The notes under the pieces were generated by a model, which was not told where the DNA came from, did not search any database, and was given only the letters and a program-made list of their open reading frames with translations. From Xanthomonas cassavae CFBP 4642 (GTDB lineage Bacteria > Pseudomonadota > Gammaproteobacteria > Xanthomonadales > Xanthomonadaceae), in contig NZ_CM002139.1 of NCBI RefSeq assembly GCF_000454545.1, positions 3,505,365 to 3,569,364 of the forward strand: a DNA stretch of 64,000 nt, written 5' to 3'. Positions 1 through 64,000 of this stretch are shown piece by piece (position 1 is the first letter of the stretch; the number at the start of each line of letters is the position of its first letter). The position numbers and the translations under genes are program-made.

Positions 1-275
1 CGGCCGCCATCGCCAATGTCTGCTGTTTCATCGGTCGTTCCGATTTGAAGGAAGGGGCATATTTTCTCCGATAGGGACCGACTTGATCAGCGTTGCCCTA
101 ACAGCACGGATCTGTATTAGTCTCAAAAGCGTCCAACGAGAACTCTGCTCAGAGCACACGGAAGCATGTGATGATGTGCATAAATCCATGCAACCCGATC
201 TTTTCTTTTGGCAGGAAAGGACGGGCGCAGACATGCCGCTTGGTCTCCGGTTCCGTTTGGAATCCGTAGTCTCCG
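1..275. other. No gene recognised; lower-GC flank
   Basis: This edge stretch has visibly lower GC than the core genes further right. The only open frames are short (about 70 codons), lack convincing ribosome binding sites and resemble nothing I know. It lies just downstream of the minus-strand remnant at 276-1323 and probably belongs to the same acquired segment. Confidence 0.4.
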
Positions 276-1323
276 CTAATCTATCCTACGGTCGGTGATC
301 TTCGCCCGCTCGAACCACCAAGCTTCACCGCCTCCACGCAGCGCACTACGCACCTTATCCAGATAGCGGCGTCCCGCCAAGCTGTGAGCCGCGAGGTCAA
401 CCAGTTCCTCCCAGAGTTTGCCGTTGTCGACGACGGTACCGAATTCTATTGGGGGCAGTCTCCGGTCAATGAAGCTGTCGACGACCGCGTGCCGGAGCTT
501 CTCGCACTGATCCCATTCACGCCAGATAGACCCGGTTGGTAGCCGAGGCTTGGCGACGCGCCACGCGTTGTCCATAAGGCGTCCGGACGCCATCGCATCA
601 TGGAGGCGCTGCACAGAGAGGAAAAAGAGCCTGCCCGCGGACCTTAAGCACCATCCTCTTGCGCGAGCGAAAAGGAAGGAGGCGAGCAGGTCCTCGCTTC
701 GTACGTCGTCGGAGGGTTTTGTTCGCTCGACCGCCGTCACCCACGGGTCTGTTCCGACGCTGTTCGGCACAGCATCAGGGCTCAGGATCTCTGACAAAGC
801 GAACAGCAGTGGCCTGTGCGAGATGACCCCATGCGACATCCCTTCAGCCAGTTCGTCGAAACGGCGGGCAATTGTTTGAACCCAGACTAGCCTAGAGCGG
901 ATCCCGGCGATGTCCAAACTTGACAGTGCAGTCACCACCGGATCGATACCAAAGCGGCCGACCGTAACTGCTGAACATTCGTCGCGACCGGCTTCCATTA
1001 GTGCCACTACGATCCGGGCAGCCCCATCCCGACTAGTGTCCAAGGCGTTGATCAATTTCGGCGCGTCCACCAGGGCTATCCGCCAGAACGATGCATGCTC
1101 AATGGCATCAGGACGTATTTGAAGCACCCTCTCCGTGGTGCCTGGCACCGTCTCGATCAGATCGATCAGTTCGTCTGCATCGGCTTTGATAAGCGCGGCA
1201 TTGATGACCTTGTGGAGGAGCCTGGGGATGGAGCGGCCTGGGGCCTGAGCGGGACAAGTATAACGGCGCGCGGGCAGCGCCCTGAACCGCAGGCCCCCGC
1301 CAGCCCGGCCGGCTTTGCGAAAC
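276..1323 (-). pseudogene. C-terminal remnant of an unrecognised protein
   Basis: The frame is open from an upstream stop near 1325 to the stop at 276. The first ATG is at 1148, but protein-like sequence (LLHKVINAALIKAD...) continues in frame about 27 codons upstream of it. I therefore read this as the 3' part of a larger gene cut off near 1230-1250, where low-complexity Pro/Arg/Gly translation begins. The visible part is about 320 residues, rich in Arg, Trp and Leu, apparently all-helical, with no membrane segment or signal peptide. I do not recognise the family. Large helical C-terminal regions of this kind occur in NTPase-type defence proteins, but no P-loop is visible here, so no function is assigned. 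The composition differs from the neighbouring core genes, which suggests a transferred segment ending here. Confidence 0.5.
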
Positions 1324-1390
1324 CCTCACTTTTCACGATGCCGGTCCGGTCGATAATGCGCGCCTCCCTCGCCGCACATCAGGAATTTCC

Positions 1391-2053
1391 ATGGGTCACT
1401 GGACCACGCTCGACACCCCCGACGGCCAGGTTGCCGCCTGGCACGCCACCCCCGCCTCCAGCCCGCGCGGCGGCCTGGTGGTCATCCAGGAAATCTTCGG
1501 CGTCAACGCGCATATCCGCGCAGTGGCCGACGACTATGCCGCGCGCGGCTACGAGGTGCTGGCGCCGGCGTTCTTCGATCTGGAATAAAAGGACGTGCAG
1601 CTGCCCTACGACCAACAAAGCCTGCAGCGCGGCCTGGCACTGGCCAATGCGGTAGGCCTGGAGCGGGCGGTGGAGGTGGTGAAGTCCGCCGCCACCCTGC
1701 TGACCCGTGCCGGCAAGGTGGGCACCGTGGGCTACTGCTGGGGCGGTTCGGTGGCGCTGCTGTCGGCCATCCGCCTGGGGCTGCCCTCGGTGAGCTATTA
1801 CGGCGGCCGCAACACCCAGCTGCTGGACGAAACCCCCAAGGCGCCGGTGATGTTCCACTTCGGCGAGCGCGATTCCAGCATTCCACCGGAGGCGATCCAG
1901 GCGCACCGCGAAAAATTGCCGCAGATGGAGACCTTTGTGTATCCCACCGGCCACGCCTTCAACCGCAGCATCGATCCGAACCACTACGACGCCGACAGCG
2001 CCGAGCGGGCACTGGAGCGCACCCTGGGCTTCTTCGAGGCGCACCTGGAATGA
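1391..2053 (+). pseudogene. Dienelactone hydrolase family protein, nonsense mutation
   Basis: The full frame encodes about 220 residues typical of cytosolic dienelactone hydrolases, alpha/beta-hydrolases that open lactone or ester substrates. The triad is visible: nucleophile Cys116 in GYCWGGS, Asp161 in GERDSS and His188 in GHAF; Glu34 in QEIFG matches the conserved Glu near the active site. Codon 66 (1586-1588) is TAA inside an otherwise perfect frame, between FFDLE and KDVQLPYD. No frame change is involved, so this is a point nonsense mutation, most simply from GAA, CAA or AAA. Restart at GTG 1595 would give a protein without the N-terminal strand and Glu34. The downstream HIT gene overlaps its stop (ATGA), so the pair was a translationally coupled operon. 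A sequencing error is possible. Confidence 0.85.
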
Positions 2054-2478
2054 GCACGCCGGCACCGGCGGCCACCGGTTTCGAGCTCGATGCACGCCTG
2101 GCCGCCGATAGCGCGTTCGTCGCCGACGGGCCGCTGTCGCAGATGCGGTTGATGGACGACACCCGCTTCCCCTGGCTGGTGTTGGTGCCGCGGGTGGCCG
2201 ATACCAGCGAATGGATCGATCTGGATGGCGCCCAGCAGCGTTTATTGCTGGCCGAGATCAACCAGCTCTCGCAGTTGCTGCGCGCCGAACCTGCGGTCAG
2301 CAAGCTCAATATCGGCGCGCTGGGCAACATCGTGCGCCAGCTGCACGTGCACCTGGTCGGCCGTCATCCCGACGATGCCGCCTGGCCGGGGCCGGTGTGG
2401 GGCAGCGGCAGCGCGCAGCGCTTCGACCCCGACGTCCTGCAACAGCGTGTCGCTGCGTGGGCGCAGCGGCTACGATAG
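2050..2478 (+). CDS. HIT-like domain protein
   Basis: A 142-residue cytosolic protein of the histidine triad superfamily, whose members hydrolyse or transfer nucleotides through a histidine nucleophile. The signature is QLHVHLVGRH, with His99, His101 and His106, followed by DDAAWPGPVWG. The Gln before the first His of the pair is usual for the short proteobacterial branch (about 130-145 residues). The ATG overlaps the stop of the broken dienelactone hydrolase gene by four bases, so its translation was probably coupled to it. Premature termination at 1586 may therefore lower its expression. The substrate is unknown. Confidence 0.85.
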   Translation: MSTPAPAATGFELDARLAADSAFVADGPLSQMRLMDDTRFPWLVLVPRVADTSEWIDLDGAQQRLLLAEINQLSQLLRAEPAVSKLNIGALGNIVRQLHVHLVGRHPDDAAWPGPVWGSGSAQRFDPDVLQQRVAAWAQRLR

Positions 2479-2506
2479 GCGCCCGTTCGCCACCTGCCTC
2501 TCTCGC

Positions 2507-2674
2507 ATGAAATCCAATGTCGTTGCCGCGCTGATCCTGATCCTCGTCGGCCTGCTGTTCCTGGCCAACAACCTGGGCTGGACCAACCTCAGCCTGGGCC
2601 GGCTGATCGCCACCTGGTGGCCGGCGGCGCTGGTCGCCTGCGGCATCGGGATGCTGTTCGGGCGCGGGAAGTAG
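2507..2674 (+). CDS. Small two-helix membrane protein (DUF5668/LiaI-like)
   Basis: A 55-residue protein with two closely spaced transmembrane helices (about residues 5-21 and 33-50). The loop carries NNLGW and the shared LIATWWP signature. Proteins of this pattern fall in the LiaI/LiaF-type transmembrane family DUF5668, linked elsewhere to envelope-stress sensing; here a role is only inferred. The ATG at 2507 is 28 bases after the HIT stop. It has a close paralogue at 3064-3249 that shares the same loop motif, so the pair looks like a local duplication. Confidence 0.7.
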   Translation: MKSNVVAALILILVGLLFLANNLGWTNLSLGRLIATWWPAALVACGIGMLFGRGK

Positions 2675-3063
2675 GTGGGCGGGGAATCGGGAATCGAGAT
2701 TGGGGAATCGTCAAAGCGGTGCGTTTGCTCTGAAGGTTCTTCATCGCTCGGCACGTTGCAGCTCCCTTCCCCGCCGGGACATTGTCCTCCTTAAGGGGGA
2801 GAAGGTGCCCTGCAGGGGCGGATGCGGGTACGGGCGGAGCCTCGTGCATTTACCGACGGCCAGTCTGAGCCAGCTCTTCCGGTCCCTCCCCCCTGACCAA
2901 ACACTGACAGCCTGCGTCGCCTGCCCTGATCACGCATCGCCGCAATTGAGGCGCTCACTGGCGAGGCAACATGACGACTGTCATCCGCAACTGTTGACTT
3001 CCGGTACCTGATTGACGGGCGCATCGAGCGCAGCATGTCCTCACACCAACCGAGGATGTCGCC
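2675..3063 (+). repeat. Intergenic region with dispersed-repeat remnants
   Basis: There is no credible gene. The start (about 2680-2712) carries GGGAATC/GGGGAATC short repeats. Around 2790-2850 there is a GC-rich stretch of the GGGGGAGAAGGTGCCCTG type, reading like the intergenic repeat common between genes in xanthomonads. The last 60 bases are leader for the small gene at 3064, preceded by GAGGATGTCGCC, whose GAGGA lies about seven bases before the ATG. Confidence 0.45.
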
Positions 3064-3249
3064 ATGAACTACCGTCTGATTCCTGCCCTGCTCCTGATCG
3101 TCCTGGGCGCGTTGTTTCTGCTGGACAACCTGGGATTGGCGCATATGGATGTGGGCAACCTGATCGCGACCTGGTGGCCGGTGTTCCTGAGCGCCGCCGG
3201 TGTGCGCCAAGTACTGCGCTACCGCGAGAAGGCGGCCGCGACCTGTTGA
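3064..3249 (+). CDS. Small two-helix membrane protein (DUF5668/LiaI-like)
   Basis: A 61-residue paralogue of the protein at 2507-2674, with the same plan: a first helix (LIPALLLIVLGALFLL), a short DNLG loop, the LIATWWP motif and a second helix, then a basic tail (RQVLRYREK). The start is supported by GAGGA a few bases upstream. The dcd gene converges on it with only 23 bases between the stops. A membrane location is clear; the function is unknown, possibly envelope-stress related as for LiaI/LiaF-type proteins. Confidence 0.75.
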   Translation: MNYRLIPALLLIVLGALFLLDNLGLAHMDVGNLIATWWPVFLSAAGVRQVLRYREKAAATC

Positions 3250-3272
3250 AGGCCACGGCCGCGCCACACCCA

Positions 3273-3842
3273 TCAGGTCCGCGGCAAGGTCACGCCGGTC
3301 TGGCCCTGGTACTTGCCGCCGCGATCCTTGTACGAGGTTTCGCACACTTCGTCGGACTGGAAGAACAGCATCTGCGCCACGCCCTCGTTGGCGTAGATGC
3401 GCGCCGGCAGCGGCGTGGTATTGCTGAATTCCAGGGTCACATGCCCTTCCCACTCCGGCTCCAGCGGGGTCACGTTGACGATGATGCCGCAGCGTGCGTA
3501 GGTGCTCTTGCCCAGGCACACCACCAAGGTGTCGCGCGGAATGCGGAAATATTCCACCGTGCGCGCCAGCGCAAAACTGTTCGGCGGGATGATGCACACA
3601 TCCGATTCGATATCGACAAAGCTGCCCGGATCGAAATGCTTCGGGTCGACAATCGTCGAGTTGATGTTGGTGAAGATCTTGAATTCGCGCGAGCAGCGCA
3701 CGTCGTAGCCATAGCTGGACGTTCCGAAACTGACGATGCGCTGCCCGGCTGCATCGTGCTTGATCTGGCCGGGTTCGAACGGCTCGATCAACGCGTGCTG
3801 TTCGGCCATGCGCTTGATCCAGCGGTCGCTCTTGATGCTCAT
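3273..3842 (-). CDS. dcd: dCTP deaminase
   Basis: The 189-residue protein aligns along its full length with the trimeric cytosolic dCTP deaminase, which converts dCTP to dUTP and ammonia as the first step of dUMP supply for thymidylate synthesis. Visible landmarks are SYGYDVR (43-49), the KSTYAR nucleotide-binding segment (112-117) and the catalytic Glu138 in GHVTLEFSN. The length matches the E. coli enzyme (193). It is followed on the same strand only by the convergent small membrane gene. The apbC gene lies upstream with about 95 bases between, so the two may be co-transcribed. No anomalies were seen. Confidence 0.97.
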
Positions 3843-3938
3843 GCGGTGTTCCTTGAAGACGGTAGGCGGCAGGCCGGGCGGCCCGCGCGAAAGACGGCGA
3901 ATTCTAGCAGCGGCCGCCGGTGACGGCCGGCCGAGCGG

Positions 3939-4790
3939 CTAGAGCAAGGAGGCCGAGATCGGGATGCTGGCGCGCGGGCGCTTGGCCAACTCCTGCGCCA
4001 GCCGGCCAGCGGCCGCCAGGTAGGCCTGCGCCGCCACCGACTCCGGCGCCGCCACCACGATCGGCCGGCCCGCATCGCCCTGTTCGCGGATACCGATCTC
4101 CAGCGGCAGCGAACCCAGCAACGGCACGCCGTACTGCGCCGCCATGCGCTCGCCTCCGCCTTCGCCGAACAGATGCTCGCGATGCCCGCAGTTGCTGCAG
4201 GTATGCACCGCCATGTTCTCGACGATGCCCAGCACCGACACCTCCACCTTCTCGAACATCTTCAAAGCCTTGCGCGCATCCAGCGTGGCGATGTCCTGCG
4301 GGGTGGTGACGATCACCGCCCCGGCCACCGGAATCTTCTGCGACAGCGTCAGCTGGATGTCGCCGGTGCCCGGTGGCAGATCGATCAGCAGGTAATCCAG
4401 GTCGTCCCACAGCGTGTCGTTGAACAACTGGGTCAGCGCCGAAGTCGCCATTGGCCCGCGCCAGATCATCGGCGTGTCCTGATCGACCAGCAGGCCGATC
4501 GACATCGCCTCGATCCCGAACGCGCGCAACGGCTCGATCGACTTGTTGTCCGGGCTGTCCGGACGCCCACTCAGGCCCAGCATCGCCGGCACGCTAGGAC
4601 CATAGATATCGGCGTCCAGCACGCCCACCCGGGCACCTTGCCGCTGCAGGGCCAGCGCCAGGTTCACCGCAGTGGTCGACTTGCCCACCCCGCCCTTGCC
4701 CGACCCCACCGCGATCACGTTGCGAATGCGCGCATGCGGCGCCAGTGCGCCCTGCACCGCATGCGCGGGGATCCTGCGTTCCGCGCTCAT
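3939..4790 (-). CDS. apbC: Mrp/ApbC iron-sulfur cluster carrier ATPase
   Basis: A 283-residue P-loop ATPase of the Mrp/ApbC/NBP35 family, which binds and transfers 4Fe-4S clusters to apoproteins in the cytosol. The deviant Walker A GKGGVGKST is at 31-39, Walker B LLIDLPPGTGD at about 134-144, and the cluster-ligating pair CSNC at Cys198/Cys201. I chose ATG 4790 (MSAERRIP) over the in-frame ATG at 4826, because the extra 12 residues are a basic string not expected in the family. The N-terminal DUF59 domain of longer Mrp proteins is absent, as usual for the short form. Confidence 0.93.
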   Translation of the reverse strand: MSAERRIPAHAVQGALAPHARIRNVIAVGSGKGGVGKSTTAVNLALALQRQGARVGVLDADIYGPSVPAMLGLSGRPDSPDNKSIEPLRAFGIEAMSIGLLVDQDTPMIWRGPMATSALTQLFNDTLWDDLDYLLIDLPPGTGDIQLTLSQKIPVAGAVIVTTPQDIATLDARKALKMFEKVEVSVLGIVENMAVHTCSNCGHREHLFGEGGGERMAAQYGVPLLGSLPLEIGIREQGDAGRPIVVAAPESVAAQAYLAAAGRLAQELAKRPRASIPISASLL

Positions 4791-5114
4791 GCCTCGCCGT
4801 CCTGCGCGCCGCCGGTGCCTGGGCACGCTTCGTTTTCGATCATCGTTGCCATCGCTTATCCAGTGTTTTCGTAGGCGGTTGCGAGGATGACGCCCGTGGG
4901 TGCACCCGCCAGGCCTTCCAGTTTACCGGCTCACGTCCACGCCCCGCCTCCGCGGCTCCGACGATGCAGGCCAGAAGACGCTCACTGCCACGCTTTGACA
5001 TATTTCACGAACAAGGACACATGATTAAGGACTTGTTACGTTCGAGATCCAGTTCAGCCGCCACTCAGCGACCGCGGCTGGTTCGCCTAATCTCTGCAAG
5101 GAATTCGCAAGGTC
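4791..5114. promoter_or_regulatory. Divergent intergenic region apbC / TonB receptor
   Basis: There is no credible gene. A TTGACA hexamer at 4995-5000 could be the -35 box for the receptor on the plus strand. No good -10 box sits at 17 bases; ATGATT at 5021-5026 is the nearest AT-rich match, with a long spacer. The receptor leader includes AAGG-type purine runs near 5100-5112, before ATG 5115. Confidence 0.35.
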
Positions 5115-8107
5115 ATGTCGAGTCGTCCCCCGCAACGCACCCGTCGTCATCGTTTGAGCGCCGCCTTGTTGGCAGCGCTGGTTGCCCCGTCCGGCCATGT
5201 TGCCGCGCAGTCGGAAAATGGCGTCACGCCCGGCACCACCGATCTGGACAAGGTCACCGTCACCGGCTCGCGCATTGCGCGTACCGGGTTCGTGACCCCT
5301 TCACCGGTTACCGCGATCGGCGCCGAGGAAATCCGCGCCACCGGCGCCACCACCATCAGCGACCTGATGGCGCGCATGCCGGCGCTGGCACCGAGCTACA
5401 CCCTGGGTAACTCCACCCGCTTCATCGGCACCGCCGGCCTGGGCCTGCTCGACCTGCGCGGCATGGGCGTGGACCGTACCCTGGTGCTGGTCAATGGCCG
5501 CCGCCACGTGGGCTCAAGTCCCGGCTCCACCTCCGTGGACGTCAACACGATTCCGGTGGAATGGGTCGAGCGCGTGGAGGTCATCACCGGCGGCGCCTCG
5601 GCGGTGTACGGCGCCGATGCCGTGGCCGGCGTGGTGAACTTCATCCCTCAAGAAATCCTTCACCGGCTTCGAAACCCGCGCGCAGACCGGCCTGGCCGAC
5701 GAGGGCAACTACACCCGCTCGTTCGCCAGCTTTTCCGCCGGCACCGATTTTGCCGAGGGTCGCGGCAACGTCGCGATCTCGGCCGAGTACAGCAAGCAGG
5801 ACCGCTTCGGCCGCGGCAATCGCGCCATTGGCCGCGAGTATCTGGTGAATGTGCAAAACCCCAGCTTCGACCCCAGCCGCCCGCCGAGCGAAAGCAACCC
5901 GCAAACCGTGCTCAGCGGCCCGGGCGGCAACCATTCGACGTCCTACGGCGGCACTTTCAACCTGGGAACGTTCGACTTCCGCAACCCGGCCAGCTACGGC
6001 AACCGCTACCTGTTCAATGAAGATGGGACGTTCCGCCGCAACCGCTATAACGGCACGGTGGTCAGCAATACGTCGTGCGTGGATTGCGATTTCGTCGATC
6101 TCAACGCCGTGGCCGATCTGCAGCCGGGCTTCGATCGCAAGAGCGTCAACACCATGGTCAACTTCGAACTCAGCGAACACCATCGCCTGTTCTTCGAAGG
6201 CAAGTACAGCGAGACCGATTCGGAATTCTTCGGCCAACCGGCATTCGATAGCTCACTACGCGTGCGCCGGCAGAATCCGTATGTCAGCCCGCAGCTCGGC
6301 GCACTGATGGATTCGCGCGGCGCCACCCAGATCCTGATGAACCGCTTCAACGTCGATGCCGGCCGTCGCGGCGAAAACATCGAGCGCAAGACCTACCGCG
6401 CCGTGCTCGGCGCCGAAGGCAACTTCACCGACAACTGGACCTACGAGGTGTCGGCCAACTACGGCAAGACCACCGTGGACCGGCTCAACCTCAACAACCG
6501 CATCAACGAGCGCTGGCAAGCCGGTATCGATGCCGCACGCGATGCCAGCGGCAACATCGTCTGCCGCACCACGCTGGACCCGAGCGCGATCAACCCCAAC
6601 ACCAACCGCGTGTATTCGGCGCTGGCACGCGAAGGCTGCGTGCCGTTCAGCGTCTTCGGCAATGGCGCGGTCACCCCTGAAGCGGCCGCCTGGTTCAACA
6701 CCACCGCGCGCTCCAAGGCCAAGATCCAGCAGACCGTGTTCAATGCCTCGGTGGCCAACAGCAGCCTGTTGTCGCTGCCAGCTGGCGATATCGGCGTTGC
6801 CGGTGGCATGGAATACCGCAAGGAACAGAGCGAGGAAATCACCGATCCGTTGGCCGCCTCCGGCGTGACCTTCCTCAACGCCATCCCCAACAGTGGCGGC
6901 GAATACAACGTCAAGGAAGTCTTCGTCGAGAGCACCATCCCGCTGCTGGCCGGGCTGCCGGGCGTAGATCGTCTGGCGTTGGATCTTGCAGGGCGCCATT
7001 CGGACTACAGCAGCATCGGCTCGACCAAGACCTGGAACATCGGTCTGGACTGGACCGTCCTCCCGTCGCTGCGCCTGCGCGGCACACTGGCTCAGTCGGT
7101 GCGCGCGCCCAGCATCGGCGAGCTGTACGACTCGCAGAGCGAAAACTTCGCCACCATCAACGATCCCTGCAACTACCTGCCCACCAATACCAACCGCCCG
7201 GGCACGGCTGGCGACGTGGCATTGCGCCAGGCCAATTGCAGCGCACTGGGCATTCCGGTGGGCTGGATCGACACCTATACCGCTACCCGCCCGGGTGTGA
7301 GCGGCGGCAATCCGGAGTTGAAGCCGGAGCGCGCGCGCAGCCTGTCCTACGGGCTGGTGTGGCAGCCGGCGTTCTTCGAAGGCTTCGGCATGTCGATCGA
7401 CTACTGGCGCATCGATCTGCAGGACGCGATCGGCACGGTGACGGCCGAAACCAATGCCACGCGTTGCGTGGACAACCCCGGCGGCATCAACAACAGCTTC
7501 TGCGGTTTCGTGCAGCGCGCCCCGCTGGGCGGCTTCACCGACCCGCAGGGCCGCATCTATCCCGAGCACAGCATCATCGGCTGGCAGGCGCTCAACGAAA
7601 ACCTGGCCCGCTCGCGCCGCGTGGGCGTGGATCTGGAAATGGATTACCGCTTCCAGATCGGCGAAGGCAACACCGTGCTGCGCCTGGTCGGCACCCGCCT
7701 GATCCAGTCGCGCGAATGGGTATTCCAGGACTTCCCCGCCGAATACGACGAGTTACGTGACCTACGTGACCGACCCGCGCTGGCGCGCCCAGTTCCAGAC
7801 CAAGTACAACTGGAACGACTGGCGTGCCTCGTGGGACATGAACTACGTGGACGGCAACCTGCGCGTGACGCCGGAGAGCTACAATAGCAACCCGGGTTCG
7901 GCCAGCCCGATCAAGAACGGCTCGTACACCTACCACAACGTCCAGTTCGGCTATCAGTTCCCCGGCTCGAAGATCGATGTGTACCTGGGCATCGACAACG
8001 CCTTCGACAAGGACCCGCCGCGCAACTACTTCGGCTCGGACTTCACTTCGGCGTTGTACGACAACGTCGGTCGATTCTTCTACATGGGAACCACGGTCAG
8101 ATTCTGA
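5115..8107 (+). pseudogene. TonB-dependent receptor, two frameshifts
   Basis: Three overlapping frames together encode a complete outer-membrane TonB-dependent receptor of about 997 residues: a signal peptide (basic start, cleavage near HVAAQ), a TonB-box-like DKVTVTGSR, the plug domain with LVLVNGRR, VERVEVITGGASAVYGADAVAGVVNF, and a 22-strand barrel ending in GTTVRF. Frame 1 is left near 5645, where ATCCCTCAAG carries one extra C relative to the expected ATC-CTC-AAG-AAA. Frame 2 is left near 7753, where GAGTTACGTG carries one extra T relative to GAG-TAC-GTG. Both are +1 insertions in short runs, so sequencing error is possible. As read, the product would stop at 6020, within the early barrel. 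The substrate is unknown. Confidence 0.88.
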
Positions 8108-8130
8108 TCTGAGCTGGATCGCAGTTGAAG

Positions 8131-8151
8131 AAGCCCCGCTTGTCGGGGCTT
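8131..8151 (+). terminator. Hairpin after the TonB receptor pseudogene
   Basis: An 8-bp perfect stem, AAGCCCCG / CGGGGCTT, with a 5-base loop starts 24 bases after the receptor stop. The following sequence, GTTCG, is only weakly T-rich. Confidence 0.6.
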
Positions 8152-8160
8152 GTTCGATTG

Positions 8161-8357
8161 TGCGATTCATCAGTCAAGGGAACCTTGCATCTCGCAGGAG
8201 CTGATGCCTCCATCAAGTAAATCCTCTTTTCTGATTATCTGTACCAAATGTAACCAATTGCGATTCATCAGCCAGGGGAACCTCGCATCTCGCAGGACCT
8301 GATGCCCCCATCAAGTAAATCCTCTTTCCTGATTATCTGTACCAGATGTAACCAATG
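8161..8357 (+). repeat. 98-bp tandem direct repeat (two copies)
   Basis: Copy 1 (8161-8258) and copy 2 (8259-8357) share TGCGATTCATCAG at their starts, CATCTCGCAGGA in the middle and CTGATTATCTGTACCA near the end. They differ at only about ten scattered positions. The period is 98 bases. The copies fill the gap between two TonB-dependent receptor genes and contain no open frame of note. The unit does not look like an IS end or a REP palindrome. Confidence 0.85.
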
Positions 8358-8506
8358 TCGCGAACCTTATTGTCGAGATCGCTCGCTCTGCCGTTGCATC
8401 ACAGGAAGATTGTGCTGAATTCCACATTTTTGGTGCGGGTCGGACTTAATTCTTTAATGAATAGCCGTATTCGGTTGCACTGGAGAGCATAGGTTCATTA
8501 CGTTCT

Positions 8507-8546
8507 GGTTAAGGCCATCTGACTCCCCGGTGACCGCCCCTTAACC
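8507..8546 (+). promoter_or_regulatory. Inverted repeat upstream of Oar-like receptor 1
   Basis: The perfect 8-bp inverted repeat GGTTAAGG (8507-8514) / CCTTAACC (8539-8546) has a 24-base spacer and ends 22 bases before the ATG at 8569. It could be a repressor operator or an mRNA hairpin in the leader. The second Oar-like gene also has a perfect TTAAG-type inverted repeat upstream (49561-49601). Confidence 0.5.
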
Positions 8547-8568
8547 GACTGCCAGTGAAAGGTCAGGA

Positions 8569-11500
8569 ATGAGCAAGCAATTTCGTCGCAACGTTCTCAA
8601 ACGCACCGCCCTCGCCGCCGTACTCGGCGCCTGCCTCAGCAATGGCGCGGTCTATGCACAGAGCACCACCGGCAGCATCTACGGTAGCGCTCCCTCTGAA
8701 GCCGGTAGCACCATCGTTGTGCAAAGCGACACAGGCCTCAGTCGCACCATCACTATTGATGCGAATGGCCGTTACAACCTTGGCTCGCTGCCAGTGGGCG
8801 CGTACACCGTCACCCTGAAGCGCGGTGACCAGGTCATCGATACCCGCAAGAATGTGCAGCTGCGCGTGGGTTCCGGCACCGAAGTCTCGTTTGCTGGTGC
8901 CAGCGCTGCAGGCAGCAACGCAGATGCGACCACGCTTGGTGCAATCACGGTCACCGCTGCCAACGCACCCAAGATCGATGTCAGCTCCACCAGTTCTCGC
9001 TCGGTGATCACCTCCGAGCAGTTGGCCACACTGCCGCTGGGCCGTAGCGCCGAAGCGATTGCGTTGCTGGCACCGGGCGCGGTGGCTGGCAGCGGCGCGT
9101 TCAATAACGGCTCGCGCTCGGTAGTGTCGTTCGGTGGCTCGGGCGTCACCGAAAATGCCTACTACATCAATGGCTTCAACGTCAGCAATCCGCTCAGCAA
9201 CCTGGGCGGCGTCAGCCTGCCCTACGGCGCCATCGACCAGCAGGAAACCTACACGGGTGGCTACAGCGCCAAGTACGGTCGCTCGACCGGCGGCGTGATC
9301 AATCAGCTCGGCAAGCGTGGCACCAACGAATGGCATTTTGGAGCTCAGGCGGTATGGGAACCAAAAAATCTTTCGAGTTCAGTTGGTGATGTCTGGTATC
9401 CGACCAATACGCTCAACGCCAACCCGCGTTACCGCTATGAAGATCCCGAGCTGCCAGGCACGATGTACCGCAGCAGCAAAGACGACGTGCAGAGCCGTAC
9501 CGTGTATAGCGCCTATGCAGGCGGCCCTCTGATTGAAGACAAGCTGTTTATCTTCGTGGCAGGCGAGACCGACAAGACCGATGGCGCAGTCACCAGCACA
9601 GCAACAGCCGCCAGTGCGCAGGGACGTAACCACTACGACTACAGCTCGCCGAAGTTCTATGGAAAGATCGACTGGAACATCAACGACAGCAACATCCTCG
9701 AGTACACGCGCATCGAGAACACCGATCGCCGTGCGGGCTCGTATAGCAACTACAACTACGACACCATGGCGGATGGCGGCCCATCCGGGCTGTATCCGGA
9801 CACCTACAAGATCAAAGATACCTACGATATCTTCAAATACACCGGTTACATCACCGATGACCTGACATTGAATGCGACGTGGGGAAGGAGCACGCAACAC
9901 AATCAGCAATTCAATCCGCTGATCTCCACGCTTCCGTTCATCGCGGGGCTGAACCTGCAGAATCCCGCAATCAACGGCGGCACACCGGTCTCCAACGATC
10001 AAGCCACGAACCGTTCGAAGGCCGATGACCCGATCAACAAGACTCGCAACCTGCGTCTGGAGTTGAATTATCGGCTTGGCGATCACGACTTGACCGCCGG
10101 CGTGGACAACATGTACTTCAATGCTTACGACGAGGGCGTTCGCACAACAGGTCCGGGCTACCAATGGATCTATAACCGCGCCGTCGACGAGGTCACGCCC
10201 GTTCGTGGATCACTAGGCGTCGGAGCAACTGGCGCGGGTACCAATGGTTACTATGCGCAGCAGCGCATCTTCACCACGACCACCAGCATGGCAGTGGAGC
10301 AGAAGGCGTACTATCTGGAAGATCGCTGGCAGGTCAACGACAACTGGTTGTTGACGCTTGGCATCCGCAATGACAAATTCACCAACTTCAACAGCGACCA
10401 TGTTGCCTACGTCGACAGCGGCGACCAATGGGCACCGCGCATCGGCGCCAGCTGGGATGTTTTCGGCGATTCCTCGTTGAAGGTTTTCGCCAATCTTGGC
10501 CGCTACTATCTCGCACTGCCCAACCAGGTGGCGATCCGCGGTGCGTCGGCGTCCACCTATACCGACGAATACTTCGCCTACACAGGTATCGATGCCAACG
10601 GCGAGCCAACCGGGTTGCGCCCCATCGGTCCTGGTCCGGTCTCGAGCAATGGCGAATACGGTCAGGCACCGGACCCGAATGCCTTCGCGCCGACGGATCT
10701 GAAGTCCCAATACCAGGATGAATTCATCCTCGGATTCGAAAAGACCCTTGGCGAAAGCTGGAACTCGGGCGCCAAGGTCACCTATCGCAAGCTTCAGGCT
10801 GCCATCGACGACGTCTGCGATACCGGCCGTATGGCCGACAAGATCGACGCCAGCGGTGGCGATTCCGGTTCGGTGGAGATTCCCGGGTGCGTGATGTTCA
10901 ACCCCGGCAAGACCAATACCTACAACCTGCCCAACTCGGATGGTTCCGGCTACACACAGGTCGCCATGTCGCAGTCGGATTGGGGTTTCACCGACAAGGC
11001 CAAGCGTAGCTATGTGTCAGTCGATTTGTTCTTGGAACATCCCTTCGACGAGAAGTGGTACGGCCGCATCGACTACACGTGGTCACACAGCTACGGCAAC
11101 ACCGAGGGCCAGGTGAAGTCCGACCTGGGCCAGGCCGACGTCTCGAAGACCCAGGACTGGGATGCAGCCGCGTTGATGTATTACGCCGGCGGCAGCCTGG
11201 CCAATGATCGTCGTCATCAGATCAAGGCGTTCGGGGCATATCAGATCAATCCGGAGTGGATGGCTTCTGCAACCCTGCGCGTCATGTCGGGCACGCCAAT
11301 TTCCTGCCTGGGTTTCTACGGCGGGCCGGATGCGGCGTCGGTTGACTACGATCCGATTGGCTACGGTTCGGGCTACCACTACTGTGGGGGCGAACCCTCG
11401 CCTCCTGGCGATGCCGGGCGTACCCCTTGGATCAAGAACCTGGACCTGGGTCTGACGTACCGTCCCTCGTTCGCCGATCACAAGCTGGCGCTGGGCGTGC

Positions 11501-11661
11501 AGGTGTTCAATGTCCTCAATGATCGCACTGTCAATCGTGTCGACGGGGTGTACGAAGGCGACTCTCCATTTGTGGTATCGAACACCTACCGAGTGGGTCT
11601 ACAGCCCTACAACTACAACGTGCCGCGCTACGTCCGCCTGACTGCATCGTACGATTTCTGA
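8569..11661 (+). CDS. Oar-like TonB-dependent receptor
   Basis: A 1030-residue outer-membrane protein. Its signal peptide (MSKQFRRNVLKRTALAAVLG...) is cleaved after VYA. A carboxypeptidase-regulatory-like beta domain follows (about 34-110, with NGRYNLGSLPVGAYTVTL). The plug domain (about 120-260) has ITVTAANAPKIDV, ENAYYINGFN and YGRSTGGVIN; the barrel ends in RLTASYDF, with the C-terminal Phe needed for assembly. This layout is the Oar class (named from Myxococcus), abundant in Xanthomonas and thought to import nutrients or peptides energised by TonB. AAAGG sits six bases upstream of the ATG. It is about 60% alike by eye to the receptor at 49676-52783. The substrate is unknown. Confidence 0.93.
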   Translation: MSKQFRRNVLKRTALAAVLGACLSNGAVYAQSTTGSIYGSAPSEAGSTIVVQSDTGLSRTITIDANGRYNLGSLPVGAYTVTLKRGDQVIDTRKNVQLRVGSGTEVSFAGASAAGSNADATTLGAITVTAANAPKIDVSSTSSRSVITSEQLATLPLGRSAEAIALLAPGAVAGSGAFNNGSRSVVSFGGSGVTENAYYINGFNVSNPLSNLGGVSLPYGAIDQQETYTGGYSAKYGRSTGGVINQLGKRGTNEWHFGAQAVWEPKNLSSSVGDVWYPTNTLNANPRYRYEDPELPGTMYRSSKDDVQSRTVYSAYAGGPLIEDKLFIFVAGETDKTDGAVTSTATAASAQGRNHYDYSSPKFYGKIDWNINDSNILEYTRIENTDRRAGSYSNYNYDTMADGGPSGLYPDTYKIKDTYDIFKYTGYITDDLTLNATWGRSTQHNQQFNPLISTLPFIAGLNLQNPAINGGTPVSNDQATNRSKADDPINKTRNLRLELNYRLGDHDLTAGVDNMYFNAYDEGVRTTGPGYQWIYNRAVDEVTPVRGSLGVGATGAGTNGYYAQQRIFTTTTSMAVEQKAYYLEDRWQVNDNWLLTLGIRNDKFTNFNSDHVAYVDSGDQWAPRIGASWDVFGDSSLKVFANLGRYYLALPNQVAIRGASASTYTDEYFAYTGIDANGEPTGLRPIGPGPVSSNGEYGQAPDPNAFAPTDLKSQYQDEFILGFEKTLGESWNSGAKVTYRKLQAAIDDVCDTGRMADKIDASGGDSGSVEIPGCVMFNPGKTNTYNLPNSDGSGYTQVAMSQSDWGFTDKAKRSYVSVDLFLEHPFDEKWYGRIDYTWSHSYGNTEGQVKSDLGQADVSKTQDWDAAALMYYAGGSLANDRRHQIKAFGAYQINPEWMASATLRVMSGTPISCLGFYGGPDAASVDYDPIGYGSGYHYCGGEPSPPGDAGRTPWIKNLDLGLTYRPSFADHKLALGVQVFNVLNDRTVNRVDGVYEGDSPFVVSNTYRVGLQPYNYNVPRYVRLTASYDF

Positions 11662-11720
11662 TGATGTACTAGCCAAAAGCGTCGATTTGATGCTTTTGGC
11701 GTCGGCTGCATGCTTACGCC

Positions 11721-11749
11721 AGGCCTCGGAATTTCCGAGGCCTTTTTTT
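11721..11749 (+). terminator. Rho-independent terminator of Oar-like receptor 1
   Basis: A perfect 10-bp stem, AGGCCTCGGA / TCCGAGGCCT, with a 3-base loop is followed by a run of seven T. It lies 60 bases after the receptor stop and just before the convergent flavoprotein gene. Confidence 0.92.
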
Positions 11750-11772
11750 GCGGCGGATATCGTGATGATTCG

Positions 11773-13368
11773 CTACCCACCCAAAATCACCCGCGCCGCA
11801 TTATGTCCAGGCGCGCCGGTCACCCCACCGCCCGGATGCGCGCCGGACCCGCACAGATATAGCCCGGGAATTGCGCCGCGGTAAGCGCCCTGCCCCAGCA
11901 GCGGGCGTGCGCTAAAGAGTTGATTGAGGCTGAGGGCGCCGTGGAAGATGTCGCCGCCGATCAGCCCGAAGGTCCGTTCCAGATCGAGCGGGCTCAGACT
12001 TTGTCGACCCAATACCGATGCGGCAAAGCCGGGCGCGTAGCGCTCTACGGTTGCGATCATCAAATCCGCCACTTCCTCGCGATGGTCGTCCCAGTGCCGC
12101 CCGTCCGGAAGCACCGGTGCTACGTGCTGACAAAACAAACTAGCCACATGCTGGCCGGGCGGTGCCAACGAGTCGTCCAGCGTGCTGGGGATCAGCAATT
12201 CGACCACCGGCTCACGCGACCATTCCGATGTCCGCGCGTCGTGCCAAGCGCGGTCCATGTAGTCCAGGCTCGGTGCCAAGATGATGCCGGCGGTGAGATG
12301 GTCGCCCTCGCCCGGCAGCGTGGTGAAATCCGGCAAGCGCGCCAGCGCGACATTCATGCGAAAGGTGCCAGAGCCGCAGCGGTAATGCGCAATGCGCTCG
12401 CGCGTGTCGTCAGGCACGTCTTCGGTGCGCATCAGCCGCTGGTACAACAGTTTCGGATTGACGTTGGCAACCACGCACGCTGCGCGGATGTTCTGGCCAT
12501 CGGCGGTGACTACGCCCACTGCGCGGCCGCGCTCCACCAGTACGTGGTCCACCGCGCACGCCGTGCGGATCTGCGCACCGGCTGCACGGGCGCTGGCCGC
12601 CATGGCCTGGGTGATCGCGCCCATCCCGCCGATGGCGTGCCCCCAGGCGCCCTTGACGCCATTGCTTTGACCGAACACATGATGCAACAACACGTACGCG
12701 GTGCCAGGCGTATGCGGGCTGGCGTAGTTGCCGACAATACCGTCGAAGCCGAATAGCGCCTTGATTGGTGCGCTCTCGAACCAGCGATCCAGATACTCGG
12801 CGGCGGAGATAGTGAACAGGTCGAGCAACTCGCGTCGTAACGCCAGCGGCAACCCCTGCAGCTGCATACCGACCTTGCCGGCGCGCCATAGCTGCGGCAA
12901 TGCCTGCAACCAGCCGCCCTCGGTCACATCTGGCGGTGCCTGCAAGGCCAGGGAACGCAGGACATCGGCCAGTTGTTCCAACCGCGCTTCATAGGCAGGC
13001 AATGCTGCTGCATCACGCGCGGAAAACTTGGCGACTTCCTGCGCCGTCCGCCCCGCGCCTGCCAGCAGATAGCGGCCATCGGGGAGCGGCAGGAAGTTGT
13101 TGATGCGTCGCGGCACCACGCGCAAGCCATGCCGTTCCAATGCCAGCTCGTCGATGACCTTGGGTTGCAGCAACGACACCGTGTACGCCGCAACGGAATT
13201 GCGAAAGCCCGGATGGAACTCCTCGGTGACCGCCGCACCGCCGACCACCTCACGCGCCTCCAGCACCAGTACGCGCTTGCCGGCGCGCGCCAGATAGGCA
13301 GCGCATACCAGGCCGTTATGCCCGGCGCCGATGATCAGCGCATCCAAGGATGGGTCGCGGGTCGACAT
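11773..13368 (-). CDS. Phytoene dehydrogenase-like FAD oxidoreductase
   Basis: A 531-residue flavoprotein of the phytoene dehydrogenase/CrtI-like group, closest in pattern to the PYROXD2 branch. An N-terminal Rossmann dinucleotide fold carries IIGAGHNGLVCAAYLARAG (12-30) and LEAREVVGG. The C-terminal FAD-binding segment has GLYLCGSGAHPGGGVTGAPGHNAA near the end. No membrane segments are visible. CrtI enzymes desaturate carotenoids, but this branch has no proven substrate and no other carotenoid genes lie nearby, so a carotenoid role should not be assumed. It is monocistronic and convergent with the Oar-like receptor gene, sharing the terminator region. Confidence 0.85.
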   Translation of the reverse strand: MSTRDPSLDALIIGAGHNGLVCAAYLARAGKRVLVLEAREVVGGAAVTEEFHPGFRNSVAAYTVSLLQPKVIDELALERHGLRVVPRRINNFLPLPDGRYLLAGAGRTAQEVAKFSARDAAALPAYEARLEQLADVLRSLALQAPPDVTEGGWLQALPQLWRAGKVGMQLQGLPLALRRELLDLFTISAAEYLDRWFESAPIKALFGFDGIVGNYASPHTPGTAYVLLHHVFGQSNGVKGAWGHAIGGMGAITQAMAASARAAGAQIRTACAVDHVLVERGRAVGVVTADGQNIRAACVVANVNPKLLYQRLMRTEDVPDDTRERIAHYRCGSGTFRMNVALARLPDFTTLPGEGDHLTAGIILAPSLDYMDRAWHDARTSEWSREPVVELLIPSTLDDSLAPPGQHVASLFCQHVAPVLPDGRHWDDHREEVADLMIATVERYAPGFAASVLGRQSLSPLDLERTFGLIGGDIFHGALSLNQLFSARPLLGQGAYRGAIPGLYLCGSGAHPGGGVTGAPGHNAARVILGG

Positions 13369-13655
13369 ACGCGTGTATATAGCATCGCGACTCCCCGCGG
13401 GCCACGCGTCGAGCCGGGCTCGCCGACCTGCGCAGGGCCGACGGGTCGGTCAGGGCACTGCCACCGCGGCCCGGGCGCGGCGCGCAGTAGCCGCTGCTGC
13501 ATGGGGATGCGCCGGGAGCGTCACCCTCGCAGATATGGCTTCTCGCGGCATCCATGACCTTCGACACCATGCGTTCCTCCTAGGGGGACGGTAGAGTGCC
13601 GTCACGGCTCCGCTGTGACGGCGCCACCCAATCGACTGTTGCTCCTGGAGCCTTT

Positions 13656-15779
13656 GTGATTCGCACACCTCATCTATTGACGCTGACCCTGGCCGTGGCC
13701 GCCGCGCTGAGCGGTTGCAAGAAGTCCGACGACACGGCGCCTGCCGCCCCGGCGGGCGGCGCCGCGGCGACCACCCCGGCGACCCCCAAGACGCTGACCC
13801 TGGACCAGAACACGCTGCCGGCGGTGAACCGCTTCACCGCGGCCGACCTGGACGCCAACGGCAATGCCTGTACCGACCTGAACGCCTACGCCAATGCCAA
13901 GTTCCTGGCCGCCAACCCGGTGCCGGGCGACCGCACCAGCTGGGGGGCATTCGAGATGCTCGACGAGCGCTCCAATGCGATCCAGCAGCAGCTGGCCGAA
14001 CAGGCGGCCGCCGACACCGGCGCCACCGGCGTGGAGAAGATCGTCGGCGACCTGTGGTCGACCGGCATGGACGAAGCCAAGATCAATGCCCAGGGCATCG
14101 AACCGCTGAAGCCGGAACTCGCTGCCATCGATGCGATCAGCGACCAGGCCAAGCTGGTCGATTACCTGCGCAGCAGCGCCGCCAAGGGCAACAACGATCT
14201 GTTCGGCTTCGGTGCGGAGGCGGACTTCAAGAAGTCCAGCCAGAACATCGCCTATGCCATGCAGGGCGGCCTGGGCCTGCCCGATCCGGAGTACTACACC
14301 AGCGCCGGCAACAAGGCCAAGCTCGAGGCCTACCAGGCGCATATCGCCAAGGTGCTGGAGCTGTCGGGCGTGTCCGCCGCCGACGCCGCAGCGCAGGCCA
14401 AGCAAGTGGTCGCGTTCGAAACCCGCCTGGCCAAGGTGTCCAAGACCAGCACCGAGCTGTCGCGCGACGCCGCGCTGGCCTACAACCCGATCTCCCCCGC
14501 CGATGCCGACAAGCTGACCCCGAACTGGTCCTGGACCGAGTTCTTCAAGTCGCAGGGCGTGGCCACGCCGGAGATGTTCTCGCTGGCGATCCCCGCCTTC
14601 CACCAGGAAGTGAGCAAGATGATCGCCGATACCGATCCGGCGATCTGGCGCGCCTACCTGCGCTTCCACACCGTCGACGGCGCCTCGCCGTTCCTGAGCC
14701 AGCCGTTCGTCGACGAGAACTTCGCGTTCTACAACAAGACCATGCGCGGGCAGAAGGAGATCAAGCCGCGCTGGAAGCGCGTGCTGGCCACCATCAACGG
14801 GCAGGCCGGCGAGACGCTGGGCCAGATGTACGTCAAGGTCGCCTTCCCGGCCGACTCCAAGGCCAAGATGGAAACCCTGGTCACTAACCTGCGTACCGCG
14901 CTCAAGGCCCGCATCGAGAAGCTGGACTGGATGAGCCCGGAGACCAAGACCAAGGCCATTGCGAAGTGGGAAAGCTTCGTGCCCAAGATCGGCTACCCGG
15001 AAAAGTGGCGCGAGTGGAACGGCCTGACCACCAGCCGCGACAGCTACCTGGGCAACGTGCAGGCCGCGCAGGAATTCAACTACAAGTGGAACCTGTCCAA
15101 GATCGGCAAGCCGGTGGACAGGACCGAATGGGGCATGAGCCCGCAGACGGTCAACGCGTACTACAACCCGCTGCAGAACGAGATCGTGTTTCCGGCCGCG
15201 ATCCTGCAGCCGCCGTTCTTCGACCCGAATGCACCGGAAGAAATGAACTATGGCGGCATCGGTGCGGTGATCGGCCATGAAATGACGCACGGCTACGATG
15301 ACCAGGGCAGCCGTTTCGGTGCCGATGGCAACTTCATCCCCGATCCGGGTTGGTGGACGCAGAAGGACCTGGACGCGTTCAAGGCGCGCACCGGCAAGCT
15401 GGTGGCGCAGTTCGACGGCTACCGTACCCCGGCCGGCGACAAGGTCAAGGGCGACCTGACCCTGGGCGAGAACATCGCCGACCTGGGCGGCCTCAACACC
15501 GCCTACGACGCGATGAAGACCGCCACCGCCGGCAAGGACGATCCCAAGACCGACGGCATCACCCGCGACCAGCGCTTCTTCCTCAACTGGGCCACGGTGT
15601 GGCGCCGCAACTTCACCCCGGAAGAGCTGGTGGTGCGCCTGAAGACCGATCCGCATGCGCCGGCCAACTTCCGCGCCATCGGCGCGCCGTCGAACATGCC
15701 GGCCTTTGCCGCCGCGTTCTCGTGCAAGGCAGGTGATGCGATGGTGCGCCAGGGCGATCAGCAGGTCGTGATCTGGTAA
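13656..15779 (+). CDS. M13 family zinc metallopeptidase (lipoprotein), copy 1
   Basis: A 707-residue neprilysin-like M13 endopeptidase. The GTG at 13656 is preferred over the in-frame GTG at 13596: GGAG lies five bases upstream, and it places a lipoprotein signal (LTLTLAVAAALSGCKK, lipid-modified Cys) at the N terminus. The protein is therefore predicted to be anchored in the periplasm or outer membrane. The catalytic parts are complete: substrate-binding NAY (TVNAYYNP), zinc motif HEMTH at 541-545, the third ligand in ENIADLGG (Glu605) and its partner Asp609, and the C-terminal VVIW. It probably cleaves short peptides. It is the first of three tandem paralogues and has its own terminator. 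Confidence 0.95.
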   Translation: MIRTPHLLTLTLAVAAALSGCKKSDDTAPAAPAGGAAATTPATPKTLTLDQNTLPAVNRFTAADLDANGNACTDLNAYANAKFLAANPVPGDRTSWGAFEMLDERSNAIQQQLAEQAAADTGATGVEKIVGDLWSTGMDEAKINAQGIEPLKPELAAIDAISDQAKLVDYLRSSAAKGNNDLFGFGAEADFKKSSQNIAYAMQGGLGLPDPEYYTSAGNKAKLEAYQAHIAKVLELSGVSAADAAAQAKQVVAFETRLAKVSKTSTELSRDAALAYNPISPADADKLTPNWSWTEFFKSQGVATPEMFSLAIPAFHQEVSKMIADTDPAIWRAYLRFHTVDGASPFLSQPFVDENFAFYNKTMRGQKEIKPRWKRVLATINGQAGETLGQMYVKVAFPADSKAKMETLVTNLRTALKARIEKLDWMSPETKTKAIAKWESFVPKIGYPEKWREWNGLTTSRDSYLGNVQAAQEFNYKWNLSKIGKPVDRTEWGMSPQTVNAYYNPLQNEIVFPAAILQPPFFDPNAPEEMNYGGIGAVIGHEMTHGYDDQGSRFGADGNFIPDPGWWTQKDLDAFKARTGKLVAQFDGYRTPAGDKVKGDLTLGENIADLGGLNTAYDAMKTATAGKDDPKTDGITRDQRFFLNWATVWRRNFTPEELVVRLKTDPHAPANFRAIGAPSNMPAFAAAFSCKAGDAMVRQGDQQVVIW

Positions 15780-15801
15780 TTGCGCATTGCAGTAGATCAG
15801 G

Positions 15802-15834
15802 CGGGCGGCGATCGAAAGATCGTCGCCCGTTTTT
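15802..15834 (+). terminator. Terminator of M13 copy 1
   Basis: A 12-bp stem, CGGGCGGCGATC / GATCGTCGCCCG (one G-T pair), with loop GAAA is followed by TTTTTG. It begins 22 bases after the stop codon. Confidence 0.9.
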
Positions 15835-16084
15835 GTCGGGATTCCTTGGATCTTTCTGCATGCTTGACAGGTAAATCACGCTGGCCGGCCATGTTCGTTT
15901 TCTCTCACAACGATTCAACCAACGCTGCAGGCATCAAACGCCGCACGCGCGGCACACTGCACGCCACTGGGACTGCATGCATCACGGTATCGGCACACAA
16001 GCCTCAACGAAGCTCACTGCGTGCGCAGGCAAGGTCGCGCCCGCTTATGCTCAGGATTCCTGCCCGTCACTGCAGCTGACGTTC
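15835..16084 (+). other. Leader region of M13 copy 2
   Basis: About 250 bases between the terminator of copy 1 and the ATG of copy 2. The reading frame of copy 2 is open upstream to 15977, but that extension has no lipoprotein-like sequence and is treated as leader. A TTGACA hexamer lies near 15863, without a clear -10 box. Confidence 0.3.
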
Positions 16085-18183
16085 ATGCCATTGCTCAAGG
16101 CTTCCACGCTGGCCTTTGTCCTGGTTGTGGCCCTGACAGGCTGCAAACGCAACGCCGAGGACACCGGCACGCAGGCAAACACCTCACCCCAGACACCTGC
16201 GGCTGCCCCTGCTACTCCGGCAACGCCTGCGTTCGACATCAGCGAACTCGGCCCAGCAGCCAGCGCCTGCCAGAACCTCGACGAATTCGTCAACGGCAAA
16301 TGGGCAAACACCAATCCGATTCCGCCCGATCGCACCAGTTGGGGCGTGGACGAAATCCTGACCGAAAAAAGCATGGCCATTCAGCGCAACATTGTTGAAA
16401 CGGCCGCACAGCCGGGCAAAGCTGCAAATTCGCTGGAGCAAAAAATCGGAACGCTCTATGCCGCCGGCATGGACGAAGCTGCCATCGAAGCGGCAGGCGC
16501 CCAGCCGATCCAGCCACAACTGGACACCATTGCCGCGTTGAAGTCAGGCAAGGATGTCGCCAGTTACATCGTCAGCCGTCATGGCGAAGGCGATGGACAG
16601 GTGTTCGGATTCGGTGCGGGCGCAGACTTCCACCATGCCGACATGCAGATCGCGTTTACCCAGGAAGGCGGCCTGGGCCTCCCAACCAAGGACTACTACA
16701 CCGACGCCGAGCACGCGTCCATCCGCGCCGCCTATCTGGCCTACACCGCCAGGTCGTTCGAACTCACCGGCAGTTCTGCCGACGTGGCCGAGACGCAGGC
16801 AAACGATGTGCTGGCACTCGAAACACGTCTGGCTGCCGCGTCGATGGAGCCAGTGGAGGCTCGTGAGCCGAAAAACCAGTATCGCCTGGTCAGTCTCGCC
16901 GAGGCGGACAAGCTCACGCCGCACTTTCCGTGGAAAGACTTCTTCGCCACCCAGGGTGTGGAGGTCGGCAAAGGCTTCTCGCTGGCGCAGCCGCGCTTTT
17001 TCGCTGCGTTCGATCATGAACTGGCCACTGCGCCGATTGCACAGTGGCAGGCTTACCTTCGCTTCCATGCGATTGATGAGGCAGCTGCGCAGCTCAGCAA
17101 GGCATTCGTCGACAATCGCTTTGCCTTCTACGGCAAGACGCTGTCCGGGCAGCCCGAACAACAGCCGCGCTGGAAGCGCGTCCTTCGTGCGGTTAGCGGA
17201 GCCATGGGCGAAGGCCTGGGCCAACTGTACGTCGCCAAGGTCTTCACGCCCGACACCAAGCGACGTGCCGCAGAATTGGTGGACAACATCCGCGCCGCAC
17301 TCAAGACACGGATCGAGCACGTCGACTGGATGAGCGAGCAAACCAAGGCCAAGGCCTTGGCAAAGTGGTGAACCTTCCTGCCCAAAATCGGTTACCGGAC
17401 ACGTGGCGCGACTGGTCCGGGCTGGAAATCGTGCCTGGCGCGTATTACTGCAACCTGCAGGCCGCGGCAAAGTTCAACCATCACTACGACATTGCGCAGA
17501 TCGGCAAACCCACCGATCGCAAGCGCTGGACAATGACGCCGCAGACGGTCAACGCGTACTACAGCCCCCAGACGAACACCATCAATTTCCCGGCCGCAAT
17601 CCTGCAGCCGCCATTCTTCGATCCCAACGCGGATGACGCGCTGAACTACGGTGCGATCGGCGCGGTCATCGGCCATGAGGCTTCGCATGGTTTCGACGAT
17701 CATGGCAGTCAATTCGATGGCGCAGGCAACAATGTCAATTGGTGGACCCCGCAGGATCGCAACGCCTTCGAAGCGCGCACCGATTTGCTGGTCAAGCAAT
17801 TCGATGCCTATGTGCCGCTGCCGAACCATCCAACCCTGCACGTCAACGGCAAGCTCACCCTGGGCGAAAACATCGCCGATCTGGGCGGCATCAACATTGC
17901 CTATGACGCATTGCAAACCGCATTGCGCACGCATCCCGAACGCGCACAGGCGATCGATGGCTACCGCCCGGAACAACGGTTTTTCCTGGGCTTTGCACGG
18001 AGCTGGCGCGAGCAGATCCGCGAGCAGCAGCAGTTGGTCTATCTGGCTTCCGACCCCCATTCGCCCTCCAACCTGCGGGCCATCGCCTCTCCCTCCAACA
18101 TGCCGCAATTCGCCCAGGCGTTCTCCTGCACGGCAGGCGATGCGATGGTGCGCCCGGACAAGGACCGCGTGGTGATCTGGTAA
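16085..18183 (+). pseudogene. M13 family metallopeptidase copy 2, nonsense plus frameshift
   Basis: A second neprilysin-like lipoprotein gene (MPLLKASTLAFVLVVALTGCKR), similar throughout to copy 1. It breaks in the middle. Codon 17369-17371 is TGA where copy 1 has Glu (KWESF). About 25 bases on, GGTTACCGGACACG lacks one C relative to the expected GGT-TAC-CCG-GAC-ACG, shifting the frame by -1. The remainder (TWRDWSGL...) continues in the new frame to 18183. The catalytic half beyond the break is intact in sequence: NAYYSP, HEASH, ENIADLGG and a C-terminal VVIW. Two lesions within about 30 bases make a single sequencing error unlikely. The predicted product is the N-terminal 428 residues, without the zinc site. 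Confidence 0.9.
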
Positions 18184-18217
18184 GCGGCTGCAAGCGCTTC
18201 CAATCCGATGACACCGT

Positions 18218-18241
18218 ACAGGCCCGCACTCGCGGGCCTGT
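18218..18241 (+). terminator. Hairpin after M13 copy 2
   Basis: A perfect 10-bp stem, ACAGGCCCGC / GCGGGCCTGT, with a 4-base loop lies 35 bases after the stop. There is no T-run, so its termination strength is uncertain. Confidence 0.6.
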
Positions 18242-18352
18242 CGCGTTCATGCAAACGGCCGTTGCCGATGACGAACGGCAGCGGGCGCCTGTCTGCACGG
18301 CCCCCGGCCTTGCTAAACTCCGCCGACTTTACTCTGGCCACTCTTCTTCTCG

Positions 18353-20365
18353 ATGCCCACCATTCGCCCGCTTGCCCTCGCTCTCGGCTTCAGCCTGATC
18401 TCGCTGCTGTCCGCCCCCGACGCCGACGCCGCTCGCAAGAAGAAGGCCGCCCCCAAGGCCCCGGCCGTGTCGGCCGCCTGCACCGACTTCTACAACGACG
18501 CCAATGCCGGCTGGCTCAAGGCCAATCCGGTGCCGCAGGCCGGCGCCGTCACCGCGCTGGGGCAGTTGTCCGAGCGCGCCCTGCAACAGCAGCGCGAATT
18601 GCTCGACGCATCGATGAAGACACCGCAAGGCAATGTGCAGAAGCTGCTCGGCGACTTCTGGGCCAGCGGTCTGGACGAAGCTGCCGTCGAAAAGGACGGT
18701 TCCAACCCCATCGCCCCCTTGCTGTCGCGCATCGACGCGATCAAGAAGGCCAAGGATGTGCCCGCTTCCATCGCAGCACTGCATCAGGTCGGCATCCCGG
18801 TCGGCTTCAACTTCGGCCCGGACGTGGATCTGAAGGCGCTGGACCGCCATATCGGTTATTTCATGCAGGGTGGCATGGGCCTGCCCGACCCGGCGTTCTA
18901 CACCCGCACCGACGCCGACACCCAGGCGCTGATGGGCCGCTACCGCGCCTACGTCAAGCAGATCCTGGCGCTGACCGGCACCCCGGCCGACAGGCTCGAC
19001 GCCGACGCCGCCTCCGTGCTGCAGATCGAGACCGCGCTGGCACGCAGCGCGCAGTCAGTGCAGGGCATCAACAACCCGTTCAACAACTACGCCCCGATCG
19101 CCACCAAGGAGCTGACCAAGCAGTACAAGAATCTGCGCCTGGCCGACTTCCTGGAAGCACAGGGCGTCAAGGACGACCTGGTGTCGATGGCCGACCCGGC
19201 CATGTTCAAGCAGCTCGACAGCATGATCGTCAGCATCAGGCCGGACCAGTGGAAGGCCTATCTGCGCTGGCGCGTGGGCGATGCGATGGCGCCGTACCTG
19301 TCCAAGAGCTTCCACGATGCCGAGTACCAGTTCCGCGGCCGTCTGCTGCGTGGCGATGCGCTGCCGCCGCAGCGCTGGCAGCAGGTGCTGGACGCGATCA
19401 ATATCGCCGCCGGCCCGATGCTCGGCCGCGAATACGTGGCGCGTTACCTGAGCAGCGACACGCGCCGCCAGGCCGAAGCCATCGCCGACCAGGTGCGCGA
19501 CGCGCAGCTGGCCGCGCTGGAGCGCACCGGCTGGGGCAACGGTGAGGTGATCGCCGAAGCCAAGGCCAAGCTGGCGGCGATGAAGATCGAGGTCGGCGCG
19601 CCGCGTCGCGATCTGGATTACACCGTGCAGCCGATGGGCCGCGGCAGTTTCGGCGGCAACATGCTGATCGCCTCGACCTGGCGTCACCGCGAGGAAATGA
19701 AGCGCATCGGCAAGGGCAACGCCGACCGTCGTTGGGACGTGCTGCCGCAGCAGCCCGCCGTGGCCTACGACATCGCGCAGAACCGCCTGATCGTCACCGC
19801 TGCGGTCCTGCAGGCGCCGGTGCTGAGCGCCAGCAGCACACCGGCCGCGCAGTACGGCGCTTACGGCGCGCTGGTCGCCCACGAAATGACCCGTGCCATC
19901 GACGCCAAGGGCTCGCTGGTGGATGCCAAGGGCGAGTTGCGCAGCTGGTGGACGCCGGCCGAGAAGACCAGCTGGACCGTGCTGACCGACAAGGTGGCCA
20001 GCCAGTTTGGTGCCTACCCGTACCCGGGCGTGCCCAATGTCAAGGTCAACGGTGCACAGACCGCCGAAGAAAACCTGGCCGACCTGGCCGGTGTCGAACT
20101 GGCCTGGCAGGCCTTCAGCAAGGCACAGCCAGCGGCCACCGAGGCCGACAAGCAGGCGTTCTTCACTGCCTGGGCCGGCTTGTGGGCCCAGCAGCTATCG
20201 CCGAACGAAGCGGTGCAGCGTGCCAGCGCCGACATCCGCGCGCCCGGCCAGTGGCGCACCAACGGTCTGCTGTCCAACCTGCCGGAATTCGGTGCGGCCT
20301 TCAGCTGCAAGGCCGGCCAGCCGATGCAGCGTGTGGACGCGGACCAGATCAAGATCTGGCGCTGA
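18353..20365 (+). CDS. M13 family peptidase homologue copy 3, degenerate active site
   Basis: A 670-residue paralogue of the two upstream peptidases with an uninterrupted frame and a classical signal peptide (cleavage near ADAAR) rather than a lipobox. The overall M13 fold is clear (FYNDANAGWLKANPVP, YFMQGGMGLPDP, AFSCKAGQPM, and IKIWR at the end). Key catalytic positions are changed. The zinc motif reads HEMTR (510-514), so the second zinc His is Arg514, and the substrate-binding NAY reads VAY. The ENLADLAG segment keeps Glu573 and Asp577. With one zinc ligand and the substrate Asn lost, it is predicted not to work as a normal peptidase. It may bind peptides or help the intact paralogue. An inactive paralogue kept in frame suggests selection. 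Confidence 0.9.
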   Translation: MPTIRPLALALGFSLISLLSAPDADAARKKKAAPKAPAVSAACTDFYNDANAGWLKANPVPQAGAVTALGQLSERALQQQRELLDASMKTPQGNVQKLLGDFWASGLDEAAVEKDGSNPIAPLLSRIDAIKKAKDVPASIAALHQVGIPVGFNFGPDVDLKALDRHIGYFMQGGMGLPDPAFYTRTDADTQALMGRYRAYVKQILALTGTPADRLDADAASVLQIETALARSAQSVQGINNPFNNYAPIATKELTKQYKNLRLADFLEAQGVKDDLVSMADPAMFKQLDSMIVSIRPDQWKAYLRWRVGDAMAPYLSKSFHDAEYQFRGRLLRGDALPPQRWQQVLDAINIAAGPMLGREYVARYLSSDTRRQAEAIADQVRDAQLAALERTGWGNGEVIAEAKAKLAAMKIEVGAPRRDLDYTVQPMGRGSFGGNMLIASTWRHREEMKRIGKGNADRRWDVLPQQPAVAYDIAQNRLIVTAAVLQAPVLSASSTPAAQYGAYGALVAHEMTRAIDAKGSLVDAKGELRSWWTPAEKTSWTVLTDKVASQFGAYPYPGVPNVKVNGAQTAEENLADLAGVELAWQAFSKAQPAATEADKQAFFTAWAGLWAQQLSPNEAVQRASADIRAPGQWRTNGLLSNLPEFGAAFSCKAGQPMQRVDADQIKIWR

Positions 20366-20390
20366 TCACCTAGCCGGAGGCAAATAAAAA

Positions 20391-20417
20391 AGAGCGCGGA
20401 ATCCGCGCTCTTTTTTT
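20391..20417 (+). terminator. Terminator of M13 copy 3
   Basis: The stem AGAGCGCG / CGCGCTCT is followed directly by seven T and preceded by an A-run (AAATAAAAA). It is a strong intrinsic terminator 26 bases after the stop codon. Confidence 0.95.
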
Positions 20418-20440
20418 GTGTCCACCGCCTGCGAAATCCC

Positions 20441-20626
20441 GTAGGAGCGGCCCCGGCCGCGACGGGCGTTACCGGTAAAGCCCATCGCGGCCTGGGCCGC
20501 TGCTACGGGTCATGCGGATCATGCGCTGGCGCGCACTTTCAAAGTCGCGCGCAATCCAGCCAACCACCTTGCAGGAGCAATGGCCAATACCGATAAAGCC
20601 CCATCGCGGCCGGGGCCGCTCCTGCG
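20441..20626. repeat. REP-like palindromic element, GTAG type (three copies)
   Basis: One forward copy, GTAGGAGCGGCCCCGGCCGC at 20441-20460, is followed by two inverted copies: CGCGGCCTGGGCCGCTGCTAC (about 20486-20505) and CGCGGCCGGGGCCGCTCCTG (about 20605-20624). Copies 1 and 2 face each other across about 20 bases, forming a long imperfect cruciform. GTAG-type REPs of this look are common in xanthomonads and stenotrophomonads, where they are linked to RAYT transposases. No RAYT gene is in this window. Confidence 0.8.
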
Positions 20627-20650
20627 GATTCCGGCGCCATGCCGCTTCGC

Positions 20651-21340
20651 TCAACGCACTACGCGCAGCGGCGGCTTGCGTCCCTTGCGGCCACCCCTGC
20701 CACCACCGAACGGCGGCTGGCCACGCCAATAGCGGATCATCAACCAGCCGAACAGCATGCCGCCCAGATGCGCAAAATGCGCCACGCCCGGCTGCCAGCC
20801 GGTTGCGCCCAGGAACAATTCGATCGCACCGAACACGATGACGAACGTACGCGCCTTCATCGGGATAGGAGGGAACAGCAGCATCACGCGCTGATTGGGG
20901 AATAGCATGCCGTAGGCCAGCAGCAGACCGAACACACCACCGGATGCGCCGACCACCGGCGCACCGCTCTGGGTAAACCAGGCCATCAGCAACTGGCACA
21001 CACCGGCGCCGGCCACGCTCACCAGGTAATAGGTCAGAAAGCGCTTCTGGCCCCAGGTCTGCTCCAGCGGCGCACCGAACATGAAAAGCGCCAGCATGTT
21101 GAAGAACAGATGATTGAAGCCACCATGCAGAAAGGCGTAGGTCAGCAACTGCCATGGCATGAAACTGGCGCCCGGCGAGAACGCATCGAAGCCGTTGGAC
21201 AGCGGCCACAGCATCAGCCATGACAGGACGCTATCGGATGGCAGCACGCCGGCACCCAGGTCGCCCACCGCCCATTGCAGCAGGAACAAGCCGATGTTGG
21301 CGATCAATAATGCTTTGGTGACGGGCGGCAATTGAGGCAT
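20651..21340 (-). CDS. Rhomboid family intramembrane serine protease
   Basis: A 229-residue inner-membrane protein with six predicted helices. It shows the rhomboid hallmarks: HGGFNHLFFNM (His77, Asn81) in helix 2, the serine motif GASGG with Ser133, and the catalytic AHLGG with His191 in the last helix. Rhomboids cleave membrane-spanning substrates within the bilayer; no substrate is known here. The tail is very basic and Gly-rich (GGGRGGRKGRKPP). I chose ATG 21340; the longer open frame upstream is antisense-like Arg/Cys-rich sequence overlapping the neighbouring gene. The REP-like block lies immediately downstream. Confidence 0.92.
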   Translation of the reverse strand: MPQLPPVTKALLIANIGLFLLQWAVGDLGAGVLPSDSVLSWLMLWPLSNGFDAFSPGASFMPWQLLTYAFLHGGFNHLFFNMLALFMFGAPLEQTWGQKRFLTYYLVSVAGAGVCQLLMAWFTQSGAPVVGASGGVFGLLLAYGMLFPNQRVMLLFPPIPMKARTFVIVFGAIELFLGATGWQPGVAHFAHLGGMLFGWLMIRYWRGQPPFGGGRGGRKGRKPPLRVVR

Positions 21341-21380
21341 GGCGGCATCCTTCGGAATGCTGCCCATGATAATGGCAGGC

Positions 21381-21767
21381 TTATGAAGGTCCCCACACGG
21401 CCGCATCCAACCGCTGCGCGGCCGTGGCACGTCGCACGCGCCCCTGCACCACCGGCACGCCTTCGGCACGCAGGCGCCGGCATTGCTCGTCGTAGGCGGA
21501 CGAGTCAGGCGCAAAGGCGATCCGGCCATCGCTACGCAGCACACGGTGCCACGGCAGCTGCGGGTCATCGTTGCCGCTGAGCACACGCGCCACCAGCCGC
21601 GCACGGCCCGGCAGGCCGGCGCGCTGGGCGACTTCCCCGTAACCGGCGACCTCGCCCGCCGGAATCGCGTGGATCACCTCGAAGATGCGCAGCCGCGCCC
21701 GCTCGCCGGACAGTGCCTCCCCCTTGGAGGCGACCCGCCTGGCAGGGCTGGCAGGTGGAAGCGGCAT
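21381..21767 (-). CDS. Alkyltransferase-like protein (ATL, MGMT family)
   Basis: A 129-residue protein covering only the C-terminal DNA-binding part of O6-methylguanine-DNA methyltransferase. The active-site PCHR is replaced by PWHR with Trp73, which defines ATL proteins: they bind O6-alkylguanine without removing the alkyl group and hand the lesion to nucleotide excision repair. Other landmarks are IPAGEVAGYGEVA (36-48) and GRARLVARVLSGN, with the arginine finger. The start is uncertain: ATG 21767 (MPLPPA) or ATG 21788 (MSTSRRS). It lies 40 bases from the rhomboid gene on the same strand and may share a transcript. Confidence 0.9.
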   Translation of the reverse strand: MPLPPASPARRVASKGEALSGERARLRIFEVIHAIPAGEVAGYGEVAQRAGLPGRARLVARVLSGNDDPQLPWHRVLRSDGRIAFAPDSSAYDEQCRRLRAEGVPVVQGRVRRATAAQRLDAAVWGPS

Positions 21768-21881
21768 TGAACGGCGAGATGTCGACATCGCGCAAGCATG
21801 CCAGCTGACGGGCATGGGTGTGCGCATCAAAGCCTTCCAAGCGAAGGGAAGTGACAAGCCTCGCAAAGGAAAACTACGAGC

Positions 21882-21901
21882 CCCTCTCCCCCGGGAGAGG
21901 G
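21882..21901 (-). terminator. Hairpin downstream of glutathione reductase
   Basis: A perfect 9-bp stem, CCCTCTCCC / GGGAGAGGG, with a 2-base loop lies 30 bases past the gor stop. On the minus strand a TAGTTTTCC stretch follows. The same motif occurs as a dispersed intergenic element in xanthomonads. Confidence 0.6.
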
Positions 21902-21930
21902 ACTTGATTCCGGCTACCGTCTACACCAAA

Positions 21931-23301
21931 TCAATGCATCAACATGATCTCTTCGGACGAGGTGGGATGGATTGCCACCGTCTCGTCGAAGTCGCGCTTG
22001 GTGGCACCCATTTTCACCGCTACCGCAAAACCTTGCAGCATCTCGTCGGCGCTTTCGCCCAGCAGGTGCATACCGACCACGCGCTCTTCGTCGCCCACGC
22101 AGACCAGCTTGAACAGGCTGCGCTGCGGCGCGTCGGCCAGTGCATGCAGCATTGGACGGAAATTACTGCGGTACACGCACACCGCACCGGGGTAACGCGC
22201 ACGCGCCTGCTCTTCAGTCAGGCCGACATGGCCGAGCGGCGGATGCGAAAACACCACGCTCGGCACGTTCTCGTAATCCATGCGCGCATCGGGTTGCTTG
22301 CCGAACAGCCGATCCATCAACTTGCGCCCTGCCGCGATCGCCACCGGCGTCAGGCCGACCTTGCCCGCCACATCGCCGATCGCGTGGATAGTGGGCACGT
22401 TGGTGGTCTGCGCATCGTCCACCAGTACCTCCCCCTTGCCGCCCACCCTCACGCCAACGGCCTCCAACCCCAGGCCTGCAGTATTGCCGCGACGGCCCAC
22501 GGCGAAGAACACCTTGTCGAACACGTCGTTGCCCTGCTCGCCGGGGTGCACTGGATGGCCATGCACACGCAAGCCGCCGTACGCATCGCGTTCCAGGCCG
22601 GTGGTGGTGAACCCGAAGTGCAGGCGTACGCCCAGGTGGCGCAGATTGTCGGCCAGTTGCAGGGTGAGTTCGGCATCGAAGCGCTCCAGCAAGCGCTCGC
22701 CCTGCACGTAGAGATGCACACGACTACCCAGGGCCTGCAGCAGGCCGGCGATTTCCACCGCGATGTAACCACCGCCGATGATCGCCACCTGCCTCGGTGC
22801 ATCGCAGAGATTGAAGAAGTCGTCCGACACTTCGCCGTGTTCGGCGCCGTCCACGTCCGGGCGCACGGGATGCGCGCCGGTTGCAATCACGATGTGCTCG
22901 GCAGTCACTGCGATACCATCGCCGCCCATCACCGTATGGCGGTCCTGCAGGACACCGCGTTGCGGGATCAGCACCACGCCGTCTTCGTCGAGGCGGCGCC
23001 GATAACTGGCGTGGATGTTGGCGATATAGCCCTGCCGATGCGTGACCAGTTCCTGCCAGGCCAGTGTCGGCCGCGGCACGTCGAAGCCGAGTGCGCTGGC
23101 CAGTTCGATCTTGCCGGCTAGATCTGCCGCCAGCCACATGGCCTTTTTCGGCACGCATCCTAGATTGACGCAGGTGCCGCCCAAATCCCCCGGCTCCATG
23201 ATCGCCACGCGTGCGCCATGCTTGGCAGCGCGAAATCCTGCGGCCAGGCCGCCGGAGCCGCCGCCCAGAACCAGCACGTCGTAGTCGTAACGTGCACTCA
23301 T
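21931..23301 (-). CDS. gor: Glutathione-disulfide reductase
   Basis: A 456-residue cytosolic flavoenzyme that reduces oxidised glutathione with NADPH. The FAD site is VLGGGSGGLAAGFRAA (11-26), the redox-active disulfide is CVNLGC (Cys44/Cys49), the second nucleotide-binding fold is AIIGGGYIAVEIAGLLQALG, and the dimer-interface catalytic His is in VAIHPTSSEE near the C terminus. The length matches E. coli Gor (450). The ATG at 23301 overlaps the stop of the upstream DadA-like gene by four bases, so the two are translationally coupled. The longer open frame upstream is a shadow of that gene. Confidence 0.95.
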   Translation of the reverse strand: MSARYDYDVLVLGGGSGGLAAGFRAAKHGARVAIMEPGDLGGTCVNLGCVPKKAMWLAADLAGKIELASALGFDVPRPTLAWQELVTHRQGYIANIHASYRRRLDEDGVVLIPQRGVLQDRHTVMGGDGIAVTAEHIVIATGAHPVRPDVDGAEHGEVSDDFFNLCDAPRQVAIIGGGYIAVEIAGLLQALGSRVHLYVQGERLLERFDAELTLQLADNLRHLGVRLHFGFTTTGLERDAYGGLRVHGHPVHPGEQGNDVFDKVFFAVGRRGNTAGLGLEAVGVRVGGKGEVLVDDAQTTNVPTIHAIGDVAGKVGLTPVAIAAGRKLMDRLFGKQPDARMDYENVPSVVFSHPPLGHVGLTEEQARARYPGAVCVYRSNFRPMLHALADAPQRSLFKLVCVGDEERVVGMHLLGESADEMLQGFAVAVKMGATKRDFDETVAIHPTSSEEIMLMH

Positions 23302-24548
23302 GCGTAGCGCTCCGCCCGGTAGGGATGCGGGTCCAGCGCAGGTGCGCGGCCCGTGATCAGGTCGGCCATCAATTGTCCACTTGCAGTACTCATGCTGATT
23401 CCGAGCATGCCATGTCCGGCTGCGAGCCAGACGTGAGGACGGCCCGGTAGTGCGCCCAGCACCGGCACGTCGTCCCAGGTCATCGGCCGCCACCCATACC
23501 AACGCTCGATCACCGCCGGCCCGCGGGGTGCATGCAGATACTCGGCCGCCGCACGCTCCAGCGCTGCCAGGCGGGCGGGATTGAGCTGCGTGTTGCGACC
23601 GGAAAATTCCATCGTGCTGCCGATCCGCAAGCGGTCGCGCCAGGGCACCACGAACACCCAGCGATCCTTCAGCACCACCGGGCGACGCGGCATCAGGGGC
23701 GGCGCGCTGTAGGTGATCGAATAGCCCTTGCCGGCCTGCACCGGCAAACGCAGGCCGAGCTGTGCCGCCAGCAACGGCGACCACGGCCCGGTGGCGATCA
23801 CCACCTCGCGTGCGTGCAGCGTGCCATGTGCGGTCCGCACGCAGACCGCCGAGGGCTCGGCAACCACCGCCTCCACGCGACAGTGCTCATCGAGTTGCGC
23901 ACCTTGCGCGCGCAATACCCTGGCCAGTTCGGCGGTATAGCGCTCCGGGCGCAGATGCGCGTCGCCAGGAAAGTGGATCGCACCGGCAACACCCTCGCGG
24001 AACGCCGGATCCTGCCGCGTGTACTCGGCGCCTTCGATCACCTGCGCCTGGATTCCCCACTGCGCCAGCAGCGCGCATTCGTCGCGGTAGGTCGCAAAGC
24101 GGCGCGCATCGCCGAACACATAATCCAGCCCGTCGGTACGGAACTCGCACTCCAATGCATAGCGCGCCACCCAGTCGTCCAGACGCTGGCGCGCATCGTG
24201 CAGCAAGGCCGCACGCGCCTGTGCACTGGACTGCCAGTCGCGTGCATTGCACCGCCGCGCAAACCGCAGCAGCCAGTGCCACAGCGCCGGGTCCAGACGC
24301 GGCGGGATGTACAGCGGCGCATCCGGCGTCAGCATCCATTTCAGCGCCTGCGCGATCATGCCCGGTGCCGCCAACGGCGGCGCATGGCTGGGCGTGATGG
24401 TGCCGCAGTTGCCATGCGAGGTGGCAGCGCCCAACGCGCCGGCATCGACAACACGCACCTGCCGGCCCGCCTCGAGCAACGCCAACGCCGTGGCCAGCCC
24501 GATCGCGCCGGCGCCGATCACCACAACGTCCTCGCGCCCGCGAGCCAT
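23298..24548 (-). CDS. DadA-like FAD-dependent D-amino acid dehydrogenase
   Basis: A 416-residue flavoprotein of the DAO/DadA family. The N-terminal FAD fold is VVVIGAGAIGLATALALLEAG (8-28), followed by ATSHGNCGTITPSHAPPLAAPG as in DadA proteins. The C-terminal motif WYGWRPMTWDDVPVLGALPG and GHGMLGISMSTASGQLMAD closes the FAD site. The likely reaction is oxidative deamination of D-amino acids or a related amine, feeding electrons to the quinone pool. Other family members oxidise proline, hydroxyproline or glycine, so the substrate is not certain and the symbol dadA is withheld. It overlaps gor by ATGA and lies six bases after the DUF418 gene. Confidence 0.85.
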   Translation of the reverse strand: MARGREDVVVIGAGAIGLATALALLEAGRQVRVVDAGALGAATSHGNCGTITPSHAPPLAAPGMIAQALKWMLTPDAPLYIPPRLDPALWHWLLRFARRCNARDWQSSAQARAALLHDARQRLDDWVARYALECEFRTDGLDYVFGDARRFATYRDECALLAQWGIQAQVIEGAEYTRQDPAFREGVAGAIHFPGDAHLRPERYTAELARVLRAQGAQLDEHCRVEAVVAEPSAVCVRTAHGTLHAREVVIATGPWSPLLAAQLGLRLPVQAGKGYSITYSAPPLMPRRPVVLKDRWVFVVPWRDRLRIGSTMEFSGRNTQLNPARLAALERAAAEYLHAPRGPAVIERWYGWRPMTWDDVPVLGALPGRPHVWLAAGHGMLGISMSTASGQLMADLITGRAPALDPHPYRAERYA

Positions 24549-24554
24549 TGTGCG

Positions 24555-25799
24555 CTAGTGGCCGCGCGCGTTGCCGCGCCGCATCGGCGGAACCCGCAGA
24601 TAGGTTGCGCTGCGCCACACCCATTCCACCGGCCCGAAGCGGAACCAATGCAACCACGCCTGGCTTGCCACCACCTGCAGGGCGAACAGCCCCACCGCGA
24701 ACGGCAGCTGCCACACGCGCGGCAGCTGTTCGAAATAGCCCAGCCCGTAGCCGTAGAAGATCCAGGTGCACAGCAGCGACTGCAACAGATAGTTGCTCAG
24801 GGCCATGCGCCCGGCAGGCGCCAGCCAGGCCAGATGCGATGCAAAACGGATCACCCACGCTGCGTAGCCCAGACTCATCAACGGCCCCGCAATCAGCGCC
24901 AATGCGAATGCCGAAGACACGCGCATGCCCAGGTCCGCCGGGTCCATCCACGGCGCCAGTGTGTAACTCAGCAGCATCACGCCCAATCCAAGCGGCAGGG
25001 CGCCGTAGCGCAACGCGCGGAACAGACGCGGAAAACGGTCGGGCGCGGCGATCGCACCACTGCGCACGAACCAGCCGCCCAGCAGAAACATGCCAAGCAT
25101 GGCCGGGCCGTTGATGCTGAGCCCGCTCAGTGCCTGGCGCAGGTCGTGCCAGCGCTGCGCGGTGGCCTGCAGATAACTGCCGCTGCCGAATGCGGCACGT
25201 TGCGCCTGCACATTGACCACGCTCTGCTGCGCCACATCTGCCATGGCGGCCTTCCACTCCACCGCCGATGCTGGGTCGGTCTGCACCATCGCACCGACGA
25301 GACCGGACACCAGGACCAGCGCGGGCGCGCAGGCGTAGACCAGCGCGGCCAGCCAGGGCAATGCCACCGTCGGCGCACCGCGCGCGCCCAGCAGCACAAT
25401 CGCCAGCAACGCATAGGTCACCAGGATGTCGCCGGACCACAGCAGCAGCGCATGGGCAAGGCCGATCACCAGCAAGCCGGCGGTGCGGCGCAGATACATC
25501 GCGTAGAAGCCGCGCCCGGCCTGTTCGGCACGCTGCGCCATCACCGCAAAGCCCATGCCGAACAACAGCGAGAACAAGGTGTAGAACTTGCCCTGCACGA
25601 AGATGTAGACCAGCGCATCGGCCATGCGGTCGGCGCCATGCCAGTGCGGCTCCACGCCACTGATGGCAAGATCGAGCGGACCGACGAAGGCTTCGATATT
25701 CATCAGCAGGATGCCAAGCAGCGCAAAGCCGCGCAGCACATCCAGTACGGCGATGCGCTCGTGCAAGGCGATGGGTAACAGCAGGTCGCGTGGCGTCAT
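24555..25799 (-). CDS. DUF418/YeiB-family membrane protein
   Basis: A 414-residue integral membrane protein with about nine to ten hydrophobic helices. The N-terminal DVLRGFALLGILLMNIEAF (20-38) is the DUF1624/heparan-acetyltransferase-like opening, and the C-terminal half is DUF418 (RMALSNYLLQSLLCTWIFYGYGLGYF, then LHWFRFGPVEWVWRSATY near the end). This is the usual two-part layout of YeiB-type proteins, whose biochemical role is unknown; acyl transfer across the membrane has been suggested from distant similarity. It is first in a likely three-gene operon with the DadA-like gene and gor. Confidence 0.88.
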   Translation of the reverse strand: MTPRDLLLPIALHERIAVLDVLRGFALLGILLMNIEAFVGPLDLAISGVEPHWHGADRMADALVYIFVQGKFYTLFSLLFGMGFAVMAQRAEQAGRGFYAMYLRRTAGLLVIGLAHALLLWSGDILVTYALLAIVLLGARGAPTVALPWLAALVYACAPALVLVSGLVGAMVQTDPASAVEWKAAMADVAQQSVVNVQAQRAAFGSGSYLQATAQRWHDLRQALSGLSINGPAMLGMFLLGGWFVRSGAIAAPDRFPRLFRALRYGALPLGLGVMLLSYTLAPWMDPADLGMRVSSAFALALIAGPLMSLGYAAWVIRFASHLAWLAPAGRMALSNYLLQSLLCTWIFYGYGLGYFEQLPRVWQLPFAVGLFALQVVASQAWLHWFRFGPVEWVWRSATYLRVPPMRRGNARGH

Positions 25800-26167
25800 C
25801 GCAGCTCAGACATTCGGACACAAGGTGGCGCCGCGCACAATGCAAACGGCCCGCCAGTTGGCGGGCCGTCGGAACCATGGCTGTGACCGGCGACGGTCAA
25901 CCAGGCATGACGCAGCGGATGGCAAGCACCCGCCACACCGGGACGCCTGCGTGCAACCGTGGTGCAGGCGACACCAGATCAGCTGCCGTCCCACGAGTGG
26001 CTGCGCAAGCGGACTGTTCGCGGTGTTTGAGGTTGCTGACAAAACGTAGCGAGCGGTCGGCAGGTGGGTGTGGGCGGCGCACAGGAACCGGCGTGGACAC
26101 GGCATTGCCGATTCCGCGCATCGGCCGCGCCCGCCGGGCGGCGGCGCAGCCGTCTTGGTCGCCGCTG
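25800..26167. other. Intergenic region without gene, with a hairpin
   Basis: This gap separates slyD from the DUF418 gene, both on the minus strand. The only clear element is the hairpin at 25846-25869 (listed separately). The remaining sequence is GC-rich, and its open frames have no recognisable protein character. Confidence 0.5.
25846..25869 (-). terminator. Intrinsic-type hairpin downstream of slyD
   Basis: A perfect 10-bp stem, ACGGCCCGCC / GGCGGGCCGT, with a 4-base loop. On the minus strand it is followed by TTTGC. It lies about 300 bases past slyD and 47 bases before the DUF418 start, so it could end the slyD transcript. Confidence 0.6.
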
Positions 26168-26647
26168 TTAGTGGTGATGCCCGCCGTCGCCATGGACATG
26201 CCCGTGGTCGCGCTCTTCCTGCGAAGCTTCGCGCACTTCGATGATCTCCACGTCGAAGTGCAGGTCCTTGCCGGCCATCGGGTGATTGAGGTCGACATCG
26301 ACCACGCTCATGCCGACCTTCTGCACGGTGACCGCACGCGGGCCGAAGTTGGTCTGCAGCACCACCTGCGTACCCGGCACCAGCTTGGTGGCACCGAAGT
26401 GCTTCTTGGGCACGCGCTGGCTCAGGCCTTGGCGGTATTCGCCGTAGGCCTCGGTGGCCTTGACGTCGACGCCGAAGCTTTCGCCGGCTTCCTTGTCCAT
26501 CATGGCCGCTTCCAGGCCGGGAATGATGTTGCCATGGCCGATCAGGATCGCCAACGGATCGCGTTCCTTGGAGCTCTCGATCGGCTCCTGGCCGATCTCC
26601 GAAACGGTGTAGTGGAAGCGGACGACGCTGTCTTTTTCGATCTTCAT
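26168..26647 (-). CDS. slyD: FKBP-type peptidyl-prolyl isomerase, SlyD-like
   Basis: A 159-residue cytosolic chaperone and prolyl isomerase. The FKBP part (1-70 and 130-145) has VVRFHYTVSEIGQEPIESS and LIGHGNIIPGLEAAMMDKEAGE. The inserted IF chaperone domain (about 72-130) has AYGEYRQGLSQRVPKKHFG. The C-terminal tail is His-rich (DHGHVHGDGGHHH). In E. coli the tail binds nickel and serves hydrogenase maturation; the tail here is shorter and has no Cys, so metal binding is plausible but a hydrogenase role is not implied. It is divergent from the NlpC/P60 lipoprotein gene, with about 110 bases between. Confidence 0.92.
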   Translation of the reverse strand: MKIEKDSVVRFHYTVSEIGQEPIESSKERDPLAILIGHGNIIPGLEAAMMDKEAGESFGVDVKATEAYGEYRQGLSQRVPKKHFGATKLVPGTQVVLQTNFGPRAVTVQKVGMSVVDVDLNHPMAGKDLHFDVEIIEVREASQEERDHGHVHGDGGHHH

Positions 26648-26757
26648 GCGTAGCTCTGAATGAGGCTGCCCGGTGGCAGAGGGTGGAGGACGGCTTGTCG
26701 GCCGCCGGGTGCGCCGCCATCATGGCGACCTTCCGAACCGCCCATTATCCCGGCTCC

Positions 26758-27300
26758 ATGCATAACACGCCAGTTTTCGCCGTCCGCGCGCACCGCGCGA
26801 CGGCCTGTTTGCTGCTGGGCCTGCTCCTGCTGGGCGGCTGTTCGACCAAGCCCCCGGTACGCCGCCCGTCCGCCCCGCCACCTGCGGCGCGCGTGTGGCC
26901 GCAGGTGCCACCAGCCGACCCGGCCGCCGCCAACAACATCCTGATGCGTGCCCTTGGTCTGGTCGGCACCCCCTACCGGTACGGCGGCAACACGCCCGAC
27001 ACCGGTTTCGACTGCAGCGGATTGGTCACGTATGTCTACAAAGATGTCCTGTCGCTGTCGCTGCCGCGCACTTCGCGCGAACTGGCAGCCATCCAGGGCC
27101 CACGGATTTCACCAGAAAAACTGGCGACAGGCGACCTGGTGTTTTTCGGCACGGGCGGTAGCGTGACCCATGTCGGTATTTATGTGGGAGAAGGCCGCTT
27201 CGTGCATGCCCCGACTACGGGCGGTACGGTCCGCTTGGATTTTCTCGACGGGGCTTACTGGCGTGACCATTATTCAGGCTCGAAGCGGGTTTTACACTGA
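26758..27300 (+). CDS. NlpC/P60 family peptidoglycan hydrolase, lipoprotein
   Basis: A 180-residue C40 cysteine peptidase. ATG 26758 gives a clean lipoprotein signal (ATACLLLGLLLLGGCSTK, lipid Cys28), so it is placed in the envelope, unlike the longer in-frame starts. The catalytic domain (about 58-175) has GTPYRYGG, nucleophile Cys86 in DCSGLV, His138 in THVGIY and His150 in FVHAP, as in Spr/MepS-type D,L-endopeptidases. It probably cuts stem-peptide crosslinks or tails during wall growth. A second, soluble NlpC/P60 gene follows after 109 bases that contain a Clp-type operator, so the two are regulated separately at least in part. Confidence 0.92.
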   Translation: MHNTPVFAVRAHRATACLLLGLLLLGGCSTKPPVRRPSAPPPAARVWPQVPPADPAAANNILMRALGLVGTPYRYGGNTPDTGFDCSGLVTYVYKDVLSLSLPRTSRELAAIQGPRISPEKLATGDLVFFGTGGSVTHVGIYVGEGRFVHAPTTGGTVRLDFLDGAYWRDHYSGSKRVLH

Positions 27301-27302
27301 AA

Positions 27303-27318
27303 TGTGATGTCAATCACA
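27303..27318 (+). promoter_or_regulatory. Clp/CRP-type operator
   Basis: TGTGA-TGTCAA-TCACA is a perfect match to the palindromic TGTGA-N6-TCACA site recognised by CRP and by its Xanthomonas homologue Clp. It starts three bases after the stop of the first NlpC/P60 gene and about 92 bases before the GTG of the second. An AT-rich stretch (GTTAACTTTTTTTG) follows and may hold the promoter. Control of 27410-28159 by Clp is inferred. Confidence 0.7.
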
Positions 27319-27409
27319 AGTCATAAAACGGAAAGTTAACTTTTTTTGAACGTAACGATTCGTTCACCAGGGCATCATCCCGCATCGACAGCAGAATTGT
27401 GATTCCCGC

Positions 27410-28159
27410 GTGACGAACGACGAACAGACCAACCCTGGCGCCGCCCCGCTTCCGCTCCGGAAACCGCTCCGCCTGCTTTGCGCTACCGCTCTGTGGATTG
27501 CCGCACTGCCCGCTCTGGCGCAAACCGCCAATGGCGCCCCATCCGCTCCGCAGCCGACCACGCCCGACAGCGCCGTCGCCGCCGAGAAAGCCGCTACCCG
27601 CAGCCGCGCCGACGCCGCTGCCACCGCTACCCTGGCTGCACTGCTTCCGCACCTGGCTGCCAATGACGCCATTCCGCTGATGGACCGCTCGGCGATGTTC
27701 GCCGGCGACCTCAGCCGTCTGCTTGCCAATTACGACGTGTCGCAGAGCGCGGCCAACGCGGCCCAGAACGCCGTAGCCGACAGCCGCGTGCAGGTGATCC
27801 TGCAGCGCGCCATGGCTCTGTTGGGCACCCCATACGTCTGGGGCGGCGAATCCACCGAAGGCTTCGACTGCAGCGGCCTGGTGGGGTATGTGTTCAAGAC
27901 CGCGCTCGGCATCGACCTGCCGCGTGTCTCGCGCGACATCGCCCGCGACGAATCGGCCGAACTGATCAAGGACCCCAATGCGCTGAAGGCTGGCGATCTG
28001 GTGTTCTTCGGCAAGCGCGGCCGCATCGATCACGTCGGCCTGGTGGTCGGCGACGGCAAGTTCCTGCATGCGCCAAGCCGCGGCAAGGACGTGCGCGTGG
28101 ATTCGCTCGCCAGTGGCTACTGGAGCGAGAAGTTCATCCAGGCGCGCCGGGTGCTGTAA
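27410..28159 (+). CDS. NlpC/P60 family peptidoglycan hydrolase, secreted
   Basis: A 249-residue protein with a signal peptide cleaved near LPALAQ (37/38), a low-complexity Ala/Pro region (about 40-75), a helical segment (75-130) and a C-terminal C40 domain: GTPYVWGG, Cys154 in DCSGLVGYVF, His208 in DHVGLVV and His220 in FLHAP. The GTG start is supported by the signal peptide directly following it. The domain is similar to the lipoprotein encoded just upstream, so the two look like duplicated cell-wall endopeptidases with different anchoring. The perfect Clp-type site upstream suggests control by the global regulator Clp. Confidence 0.9.
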   Translation: MTNDEQTNPGAAPLPLRKPLRLLCATALWIAALPALAQTANGAPSAPQPTTPDSAVAAEKAATRSRADAAATATLAALLPHLAANDAIPLMDRSAMFAGDLSRLLANYDVSQSAANAAQNAVADSRVQVILQRAMALLGTPYVWGGESTEGFDCSGLVGYVFKTALGIDLPRVSRDIARDESAELIKDPNALKAGDLVFFGKRGRIDHVGLVVGDGKFLHAPSRGKDVRVDSLASGYWSEKFIQARRVL

Positions 28160-28187
28160 CGTCCCGGGTAGTCTGCGTCGATGACAA

Positions 28188-28217
28188 AAGGCCGCGGCAT
28201 TTCCGCGGCCTTATTTT
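28188..28217 (+). terminator. Terminator of the second NlpC/P60 gene
   Basis: A perfect 10-bp stem, AAGGCCGCGG / CCGCGGCCTT, with a 5-base loop is followed by ATTTTTAT, 28 bases after the stop codon. Confidence 0.92.
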
Positions 28218-28289
28218 TATGCGTTGCGCAATGCAGGCATACACGACCGAGCCAGGTCCGGTCAGGAGGCGACCGCCGCGATCAGCGAG

Positions 28290-29117
28290 CTACCGTTCCT
28301 GATTGTCCTGCTTGCGAAGACACAGCCAGGGAAAGTGCGGCTGTCGCCGCCTGAGCAGTCGCCCAAGTCGCGCCGCGGGCCGACGCGGATCGAATAACCA
28401 GCGCACCTGGAACGGGTCGAAGATGGCGTAGGTGTGCTGGTGATACTGCTCGGCCAACGCCGGCACGCCCAGCCCGGTGAAATAGCGCAGGCTGCGCGCG
28501 GCGCTTTCGGCGGCGCGTTGCCGGTCCGCATACAGGGGGCTGTCGAAAATATGCAGCTCGCCGTCATCGCGTAGTTGGGCCAGCAGGTGACGTACCAAGG
28601 CGGCCGGATCGTGGAAGTACTGGATGCAGGCCGGCACCACGATGACATCGAACACATCGCGCGGCAGTGCCACGGTCTGGATATCGGCGGCGACGAAACT
28701 GAGGCGTTGCTCGTGGCCGAACACGCGTGCGGCCTGGGCAAGTTCGGTGCGGTTGACGTCGATGCCGCAGACATCGCGTTGCAGCGCCTGTGCCAGCAGG
28801 TGCGACAGCCAGCCGTTGCCGCAGCCCAGTTCCAGAATGGCGCCCTCGCCCGCCCGCGTGCGCAGGTGTTGCACCAGCAACGCGCTGGACAGCGCGCGCA
28901 CCTGCCATTCGAGGCTGGCGCCCAACCTGCCGCCAGGATGCGGCAGGCTGCGGACCTGGGCATCGGTATAGACCCGGCCTTCCTTGCGCCGCACCTGCAG
29001 GTAGCGGTCCTCGAACGGATCGGCGGCCAGGCTGCGCTGCACGAACACGCCCTCGACGCTCTCCAGTGCGGTCAATTGCGCCAGGCGCTCGCGCAGCACA
29101 GGAAATCCAACCGTCAT
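28290..29117 (-). CDS. Class I SAM-dependent methyltransferase
   Basis: A 275-residue cytosolic protein. The SAM-binding motif I is AILELGCGNGWLSHLL (93-108), the acidic end of strand 2 is GIDVNRTELAQA, the motif II-like strand is DVFDVIVVPACIQYFHDP, and the C-terminal part has an aromatic cap (AEQYHQHTYAIFDPF). The N-terminal 60 residues resemble the leader of Trm112-like or zinc-ribbon methyltransferases but lack Cys. The substrate is not recognisable. The start lies nine bases after the stop of the upstream symporter gene, so the pair probably forms an operon. Confidence 0.75.
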   Translation of the reverse strand: MTVGFPVLRERLAQLTALESVEGVFVQRSLAADPFEDRYLQVRRKEGRVYTDAQVRSLPHPGGRLGASLEWQVRALSSALLVQHLRTRAGEGAILELGCGNGWLSHLLAQALQRDVCGIDVNRTELAQAARVFGHEQRLSFVAADIQTVALPRDVFDVIVVPACIQYFHDPAALVRHLLAQLRDDGELHIFDSPLYADRQRAAESAARSLRYFTGLGVPALAEQYHQHTYAIFDPFQVRWLFDPRRPAARLGRLLRRRQPHFPWLCLRKQDNQER

Positions 29118-29126
29118 CGGCCGCGC

Positions 29127-30467
29127 TCAGCGAAGCGGCTTGGCGCTGTCCGCCGGCGGATCTTCCAACCCGACATTGGTGGACGCGGCATCGTACACCG
29201 TCTTGTCCAGCAGGCCGGTTTCCTTGGCCACCAGCACCGGCACCAGCATCTGCCCGGTCACATTGGTCATGGTGCGCATCATGTCGAGCACGCGATCGAT
29301 GGCATACAGATACCCGATCACTTCCAGCGGCAGGTTGGCCGCGCTCAGCACCACCGTGGCCATGATCACCGCCGTGCCCGGCACGCCGGCGGTGCCGAAG
29401 CTGCCCAGCACCGAGGCGATCAGCACCACGAAATACTGGTTGGCGGTCAACGGTACGCCGGTGTATTGCGCGATGAACACTGCGCACAGCGCCGGGAAGA
29501 TCGCACCGCAGCCATCCATCTTGATGCTGGCGCCCAGCGGCACTGCAAAGGCCGCGTAGTCCTTGCTCACGCCCAGGTTATGGGTGATCGAACGCATCGC
29601 CACCGGCATCGCGGCAAAGCTCGACGAACTGACGAAGGCCACCTGCATGCCCGGCGCGGCGCCGCGGAAAAACTTCCACGGGTTCAGCCCGTGCACCAGC
29701 AACAGGCTGCTGTAGATCACCACGATGTGGATGGCGCAGGCCAGGTACAGCGCCAGCACGAAACTGCCGAACGGCAGCAGCTTCTGGAAGCCGTAGCTGC
29801 CGACCAGGCCGGCGATCAGGCCGAAGGTGCCGAGCGGGGTCATTTCCAGCACAAAGCGCGTCACCTGGATCATGATGTCGCTCATCTGCGCGGTGAGCTT
29901 GCGCGCCTCGGCCACGCGCTCGCCGAGCTTGACCATCGCAAAGCCGAGCAAGGCGGCAAAGAAGATCACCGGCAGGATCGAGCCGCGCCCGGCCGCCAGC
30001 ACGGTTTCGCCGGCCGCATTGGTCTTGGTGCCGATGCCGGTCAGCGCATAGAACGGGTTGGACGGCACCACGTCCAGCAGCACCTTGATCGGGCTGGGCA
30101 CATCGCGCGGCGTCCAGCTGGCGTCCACGCTCAGATTGAAGTGGCCGGCGCCCGGTTGCAGCAGCGTGCCCACCGCCAGCCCCACGCCAACGGCCAAGGC
30201 CGCGGTGATCACGAACCACAGGAAGGTGCGCCCGCCGAGTGCAGCCACCGACTTCTGCCCGTGCAGCGAGGAGATCGCATTGATCACCGCGAAGAACACC
30301 AGCGGCACGGCGATCATCTTGATCAGGGTGACGTACAGATCGCCCAGCGGACCGAACCACACTTCGGCGGCCGGCCCCACGGCCCAGCCGGCCAGTGCGC
30401 CCAGGACGAAGCCGGCCACCACGCGCTGCCAGAACGGAATGCGCAACCAGGCCGCAACCAGTCTCAT
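29127..30467 (-). CDS. Dicarboxylate/amino acid:cation symporter (DAACS)
   Basis: A 446-residue inner-membrane transporter of the GltP/DctA family. It has eight hydrophobic spans plus two re-entrant loops. Diagnostic segments are the serine-rich hairpin AFVSSSSFAAMPVAMRS, the substrate-binding PLGASIKMDGCGAIFPALCAVFIAQ, and GSFGTAGVPGTAVIMATVVL followed by YLYAIDRVLDMMRTMTNVTGQM. It probably imports glutamate/aspartate or C4-dicarboxylates with H+ or Na+; these cannot be told apart by eye. It lies upstream of the methyltransferase gene (nine bases) and is divergent from the alkaline phosphatase gene. Confidence 0.93.
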   Translation of the reverse strand: MRLVAAWLRIPFWQRVVAGFVLGALAGWAVGPAAEVWFGPLGDLYVTLIKMIAVPLVFFAVINAISSLHGQKSVAALGGRTFLWFVITAALAVGVGLAVGTLLQPGAGHFNLSVDASWTPRDVPSPIKVLLDVVPSNPFYALTGIGTKTNAAGETVLAAGRGSILPVIFFAALLGFAMVKLGERVAEARKLTAQMSDIMIQVTRFVLEMTPLGTFGLIAGLVGSYGFQKLLPFGSFVLALYLACAIHIVVIYSSLLLVHGLNPWKFFRGAAPGMQVAFVSSSSFAAMPVAMRSITHNLGVSKDYAAFAVPLGASIKMDGCGAIFPALCAVFIAQYTGVPLTANQYFVVLIASVLGSFGTAGVPGTAVIMATVVLSAANLPLEVIGYLYAIDRVLDMMRTMTNVTGQMLVPVLVAKETGLLDKTVYDAASTNVGLEDPPADSAKPLR

Positions 30468-30614
30468 GTCGTCGAATCATCCGGGGGAGAGTGCATGCAC
30501 CTTAGCGCAGGGGCGCGTGACCCGCGAGGCCACGACTGGAACAGCGGCGTGTCATCTGTGCGACGGACGCCGGCCGGCATAATGGGCGCTGATTCAGCCA
30601 CGAGTTCGAACCCG

Positions 30615-32315
30615 ATGCGTTATCGCCTGCCTGCCCTCGCCGCCCTGACCACGCTGTGCGTGGCCGCCTGCGCCTCCACCTCCGGCACCACCGCCTCTGC
30701 ACCTGCTGCGGTCAAGGTGGACGTGCCGCCGGTGACGCATCCGGCCGGCGAGACCCCGCAGTGGTGGTACCGCTCCGGCGCGGCGCGTGCGGCCGGCAAT
30801 GGCGCCATGGCCGGCAGGGCGCGCAACGTGATCCTGTTCCTGGGCGATGGCATGAGCCTGACCACCGTGGCCGCCGCGCGCATCCTGGAGGGCCAGCGCA
30901 AGGGCGGCGCGGGCGAAGAAAACCTGCTGTCGTGGGAACAGTTTCCCGCCACCGCCTTCAGCAAGACCTACAACACCGATTCGCAAACCCCCGATTCGGC
31001 CGGCACCATGACCTCCATCACCACTGGCGTGAAGTCGCACATGGGCGCGATCGGCGTCAGCAGCGGCAGCCGCAGCGACTGCGCCGACAGCCTGGGCAGG
31101 GGCCTGCTGAGCTGGCTGCAGCTGGCCGACAGCGCCGGCATGGCGACCGGTATCGTCACCACCACCCGCATCACCCACGCCACCCCGGCGGCCACCTACG
31201 CGCATTCGCCGGAGCGCAATTGGGAAAACGACACCGACCTGCCCGAGGCCGCGCGCGCTGCCGGCTGTCGGGACATCGCCCAGCAGTTGCTGTCCACCGC
31301 CCGCTACGGCCGCGGCCCGCAGGTGGTGCTCGGCGGTGGCCGTAGCCTGTTCCAGACCGTGCAGGAGCGCGACCCCGAGTACGACGACAAGGTCGGGCTG
31401 CGCCTGGACGGGCGCGATCTGGTCGCCGAATGGAAGCAGGCGCACCCGCAGGGCGCCTATGTGTGGAACGCGCAGCAGCTGCAGGCCGCAGCCGGTGCAC
31501 CGGCATTGCTGGGGTTGTTCGAGCCCGATCACATGCAGTTCGACCATGACCGCAACCGCAGCCCGCAGGGCGAGCCCAGCCTGACCGAAATGACCCGCAC
31601 CGCCATCCAGTCGCTGTCGCGCGACCCCAACGGCTTCGTGCTGATGGTCGAAGGCGGCCGTATCGACCACGCCAACCATGCCGGCAATGCGTATCGCGCA
31701 CTGGACGAAACGGTGTCGCTCTCCGATGCGGTACGCACTGCCGTGCAGACCGCACCACCGGACACGTTGATCATCGTCACCGCCCACCATTCGCACACGC
31801 TCAACTTCGTCGGTTACCCGGTGCGCGGCAATCCGATCCTGGGCAAGGTGCGTGGCACCGGCGGCGAGGAAGGCGACCGCACCCAGCTGGCCACCGACAT
31901 GGCCGGCCAGCCCTACACCACGCTCAGCTACGCCAACGGCCCGGGCTACACCGGTGCCAGCAACGCCCAGCCGGCCGGCAGCAAGAAATTTCCGCATGAG
32001 CCCAGCAGCAGCGAGCCGGCCGCAGGCCGCCCGGACCTGACCCACGTCGATACCGAAGCGCCCGGCTACATGCAGGAAGCGCTGGTGCCGACCAAGTCCG
32101 AAACCCACGGCGGCGAAGATGTCGGCATCTGGGCCACCGGCCCGGGCAGCGCGGCGTTCCGCGGCACGCTGGAAGAAAACGTCATCTACCACGTGATCGT
32201 GCAGGCCACCCCGCGGCTGCGCGCGCGCCTGTGCAAGGCCGGCACCTGCGATGCCGCCGGCGTACCGGTGGAACTGCCCAAGCCGGCCACGTTCGAGGCG
32301 GCGGACAGGCGCTGA
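30615..32315 (+). CDS. Alkaline phosphatase (PhoA class), metal ligand changed
   Basis: A 566-residue secreted phosphomonoesterase with a probable lipoprotein signal (ALTTLCVAACAS, Cys19). Family residues: Asp78 in LFLGDGMS, the phosphorylated Ser128 in PDSAGT, and EGGRIDHANHAGN with the Mg and Zn ligands. The usual TADHSHT motif reads TAHHSHT: His391 (codon CAC, 31785-31787) replaces the Asp that ligates Zn2 in E. coli (Asp369), a single G-to-C change. The neighbouring His392 is kept. Activity may be reduced or metal preference altered; inactivity is not proven. Near the C terminus THGGEDVGIWATGPG carries the remaining zinc His. It is divergent from the symporter gene, and ATG 30615 follows a short leader. 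Confidence 0.92.
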   Translation: MRYRLPALAALTTLCVAACASTSGTTASAPAAVKVDVPPVTHPAGETPQWWYRSGAARAAGNGAMAGRARNVILFLGDGMSLTTVAAARILEGQRKGGAGEENLLSWEQFPATAFSKTYNTDSQTPDSAGTMTSITTGVKSHMGAIGVSSGSRSDCADSLGRGLLSWLQLADSAGMATGIVTTTRITHATPAATYAHSPERNWENDTDLPEAARAAGCRDIAQQLLSTARYGRGPQVVLGGGRSLFQTVQERDPEYDDKVGLRLDGRDLVAEWKQAHPQGAYVWNAQQLQAAAGAPALLGLFEPDHMQFDHDRNRSPQGEPSLTEMTRTAIQSLSRDPNGFVLMVEGGRIDHANHAGNAYRALDETVSLSDAVRTAVQTAPPDTLIIVTAHHSHTLNFVGYPVRGNPILGKVRGTGGEEGDRTQLATDMAGQPYTTLSYANGPGYTGASNAQPAGSKKFPHEPSSSEPAAGRPDLTHVDTEAPGYMQEALVPTKSETHGGEDVGIWATGPGSAAFRGTLEENVIYHVIVQATPRLRARLCKAGTCDAAGVPVELPKPATFEAADRR

Positions 32316-32525
32316 GATGCAGGCTGGGGTGCGACGGTGGACTGGCGCGCGCTCCAAGCACGATGGGCACGTCGATGCAGGGCTGCGGGCAGTTGCCGGC
32401 GCGCCACCGGCGCACGCCTTGACAAGGCGGATGCGCACCGCCCGCCAGCGCGCAGGAAGTATTCGATCGCCTGACCGCAGCGCGCCGACTGCGCCATTGG
32501 ATCATTGCGGATCGGTGAGGCCTTG

Positions 32526-33827
32526 ATGACTGCCACGCTGCCCTTGCTGCCTGCCACACCACCGGGCCCGGTGCTGATCGCCTACAGCGGTGGGATGGAC
32601 TCGACGGTGCTGCTGCATGCCCTGGCTGCCACGCAGGCCTATCGCGACCACGGCCTGCGCGCGGTGCACGTGCACCATGGCCTGCATGCCGATGCCGATG
32701 CCTGGGCGGCGCACTGCCAGCAGACCTGCGAAGCATTGGGCGTCCCGCTGCAGACCGTGCATGTGCAGGTCGCACGCGACAGCGGCCTGGGGCTGGAAGC
32801 GGCCGCCCGCCAGGCGCGCCACGCCGCCTTCGCCGACATGCTCGCCAGCGGCCAATGGCTGGCACTGGCGCATCATCGCGACGACCAGGCCGAGACGTTC
32901 CTGCTGCGCGCCCTGCGTGCCTCCGGCCCGGATGGGCTGGCGGCCATGCGCGTGCAGCGGCCATTCGCCGCCGGTACCTTGTGGCGCCCGCTGCTGGCGC
33001 ACGCACGCGACCAGCTGCAGACCTACGCATACGCGCATGGCCTGCAGTGGATCGACGACCCCAGCAACGCCGATCCGCGTTACGACCGCAATTTCCTGCG
33101 CACCCACATCCTGCCGTTGCTGCAGCACCGGTGGCCGCAGGCCAGCGAGGCCCTGGCGCGCAGCGCGCAGCTGAGCGCCGACGCCGGCGACCTGCTGCTG
33201 CACGATGATCTGGCGCTGCTGCCCGCCCTGCTCACCCGAGGTGGCGCGCTGGATCTGCAGTTGCTCGCGGCGCAGCCCGCCGCACGACAGCCGCGCCTGC
33301 TGCGCGCCTGGGTGAACGCAGCGCATGCGCCACCGCTCCCCGCGCAGGGCGTGGCAGCGTTGCTGCGGGAGATCGACATGCCCGCGTCCGACCGGCAGGC
33401 CTGCTTCGCCTGGCAGCAGGTCCAGGTGCGACGTTGGCGCCAGTGCCTGTACCTGCTCCGCACCACGGCAGCCTGGCCGGCGGCATGGTCCGCGCTCTGG
33501 GACGGCGCCCGGCCCTTGCAGCTGCCCGATGGTGCAACGCTGGCCCTGCAGGCGCCGCAACAGCTGCACTTCGCCCAGCCGTTGCTGGTGCGTGCCCGTC
33601 ACGGCGGCGAGCGCATCGTGCTGCCGCAGCGCAGTCACTCGCATCGGCTCAAGCACCTGCTGCAGGCCTTGGACCTGCCGCCATGGGAGCGCGACCGCCT
33701 GCCCGTCCTGTGGGACGGGGTGCAGGTGCTGGCCGCCGGCGATCGCATCGTCTCGGCCCCCCTGCACGCCTGGCTGCAGGCCAATCACGCCAGCCTGCAC
33801 TGGCAGGCGAGCAGCCAGGCGAATTGA
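32526..33827 (+). CDS. tilS: tRNA(Ile)-lysidine synthase
   Basis: A 433-residue cytosolic N-type ATP pyrophosphatase that converts C34 of tRNA-Ile(CAU) to lysidine, needed to read AUA codons. The PP-loop is SGGMDS (21-26), with [13 protein letters not shown] and [17 protein letters not shown] typical of TilS. The C-terminal half has the smaller substrate-binding domains ([17 protein letters not shown] at the end). ATG 32526 is chosen over the in-frame codon at 32505. It is followed after 31 bases by xseB and then ispA; all three are probably co-transcribed. Confidence 0.95.
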
Positions 33828-33858
33828 CCGCCCCGGCTGTGCCCCGCACACTTCCACG

Positions 33859-34122
33859 ATGGCCAAGAAGTCCTTGAACGAAACATCCCCGGTTGCCCGC
33901 TTTGAACAGTCGCTGGAAGAACTCGAGCAACTGGTGCAGAAAATGGAGGTCGGCGACCTGAGCCTGGAGCAGTCGCTCAGCGCCTACGAACGCGGCATCG
34001 GCTTGTATCGCGATTGCCAACAGGCGCTGGAACACGCCGAACTGCGCGTGCGCATGCTGACCGACCCCGCGCGTCCCGAGCTCGCCGAACCCTTCGAACC
34101 GCCCGTACAGGACGGCGGCTGA
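33859..34122 (+). CDS. xseB: Exodeoxyribonuclease VII small subunit
   Basis: An 87-residue small subunit of the heteromeric exonuclease VII, which degrades single-stranded DNA. The helical signature is [43 protein letters not shown] (about 15-57), followed by an acidic Pro-rich tail. The length fits the family (about 80). The ispA gene starts one base after its stop, the usual xseB-ispA coupling. The large subunit xseA is not in the window. Confidence 0.97.
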
Positions 34123-34123
34123 G

Positions 34124-34999
34124 GTGAGTTCCAGCGTGTTCGACCACTGGATCGCTCGCACCGAGCGCAGTCTGGACGCCTGCCTGCCCATCGCAACGCT
34201 ACCGCCGCAGCGTTTGCACGCGGCGATGCGGCACGCGGTGCTGGGCGGCGGCAAACGCATGCGGCCGCTGCTGGTGTACGCCAGCGGCGCACTGTTCGGC
34301 GCTGCGGAAGACCTGCTGGATACGCCTGCGGTGGCGGTGGAGCTGATCCACGCCTATTCGCTGGTGCATGACGACCTGCCGGCCATGGACGACGATGCCT
34401 TGCGCCGCGGCCAGCCCACCGTGCACATCGCCTTCGACGAAGCCACCGCGATCCTGGCCGGCGACGCCCTGCAGGCCCGTGCGTTCGAACTGCTGGCCAT
34501 GGCACCGGTGTGCGCCGAGCTGCGGGTCGGCTGGTTGCAGAGCCTGGCTACCGCCGCGGGCGCCGCCGGCATGTGCGGCGGCCAGGCACTGGATATCGAC
34601 GCCACCGGTCAGGTGCAATCGCTGCACGCGCTGCAGCGCATGCATGCGCTCAAGACCGGCGCACTGATCCGCGCGGCAGTGCGCATGGGCGCCCTCGGAG
34701 GTGGAGCTGCGCCGGCCGACCAGCAGCGCCTGGACGACTTTGCCGAGGCGCTGGGGCTGGCGTTCCAGGTCCGCGACGACATCCTGGATGTGGAATCGAG
34801 CTCGGCGCAGCTGGGCAAGACCGCCGGCAAGGACGCCGCGCAAGCCAAATCCACCTACCCCGCCTTGCTCGGCATGGACGGTGCCAAGGCCAAGCTGGCC
34901 GATCTGGCGGCACGCATGCACGACGTGCTGCAGCCCTACGGTCCGCCCGGCGAAACCCTGGCGACCCTGGGCCGGTTTGCGGTGGACCGCGCGCACTAG
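34124..34999 (+). CDS. ispA: Polyprenyl (farnesyl) diphosphate synthase
   Basis: A 291-residue cytosolic trans-prenyltransferase that condenses isopentenyl diphosphate with DMAPP and GPP to give FPP, the precursor of undecaprenyl phosphate and quinone tails. The first aspartate-rich motif is DDLPAMDDD (83-91), with GGGKRMRP before it; the second is FQVRDDILDVE with the downstream KTAGKDAAQAKSTYP. The GTG start is fixed by xseB, whose stop lies one base upstream. Length and motif spacing match IspA rather than the octaprenyl or long-chain enzymes, although GGPP synthesis cannot be excluded. Confidence 0.95.
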   Translation: MSSSVFDHWIARTERSLDACLPIATLPPQRLHAAMRHAVLGGGKRMRPLLVYASGALFGAAEDLLDTPAVAVELIHAYSLVHDDLPAMDDDALRRGQPTVHIAFDEATAILAGDALQARAFELLAMAPVCAELRVGWLQSLATAAGAAGMCGGQALDIDATGQVQSLHALQRMHALKTGALIRAAVRMGALGGGAAPADQQRLDDFAEALGLAFQVRDDILDVESSSAQLGKTAGKDAAQAKSTYPALLGMDGAKAKLADLAARMHDVLQPYGPPGETLATLGRFAVDRAH

Positions 35000-35729
35000 C
35001 CGCGGCTGACCGAGCGTGTGAGCGGCTGACAGGCGCTTGACGGTGCAAGGGCGCAGTGCCGGGCGACACATGCCGATTCCGGGTCACGGCTGCGCCACTC
35101 TGTTGTCGGTTAGTCGCGCAGAGGGGTTGGGAGTGGCTGCATGCGCAACAGACGAAGAGACACCAGTTCCTGCCATGCGGGGCAGCCGGTGCCTGGATCT
35201 CATGCCGTGCATTCGTAGGTCACGCTTCCCGGCACTTCCTACACTTACCGACAGCCGCTCCCACATTCGCCTATCGCCCGGGCGCGCATGCAAACAGGTC
35301 GGGAATGACGACCATCGCTGCATCAAAAGCGGATTGAACGCCTGATTCCGGCCGCGATTGCGCCTGCCGGGAGTCCGAGGCCGAACGCGTCGCCGTGCGC
35401 AGTACGCCAGGCGCCCGAGCGCACCTGGGTCCGCCGTTGCCCGGTCCTCATGCCATGTGGCGGCATCCAATGCATCGTTCCGTGCCACATCACGGCAGTG
35501 CCAGACTGCTAGCGCATGCACAGCGGGTGTCGCATGCACCCCCAAGTTCGCGTTACACGACACCTTTGCGCATTCCGTGCGCCACCACACAGTCCATCAT
35601 CTGGTTCCATTCAGGCAACAGGCGAACCTGGTCACAAAACACCACATTGGTCGCCAGCGTTTGTGTCAACCGGCGACACATAACCGGTCGCATTTCATGA
35701 CGGCTGGCACGATTTATTGCTGAATTATC
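35000..35729. other. Large intergenic region without convincing gene
   Basis: About 730 bases separate ispA from the regulatory elements of the M35 gene. Several open frames occur on both strands, the longest on the minus strand at 35084-35590 (168 codons), but none has a recognisable domain, good ribosome binding site or normal composition. The right half (35560-35720) becomes AT-richer. It may hold a decayed gene or an untranslated RNA. Confidence 0.4.
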
Positions 35730-35765
35730 TGCATCGGTGATGTATCATAAGGCATAACCGATGCA
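35730..35765 (+). promoter_or_regulatory. Perfect 9-bp inverted repeat upstream of the M35 gene
   Basis: TGCATCGGT (35730-35738) and ACCGATGCA (35757-35765) flank an 18-base AT-rich spacer containing TATCAT, a possible -10 box. It lies about 107 bases before the M35 start. The arrangement suggests an operator around a promoter, or an RNA stem. Confidence 0.5.
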
Positions 35766-35831
35766 CGACATCCAGAAATATCGCTAATTGAACGACTTGT
35801 CGCGCCCGCTCGCTCTGCCTAGGTTTGGATC

Positions 35832-35847
35832 GCCCGCGTTCGCGGGC
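35832..35847 (+). promoter_or_regulatory. Leader hairpin before the M35 gene
   Basis: GCCCGCG / CGCGGGC with a TT loop forms a tight 7-bp stem in the leader. It ends about 13 bases before the GGAGAG ribosome binding site (35861-35866). It may affect mRNA stability or translation. Confidence 0.4.
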
Positions 35848-35872
35848 ATCCCCCGACCAAGGAGAGTCACTG

Positions 35873-36970
35873 GTGAAGAATGTTTTTCTTGCATCGTTTG
35901 CAGCAGGCACGCTCGCCGTTGTTGGCGTACTCGGTTCGGCGCAGGCGCAGTCACTGCGCGGGCCGGTTCCGTTGACCATCGACCTGTCGCCAGTGGCCGA
36001 CCAAGCCGGGCGGCATCAGGGCAAGATCGCCGTCACGGTCACCAACAACGGCAGCAAGATCGCCCGCGTGCCGACCTATCAATTGCCGCTGAAGTCGCTG
36101 GACAACGGCATCCTGGAGGTCAGCCGTGATGGCGCGCCGGTGAAGTACACCGGACGCCTGGTCAAGCGTGGCCTGCCGAAGGCCGCGGATTTCACCATTC
36201 TGCAACCAGGCCAGAGCGTCAAGGGCGAGGTCGATCTGGCCGGCGCGTACGACCTGTCCACCAGCGGCAACTACACCATCCAGGTGCGCCCGACGCTGCA
36301 GTACGCCTCGCTATCCGACGGCAGTCTGATGAAGGCCGCCAACGGTGAGCCGGCCGTGGCCACCAGCACGCCGCTGACCGTCTGGCTGGATGGCGTCAAC
36401 CGTGGCGTCCAGCGCCAGCTGGCGATCGGCCCGACCGCCGTGGTCAACGGCATCAACTACCTCAACTGCAGCACCACCCGCACCAACCAGGCCGCAAGTG
36501 CCGTCACTGCCGCGCGCAACTACTCGCAGAACGCGCGCAACTACCTCAACGCCGGCAGCACCGGCGCGCGCTACACCACCTGGTTCGGTGCGTACAACGC
36601 CTCGCGCTATAGCCGGGTCAGCTCGAACTTCGTCAACATCGACAACGCACTGGATCAGAACAACGGCCAGCTGACGATCAACTGCAGCTGCGAGGCGGAT
36701 CTGGCCGATGCCTTCGCCTACGTCTATCCCAACCAGCCGTACGAAATCCACGTGTGCAACGCGTTCTGGAGTGCGTCGACCACCGGCACCGACTCCAAGG
36801 CCGGCACCCTGGTGCATGAAACCAGCCACTTCACCGTGGTGGCGGGCACGCAGGACCGCGTCTATGGTCAGTCTGGCGCACGCAGCCTTGCCCAAAGCAA
36901 TCCGGCCCAGGCGATCACCAATGCCGACAGCCACGAGTACTTCGCCGAAAACACTCCGGCGCAGAACTGA
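35873..36970 (+). CDS. M35-type (aspzincin) secreted metalloendopeptidase
   Basis: A 365-residue exported protease of the deuterolysin / peptidyl-Lys metallopeptidase class. The signal peptide is MKNVFLASFAAGTLAVVGVLGSAQAQ. The N-terminal beta domain (about 27-170) is typical of bacterial M35 members, and the catalytic domain has HETSH (315-319) with the aspzincin motif GTQDRVYG, where Asp328 is the third zinc ligand. Four Cys (NCS, NCSC, HVC) probably form disulfides. The GTG start is supported by GGAGAG seven bases upstream and by the signal peptide. It is probably a type II secretion substrate acting outside the cell, as other Xanthomonas proteases are; this is inferred. It is monocistronic with a strong terminator. 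Confidence 0.92.
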   Translation: MKNVFLASFAAGTLAVVGVLGSAQAQSLRGPVPLTIDLSPVADQAGRHQGKIAVTVTNNGSKIARVPTYQLPLKSLDNGILEVSRDGAPVKYTGRLVKRGLPKAADFTILQPGQSVKGEVDLAGAYDLSTSGNYTIQVRPTLQYASLSDGSLMKAANGEPAVATSTPLTVWLDGVNRGVQRQLAIGPTAVVNGINYLNCSTTRTNQAASAVTAARNYSQNARNYLNAGSTGARYTTWFGAYNASRYSRVSSNFVNIDNALDQNNGQLTINCSCEADLADAFAYVYPNQPYEIHVCNAFWSASTTGTDSKAGTLVHETSHFTVVAGTQDRVYGQSGARSLAQSNPAQAITNADSHEYFAENTPAQN

Positions 36971-36992
36971 TCGCATCATCGTCTGAAACGAC

Positions 36993-37020
36993 AAAGGCCC
37001 GGCAGCGACGCCGGGCCTTT
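36993..37020. terminator. Bidirectional terminator between M35 and DUF4870 genes
   Basis: A perfect 11-bp stem, AAAGGCCCGGC / GCCGGGCCTTT, with a 6-base loop has T-runs on the plus side (GCTTTTT) and an A-start on the other. It lies between two convergent genes. Confidence 0.9.
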
Positions 37021-37039
37021 GCTTTTTACACCGCGCCGA

Positions 37040-37426
37040 TTACTTGATCAGGCGCAGCGCGAACGGATAGCGGTAATGCTCGCCGTTGTTGGCCTTGACC
37101 GCGGCCAGGATGCAGAACACCAGGCTACCGATCCATACCAGGGTAGGCAGGAAGAACAGGATGCCGAACGACACCATGGCCAGGATCACCGCCACGATCA
37201 TGGCGAGGGTCACCGTGATCTGGAAATTCAACGCCTCCTTGGCCTGATCGGTGGCAAACGGCTTGGACGGGGTGGCGTCCTTGCTGATCAGCCAGATCAC
37301 CAGCGCGCCGACGAAGTAGGTCAGGATGCCGAGCAGATGCGCGGCCAATGCCAGAGTGCGCTCCTCCGACGGCGTGCTGGTGCCGATCGGCGGCGGCGGT
37401 GCGGCATGTGTATCGAATTCGCTCAT
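37040..37426 (-). CDS. DUF4870 domain membrane protein
   Basis: A small membrane protein of 128 residues from ATG 37426 (MSEFDTHAA), or 132 from ATG 37438. A Pro-rich cytosolic start is followed by SEERTLALAAHLLGILTYFVGALVIWLISK, the typical DUF4870 opening, then a loop with FATDQAKEALNFQITV and two more helices (LAMIVAVILAMVSFGILFFL, LVWIGSLVFCILAAVKA), ending in YRYPFALRLIK. The family is widespread and its function unknown. It is convergent with the M35 gene. Confidence 0.88.
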   Translation of the reverse strand: MSEFDTHAAPPPPIGTSTPSEERTLALAAHLLGILTYFVGALVIWLISKDATPSKPFATDQAKEALNFQITVTLAMIVAVILAMVSFGILFFLPTLVWIGSLVFCILAAVKANNGEHYRYPFALRLIK

Positions 37427-37570
37427 CTGTCTCCCCAAACATGATTGTGGTGCGGCGGACTATAGCAACGATTCAGCCAACCACCAGTGTGGGGAGACAT
37501 GGTCCCCGCTTTCATTCCCCTCGTTCAGGGCGATGCGGACTCCCCGGGGCCGCACGCTCACGATGGCGGA

Positions 37571-37610
37571 GAGACAAGGAGACAAGGAGACAAGGAGACA
37601 AGGAGATGAG
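37571..37610 (+). repeat. 8-bp tandem repeat (GAGACAAG)
   Basis: Four perfect copies of GAGACAAG are followed by one degenerate copy, GAGATGAG, in the gap between the DUF4870 gene and pmbA. No open frame of note covers it. The number of units is likely to vary between strains. Confidence 0.9.
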
Positions 37611-37630
37611 GAGGCGGGGAGGCGGCCGTC

Positions 37631-37685
37631 GGCAACGGGCAACGGGCAACGGGTAGCGGGTAGCGGGTAGCGGGTAGCGGGTAGC
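37631..37685 (+). repeat. 7-bp tandem repeats (GGGCAAC, then GGGTAGC)
   Basis: About three units of GGGCAAC pass directly into five perfect units of GGGTAGC. With the 8-bp array 20 bases away, this 300-base gap is a hot spot of short-period repeats, useful for strain typing. On the minus strand the array reads toward the 3' end of pmbA transcripts. Confidence 0.9.
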
Positions 37686-37736
37686 GATAATGTCGCCACC
37701 TGCTGCAGTCGCAAGTACGTGAGCGCATGGCGTTGG

Positions 37737-39104
37737 TCATTCGTTGCCGGCCACGGTCATCCTGCCGACCAGCACCGAACCGATCTTGACGTGCGAGCGC
37801 CGGTCCACGTCGCTGCCGACCGCTTCGATGCCGGTGAACATCTCGCGCAGGTTGCCGGCGATAGTCAGGCCATCGACCGGATAGGCGATGGCGCCGTTCT
37901 CGATCCAGAAGCCGCCGGCGCCGCGCGAGTAATCGCCGGTCACCGGGTTGACACCATTGCCCATCAGCTCGGTGACCAGCAGACCACGCGACATGCCGGC
38001 AATCATCGACGCCAGATCGCCGGCATTGGCGCTGACTTGCAGGTTGTGCACGCCGCCAGCGTTGGCGGTGGTCTGCAGCCCCAGCTTGCGCGCCGAATAA
38101 CTGCCCAGCACGTAGCGCTGCAGCACGCCGTCGGTGATCAGGGCCGAGCGCTGCGTCGCCACGCCTTCGCCATCGAACGCGGCCGAGCGCAGGCCGCGGC
38201 GCAGGTGCGGCAGCTCCTCGATATTGAACCATTCGGGGAACAGCCGGGTTCCGACGCTGTCGAGCAGGAAGCTGGCGCGGCGATAGAGCGCTCCGCCGGA
38301 CACCGCGCCCAGCAGATGCCCAACCAGCGAGCGCGCCACTTCCGGCGCGAACAACACCGGCAACTGGCCGGTGGGCAGCGAACGCGGCGCCAGGCGTGCC
38401 ACGGTACGCTCGGCGGCATGCCGGCCGATCGCGTCCGGCGCCTCCAGGTCTTCACGCGCCAGTGCGCTGCTGTACCAGCCGTCGCGTTGCATGCCATCGC
38501 CCTGCCCGGCGATCAGCGCGCAGCTGATCGAATGATGGGTCCCACGCTCGCAACCCACGAAGCCATGCGAGTTGGCATAAACCGACAGGCTGAGCCCGGT
38601 GCTGGCCGAGGCGCCGTCGGAATTGCTGATGCGCGCATCGGCATCGCGCCCGGCGGTCTCGCAGGCCAACGCCAGATCCACCGCGGTATCGGCGTCCAGC
38701 GCCCAGGGGTGCCAGCTGTCGAGCTCGGGAAACGTGTGCGCCATCAACTCCGGGTCGGCCAGGCCGGCGGCCGCGTCGTCTTCGGTATAGCGCGCGATCG
38801 CACAGGCCTGTGCCACCGTGGCTTCCAGGCTCGACTCCTGCAGATCGGCGGTGCTGGCGCTGCCCTTGCGCTTGCCGAAATACACCGTCACCGCAATACC
38901 GCGGTCGCGGGTGGATTCGACGGTTTCCACCTCGCCCAGCCGCACGTTCACATCCAGGCCGCGCTCTTCGCTGCAGCTCACTTCGGCCTGGGTGGCACCG
39001 GCTGCGCGGGCACGCTCGAGCAGGCGCTGGGAGATGTCGGTCAGCGCATCCAGGCGCTGCAGGCTGTCGTCGGTGACACGGATTTCGGAGGAGAGTGCGT
39101 TCAA
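37737..39104 (-). CDS. pmbA: Metalloprotease-like protein PmbA (TldE)
   Basis: A 455-residue partner of TldD. Together they form a cytosolic protease that processes modified peptides such as microcin B17 and degrades unfolded small proteins and antitoxins. Landmarks are the RDRGIAVTVYFGKRKGSAST segment, YANSHGFVGCERGTHHS, and the C-terminal NPVTGDYSRGAGGFWIENGAIAYPVDGLTIAGNLREMF. As in other PmbA proteins the HEXXXH zinc motif is absent; TldD supplies it. The start is TTG 39104: an in-frame TAG lies 12 bases upstream and no ATG is near, and AGGATAAAG precedes it. It is divergent from yjgA, as in E. coli. Confidence 0.93.
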   Translation of the reverse strand: MNALSSEIRVTDDSLQRLDALTDISQRLLERARAAGATQAEVSCSEERGLDVNVRLGEVETVESTRDRGIAVTVYFGKRKGSASTADLQESSLEATVAQACAIARYTEDDAAAGLADPELMAHTFPELDSWHPWALDADTAVDLALACETAGRDADARISNSDGASASTGLSLSVYANSHGFVGCERGTHHSISCALIAGQGDGMQRDGWYSSALAREDLEAPDAIGRHAAERTVARLAPRSLPTGQLPVLFAPEVARSLVGHLLGAVSGGALYRRASFLLDSVGTRLFPEWFNIEELPHLRRGLRSAAFDGEGVATQRSALITDGVLQRYVLGSYSARKLGLQTTANAGGVHNLQVSANAGDLASMIAGMSRGLLVTELMGNGVNPVTGDYSRGAGGFWIENGAIAYPVDGLTIAGNLREMFTGIEAVGSDVDRRSHVKIGSVLVGRMTVAGNE

Positions 39105-39150
39105 TGCTTTATCCTAGTCTCAATGATGAATAACTTCTTGTTTCGGATGG

Positions 39151-39738
39151 ATGGCAATGCGCGGACGCGACGAAGACACTGGTGAATTCCGCGGCGCCAG
39201 CCGCAGCCAGCAGCGGCGCGAAGCGCTGGAAATCTTTGCGCTGGGCGAAAAGCTAGTCGCGCTCACGCCGGCCCAGCTGGCCAAGCTGCCGGTGCCCGAA
39301 TCGCTGATTCCGCATATCGAAGAAAGCAAGCGCATCACCTCGCACATTGCCCACAAGCGGCAACTGGCGTTTCTGGCCAAGCATATGCGCCGCGAGGACG
39401 ACGAAACCCTGGATGCGATCCGCAACGCGCTGGATGCCAACAGCGACACCGCGCGCCGCGAAGTGGCCGCGATCCACCGGGTCGAGCGCTGGCGCGAACG
39501 CCTGCTCGCCGAAGGCGACACCGCACTGGCCGAGCTGCTGGACACCTACCCGGACGCCGACCGCCAGCAACTGCGCCAGCTGGTGCGCAACGCGATCCAC
39601 GAACGCGCCAAGAACACCCCCCCGCGCGCCTATCGCGAACTGTTCCAGGTGCTGCGCAAGCTGTCTCAGGAGCAGGGAGTGGAGAGTGGGGATTCGGGAT
39701 TGGAAGATGGCGAATCGACGTCGGAAGGCGACGAATAA
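39151..39738 (+). CDS. yjgA: Ribosome biogenesis protein YjgA (DUF615, DarP)
   Basis: A 195-residue helical protein of the DUF615 family. E. coli YjgA (DarP) associates with late 50S precursors and promotes assembly of the large subunit. The sequence shows [34 protein letters not shown] (18-51), [26 protein letters not shown] helices and [31 protein letters not shown]. The C-terminal 25 residues ([21 protein letters not shown]) are acidic, low in complexity and partly encoded by GGGATTCGG-type repeat DNA, so that tail is probably strain-variable. It is divergent from pmbA. Confidence 0.93.
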
Positions 39739-39907
39739 GCATCCGCCCGATCCATCAGCCGAGGCACCGGCCGTCCCAGCCGTTGCGAATCCCGGTTCCC
39801 GGCTCCCGGATCCCCACACACACATCCCATCACCCAGGCGGAACCCACCACGCCCCGCGCATCCTGTTGTTGCGAATCTCCAATCCCGATTCCCGAATCC
39901 CAGCATC
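39739..39907. repeat. GGGAATC-type short repeats between yjgA and tldD
   Basis: The 169-base convergent gap is mostly short degenerate repeats (AATCCCGGTTCCCGG, AATCTCCAATCCCGATTCCCGAATCCC). The same repeat family recurs near 2680, 46270-46330, 46410-46435 and 58575-58605. Confidence 0.7.
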
Positions 39908-41353
39908 TCAGGCCTGCGTTCCACCAACGGTGATGCCGTCGATCAACAGCGACGGCTGGCCCACGCCCACCGGCACGCTCTGGCCGTCCTTGCCGCAGAC
40001 GCCTACGCCTTCGTCCAGGGCCAGGTCATTGCCGATCATGCGTACCTTCTGCATGGTTTCCGGGCCATTGCCGATCAGGGTGGCGCCCTTGACCGGCGCG
40101 GTGACCTTGCCGTCTTCGATCAGGTAGGCCTCGGTGGCCGAGAACACGTATTTGCCGCTGGTGATGTCGACCTGGCCGCCGCCGAAGTTCACTGCATAGA
40201 TGCCCTTCTTGACCGAGCGGATCATTTCTTCCGGGTCGTGCCGGCCGGCGCGCATGTAGGTATTGGTCATGCGCGGCATGGTCAGGTGCGCGAACGATTC
40301 GCGGCGGCCGTTGCCGGTGGGCGCCACGCCCATCAGGCGAGCGTTGTGGCTGTCCTGCATATAGCCCACCAGCACGCCGTCCTCGATCAGGGTGGTGCAC
40401 TGGCTGGGCGTACCTTCGTCGTCGATGTTGAGCGAGCCGCGGCGCCCGTCCAGGGTGCCGTCGTCAACGATGGTCACGCCCGGCGAGGCCACGCGTTCAC
40501 CGATGCGCCCGGCGTAGACGCTGGTGCCCTTGCGATTGAAATCGCCTTCCAGCCCATGGCCGACCGCCTCGTGCAGCAATACGCCGGGCCAGCCCGGGCC
40601 GAGGACCACCGGCATCACCCCGGCCGGTGCGGGGATGGCATCCAGATTGACCAGCGCCTGGCGCAACGCCTCGCGCGCAAAACCTTCCGGACGGCCATCG
40701 GCGAACAGCTCGGCATAGCCGTAACGGCCGCCGCCGCCGGAATACCCGGACTCGCGGCGGCCGTTGTGTTCGACGATGACCTGCACGTTCAGACGCACCA
40801 GCGGGCGCACGTCGGCCGCCAGCACGCCATCGCTGCGCGCGATCAGCACGGTATCCACGCCACCGGACAGGCTCACCATCACCTGCTTGACGCGCGGGTC
40901 GGCGGCGCGCAGGAACTGGTCGATGCGGCGCAGCAGGTCCACCTTGGTGGCGCTGTCCATGTCGTCGACCGGATCGGTGGCCGGGTACAGCGCGCGGCCA
41001 TTGCCACGCACCAGCGCGCGGCTGGGGTGCGCGCCGCCATCGCGCGAAATGGCGCGTGCCGATTGCGCCGCTTCCAGCAGGGTTTCGCGCTGGATATCGT
41101 CGGAGTACGCAAAGCCGGTTTTTTCGCCGGAGATCGCGCGCACGCCCACGCCTTGTTCGATGGAATGCGCGCCGTCCTTGACGATGCCATCTTCCACACT
41201 CCAGCTCTCGCGCCGCGAATGCTGGAAATACAGATCGCCGAAGTCGATACCGGGGCCCAGCAGGGCGCCGAAGGTGCGGTCCAGATGGCCGGCGTCCAGG
41301 CCGGAAGGAAGCAGCAGCCGGGTTTCGGCCAGAGTGAGAGCGTTATCGGTCAT
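39908..41353 (-). CDS. tldD: Metalloprotease TldD
   Basis: The 481-residue catalytic partner of PmbA/TldE in the TldD-TldE peptidase. The zinc motif HEAVGH is at 261-266 (HEXXXH), followed by [34 protein letters not shown]. The C-terminal half has [25 protein letters not shown] and [25 protein letters not shown], all typical. ATG 41353 is chosen; the open frame further upstream is a shadow. Separated from yhdP (upstream in the usual maf-rng-yhdP-tldD order) only by the plus-strand DUF6065 gene. Substrates are probably small modified peptides or unfolded proteins. Confidence 0.96.
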
Positions 41354-41452
41354 GCCATCAGGATGGGGCCCGCGCGCCGGGGAGACAAGTCGTCCGGCTG
41401 AATCGGGCGCGCCGCTATCATGGCTGCATCGTTTCCTTTGCCGCGCCTGCGC

Positions 41453-42208
41453 ATGAAGCTCATCGCCCACGTCCTGGATGGCCACACGCTGGACATCCGC
41501 CCTGCCCCGCACGCGCGCGACTGGATGGATGCCACCGACCAGCGCTACGCCTATCGCTGCCTGCCGTTGGCGATCGCCAATGCGCATGGCTGGGAGCTGC
41601 TGTGCCAGTCCGGCTTCGAGGCGCAGTGGAATGGCAGCGATGGTCTGGACGCCATTGCCATCCGCGCCGATGCCGGCACTGCGGCGCCGGCGATCAGCCA
41701 CTTCGGCTATGGGGTGCTGACCTTTCATGTGCCGTGCCTGTTCCGCACCGACAGCGGGGTCGATCTGTTCGTCACCGGCCCGTTGAACCAGCCCAAGGAT
41801 GGCATCGGCGCATTGAGCGGCCTGGTGGAAACCGACTGGAGCCCCTCCACCTTCACCATGAACTGGCGGTTTACCCGACCCGGGCGGGTGCGTTTCGCGG
41901 CCGGCGAGCCGTTCTGCCATCTGTTTCCGCTGCAGCGGCAGTTGATCGAGCGGGTGCAACCGCAGTGGAAGCCGCTGTCCGAAGCGCCGCAGCTGGCGCA
42001 GCAGCATGCCGACTGGACGCACAGCCGCACGCGCTTTCTGGAGGAACTGCCGGATGCGCAATCGGCGGCGGCGCGCGAAAAGTGGCAGCGCGGCTATTTC
42101 CGCGGGGTCACCGGAGCAGACCAGACGCCGCAACCGGGCCACCGTGCCCGCCTGCGCCTACCGATGTTCACGCGCGCCGGCAGCGACGAGGACGCGGCAG
42201 GCGGCTGA
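41453..42208 (+). CDS. DUF6065 family protein
   Basis: A 251-residue soluble protein from ATG 41453; an upstream ATG at 41420 would add 11 residues. The pattern [30 protein letters not shown] (about 22-51), [40 protein letters not shown] and [26 protein letters not shown] is that of the DUF6065 family as I remember it, which has no known function. Its place between yhdP and tldD, on the opposite strand, breaks an order otherwise conserved in gammaproteobacteria, so it looks like an insertion in the xanthomonad lineage. Confidence 0.7.
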
Positions 42209-42366
42209 GCAGAAGCCGCGCATCGAGCTGCGTGCGAAGCGGCCTGTGGCGTACCGGCCGGCCGTTGGGGCCAACCAGGCCGGCGGCTCGGCAGCCAGAC
42301 CGCTCATCGCCGAGGAACGCTCCTGTCAGACCATCGCCGCGCAATGCACCACAGTGCCAAGCGACG

Positions 42367-45300
42367 TCAGCGCGTTGGCGCAGCTGGCGTCCTGGCAGCC
42401 GGGGCGGGCTTGCTTGGCTCGCGTTCGCGTTCGACCACATCCACCTGCGGGTCTTTCCACGGCCCGGTGACGTGGTAGGTCTTGGCACCGATTGCACCCA
42501 GCGGCTTGCCGAGCACCGCATTGGCGGCCGCGCCCACCGCCGCCCCCACCGGGCCGCCGGCCACCGCGCCGACCACGGTCAGCAGGTTGCCGGCCTTGGG
42601 GTTGACGTCCACGGTCTGGTCGAAGGTCTGCGCGCGCAGGTCGGTCTGGCCGCGGATGGCGATGTCGGCAGCCGGGCCTTCGATGCGGATGGCATCGGTG
42701 CGCGCGAAGCCCTCGCCAAAGCGCACCTCGCCGGCCAGCTTGTTGAAGGCCAGGCCCTTGGAGAAGAAATCGCGGAAGTCGAACATCAGCCGGCGCGGCA
42801 GCTGCGCCACGCTGAGCAGGCCGAGCACGCGCCCGGCGCCGGGCTCCACTTCCAGCAACTGGCCGTTGCGGACATCCACCTTCAGGTTGCCGTCCAGCGA
42901 GCCGAGCGCGAAGCCGGTCGGCGAGCCCTGCCAGCCGGCATTGAGTTCCAGTTGGCCTTCGCCACCGCGCAGTTGCCCGCCCAGGGTGAGGTTCTGCAGC
43001 AGGTTGCCCAGATTGCGGCTGTCCACGCGCGCCGACAGCCGCGTGCTGGCCGCCTCGCCCTTGCCGCGCCACGCGCCGGTCAGGCCGATGCTCTGATCGT
43101 CCGAACGCAGCTGCAACTGGTCCACCTGCATGCCGTCGGTCAACCGGCTGCTGCGCAGGGTCGCCGCGCCCAGGGTCATCTTGCCGACCCGCAGGTCGTC
43201 GATGTCCAGCGCCAGCGGCGGGATCGAGACCGGGTCGAACTCGGCCACCGCGCGGCGTGCCGGTTCCGGCAAGGCACCGGCCAGCGGGTCGCCCGGCTCG
43301 GGCGCGGCGGGTTCCGGCGCATCGACCACCGGCTGCCAGCGCACCGTGCTGAGCTTGCCTTGCACCGTGCCGCCCTCGGCATTGGGCACGGTGAGCTGCC
43401 CAGCCAGCGAGGGGCCGTCCAGGGTCACCGCCACCGCATCGCGAGTCGGGCGCAGCCGTAGCCGCGTCTGCGGGAACACGCCGCCGATCATCAGCAGCTT
43501 GTCGGCCTGCACGTCCACCTGCTGCAGCGGTACTGCGTCTTTCTTCGGCGGTGCCGGCTGACCCGGCAGCGGTGGCATGCCCGGATCGCTGCCGCCACGC
43601 GCCAGGCTGATCCAGTCGATCGCATCCAGCGAGGCAGTGCGGCCGGTGACCACCAGTCCACTGGCGGGCGGGCGCTCGGTCACCGTGTCGGTGCCCATGA
43701 CCACGCGTACGCCGGTCTGCTCGCCGTGACTGTTGGCCTTCAATGCCACCAGCTTGCCGAAGGCCACATCGATGTCGCCATCGCCTACCGGCAAGGCCAC
43801 CTTGACCTGGATGTCCAGCGGACGGATCGCCGGCTTGTCCAGGGGCGCCGGCAGATCCAGCATGGTGCCGACCAGGTTCGAGCGCAGCGTCAGCAGCGCC
43901 TGCGCCTCCGGCTGGTCCGGCGTGGGCAGCGGCACGTCTACCCCCACCTGCCATGGCGCGCTGCCATGCACGTAGGGGCGTAACCATTCCATCTGCGGCG
44001 CCCGGTCGAACAACTCCCTGGCGTCCAGGGAGGCATTCAGGCGTGCTTCGAAGGCTTGCGCCGGGTCCTGCACGAAGCCGCCGGCACGCAGCGCCAACTC
44101 GCCGGTGCGGCCCTGGTGCTGCACGCTCAACTGCTCGGCCGCAAAGCCGCTGTCGCGGTACTCGGCCTGCCCGCTGACCTGGTCGAAGGCCAGGTTCCAG
44201 CGCGCATCGGCCAGCTTTGCGCCCTGCAATGCAACCGTGCCCTGCAGATGCCCGCCCACGCCCTTGGTCCGCAACGGGCGCAGCAGGTCGAAACTCACCG
44301 CCGCCGGGCCGGACACGGTGAGGTTGCGCAAGGTGTCGCCATAACGGCGCTCCAGTGGACTCTGTCGCAGCATGCCCAGCAGCTGCGCTGCGTCGGCCTG
44401 GGCTGAGGCGCGCACGTAGAGCTCGGACGTCGCAAAACTGGGGATCCCCGCGTCCAGCTGCGCGATCGGAGTGCCGGCAAGATCGCCCTGGCCTTGCAGC
44501 GAGAAGCCGTTGCCGATGAAGCTCAGATCGGCCTGCACCTGCTCCATCGCCGGCCAGTCCGGCTGGAAGCGGATCACGCCATCGCGGATGTGCCCGAACG
44601 CCTCGAAGCGCCCATCGTTGTTGTCGAACGGCCAGTCGTCCAGATCGCCACTGACCAGGCCGGTGCCACCGGTGACCACACCGCCAGCCACGGCCATGTC
44701 CAGCCAATCGATCGCAGCCTTGCTCATCTTGGAGCGGATCCAGAACTTGCGCGCCACCGGCAGCGCCACGTCGTCCAGCTGCGCGGCCAGTTGCAGGCGC
44801 GGGCGGCTGCCGTCGTTCTGGAACCACAGCCCGCCGCGCACATTGGCGCCGTAGTCGCTGGCCTGCACGCGCAGGGCCGGGGTGGCGACCTGCCAGCCGG
44901 CGCCCTCGCGCCAGCCGACGATCTTGCCGGCCAGCTGGATCTGATGCACCACGCCAAAGCCGGTGGGCCAGTCGAAGCGCACCGTGGCATCTGCTGCGGT
45001 TTCCAGTTCGCCGCCCTGTGCGTCGCCGTCAATGCGTCCGCGCAAACCGCTGATCCCCGGCGCATTGCCCACCGGCAGGAAACCGAGTTCTTCGATCCGC
45101 CCCTGCGCACGCACGGCACCACCCTGCTCGCCGGCAATCTGCAGATCGGCCACGCGCAGCTGCGGTTTGGCCAAAGTCAACCAGCGGCGCAGCGCGGGCG
45201 AGAGTTGATCGCTCAACGCGGCAGCGGCAATCAGGCCGGAGACATCGCCTTGTTTGGCAGCCACCGCATAGCGACGCCCGCCGGCGATGCTTAGCCCATC

Positions 45301-46266
45301 CAGCCGCTGCAGGTTTGCCGCATCACCCAACCGCAGCCACGGCGCATCCAGCCGCCAACCACCGTCGATGGTGTGCCAGCGCGCGCGCGCCTGCAGGCGC
45401 TCCCAGCGCAGCGTGCGGCGTGCGGTTTCATCCGGCAGCGCGGTGCCCGACAACTGCAGCTGGGTGAGATCGGCATCCACGGTAACAGCGGTCACCCGGC
45501 GCGCGCGCAGCTGTGCCCAGGCCTGTAGCCGCCCGCCGCCGCCGTCCAGGCGCATGCCGCCGACCTGCAGCAGCGACGCCCAGGCCGCCAGGTCGGCCGG
45601 GTCGGCCTGTGCATAGGCGCTGCCGTCGCCCCTGTTGCGGTCGAATTCCAGTACCGCGGTCAGCGGCGCGCGCTTGAGATCGACCCAGCTGCGGCTGCCT
45701 ACCTTGACCGTCGAACCGCTCACGCGCAGGCGCAGATCGATCCGCGGCAGCGTGGTGTCCAGGCCGATCGACGGCGCGTGCACCTGTAGCCGCGCCTCGG
45801 CCAGCTGGATCTCGCCGAGCCGGCGCAGCGCGTCGAGCGGATCGGAACGCTTGCCGCTCGGCAATCCCTGCACCGACCACACACCGTCGTCGCCGCGTTG
45901 CAGGGTCAGCGCCAGCCCGCGCAGACGCACCTCGGTCAGCGAATGACCAGGAAACAGCCCGGCATACATCGCCAGCAGGATTTCCGCCTGCCCCACCTGC
46001 ACCTCGCCATGCGGACCGATGCGCAGGCCATCCAGCCGCAGCAGCGGCCCGCGCCGCGTCCACTCGGTGTCCAGCCGATCGAAGGCGATCGCCTGCCCGG
46101 CGCGCTGGCTCAACCAGTCGGCGATCTGCTGTGGGTGCTCTTCCGCCAACGGCAACGCCTGGCCGGCCGCCCCGACCAGCAACGCGATCGCCACCACCGC
46201 CAGCGCGGCGGCAGTGATCGCATAGCGGCGGAACAACCGCAGACGGCGGCGCAGCGGGGTCGGCAT
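42367..46266 (-). CDS. yhdP: YhdP family AsmA-like envelope protein
   Basis: A 1299-residue protein with one N-terminal membrane anchor (YAITAAALAVVAIALLVGAAG, 15-35). A very long periplasmic beta-repeat region follows: DUF3971 at the N-terminal half and AsmA_2 C-terminal region, with FQLEWVD-like and TDAIRIEGPAADIAIRGQTDLRAQTFDQTVDVNPK near the end. YhdP-class proteins form hydrophobic grooves bridging inner and outer membrane for phospholipid transport, redundantly with TamB and YdbH. The tail is Lys/Pro/Ala-rich. ATG 46266 was chosen; the upstream open frame reads through GGGATTGG repeats and is not protein-like. Gene order rng-yhdP is conserved. Confidence 0.92.
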   Translation of the reverse strand: MPTPLRRRLRLFRRYAITAAALAVVAIALLVGAAGQALPLAEEHPQQIADWLSQRAGQAIAFDRLDTEWTRRGPLLRLDGLRIGPHGEVQVGQAEILLAMYAGLFPGHSLTEVRLRGLALTLQRGDDGVWSVQGLPSGKRSDPLDALRRLGEIQLAEARLQVHAPSIGLDTTLPRIDLRLRVSGSTVKVGSRSWVDLKRAPLTAVLEFDRNRGDGSAYAQADPADLAAWASLLQVGGMRLDGGGGRLQAWAQLRARRVTAVTVDADLTQLQLSGTALPDETARRTLRWERLQARARWHTIDGGWRLDAPWLRLGDAANLQRLDGLSIAGGRRYAVAAKQGDVSGLIAAAALSDQLSPALRRWLTLAKPQLRVADLQIAGEQGGAVRAQGRIEELGFLPVGNAPGISGLRGRIDGDAQGGELETAADATVRFDWPTGFGVVHQIQLAGKIVGWREGAGWQVATPALRVQASDYGANVRGGLWFQNDGSRPRLQLAAQLDDVALPVARKFWIRSKMSKAAIDWLDMAVAGGVVTGGTGLVSGDLDDWPFDNNDGRFEAFGHIRDGVIRFQPDWPAMEQVQADLSFIGNGFSLQGQGDLAGTPIAQLDAGIPSFATSELYVRASAQADAAQLLGMLRQSPLERRYGDTLRNLTVSGPAAVSFDLLRPLRTKGVGGHLQGTVALQGAKLADARWNLAFDQVSGQAEYRDSGFAAEQLSVQHQGRTGELALRAGGFVQDPAQAFEARLNASLDARELFDRAPQMEWLRPYVHGSAPWQVGVDVPLPTPDQPEAQALLTLRSNLVGTMLDLPAPLDKPAIRPLDIQVKVALPVGDGDIDVAFGKLVALKANSHGEQTGVRVVMGTDTVTERPPASGLVVTGRTASLDAIDWISLARGGSDPGMPPLPGQPAPPKKDAVPLQQVDVQADKLLMIGGVFPQTRLRLRPTRDAVAVTLDGPSLAGQLTVPNAEGGTVQGKLSTVRWQPVVDAPEPAAPEPGDPLAGALPEPARRAVAEFDPVSIPPLALDIDDLRVGKMTLGAATLRSSRLTDGMQVDQLQLRSDDQSIGLTGAWRGKGEAASTRLSARVDSRNLGNLLQNLTLGGQLRGGEGQLELNAGWQGSPTGFALGSLDGNLKVDVRNGQLLEVEPGAGRVLGLLSVAQLPRRLMFDFRDFFSKGLAFNKLAGEVRFGEGFARTDAIRIEGPAADIAIRGQTDLRAQTFDQTVDVNPKAGNLLTVVGAVAGGPVGAAVGAAANAVLGKPLGAIGAKTYHVTGPWKDPQVDVVEREREPSKPAPAARTPAAPTR

Positions 46267-46434
46267 CAGGGGCGGGGATTTGGCATTGGGGATTTGGCAT
46301 TGGGGATTGGGGATTGGGGATTGGGGATTGGTCACAGCTTGTCCAAGCACGGCAACGTCAACGTCCCTGCTCGCCGTACATCATGACGGCGCCGGCTTTT
46401 ACAAATCCCGAATTCCGACTCCCCAATCCCGGCC
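46267..46434. repeat. GGGGATTGG short repeats between rng and yhdP
   Basis: The gap carries four near-perfect units of TTGGGGA around 46300-46330 and further AATCCCG-type units near 46405-46435. Such arrays between co-oriented genes may vary in length and affect co-transcription of rng and yhdP. Confidence 0.7.
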
Positions 46435-47934
46435 TCACAGCAGCACCACATCGAACTGTTCCTGCAGGTACTGGTCGTCGGACTGGAAGCGGATGCTCTT
46501 GCCAAGGAATTCTTCGAGCTCGGCCACGGCTGCCGACTCTTCGTCGGTGATGCGCGACACCACCTTGGACGAGGCGATCACCAACAGCCGGGCGGCGTCG
46601 AACTGGCGCACCGCGCGGGTGATCTCGCGGAAGATCTCGTAGGTCACCGTTTCGGCGGTCTTGATGGTCCCGCGCCCGCCGCAGTGCCCGCAGGTTTCCG
46701 AGAGCTGGCGCTCCAGGCTTTCGACGGTGCGCTTGCGGGTCATCTCCACCAGGCCCAGCGGCGAGAACTCGTACACGGTGGTCTTGGCGTGATCGCGCGC
46801 CAGCGCCTTTTCCAGCGTGCGCAGCACCTGGCGGCGGTGCTCGGCGTCGTCCATATCGATGAAGTCGATGATGATGATGCCGCCCAGGTTGCGCAGCCGC
46901 AGCTGCCGCGCCACCGCCTGCGCCGCTTCCAGGTTGGTGCGGAACACGGTTTCTTCCAGGTTGCGCTGCCCCACGAACGAGCCGGTGTTGACGTCGATGG
47001 TGGTCATCGCTTCGGTCTGGTCGATCACCAGGTAGCCACCGGACTTGAGCGGCACCTGCTTGTTCAACGCGCGCCCGATCTCGTCTTCCACCCCGTACAG
47101 GTCGAAGATCGGCCGATCGCCGGTGTACAGCTCCAGCCGCTCGGCCAGCACCGGCATGTACTTGGCCACGAAGGCCTGCAACTGCACGAAGGTTTCATTG
47201 GAATCCACCTTGACCTTTTCCACGTCCTTTCGGATCAGGTCGCGCACCGCCCGCAGCGGCAGGCTCAGGTCTTCATAGATGATGCTGCACGGCGGCGCTT
47301 CGCGGCCGCGCCGCTCGACCACGTTCCAGACCCGCGACAGGTAGGCGATGTCTTCGGCCAGCGCCTCGGCCGGCTGGCCCTCGGCGTTGGTGCGGATGAT
47401 GTAGCCGAAGCCGCCATGCTGGGCAGAGACCTCGCTGACGATGGTCTTCAGGCGCAGTCGCTCAGCCTCGTCCTCGATCCGCGCCGACACCCCGACGATC
47501 CTGGACTGCGGCAGCAGCACTAAGTAGCGCGAGGGGATGCTGATCTGGGTGGTCAGGCGCGCGCCCTTGGTGCCGATCGGGTCCTTGACCACCTGCACCA
47601 CGATGTCCTGGCCGTCGCGCAACAGCTCGACGATGGGAACCGAGGTGGCCGGCGGCGGCAGCGGGGTTTCTTCGGTGTCGACCACACTGGCCGGTGCCGG
47701 CACCGGGCGCACCACGTCGTTGGCGTGCAGGAACGCCGCGCGCTCCAGCCCCACTTCGACGAAGGCCGCCTGCATGCCCGGCATCACCCGCTGCACCTTG
47801 CCCTTGTAGATATTGCCCACCACGCCCCGGCGCCAGCCGCGCTCGATATGCAGTTCCTGCAGCATGCCGTTCTCGATCACCGCCACACGGGTCTCGCGCG
47901 GGGTGACGTTGACCAAAATCTCTTCCGACATCAA
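46435..47934 (-). CDS. rng: Ribonuclease G
   Basis: A 499-residue single-strand endoribonuclease related to RNase E, which matures the 5' end of 16S rRNA and turns over some mRNAs. The N-terminal S1 domain (about 38-125) has [34 protein letters not shown] with an inserted Pro-rich loop. The 5'-sensor and DNase-I-like domain carries the catalytic [15 protein letters not shown] and [10 protein letters not shown] aspartates, and the zinc-link is CGHC. It has no C-terminal scaffold as in RNase E. Its ATG overlaps the stop of maf by four bases, so the pair is translationally coupled. Confidence 0.96.
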
Positions 47935-48503
47935 TGCGCTCCGAAGGCTGTGAGCAACTGCGAGGTATGAAACAACGGCAACCCCATCACACCGGAGTAG
48001 CTACCGGACAGATGGGTGATGAAACGCTCCGCGCGCCCCTGGATCGCATACGCGCCGGCCTTGCCCATCGGTTCGCCACAGGCCGCGTAGGCGGCGATCC
48101 GTGCCTCGTCCAGCGTAGCGAACGTCACCTCCGACACCAGCACCGCCTGCGCCGGGGCGCGCTGTGCGCAGACCAGGACCACCGCCGTGAGGACCTGATG
48201 GGTGCGCCCGGACAGCACGCGCAGCATGGCGATCGCATCGTCCACATCGGCCGGCTTGCCGAACACCCGCTCGCCTAGCACCACTTCGGTATCGGAGCCC
48301 AGCACGATCGCATCGGAGTCGCCGGCCTGCACCTGCGCCAGACCGGCACGCGCCTTGTCCAGCGCCACGCGCTGCACATAGTGCTCGGGCGACTCGTTCG
48401 GCGCGCGCAACTCGGGCACGTCCAGTTCCAGGGTCTGGAACGGCACGTCCAGACGTTGCAGCAATTCTTGTCGGCGGGGCGAGCGGGAGGCGAGATAGAG
48501 CAT
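47931..48503 (-). CDS. maf: Maf-family nucleoside triphosphate pyrophosphatase (YhdE type)
   Basis: A 190-residue cytosolic house-cleaning enzyme that hydrolyses non-canonical or excess nucleotides (dTTP/UTP in the YhdE branch). The Maf signature [15 protein letters not shown] is at 4-18, followed by [49 protein letters not shown] and [37 protein letters not shown] 48503 fits the family start exactly. It is first in the maf-rng-yhdP run. It is divergent from the SIMPL gene, with about 130 bases between. Confidence 0.95.
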
Positions 48504-48632
48504 CCGCCCAGCATACCTGTTGCCCGCACTCGCCCGCTTGCTTTGCGCAGGCGTATCGCTGCCACGCCACGCGCGACTCACAACATGTTCATCGACCTCC
48601 CAACACGCTCGCAGCACAAACAAGGAGATCCC

Positions 48633-49367
48633 ATGCGTACTACCCTCAAGCCGTTGCTGCTGGCCCTGTCCCTCGCTGCCGGAACCGCCATGACCGCCCA
48701 CGCTCAACCCGCGCCGAGCTACGCCCTTCCCAATGACGGCACCCTGCTCAACGTCTCGGCCGAGGCCGAGGCCAAGCGCGTACCGGACATCGCCACGTTG
48801 TCGGCTGGCGTGGTCACCCAGGCCACCGACGGCAACGCCGCGATGCGCCAGAACGCCGAACAGATGAGCAAGGTCATGAGCGCGGTGAAGGCCGTCGGCA
48901 TCGCCGACAAGGACGTGCAGACCAGCGGCATCAACCTCAGCCCGCAGTACACCTACAAGGAAAACGAGGCGCCGAAGATCAACGGCTACCAGGCCAGCAA
49001 CACCGTCAGCCTGAAGGTGCGCGACATCGCCAAGCTGGGCAAGGTGCTCGACGCCCTGGTCGCCAATGGCGCCAACGACATCAACGGCCCCAGCTTCTCG
49101 ATCGACCAGCCCGAACCGGTCTACGACGAAGCACGCGTGGCCGCACTGAAAAAGGCCCAGACCCGCGCCGACACCTACGCCAAGTCGCTGGGCCTGAAGG
49201 TGCGCCGCATCGTCAGCATCTCCGAAGTACGCAGTGGCGGCGGTGTGCGTCCGATGATGATGGCCGCCTCGATGCGCTCGGCCAAGGCCGAGATGGATAC
49301 ACCGGTGTCTCCGGGCGAAAGCACTCTGTCGATCAACCTGGATGTGACGTTCGAACTGGGGCGTTGA
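48633..49367 (+). CDS. SIMPL (DUF541, YggE-like) periplasmic protein
   Basis: A 244-residue exported protein. Signal peptide [24 protein letters not shown] is cleaved before QPAPS. The SIMPL domain (about 35-240) shows [68 protein letters not shown] and [30 protein letters not shown]. coli YggE lowers oxidative stress and YggE-like proteins form large rings; the molecular role is unclear. AGGAGA lies seven bases before ATG 48633. It has a good terminator, so it is monocistronic. Confidence 0.93.
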
Positions 49368-49410
49368 AGCTGCTGGCAACACGCTCCAACACATGGTGTG
49401 ACTTTGCTCG

Positions 49411-49440
49411 AACTGCCCTCTTTGGAGGGCAGTTTCGTTT
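49411..49440 (+). terminator. Terminator of the SIMPL gene
   Basis: A perfect 10-bp stem, AACTGCCCTC / GAGGGCAGTT, with a 4-base loop is followed by TCGTTT. It begins 44 bases after the stop. Confidence 0.85.
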
Positions 49441-49560
49441 GTATGGCTTGGCAAGCGGCCTCCTGCGCCACCGATCCGACTAAGCGCTGAAAAGCAGGCG
49501 ACCTGCAAAGTGCCGTAAGTCACAAATATGAATTGTGAATAGGCAAATATCGGCTTTTGT

Positions 49561-49601
49561 GCTTAAAGAAACATGAAATTCAAGGAAATCATTCTTTAAG
49601 C
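49561..49601 (+). promoter_or_regulatory. Inverted repeat upstream of Oar-like receptor 2
   Basis: The perfect 10-bp inverted repeat GCTTAAAGAA (49561-49570) / TTCTTTAAGC (49592-49601), with a 21-base AT-rich spacer, lies 75 bases before the start. The surrounding 100 bases are unusually AT-rich and probably hold the promoter. It is comparable to the TTAAG-type repeat before Oar-like receptor 1. Confidence 0.6.
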
Positions 49602-49675
49602 GAGCGCTACCTCTCTCTAGCATCGGTTGTCAGCGCACCGTCACATTCGTGATGGCGCTCATCTGGAGAGAGATG

Positions 49676-52600
49676 ATGACCGCCCGCCTTGTTTCGCCCC
49701 CCCCTGTCCGCCGGCCATCGCATGCACGCCTGTGCCGCATCAGCGTGCTGGCGCTTGCACTGAGTGGTGCCGTGGGCATCCTGGCCACGGGAACTGCCGC
49801 TGCGCAAAGCACCACTGCCGGCATTTACGGCAGTGTGCCGGCAGGCAGTGGTGCCACCGTTACCGCGCAGAGCGATACCGGCTTTACCCGTTCCGCAACC
49901 GTCGACGGCAGTGGCCGCTACGCGATCGGCAATCTCCCGGTAGGCACCTACACCGTCACCCTGCAACGCGAAGGCCAGGCTGCAGAGACGCGACGTAATA
50001 TCGCCCTGCGCGTCGGTGCCGGCATCGATGTGTCCTTCGGCAGCAGCGATGGGTCCGGCGATACCGCCACCCTGGGCACCATCACGGTAACTGGCAAGAA
50101 CATTTCGCCGGTGGACGTCTCTGCCACGGCCTCGCGTACCGTGATCACCGCCGAACAATTGCAGCGCTTGCCGCTGGCGCGTTCGGGCGAGGCCATCGCG
50201 CTGTTGTCGCCCGGTGCCGTGCAAGGCAGCGGCTATTTCGGAAATGCGATTTCGTTCGGCGGCGCCGGCGTCACCGAGAACGCCTATTACCTCAACGGCT
50301 ACCTCAGCTCCAACCCGCTCTCCAATATCGGGGGCGTGACCCTTCCATTCGGCGCCATCGATCAGCAGGAAACCTACACCGGCGGCTACAGCGCGCGTTA
50401 CGGCCGCTCGGCAGGCGGCGTGCTCAGCCAGGTCGGCAAGCGCGGCACCAACCAATGGCATTTCGGTGCGCAGGTCTTGTGGCGTCCGAAGTCGCTATCC
50501 AGCGAGGATAAAAATGTCTTCTATCCCGATACCGCCCCTCCTTCCGGCTACGAATACAGCGATGAAAGCCTGCCCGGCACTCTTTACCGTAGCCGAAAGG
50601 ACGACACCTTCTGGAATACGGTCTACAGCGTTTATGGCGGCGGCCCGCTGATCGAAGATCGCCTGTTCGTGTTCGTTGCCGCAGAGCAGGAACGCAGCGA
50701 AGGCGTGTCCACCGCTCGCCGGGACGACCCGGTGATCGGCCGCAACAGCTATCGCACCGATGAGCCGAAGGTCTACGCCAAGATCGACTGGAACATCAAC
50801 GACAGCAACATCCTCGAACTGACCGGCGTCAAGAACAATTCGCGCGATAGCGGTGTTTATAGCGACTTCAACGGCTATGCGGGTGTCAACGGCGACGCCA
50901 ACGGCGCATTCGCCGATACGGTCAAGGTCAACGACCGCTATTACATCGGCAAGTACACCAGCTACATCACCGATGACCTGACCCTGAGCGCCACCTATGG
51001 CAAGAGCCGCCAGACCGACTTCCGCAACAACCCCAGCACGGCGCCGCTGCTGAGCAATACCAATCTGCAGGATCCGGCCATTACCGGTGGCAGCGAGATC
51101 CGCAACAACCAGACGTCCAGCCAGGCGCGCGATGGCGAAAACACCACGCGTGGCCTGCGCATCGACCTGGAATACGTGCTCGGCAGCCACACCCTCGCCG
51201 CAGGCGTGGACAACATGTATTTCAACGCCAACAACGAAGGCGTCATCACCACCGGCCCCGGCTTCGGCTGGGTCTACGGCCGCTCTTCGCGCCCCACCTC
51301 GCCCATCAGTGCTGCGCTGGGCGTGGGCCCGGCAGGTGGCAACGGTTACTACGCGTATCGCTCGGTATTCAATACGGCAACCAGCATGTCGGTCGAACAG
51401 AAAGCCTACTTCCTCGAAGACAAGTGGCAGGTCAACGACAAACTGCTGCTGACGCTGGGTATTCGCAACGACAAGTTCACCAACTTCAACGACGCAGGTG
51501 AGCCTTACGTGACCAGTGGCGACCAGTGGGCGCCGCGCCTGGGACTGAGCTGGGACGTCTTCGGCGATTCGTCACTCAAGGTGTATGGCAACGCCGGTCG
51601 CTACTACCTGGCACTGCCCAATAGCGTGGCGATCCGCGGGGCATCGCCGTCCACGTTTACACGCGAATACTTCACCTACACCGGCATCGATGCGCAGGGC
51701 AGCCCGACCGGGCTGACGCCGGTCGCAGTCGATCCCTCCGCCGGATTCTCCTGCTCGGGCAATATCGTCTCGTCCAACCTGGAGTGCGGTCAGGCGCCGG
51801 ATGCGGCCGGTATCGCCGCATCCGATCTCAAGTCGATGTACCAGGACGAATTCATGCTTGGCTTCGACAAGACGCTGGGCGAAAGCTGGGTGACGGGCGC
51901 CAAGGCTACCTATCGCACGTTGGGCGCCACCATCGACGACGTCTGCGACGCCGACCGGATGCGCACCAAGTTGACTGCAATCGGCGTGGATCCCAGCACC
52001 GTCAACGTGCCCGGCTGCATCATCTTCAATCCAGGCGAAACAAACTCTTTCAGCCTGGCCAACCTGGACGGTTCCGGCCGCACCTCGGTCTCGATGTCGC
52101 CGTCGGACTGGGGCTTCGACAAAAAGGCCAAGCGAACCTATCTGGCAGTGGATCTTTTCCTGCAGCACCCCTTCGATGGCAAATGGGAAGGCCGCATCGA
52201 CTACACCTGGTCGCGCAACTTCGGCAATACCGAAGGTCAGGTCAAGTCCGATATTGGCCAGGCCGATGTGTCCAAGACACAGGATTGGGATGCGGCGGCA
52301 TTGATGTGGTATTCGGGCGGCTACCTGGCCAACGATCGCCGGCACCAGATCAAGATCTACGGCTCCTACCAGATCGCACCGGAATGGCTGATCGCAGGCA
52401 ATATCCGCGTGCTGTCCGGTACGCCGAAGTCCTGCCTGGGCTATGTCAGCATCAACGGCATCAGCGAAGATTCCGATGCCGGCGATCCGGTGGGCTATGG
52501 CTCGTCGTACCACACCTGCAACGGCCAACCATCGCGTCCCGGCGATGCAGGGCGCCTGCCCTGGACCAAGATTGTGGACCTCGGCCTGACCTACCGCCCG

Positions 52601-52783
52601 GCCTTTGCGGACAACAAGCTCGCCATGACCCTTCAGGCGTTCAATATCTTCAACGAGCGCAAGCCGTTGCAGGTCGACTCCACCTGGGAAGACGACACTT
52701 TTACGCTGTCCAACACCTATGACATCGGCCGGTACTTCACCCAACCGCGCTATGCCATGTTCTCGGTGTCGTACGACTACTGA
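49676..52783 (+). CDS. Oar-like TonB-dependent receptor
   Basis: A 1035-residue outer-membrane receptor, paralogue of the one at 8569-11661. Start choice: ATG 49676 lies five bases after TGGAGAG; ATG 49673 is the alternative. The signal peptide ends near TAAAQS. The carboxypeptidase-regulatory-like domain has GRYAIGNLPVGTYTVTL, the TonB box region ITVTGKNISPVDV, the plug YGRSAGGVLSQVGKRG, and the barrel ends in FSVSYDY with an aromatic C terminus. It probably imports a TonB-energised substrate, which is not recognisable. A TonB-family gene follows 450 bases downstream on the same strand and may be its dedicated energiser. Confidence 0.93.
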   Translation: MTARLVSPPPVRRPSHARLCRISVLALALSGAVGILATGTAAAQSTTAGIYGSVPAGSGATVTAQSDTGFTRSATVDGSGRYAIGNLPVGTYTVTLQREGQAAETRRNIALRVGAGIDVSFGSSDGSGDTATLGTITVTGKNISPVDVSATASRTVITAEQLQRLPLARSGEAIALLSPGAVQGSGYFGNAISFGGAGVTENAYYLNGYLSSNPLSNIGGVTLPFGAIDQQETYTGGYSARYGRSAGGVLSQVGKRGTNQWHFGAQVLWRPKSLSSEDKNVFYPDTAPPSGYEYSDESLPGTLYRSRKDDTFWNTVYSVYGGGPLIEDRLFVFVAAEQERSEGVSTARRDDPVIGRNSYRTDEPKVYAKIDWNINDSNILELTGVKNNSRDSGVYSDFNGYAGVNGDANGAFADTVKVNDRYYIGKYTSYITDDLTLSATYGKSRQTDFRNNPSTAPLLSNTNLQDPAITGGSEIRNNQTSSQARDGENTTRGLRIDLEYVLGSHTLAAGVDNMYFNANNEGVITTGPGFGWVYGRSSRPTSPISAALGVGPAGGNGYYAYRSVFNTATSMSVEQKAYFLEDKWQVNDKLLLTLGIRNDKFTNFNDAGEPYVTSGDQWAPRLGLSWDVFGDSSLKVYGNAGRYYLALPNSVAIRGASPSTFTREYFTYTGIDAQGSPTGLTPVAVDPSAGFSCSGNIVSSNLECGQAPDAAGIAASDLKSMYQDEFMLGFDKTLGESWVTGAKATYRTLGATIDDVCDADRMRTKLTAIGVDPSTVNVPGCIIFNPGETNSFSLANLDGSGRTSVSMSPSDWGFDKKAKRTYLAVDLFLQHPFDGKWEGRIDYTWSRNFGNTEGQVKSDIGQADVSKTQDWDAAALMWYSGGYLANDRRHQIKIYGSYQIAPEWLIAGNIRVLSGTPKSCLGYVSINGISEDSDAGDPVGYGSSYHTCNGQPSRPGDAGRLPWTKIVDLGLTYRPAFADNKLAMTLQAFNIFNERKPLQVDSTWEDDTFTLSNTYDIGRYFTQPRYAMFSVSYDY

Positions 52784-52808
52784 TGCCCTCTCCCGTCAGC
52801 GTCGTTTG

Positions 52809-52836
52809 CCCAGCCCTGTCATGGGCTGGGTTTTTT
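52809..52836 (+). terminator. Terminator of Oar-like receptor 2
   Basis: An 8-bp perfect stem, CCCAGCCC / GGGCTGGG, with a 6-base loop is followed by six T, 25 bases after the stop. Confidence 0.93.
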
Positions 52837-53233
52837 ATGGACGCCACCGGCCCCGCCAACGTGTCTGCACAGGATGCCTAAGATGGAATGGACCCGAGGT
52901 GGCGTTACGAGTCGGCAGGAATAGTGGGGCCGATTCGTCGGCTGTCGACGTACTGGAGCACCCCGGGATCGCCATCGGCGCGCAGTGCGCGGGGTGACCA
53001 CCTCCGTGCACCAAATGGAGACGCCCGAGGGATTCGACCCTAAAATTCCGCACGCCTGGCCACGCGTCACAAGGCAGCCCACGGGGCTGCCGCCAGACGC
53101 TAGGGTTACGCCTACCCACGCCATGCGAATCGCTTGTGCAGCCGCCCCGGCTGCGGTAAACCTACGCTACCGGATGGTGTAGTGCGTCCGGGCCGCGCTG
53201 GTCCTTTCCGCAGTTCCGTTCTGGAGGTGGATG
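52837..53233. other. Intergenic region with a tRNA T-arm-like fragment
   Basis: There is no credible gene. On the minus strand, 53016-53042 reads AGGGTCGAATCCCT followed by CGGGCGTCTCCA, resembling the T-arm, acceptor 3' strand and CCA end of a tRNA gene, but one T of the T-loop is missing and no D-arm or anticodon arm precedes it. It could be a remnant of an integration site. The final 30 bases are the leader of the TonB-family gene (CTGGAGG at 53221-53227). Confidence 0.35.
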
Positions 53234-53905
53234 ATGGTTCGCACACGATCGCAGGTTTCCCTGCGTCCCACAGGCATCGATGCTTCGCGCGTTCTGGCAA
53301 TGAGTACCGCGGTGGCCTTGCATTTGCTGGCCGGCGGTTTGTTGTTGATTCCGCTGTCGTATCGGGCGGTTCCGCAGCCCGCGCCGGAACCGCGCTGGGT
53401 CATGCCGATCACCATCGAGACCCCGCCGGCGCCACCACCGGTGCTTCCGGTCGAGGTGGAGTTCACTCCGAAGACGCATGTCCCGTCCACGCCGGTGACT
53501 GTGCAGGTGCAGACCCCTGTGATCAGTGAAGCGCCGGTGGTGGACACCGCATCGGTGGCACTCCCTGCCGCAGCCGACCCGGTGGGCGAGACTGCACCGG
53601 TGGCAACGACACCCAGCAGCGGACCGGTCGAGGCAGGCCAGTTGCAGTATCTGAGTTCGCCCGCTCCCAGTTACCCGGTGGCTGCACTGCGCGCAGGCCA
53701 GCAAGGCACAGTGATGCTGCGCGTGTTGGTCGGTACCGATGGACGCCCGGCCGAGGTGAGCGTGCAGACCAGCAGCGGTCATCGCGCGCTCGATCTGGCC
53801 GCGCGTAGTCAGGTGCTGCGCAGCTGGCGCTTCCAGCCGGCGATGTAGAATGGCCAGGCAGTGCAGGCCTACGGCCTGGTACCGGTGAGCTTTTCGCTGA
53901 ACTGA
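53234..53905 (+). pseudogene. TonB-family energy transducer with late amber codon
   Basis: The protein has a short basic N terminus, one membrane anchor (AMSTAVALHLLAGGLLLIPL, about 21-40), a Pro/Val-rich periplasmic linker (45-130) and a TonB_C domain (APSYPVAALRAGQQGTVMLRVLVGTDGRPAEVSVQTSSGHRALDLAARSQVLRSWRFQPA). The normal family ending would continue WRFQPA-x-x-NGQAV..., but codon 53846-53848 is TAG after FQPAM. The frame then stays open with NGQAVQAYGLVPVSFSLN to TGA 53905. So the last beta strand (18 residues), which pairs with the TonB box of receptors, is lost unless the amber codon is suppressed. TAG is one base from CAG or AAG. The start could be ATG 53231 or 53234. Confidence 0.85.
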
Positions 53906-54276
53906 CCGCTTCGACGATAGACGTACAGCGGATCGCGGTGGCTCCGACCAGGCCACCGCGATCCGACTTTCCAAAAGGGCGCGCCGAGTGCTCGGGCGAG
54001 ATTCCCCGCTGGAAGGGTGGCGAGACTCCCCCTGGAAGAATGACGCAAAAATGCGCCGGCGTTGCTGCGATCGCCTAACGCAGCAAGCTGCGTACTGGTC
54101 GCCCCTGCCAGCCGAGACACCAGCACCGTGGGCAAGGCCATGCATCACTTCGTGAACGCTCACGACCTTCATGGCTGCGTGGCGTTGCACAGGCAATCCG
54201 GTCATGAAACATCGGACGCGTGGCTTACGGCCAGGCGGCCGCCACGGGCTGCGGCACCGCAGGCCGCAATGCGGCC
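53906..54276. other. Intergenic region, no gene seen
   Basis: Besides the hairpin at 53929-53965, there is a short direct duplication around 53997-54040 (CGAGATTCCCCGCTGGAAG and CGAGACTCCCCCTGGAAG, about 25 bases apart). The rest is unremarkable GC-rich sequence leading to the convergent rlmH gene. Confidence 0.5.
53929..53965 (+). terminator. Long perfect hairpin after the TonB-family gene
   Basis: A perfect 14-bp stem, CGGATCGCGGTGGC / GCCACCGCGATCCG, with a 9-base loop starts 24 bases after the TGA at 53905 and is followed by ACTTT. It is probably the transcription terminator. Confidence 0.75.
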
Positions 54277-54747
54277 TCAGGCGCGATGGTAAGGATGGTT
54301 TGCCAACATGGCCGCCGCGCGATACAGCTGCTCGGCCACGATCAGGCGCACCAGCATGTGCGGCAGGGTCAACGGGCCGATCGACCAGCTTTCGCTGGCG
54401 CTTTTCAGTACATCCGCGGCGTGACCTTCCGGGCCGCCGATCAGGAATGCCAGGTCGCGCCCCTGGCTGCGCCAATGCTCCATGCGCTGGGCCAGTTGCT
54501 CTGAACTGAGCGGGCGGCCCGGCACGTCCAGCGCCACTACATGCGCGCTCTTCGGCAACGCCGCCAGCACGCGGCGACCTTCGTCGTCGATGGCGCGTTG
54601 CGCGTCGCGTCCCTTGCCGCGCAGGCCGGGTTCGATCTCGACCAGCTCCAGCGGCATCCAGTGCGAGAGACGTTTCTGATATTCGGCAAACCCCTGCGCC
54701 ACCCAGGACGGAGCGCGTTCGCCAGTGGCGATCAATCGGCATTTCAT
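54277..54747 (-). CDS. rlmH: 23S rRNA (pseudouridine1915-N3)-methyltransferase
   Basis: A 156-residue homodimeric SPOUT methyltransferase that methylates pseudouridine 1915 in helix 69 of 23S rRNA on 70S ribosomes. The SPOUT knot is visible: LAFLIGGPEGH (about 99-109) and the C-terminal SIGPLTLPHMLVRLIVAEQLYRAAAMLANHPYHRA, identical in plan to E. coli RlmH (155 residues). I chose ATG 54747 (MKCRLIATGER), since homologues start there; ATG 54753 adds two residues. In other gammaproteobacteria it directly follows rsfS, but here two extra genes separate them. Confidence 0.97.
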   Translation of the reverse strand: MKCRLIATGERAPSWVAQGFAEYQKRLSHWMPLELVEIEPGLRGKGRDAQRAIDDEGRRVLAALPKSAHVVALDVPGRPLSSEQLAQRMEHWRSQGRDLAFLIGGPEGHAADVLKSASESWSIGPLTLPHMLVRLIVAEQLYRAAAMLANHPYHRA

Positions 54748-54867
54748 CGGCACATGATATCCGCGTCACAGCCCGGGCATCCCGCGACGGTTTGTCGTCG
54801 CGTGTCATGGTGTGGTTATGGCCGGCAATTAGTGTCGCTCGACCACCCAGCCCGCAGGAGTCGTTCG

Positions 54868-56403
54868 ATGCCGATTTTCGATCCCGCCCGCCGCCAGGTT
54901 CTCAAGGGAAGCGCCGCCTTGATGGCCGCTGGCGCCCTTGGCAGCTTGAGCGCCTTGCAATCGCGCCAGGCCCGGGCCGCCACGTCTACGTCGGCGCGAC
55001 TTGCGCCGGTTCCCAGCCGCTACGGCCCGCTGGCACCGGTGGCCGACCAGAGCACCGGATTGCCGCTGCTGCAGCTGCCGCGCGGTTTCAGCTACCGCTC
55101 GTTCGGCTGGAGCGGCGACCGCATGGACGATGGCCAGCCCTGCCCCGACCGTCACGACGGCATGGCCGTGGTCGGCCTGCGCCGGCCCGACTGGCGCCCG
55201 GGCAGCGACCCGCTGCGCGGCCTGGAATACGTCTTGATCCGCAATCACGAACGCGGCGCCGGCAGCCCGTTCCGCGCACCGGCGATGTACGACACCGGCA
55301 TCGTCAGCGGCACCCAGTCCGCCGGCGGCGGCACCACCACGCTGAGTTACGGCCGCCGTGGCTGGGGCAGCCTGGAACCCAGCCTGGGCGGCACCCTGGT
55401 CAACTGCGCCGGCGGCCCGACCTCGTGGGGCACCTGGCTGAGTTGCGAAGAGATCAAGACCAATGCGGTGTCCAGCACCGGCCGCAAGCACGGCTACGTG
55501 TTCGAAGTGGACCCGGACAGCCACCGCACCACCGGCCGGCCGCTGGTGGGCCTGGGCCGCTTCAGCCACGAGGCGGTGGCGATCGACCCGCGCACCGGCA
55601 TCGTCTATCTCACCGAAGACGACCGCAACAAGGCCGGGCTGTACCGCTTCATTCCCAACGACCGGCGTGGGCGTAACGGATCGCTGGAGAACGGCGGCCG
55701 GCTGCAGGCCGCGCGCGTGCGCGGTCGCCGCAATGCCGATCTGACCGTGACCAGCATCGGCCAGCAATTCCAGCTGGAATGGGTGGATATCGAAGAACCG
55801 GATCTGGACAGCATCGCCGCGCCGGCAGGCTTTGCAGATATCGGCGCCAACGACACCTTGAGCGGCCCGTTTGCGCAGGCCTGGGCCGATGGCGCGCTGC
55901 GCATGAGCCGCGGCGAAGGCATCTGGTACAGCTACGGCAAGCTGTTCATCGTCGACACCAGCACCGGCGTGGACGCGCAGGGCAGGCGCGGTTACGGCAA
56001 TGGCGCAGTGTGGGTGCTGGACCTGTTCACCCAGCGCCTGAGCGCGCTGTTTGTCAGCGGCAACCAGCTCGCCGCGCACAACCCGGACAACGTCACCGTG
56101 AGCGCGCGCGGCGGCGTGGTGCTGTGCGAGGACGGCGGCGAAAGTCCGGACGAGTACGGCCCGGGCGCACGCCTGCTGGGCCTGACCCGCCAGGGCGAGT
56201 CGTTCTATCTGGCCAAGAACAACGTGCAGCTCACCTCGCAGCAGATCGCCAACGCCGGCAAGACGATTGCCGAGGGCGACTACCGCGATACCGAGTTCTG
56301 CGGCGCCTGCTGGGACCCGTTGGCGCGCACCCTGTTCGTCAACATCCAGACCCCGGGCATCACCCTGGCGATTACCGGGCCGTGGGAACGCGGACCGTTG
56401 TAA
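54868..56403 (+). CDS. DUF839 (PhoX-like) protein with Tat signal
   Basis: A 511-residue exported protein of the PhoX/DUF839 family, beta-propeller proteins that include the calcium- and iron-dependent alkaline phosphatase PhoX. The N terminus has a twin-arginine signal (RRQVLKGSAALMAAGALGSLSAL), implying export of a folded, metal-loaded protein. Visible segments are GLEYVLIRNHERGAG, GGTLVNCAGGPTSWGTWLSCEE, GRFSHEAVAIDPRTGIVYLTEDD and NPDNVTVSARGGVVLCEDGGESPDEYGP, typical of the family's metal-site loops. Phosphatase activity is likely but not shown. It lies between rlmH and the J-domain gene, an insertion in the conserved rsfS-rlmH pair, and is divergent from rlmH. Confidence 0.88.
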   Translation: MPIFDPARRQVLKGSAALMAAGALGSLSALQSRQARAATSTSARLAPVPSRYGPLAPVADQSTGLPLLQLPRGFSYRSFGWSGDRMDDGQPCPDRHDGMAVVGLRRPDWRPGSDPLRGLEYVLIRNHERGAGSPFRAPAMYDTGIVSGTQSAGGGTTTLSYGRRGWGSLEPSLGGTLVNCAGGPTSWGTWLSCEEIKTNAVSSTGRKHGYVFEVDPDSHRTTGRPLVGLGRFSHEAVAIDPRTGIVYLTEDDRNKAGLYRFIPNDRRGRNGSLENGGRLQAARVRGRRNADLTVTSIGQQFQLEWVDIEEPDLDSIAAPAGFADIGANDTLSGPFAQAWADGALRMSRGEGIWYSYGKLFIVDTSTGVDAQGRRGYGNGAVWVLDLFTQRLSALFVSGNQLAAHNPDNVTVSARGGVVLCEDGGESPDEYGPGARLLGLTRQGESFYLAKNNVQLTSQQIANAGKTIAEGDYRDTEFCGACWDPLARTLFVNIQTPGITLAITGPWERGPL

Positions 56404-56410
56404 TGCGGTT

Positions 56411-56445
56411 GGCGCTGTCTGAGGGCACCACCTTCAGACAGCGCC
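56411..56445 (+). terminator. Hairpin after the DUF839 gene
   Basis: A perfect 12-bp stem, GGCGCTGTCTGA / TCAGACAGCGCC, with an 11-base loop starts eight bases after the stop. No T-run follows, so it may act in mRNA stability rather than termination. Confidence 0.55.
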
Positions 56446-56695
56446 GCAACCGTGGTGACGTGCGATCGCCTGCAGTGCAGCGCTGGTGGCGCCATCTACC
56501 GCCGCCCCGCATCGCGCGCAGGAATACCCACGATTTGAGCGTCCCTATCGCCAAGCGCTCAGCCCACGGCGGCCACCGGCGGCAACTGCAGGCCAGCGCA
56601 ATGCAGCGCTGCATCAGGGCAATGCGGCGAGGATGCATGATCGCCCCAAGACAGCGCTCGTCAACCTGCACGCCAACGCGCGAGGCAGGCCCCGC
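56446..56695. other. Intergenic region, no gene seen
   Basis: About 250 bases between the DUF839 gene and the convergent J-domain gene. Open frames here are Arg/Pro/Ala-rich shadows. No regulatory element is recognised. Confidence 0.5.
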
Positions 56696-57435
56696 TCAGT
56701 TGAACGCGAAGCGGCTGCGTTGCAGCTTGAGCCAGCGCTTGACCGCCTGTGCATCGTCCAACGCACGCATCGCGCGCACGTCCCGCCGCAGCTCGCCCAC
56801 ATCGTCGGATACATCCCGCTTGTACTGCGTCAGCAGCTTGTCCAACCGCTCGGGTTTGGGTTGCGTCGGCAGGTCCAGCCCGTACTCGTCGCAAAAATCC
56901 ATCGCGTGCAGAGTCAGCTGGTGCTTGAGCTCCTTGCACTGACGGTCAAGCTCGCGGTTGTATTCCTGCAGCCGAACAGGGGTGATCGCATCCACTCCCT
57001 GCGCATCCAGCAGACCGATCTCCGCCTGCAGTTCGAGCAGGCCTAGCAGATCGTTAGCCTTGTAGGCGGCATTGAGGCGCTGCATGAGTTCGGTACGGGT
57101 GGCGTGATCGCTTGCGTCGCTGGCCCGGTCCGGGTGCAGACTGCTGGCCAGCTTGCGATACAGCTCGCGCAACGGAGGCGGCTGCACCTGTACCGCGGCG
57201 GCTTTTTCTTCCGAGCGGCGACGCCTTTGCTGGCTGCCCCGCTGTCTGGCCTGCTCGCGGGCATTCTCGGCGTCTGCCTGTGCCTGGTCGAGGCGCGCGT
57301 TGACCCGCTCGAAGAGCTCCTCGGGCGAATGCGTGCGGGCGACAGTCCCGCGCCGCCCGCCGCCCCTGGCGCCCGGCTTAGTTGCTGTAGCGCACTGGAG
57401 ACGGGCACTTCGGGCAGCGTGGCCTTGCGGGGCAT
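56696..57435 (-). pseudogene. J-domain (DnaJ-like) protein, frameshifted
   Basis: Two overlapping minus-strand frames together make one protein of about 246 residues. The start frame (ATG 57435, MPRKATLPEVPVSSALQQLSRAPG) runs about 30 codons and then becomes Ser/Arg nonsense. The second frame carries SPEELFERVNARLDQAQADAENAREQARQRGSQQRRRRSEEK, then the J-like PPPLRELYRKLASSLHPDRASDASDHATRTELMQRLNAAYKANDLLGLLELQ, and ends SRFAFN. No start codon opens the second frame upstream, because an in-frame TGA lies just beyond. The span is 740 bases, one short of a multiple of three, so a 1-base deletion near 57335-57360 in a G/C-rich run is the simplest cause. HPD of the J domain is present. A sequencing slip is possible. 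Confidence 0.8.
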
Positions 57436-57444
57436 GCGATTGAG

Positions 57445-57855
57445 TTACTCGGAATCGACGACGTCATCGCCCTCGGGCCGCTGGTCGCCCACTGTCCACA
57501 GGCGCTCCAGCGCGTAGAACTCGCGCACGCGCGGCAGCATCACGTGCACCACCACGTCGCCCAGGTCCACCAGCACCCATTCGGCTTCGCGCTCGCCTTC
57601 CACGCCCAGCGGCATCACATCCAGGCGCTTGGCGAACTTGACCACTTCGTCGGCGATCGACTTGACGTGGCGGGTCGAGGTCCCGGACGCGATCACCATG
57701 TAGTCGCAGACGCTGGACTTGCCGCGCACATCGATCTCGACCACGTCCTTGGCTTTCAGTTCCTCGACGGCGTCGCGTACGGTGGCCAACAGGGCCGGCA
57801 CGGACGGCGGCGGATTCGGAATGGAGGTCTTGATGACTTGGGCTGGACTGGTCAA
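57445..57855 (-). CDS. rsfS: Ribosomal silencing factor RsfS
   Basis: A 136-residue protein of the RsfS/Iojap family, which binds L14 on the 50S subunit and blocks joining with 30S during starvation. The core is [44 protein letters not shown] followed by [35 protein letters not shown], fully typical. The start is probably TTG 57855 ([10 protein letters not shown]): no ATG or GTG lies in frame near the expected N terminus. A perfect TATAAT -10 box lies 28 bases upstream (57883-57888). It follows nadD on the same strand. Confidence 0.93.
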
Positions 57856-57877
57856 AGCGGCAACTCGATGGAATTGG

Positions 57878-57895
57878 CCTGAATTATAGGCCGGT
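57878..57895 (-). promoter_or_regulatory. Promoter -10 box and palindrome before rsfS
   Basis: On the minus strand the sequence reads GGCCTATAATTCAGGCC: a consensus TATAAT (57883-57888) inside a short GGCCT / AGGCC palindrome, between the stop of nadD and the TTG of rsfS. A -35 box is not obvious. Confidence 0.55.
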
Positions 57896-57911
57896 CCGGG
57901 CGAACGCGTGT

Positions 57912-58829
57912 TCAGCTCGCCGGGCGGGCGCAACCGTACAGGCCGTGCTGCGCGATAAACCCCGCCACGGCGGCCGGCACCAGAACCTGCCAGTCGGCGC
58001 CGCTGGCGATGCGGGCGCGCACCGCACTGGCCGATTCGCCACGCAACGGCTGCTGCAGTCGCCACAGCCGGCCGGCCGGCGACGTTGCCAGTTGGTCCAC
58101 GCTGGCCGCCCACCTGCCCTGCACCGCCGCTGCAAGCGCTGGGGAATGGGCCAGATCCAGCGCAGTGCCCGGGCGCGCGGCAATCACCAAATGCGCCAGC
58201 CCGAACAGCGCCTCCCACTGGTGCCACTGGCTCAGCTCGACAAAGGCATCGGCGCCCAGCAACCAGGCGATCGGCGTCTGCGGACCCAGCGCCGCGCGTA
58301 GCTCGCGCAGCGTATCCACCGTGTAGGACGGCGCACCGTCGGCACGCGCGCGTTGCAACTCGCGAGGATCGAGCCTCAACCCGGGCTGGCCGGCAAGCGC
58401 CAGCGCCAGCATCTGCGCGCGCTGCGCAGCGGTGGCGCCAGGCGCGGCACGATGCGGCGGGTCGGCGGCCGGGACCAGATGCATCACCGCACCGAGCGCG
58501 TCGCGCGCCGCGCAGGCAATGGCGAGGTGGCCCAGGTGGATCGGGTCGAAGGTGCCGCCGTAGTAAAGATGGAGCTGGGAATCGGGATTCGGGATTCGGG
58601 AATCGGAAGAGCCCGGGGCCGCAAGGTGTTCGGCATGGAAGTGTTGCTGTTCCTGCGACCCGGAAGAGCTGGTTGCAAGGCTGGGCTGCGCAAGCTGGTC
58701 GGAATGGGCTCGCTGCCCTTCACCTTGCCCTTCACCTTGCCCTTCACCTTGCCCTTCACCTTGCCCTTCACCTTGCCCTTCCCGGGTCCCCGGTCCCGGG
58801 TCCCGGGTCCCGGCTCTCCCCGCCCTCAT
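57912..58829 (-). CDS. nadD: Nicotinate-nucleotide adenylyltransferase with repeat-encoded N-terminal extension
   Basis: The last 220 residues are a standard NadD, which joins ATP and nicotinate mononucleotide in NAD synthesis: [11 protein letters not shown] (91-101), the [10 protein letters not shown] loop and the C-terminal [13 protein letters not shown]. The usual start near LHLYYGG has no ATG, GTG or TTG codon. The only in-frame start found is ATG 58829, which overlaps the holA stop (ATGA) and so looks translationally coupled. This gives an 85-residue N-terminal extension beginning [10 protein letters not shown] and containing about five EGQG units, encoded by 12-bp tandem repeats, then a Ser/Gln/His-rich stretch. 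The reading frame is kept because the unit is a multiple of three. An upstream non-canonical start remains possible. Confidence 0.85.
58715..58780 (+). repeat. 12-bp tandem repeat inside nadD
   Basis: Five perfect copies of GCCCTTCACCTT and a partial sixth. On the nadD strand they encode repeated Glu-Gly-Gln-Gly. Immediately beyond (58781-58815) are GGTCCCGG-type short repeats. Unit number changes would lengthen or shorten the protein by four residues without breaking the frame. Confidence 0.93.
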
Positions 58830-59854
58830 GCCAGCAATCTCACCGCGCGCGCTTCGGCCACTGCGACCAGCAGGCGCTCCAGGCCGACCCAGGCGTCACC
58901 GTCGGCGCGGCCCTTGGCCATGCGGTCGACCAGCCCGGCCTCGGCGACAAAGCGCTCCCAGCGGCGCGGTTCGGGGTGGCGCTGCAGCGCGCGCTTGAAC
59001 GGGGCCTGGCGGGATTCCCAGATGCCCTGCGATTTCATTTCAGCGGCCAGGTTGCCGCCGTTGGCCTGCACCTTGGCCAGCGCGGCGGTGCGCAGCAGCT
59101 CCTTGATCAGGATCGGCATCAGCGCGGCGACCGCCTCACCCTCGGCGCGCAGGCCGGCCAGCATGCGGATCACCGCGACCGGCTGGCCCGAAAACACGGT
59201 CTCGGCCAAGCGGAACACGTCGTAACGCGCCGCGTCGGCCACCAGCGATTCCATTGCGTCCAGATCCAGCGTCTTGCCGTCGGCCAGCAGCGCGAGCTTG
59301 TCGATCTCCTGCGCGGCGGCCAGCAGGTTGCCTTCCACCCGCTCGCTCAACCGCTGCACCGCAGCGGCGTCGGCGCGCAGGCCCTGGCTGCGCAGGCGGC
59401 GTTCGATCCAGTCGGACAGTTCGTGCGGCTTGATCGCCCAGGCCACCGCAATGGTGCCGAGACGGCCCACCGCATCGGCCCACTTGCCCTGGTGCGCCTT
59501 GCTCCAGTCATTGGCGGTAATCAGCAGCACCACGTCCGGCGGCGGATTGGCGCAGAAACGGGTGATGACCTCGGCGCCGTCCTTGCCCGGCTTGCCGCTG
59601 GGCAGGCGCACTTCCACCAGCCGGCGCGGGCTGAACAGGCTGGGCGCGTTGAAGCTGGCGTCGAGCTGGTTCCAGTCGAACTCGCGGCCATCGGCATCGA
59701 ACACCTCGCGCTCGCTGATGCCTTCGGCACGGGCACGGGCGCGCACGGCGTCGGCGGCCTCGAGCACGCGCAAGGTTTCCGGGCCGGCGATCAGATAGAC
59801 CGGCTGCAAGGGCTGGTTGGACTGGCCGGCCAGCTGTTCTGGGCGAAGTTCCAT
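58826..59854 (-). CDS. holA: DNA polymerase III subunit delta
   Basis: The 342-residue delta subunit of the clamp loader, which opens the beta sliding clamp. It shows the N-terminal YLIAGPETLRVLEAADAVRARA (about 19-40), LFSPRRLVEVRLPSGKPGKDGAEVI, VLLITANDWSKAHQGKWADAVG and the C-terminal helical KELLRTAALAKVQANGGNLAAEM region. The length equals that of E. coli HolA (343). Its stop overlaps the nadD ATG. It lies downstream of lptE with about 170 bases between, in the conserved leuS-lptE-holA-nadD order. Confidence 0.95.
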   Translation of the reverse strand: MELRPEQLAGQSNQPLQPVYLIAGPETLRVLEAADAVRARARAEGISEREVFDADGREFDWNQLDASFNAPSLFSPRRLVEVRLPSGKPGKDGAEVITRFCANPPPDVVLLITANDWSKAHQGKWADAVGRLGTIAVAWAIKPHELSDWIERRLRSQGLRADAAAVQRLSERVEGNLLAAAQEIDKLALLADGKTLDLDAMESLVADAARYDVFRLAETVFSGQPVAVIRMLAGLRAEGEAVAALMPILIKELLRTAALAKVQANGGNLAAEMKSQGIWESRQAPFKRALQRHPEPRRWERFVAEAGLVDRMAKGRADGDAWVGLERLLVAVAEARAVRLLA

Positions 59855-60022
59855 GACTACAAACGCGCGTGGGACGGAAACGTAACGGACAGGGCTGCGT
59901 CAGCAGCGGTCACCCCGGCAGGGCCGCGGCACGGTAACCGCGACCTGCGCCTGGCGCAGGCCGATGCCGGACACCTGGCGCGGTTGCCCGGCACCTGCGC
60001 GGACGGGCTGGTCACCAGCTGC

Positions 60023-60664
60023 TCAGTTAGTGGACGAGGACGCGGGCGGCAGCGACGCCGGCACGCTCGATTCCGGCGTGGAGGGCTGCACCGGCGGTGT
60101 GGCGGCTGGCGGCAGCGGCGCGCTCGGGGTGCTTTCCAGGCCTTCGCCACGCTGCACGCGGGCACGCACCACGCTGTCGATCCGGCGCAGGATCGAGGCA
60201 GACATGTCCTTGCGCAGTTCGTCGGCGAGGATCTCGCGCTCGGTGGCAGTACCGGTGGCGTCCACCGGCGGCGACACGTAGTCGCGCGACAGTTCGATCA
60301 CCTGCTGCGGTACCAGCACCGAACCGTTGGCGGTGGTGAGGGTGAAGATGGCGGCGTAGCGCAGGCTGTATTCCTGTGCACGGCCCTGGCTGTCGATGGC
60401 GATCGGCAGGTCGCCCCAGCGTTCGGACAACACCTGCAGCTGCGCAAAGCCGGTCTTGGCCTCTTCCTCGGCCACGGTGGCACCGGCGGCCTTGAGGCCA
60501 CGGCGCAGCAGCTTGGCCAGCTCGCTGTACTGCACGGCGGACTGCACCTTCACTGCCGGGGTATCGGGTGGCAACGCAAGCGAGTTGCGCAGATGGAAGC
60601 CGCAGGCGGTGAGGCTGGAGACCAGGACGAGGGACGCAGCGAACGCAGTAGGAAATCGGATCAT
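60023..60664 (-). CDS. lptE: LPS-assembly lipoprotein LptE
   Basis: A 213-residue outer-membrane lipoprotein that plugs the LptD barrel and helps insert LPS. The signal is MIRFPTAFAASLVLVSSLTACGFHLRN, with lipid Cys in LTAC, followed by the characteristic GFHLRNSLALP and SLRYAAIFTLTTANG, then ELSRDYVSPPVDATGTATEREILADELRKDMSASILRRID. The C-terminal 40 residues are a Pro/Ser/Ala-rich tail not usual in E. coli LptE. ATG 60664 is chosen (60670 adds MP). Position between leuS and holA confirms the identity despite low sequence conservation. Confidence 0.93.
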   Translation of the reverse strand: MIRFPTAFAASLVLVSSLTACGFHLRNSLALPPDTPAVKVQSAVQYSELAKLLRRGLKAAGATVAEEEAKTGFAQLQVLSERWGDLPIAIDSQGRAQEYSLRYAAIFTLTTANGSVLVPQQVIELSRDYVSPPVDATGTATEREILADELRKDMSASILRRIDSVVRARVQRGEGLESTPSAPLPPAATPPVQPSTPESSVPASLPPASSSTN

Positions 60665-60945
60665 GGGCACAGTCTGGAGGAGCGCCCCGGCGGCGGCAAC
60701 AGGCGGCTAGCCTGACGCAGCCCGCGTGAACGGGGCTTGATAAGGCGCCGCTCCAAAGCGCGGCGCCCGATAAGGACAAACGCGTCGCCACGCGTCATTG
60801 CACTGCATCGTCAGACCATCCCCCGCCTGCAGTTGGCCACGCGCCGGCGCAGCCAGTGCCGAACCGCCGCAGCAACCTGACCGACGCATGGTCACGCGCC
60901 CGTGCAGTGGCTACCGGAAGGCAGCCGCACCGACAGGCGCAAGCA

Positions 60946-64000
<3,055 letters not shown>

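What the first reader, a model, noticed from the sequence alone, without database searches (positions are those of the whole stretch)
13656..20365. Three tandem M13 peptidases, the third with a broken zinc site but an intact gene
Three paralogous neprilysin-like genes stand in a row. Copy 1 has all catalytic motifs (HEMTH, NAY, ENIADLGG). Copy 3 is fully open over 670 codons, yet the zinc motif reads HEMTR (Arg514 for the second zinc His) and NAY reads VAY, while Glu573/Asp577 remain. A pseudo-enzyme kept in frame beside an active paralogue suggests a new role such as peptide binding, chaperoning or control of copy 1. Copy 3 also has a cleavable signal instead of a lipobox, so it would be soluble.
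Basis: partly seen in the sequence, partly recalled or inferred. Interest (0 to 1): 0.75.

Follow-up and report, generated by a model that had tools for sequence, protein, structure and literature searches.

The report
Ancient zinc-less peptidase look-alike family
The third of three neighbouring peptidase genes in a Xanthomonas genome belongs to an old family of look-alike proteins, kept across much of a bacterial family, that have lost parts of the cutting site again and again yet stay under strong selection, so they probably do something other than cut peptides.

Summary
Copy 2 is not a working gene: a stop and a frame change split it.

The broken site is not recent. Copy 3 is in 35/35 genomes of the genus and 154/198 sampled from the family. 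The substrate-anchoring Asn is lost in 111/111 aligned orthologues, 80/80 named loci and 222/222 database relatives (overlapping sets); zinc ligands were then lost many times. Asp650 and Arg717 are nearly always kept. dN/dS is 0.08-0.09, as in active copy 1, but selection has moved: around HExxH 0.017 in copy 1 and 0.102 in copy 3; elsewhere 0.098 and 0.076.

It is a selected, lineage-wide bacterial M13 pseudopeptidase, soluble by its signal, usually encoded just downstream of an active-type M13 gene. My best mechanism is a non-catalytic partner of that peptidase (0.4); an independent peptide binder is the main rival. M13 pseudopeptidases are known in Drosophila; my searches listed none in bacteria. 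Partnership, zinc content and activity were not testable here.

The parts
13656..15779 (+). copy 1: active-type M13 lipoprotein peptidase (707 aa, HEMTH, NAYY, ENIADLGG)
   Evidence: all ten checked site residues intact in 56 of 56 aligned relatives
15977..17371 (+). copy 2, first piece (M13_N domain), ends at an in-frame TGA
17365..18183 (+). copy 2, second piece in another frame (M13 catalytic domain, HEASH, NAYY, ENIADLGG)
18353..20365 (+). copy 3: M13 pseudopeptidase, 670 aa
18353..18430 (+). signal peptide of copy 3 (about 26 aa, judged by eye, no lipobox)
   Evidence: sequence; 1 of 112 copy-3 rows has a lipobox-like match before Cys43
18623..18862 (+). residues 91-170: more conserved in copy-3 orthologues than in copy-1 relatives
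19607..19762 (+). residues 419-470: block hardly varying in copy-3 orthologues, up to the NAY position; only 431-450 is more conserved than in copy-1 relatives
19757..19765 (+). A469-V470-A471 in place of Asn-Ala-Tyr (neprilysin 542-544)
19880..19894 (+). H510-E-M-T-R514 in place of HExxH
20069..20083 (+). E573-N-L-A-D577 (ENxxD kept)
20183..20185 (+). W611, counterpart of neprilysin Trp693 (S1' pocket, recalled), Trp in 87 of 87 thinned rows
20237..20239 (+). R629 in place of neprilysin His711
20255..20257 (+). R635, counterpart of neprilysin Arg717, Arg in 111 of 111

Best explanation
Copy 3 is an ancient, selected, non-catalytic M13 pseudopeptidase, exported and soluble by its signal (probably periplasmic). 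Shown by sequence: the Asn-Ala pair that anchors the substrate backbone is lost throughout the group, on the tree in one step; zinc ligands were then lost repeatedly; the predicted fold, the Cys pair, the S1' Trp, Asp650 and Arg717 are kept; constraint is relaxed at the zinc site and tighter than in copy 1 in other stretches (91-190 and 431-450). Inferred: it no longer cuts peptides but keeps the M13 chamber and binds something; most likely it works as an accessory partner of the active M13 lipoprotein encoded just upstream, holding peptides for it or tuning it, in the way inactive M16B subunits work with active ones. My odds: selected pseudopeptidase 0.93; partner of an active M13 peptidase 0.4 (the figure given below as confidence).
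Against: Six of 60 loci have no M13 gene in the roughly 6.5 kb fetched upstream, while copy 3 stays near the rhomboid gene in five of the six, so adjacency is not obligatory. Copy 3 is open where copy 1 is interrupted (G022). Rate covariation of copies 1 and 3 is only suggestive (partial r 0.545 against 0.26-0.27 with a short control gene, 42 loci). 21 of 111 orthologues keep a complete zinc triad and catalytic Glu and could retain some activity. Over the whole protein copy-3 rows are less conserved than copy-1 rows (mean 0.71 against 0.78), with only 8 of 32 20-residue windows higher and one tied. Copy 1 is a lipoprotein and copy 3 is not, so co-location is assumed. No complex could be modelled.
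Confidence: 0.4

Rival explanations
1. Independent peptide binder: copy 3 captures peptides in the M13 chamber (Arg717 and the S1' Trp kept) and shields or delivers them, without needing copy 1, as proposed for Drosophila Nepl15.
For: Arg717 and Asp650 kept 111/111, Trp693 counterpart 87/87; the same Arg and Asp are present in Nepl15 (PMC7822871, passages); six loci without an M13 gene in the fetched upstream stretch.
Against: The Asn-Ala backbone anchor is lost in all rows and four other S1' positions have mostly changed. Most loci keep an active-type M13 next door.
Confidence: 0.27
2. Scaffold or chaperone unrelated to peptides: the conserved stretches 91-190 and 431-450 form a binding face for another envelope protein.
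For: These stretches are more conserved in copy 3 than in copy 1, while the catalytic region is relaxed.
Against: The active-site Asp650 and Arg717 stay invariant, which a distant surface would not need; they may however be structural. The stretches could not be mapped in 3D.
Confidence: 0.18
3. Still a peptidase, weak or with an altered metal site.
For: Glu584 is kept in 102/111, the zinc triad plus Glu584 in 21/111; His510 and Glu573 remain in the window's copy.
Against: In PepS, mutants of the catalytic Glu, the zinc Glu, the two Asp and the Arg lost activity completely and the mutant of the His711 counterpart kept little (PMC4701951, passages). In this genus the second zinc His and the anchor Asn-Ala are gone together, with His711 in most.
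Confidence: 0.08
4. Gene in neutral decay.
For: Site residues differ between lineages; G027 matches only residues 1-607 and G045 has its counterpart in two ORFs.
Against: dN/dS 0.08-0.09 over 34-35 genomes, presence in 35/35 genomes, full length in 34, many invariant columns over 80 rows.
Confidence: 0.02

Closest known systems
Active bacterial M13 peptidases (PepO, Zmp1, PepS)
   Same: Same two Pfam domains and fold; ENxxD, Arg717, Asp650 and the Cys pair kept
   Different: HExxH, the NAY anchor and His711 lost in the window's copy
Drosophila Neprilysin-like (Nepl) proteins, e.g. Nepl15 and Gone early
   Same: M13 paralogues lacking catalytic residues, almost all predicted secreted; Nepl15 also has Arg at zinc-ligand positions and keeps Arg717 and Asp650
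   Different: Insect proteins with their own losses; common origin of the two groups was not tested; copy 3 is bacterial and usually sits beside an active-type paralogue
Bacterial M16B active/inactive heterodimers (SPH2681/SPH2682, TTHA1264/TTHA1265)
   Same: Two paired proteins of one peptidase family, one without the zinc motif
   Different: Another peptidase family and fold; heterodimer shown there, only inferred here
H-gal-GP complex of Haemonchus (6row)
   Same: Several M13 subunits in one assembly
   Different: The word inactive does not occur in the main text; no pseudo-subunit was seen in the passages

Membership tests
M13 peptidase family (Pfam PF05649 and PF01431) | both domains above curated cut-offs | tested here: met
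   274.9 and 141.9 bits against cut-offs 32 and 24.5
M13 peptidase family (Pfam PF05649 and PF01431) | M13 fold | tested here: met
catalytically active M13 peptidase | HExxH | tested here: not met
   HEMTR in the window; no HExxH at the site in 52 of 52 loci; deeper orthologues differ: second His kept in 38 of 111
catalytically active M13 peptidase | NAY/VNAxx substrate motif | tested here: not met
   A-V-A; Asn lost in 111 of 111 orthologues
catalytically active M13 peptidase | ENxxD | tested here: met
   E573-N-L-A-D577
catalytically active M13 peptidase | zinc content and hydrolysis | not testable with these tools
   needs purified protein
M13 pseudopeptidases of the Nepl type | conserved loss of catalytic residues across orthologues with the fold kept | tested here: met
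M13 pseudopeptidases of the Nepl type | common origin with insect Nepl | not tested
   no insect sequence was put in a tree
active/inactive heteromeric peptidase (M16B-like arrangement) | gene of an active-type paralogue adjacent | tested here: met
   54 of 60 picked loci; six without
active/inactive heteromeric peptidase (M16B-like arrangement) | physical complex needed for activity | not testable with these tools
   no complex prediction or assay available

The most novel reading that the evidence does not exclude
Xanthomonadaceae evolved a two-component M13 system: an anchored active peptidase and a soluble zinc-less sister subunit that binds and presents or withholds peptides, a bacterial neprilysin counterpart of the M16 active/inactive pairs. 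Once its substrate anchor was lost, its zinc site was free to erode separately in many genera.
Probability: 0.3. Interest if true: 0.75.

Novelty: new variant of a known kind. Interest (0 to 1): 0.6.

Why it matters
Where sources name these proteins they call them M13 metallopeptidases, endopeptidases or neprilysin, although the substrate anchor is lost in all 222 listed and the zinc triad plus catalytic Glu is complete in only 18. The group shows an ordered history of how an enzyme becomes a pseudoenzyme (anchor first, then zinc ligands many times, two residues almost never), with possible intermediates still alive (L288, L188). It offers a bacterial setting in which the question of what pseudopeptidases do can be tested by gene deletion and biochemistry.

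Tried and rejected
A recent inactivating mutation in this one genome: rejected, since 52 of 52 loci and 80 of 80 loci lack HExxH at the site. Neutral decay: rejected by dN/dS. A copy-3 clade outside the family: the order search (250 genomes) gave matches at the copy-3 level (over 900 bits) only in family f1 and in one MAG of another family (G275); among the 20 loci fetched, the M13 genes from other families typed by patterns show HExxH and a NA motif where the patterns caught them (L202 gave no NAY hit and L192 holds one partial ORF without HExxH), except the G275 one.

Tried with little result: the codon-model run for copy 3 timed out, so only copies 1 and 2 have ML values (0.042 and 0.111, read from the logs) and copy 3 rests on NG86 counts; the promoter/terminator scan found nothing above shuffles; the rate covariation test is weak because its control gene is short; no model coordinates were available, so the conserved stretches could not be mapped in 3D, and part of 411-460 has lower model confidence (10-residue block means 76, 63, 89, 80, 59); two Xanthomonas secretome/vesicle papers (passages) named no M13 protein. 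An Arg-for-zinc idea (Arg514 bridging Glu573) is not supported as a rule: with Arg at that site Glu646 is kept in 27 and lost in 12, with His kept in 22 and lost in 16, with other residues 9 and 1 (87 thinned rows). Long branches make the place of the divergent rows unsure. Whether unrelated M13 pseudopeptidases exist in other bacteria was not searched for.
Full report
What is there. The window lies in a 5.27 Mb genome; copy 3's closest listed database relative is labelled Xanthomonas arboricola (98%). The genome holds five M13 loci, three of them here. Copy 1 is an active-type lipoprotein. Copy 2 is split by an in-frame TGA at 17369-17371 and a following change of frame. Copy 3 is open, with a signal-like start, HEMTR, A-V-A at the NAY position and Arg for His711. 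Neprilysin residue numbers are transferred by motif; Asn542, Glu584, Glu646, His711, Arg717 and Asp650 are named in papers I saw in passages (one of them numbers the Asp 651), the others are recalled.

Copy 3 is the steadiest of the three. It is in 35 of 35 genomes of the genus, at 89-97% identity in the others, full length in 34 (G027 matches only residues 1-607). In the arrays of the 34 other genomes copy 2 is missing in five (L142-L146) and present as an open ORF of 680 aa or more in 29, two of which have two such ORFs (L148, L149; one ORF, in G029, was flagged with one stop inside its match). Copy 1 is interrupted in G022 (L126) and ends early in G008 (L141), both flagged; it is not on the fetched stretch in three (L147, L150, L151).

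The loss is old and ordered. In the family sample 154 of 198 genomes and 39 of 54 genera have an orthologue at E 1e-150. Of 111 aligned orthologues (51 from the first loci, 60 of the other 124 matches, picked to cover genera), all have lost the Asn and the Ala of NAY, 73 the second zinc His, 18 the first, 29 the zinc Glu; Asp650 and Arg717 are intact in 111, and all ten checked residues are intact in 56 of 56 copy-1 relatives. In 222 database relatives (the best 120 of each of two searches, merged) the Asn is lost in 222, Asp650 and Arg717 are kept in 221 each, and 18 keep the zinc triad plus Glu584. In 20 of the 44 family genomes without a strong hit, nine hold a more diverged copy in one ORF, all nine without the Asn and with Asp650 and Arg717; G045 has its copy in two ORFs; L288 (G069) keeps every motif and L188 (G073) keeps NAY but has HExxR and no zinc Glu; in the other eight no such copy was seen among the fetched loci. 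In the wider tree the Asn changes once, Asp650 and Arg717 never, H583, H587 and E646 9, 9 and 11 times, and L288 with L188 branch between the pseudo group and the active genes (support 99; long branches make details unsure). Two steps are thus readable: anchor loss once, zinc-site loss many times.

Selection. NG86 dN/dS in the genus: copy 1 0.096 (31 sequences), copy 2 0.148 (31), copy 3 0.088 (35); on 25 genomes common to all three 0.091, 0.146, 0.089. Without L140: 0.090, 0.147, 0.079; within 30 codons of HExxH 0.017, 0.070, 0.102; elsewhere 0.098, 0.156, 0.076. Across genera (87 copy-3 against 56 copy-1 rows) the HExxH segment is relaxed in copy 3, while windows from 91 to 190 and 431-450 are tighter than in copy 1; 411-430 and 451-470 are equal. 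Overall copy 3 is the less conserved (0.71 against 0.78) and only 8 of 32 windows are higher. The codon data and this shift together are my main sign of a changed role.

Neighbourhood. An upstream M13 gene with intact HExxH lies on the same strand in 54 of 60 picked loci, 48 of them within about 500 bp (gaps estimated from ORF ends). The rhomboid gene that converges on copy 3 in the window is found in the fetched stretch of 69 of 80 named and 49 of 60 deeper loci. All 12 genomes checked, including the six without an adjacent M13, hold at least one other M13 by Pfam; their sites were not read. Covariation of rates between copies 1 and 3 exceeds that with the rhomboid control (42 loci), but the control is short.

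Known or new. Seen in passages: the review of inactive metallopeptidases names only Drosophila Gone early for M13 (PMC11266112); 21 Drosophila Nepl proteins are predicted inactive (PMC8223033); Nepl15 is proposed to sequester peptides and keeps Arg717 and Asp650 counterparts (PMC7822871); Bland 2008 notes invertebrate non-peptidases (PMC2259306); M16B pairs are reviewed in PMC12731061. Searches listed no description of a bacterial M13 pseudopeptidase; these are capped lists from a library that lacks most subscription journals.

Mechanism. Shown: loss pattern, selection, predicted fold, gene order. Inferred: no catalysis, periplasmic location, binding. I judge a partner role with the active M13 lipoprotein most likely (0.4), then an independent peptide binder (0.27). 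On rechecking I narrowed the second tighter stretch from 419-470 to 431-450 and set the confidence field to the 0.4 already stated for the partner role.

Noticed in passing
15977-18183: Copy 2 is split by a stop and a frame change; 29 of 34 other genomes of the genus have an open copy of it in the array and five lack it there.
   Followed up: partly
L288 and L188 (G069, G073): Possible living intermediates: one near-relative of the pseudo group with all motifs intact, one with NAY kept but HExxR.
   Followed up: partly
L148, L149: Four-gene M13 arrays with copy 2 doubled in two genomes of the genus.
   Followed up: no
L126 (G022), L141 (G008): The active-type copy 1 is interrupted or ends early in two genomes in which copy 3 is open.
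   Followed up: no
20651-21866: Rhomboid and O6-methylguanine methyltransferase genes on the opposite strand downstream of copy 3; the rhomboid is in the fetched stretch of 69 of 80 named and 49 of 60 deeper loci.
   Followed up: partly
L195 (G275) and L251: Copy-3 orthologues in a MAG of another family and in a record titled Bacillus subtilis; contamination, mislabelling or transfer.
   Followed up: no
8569-11661 and 49649-52783: Two TonB-dependent receptor-like proteins with a carboxypeptidase-regulatory-like domain and an outer membrane barrel.
   Followed up: no
L318 (G045): Copy-3 counterpart lies in two ORFs of different frames.
   Followed up: no
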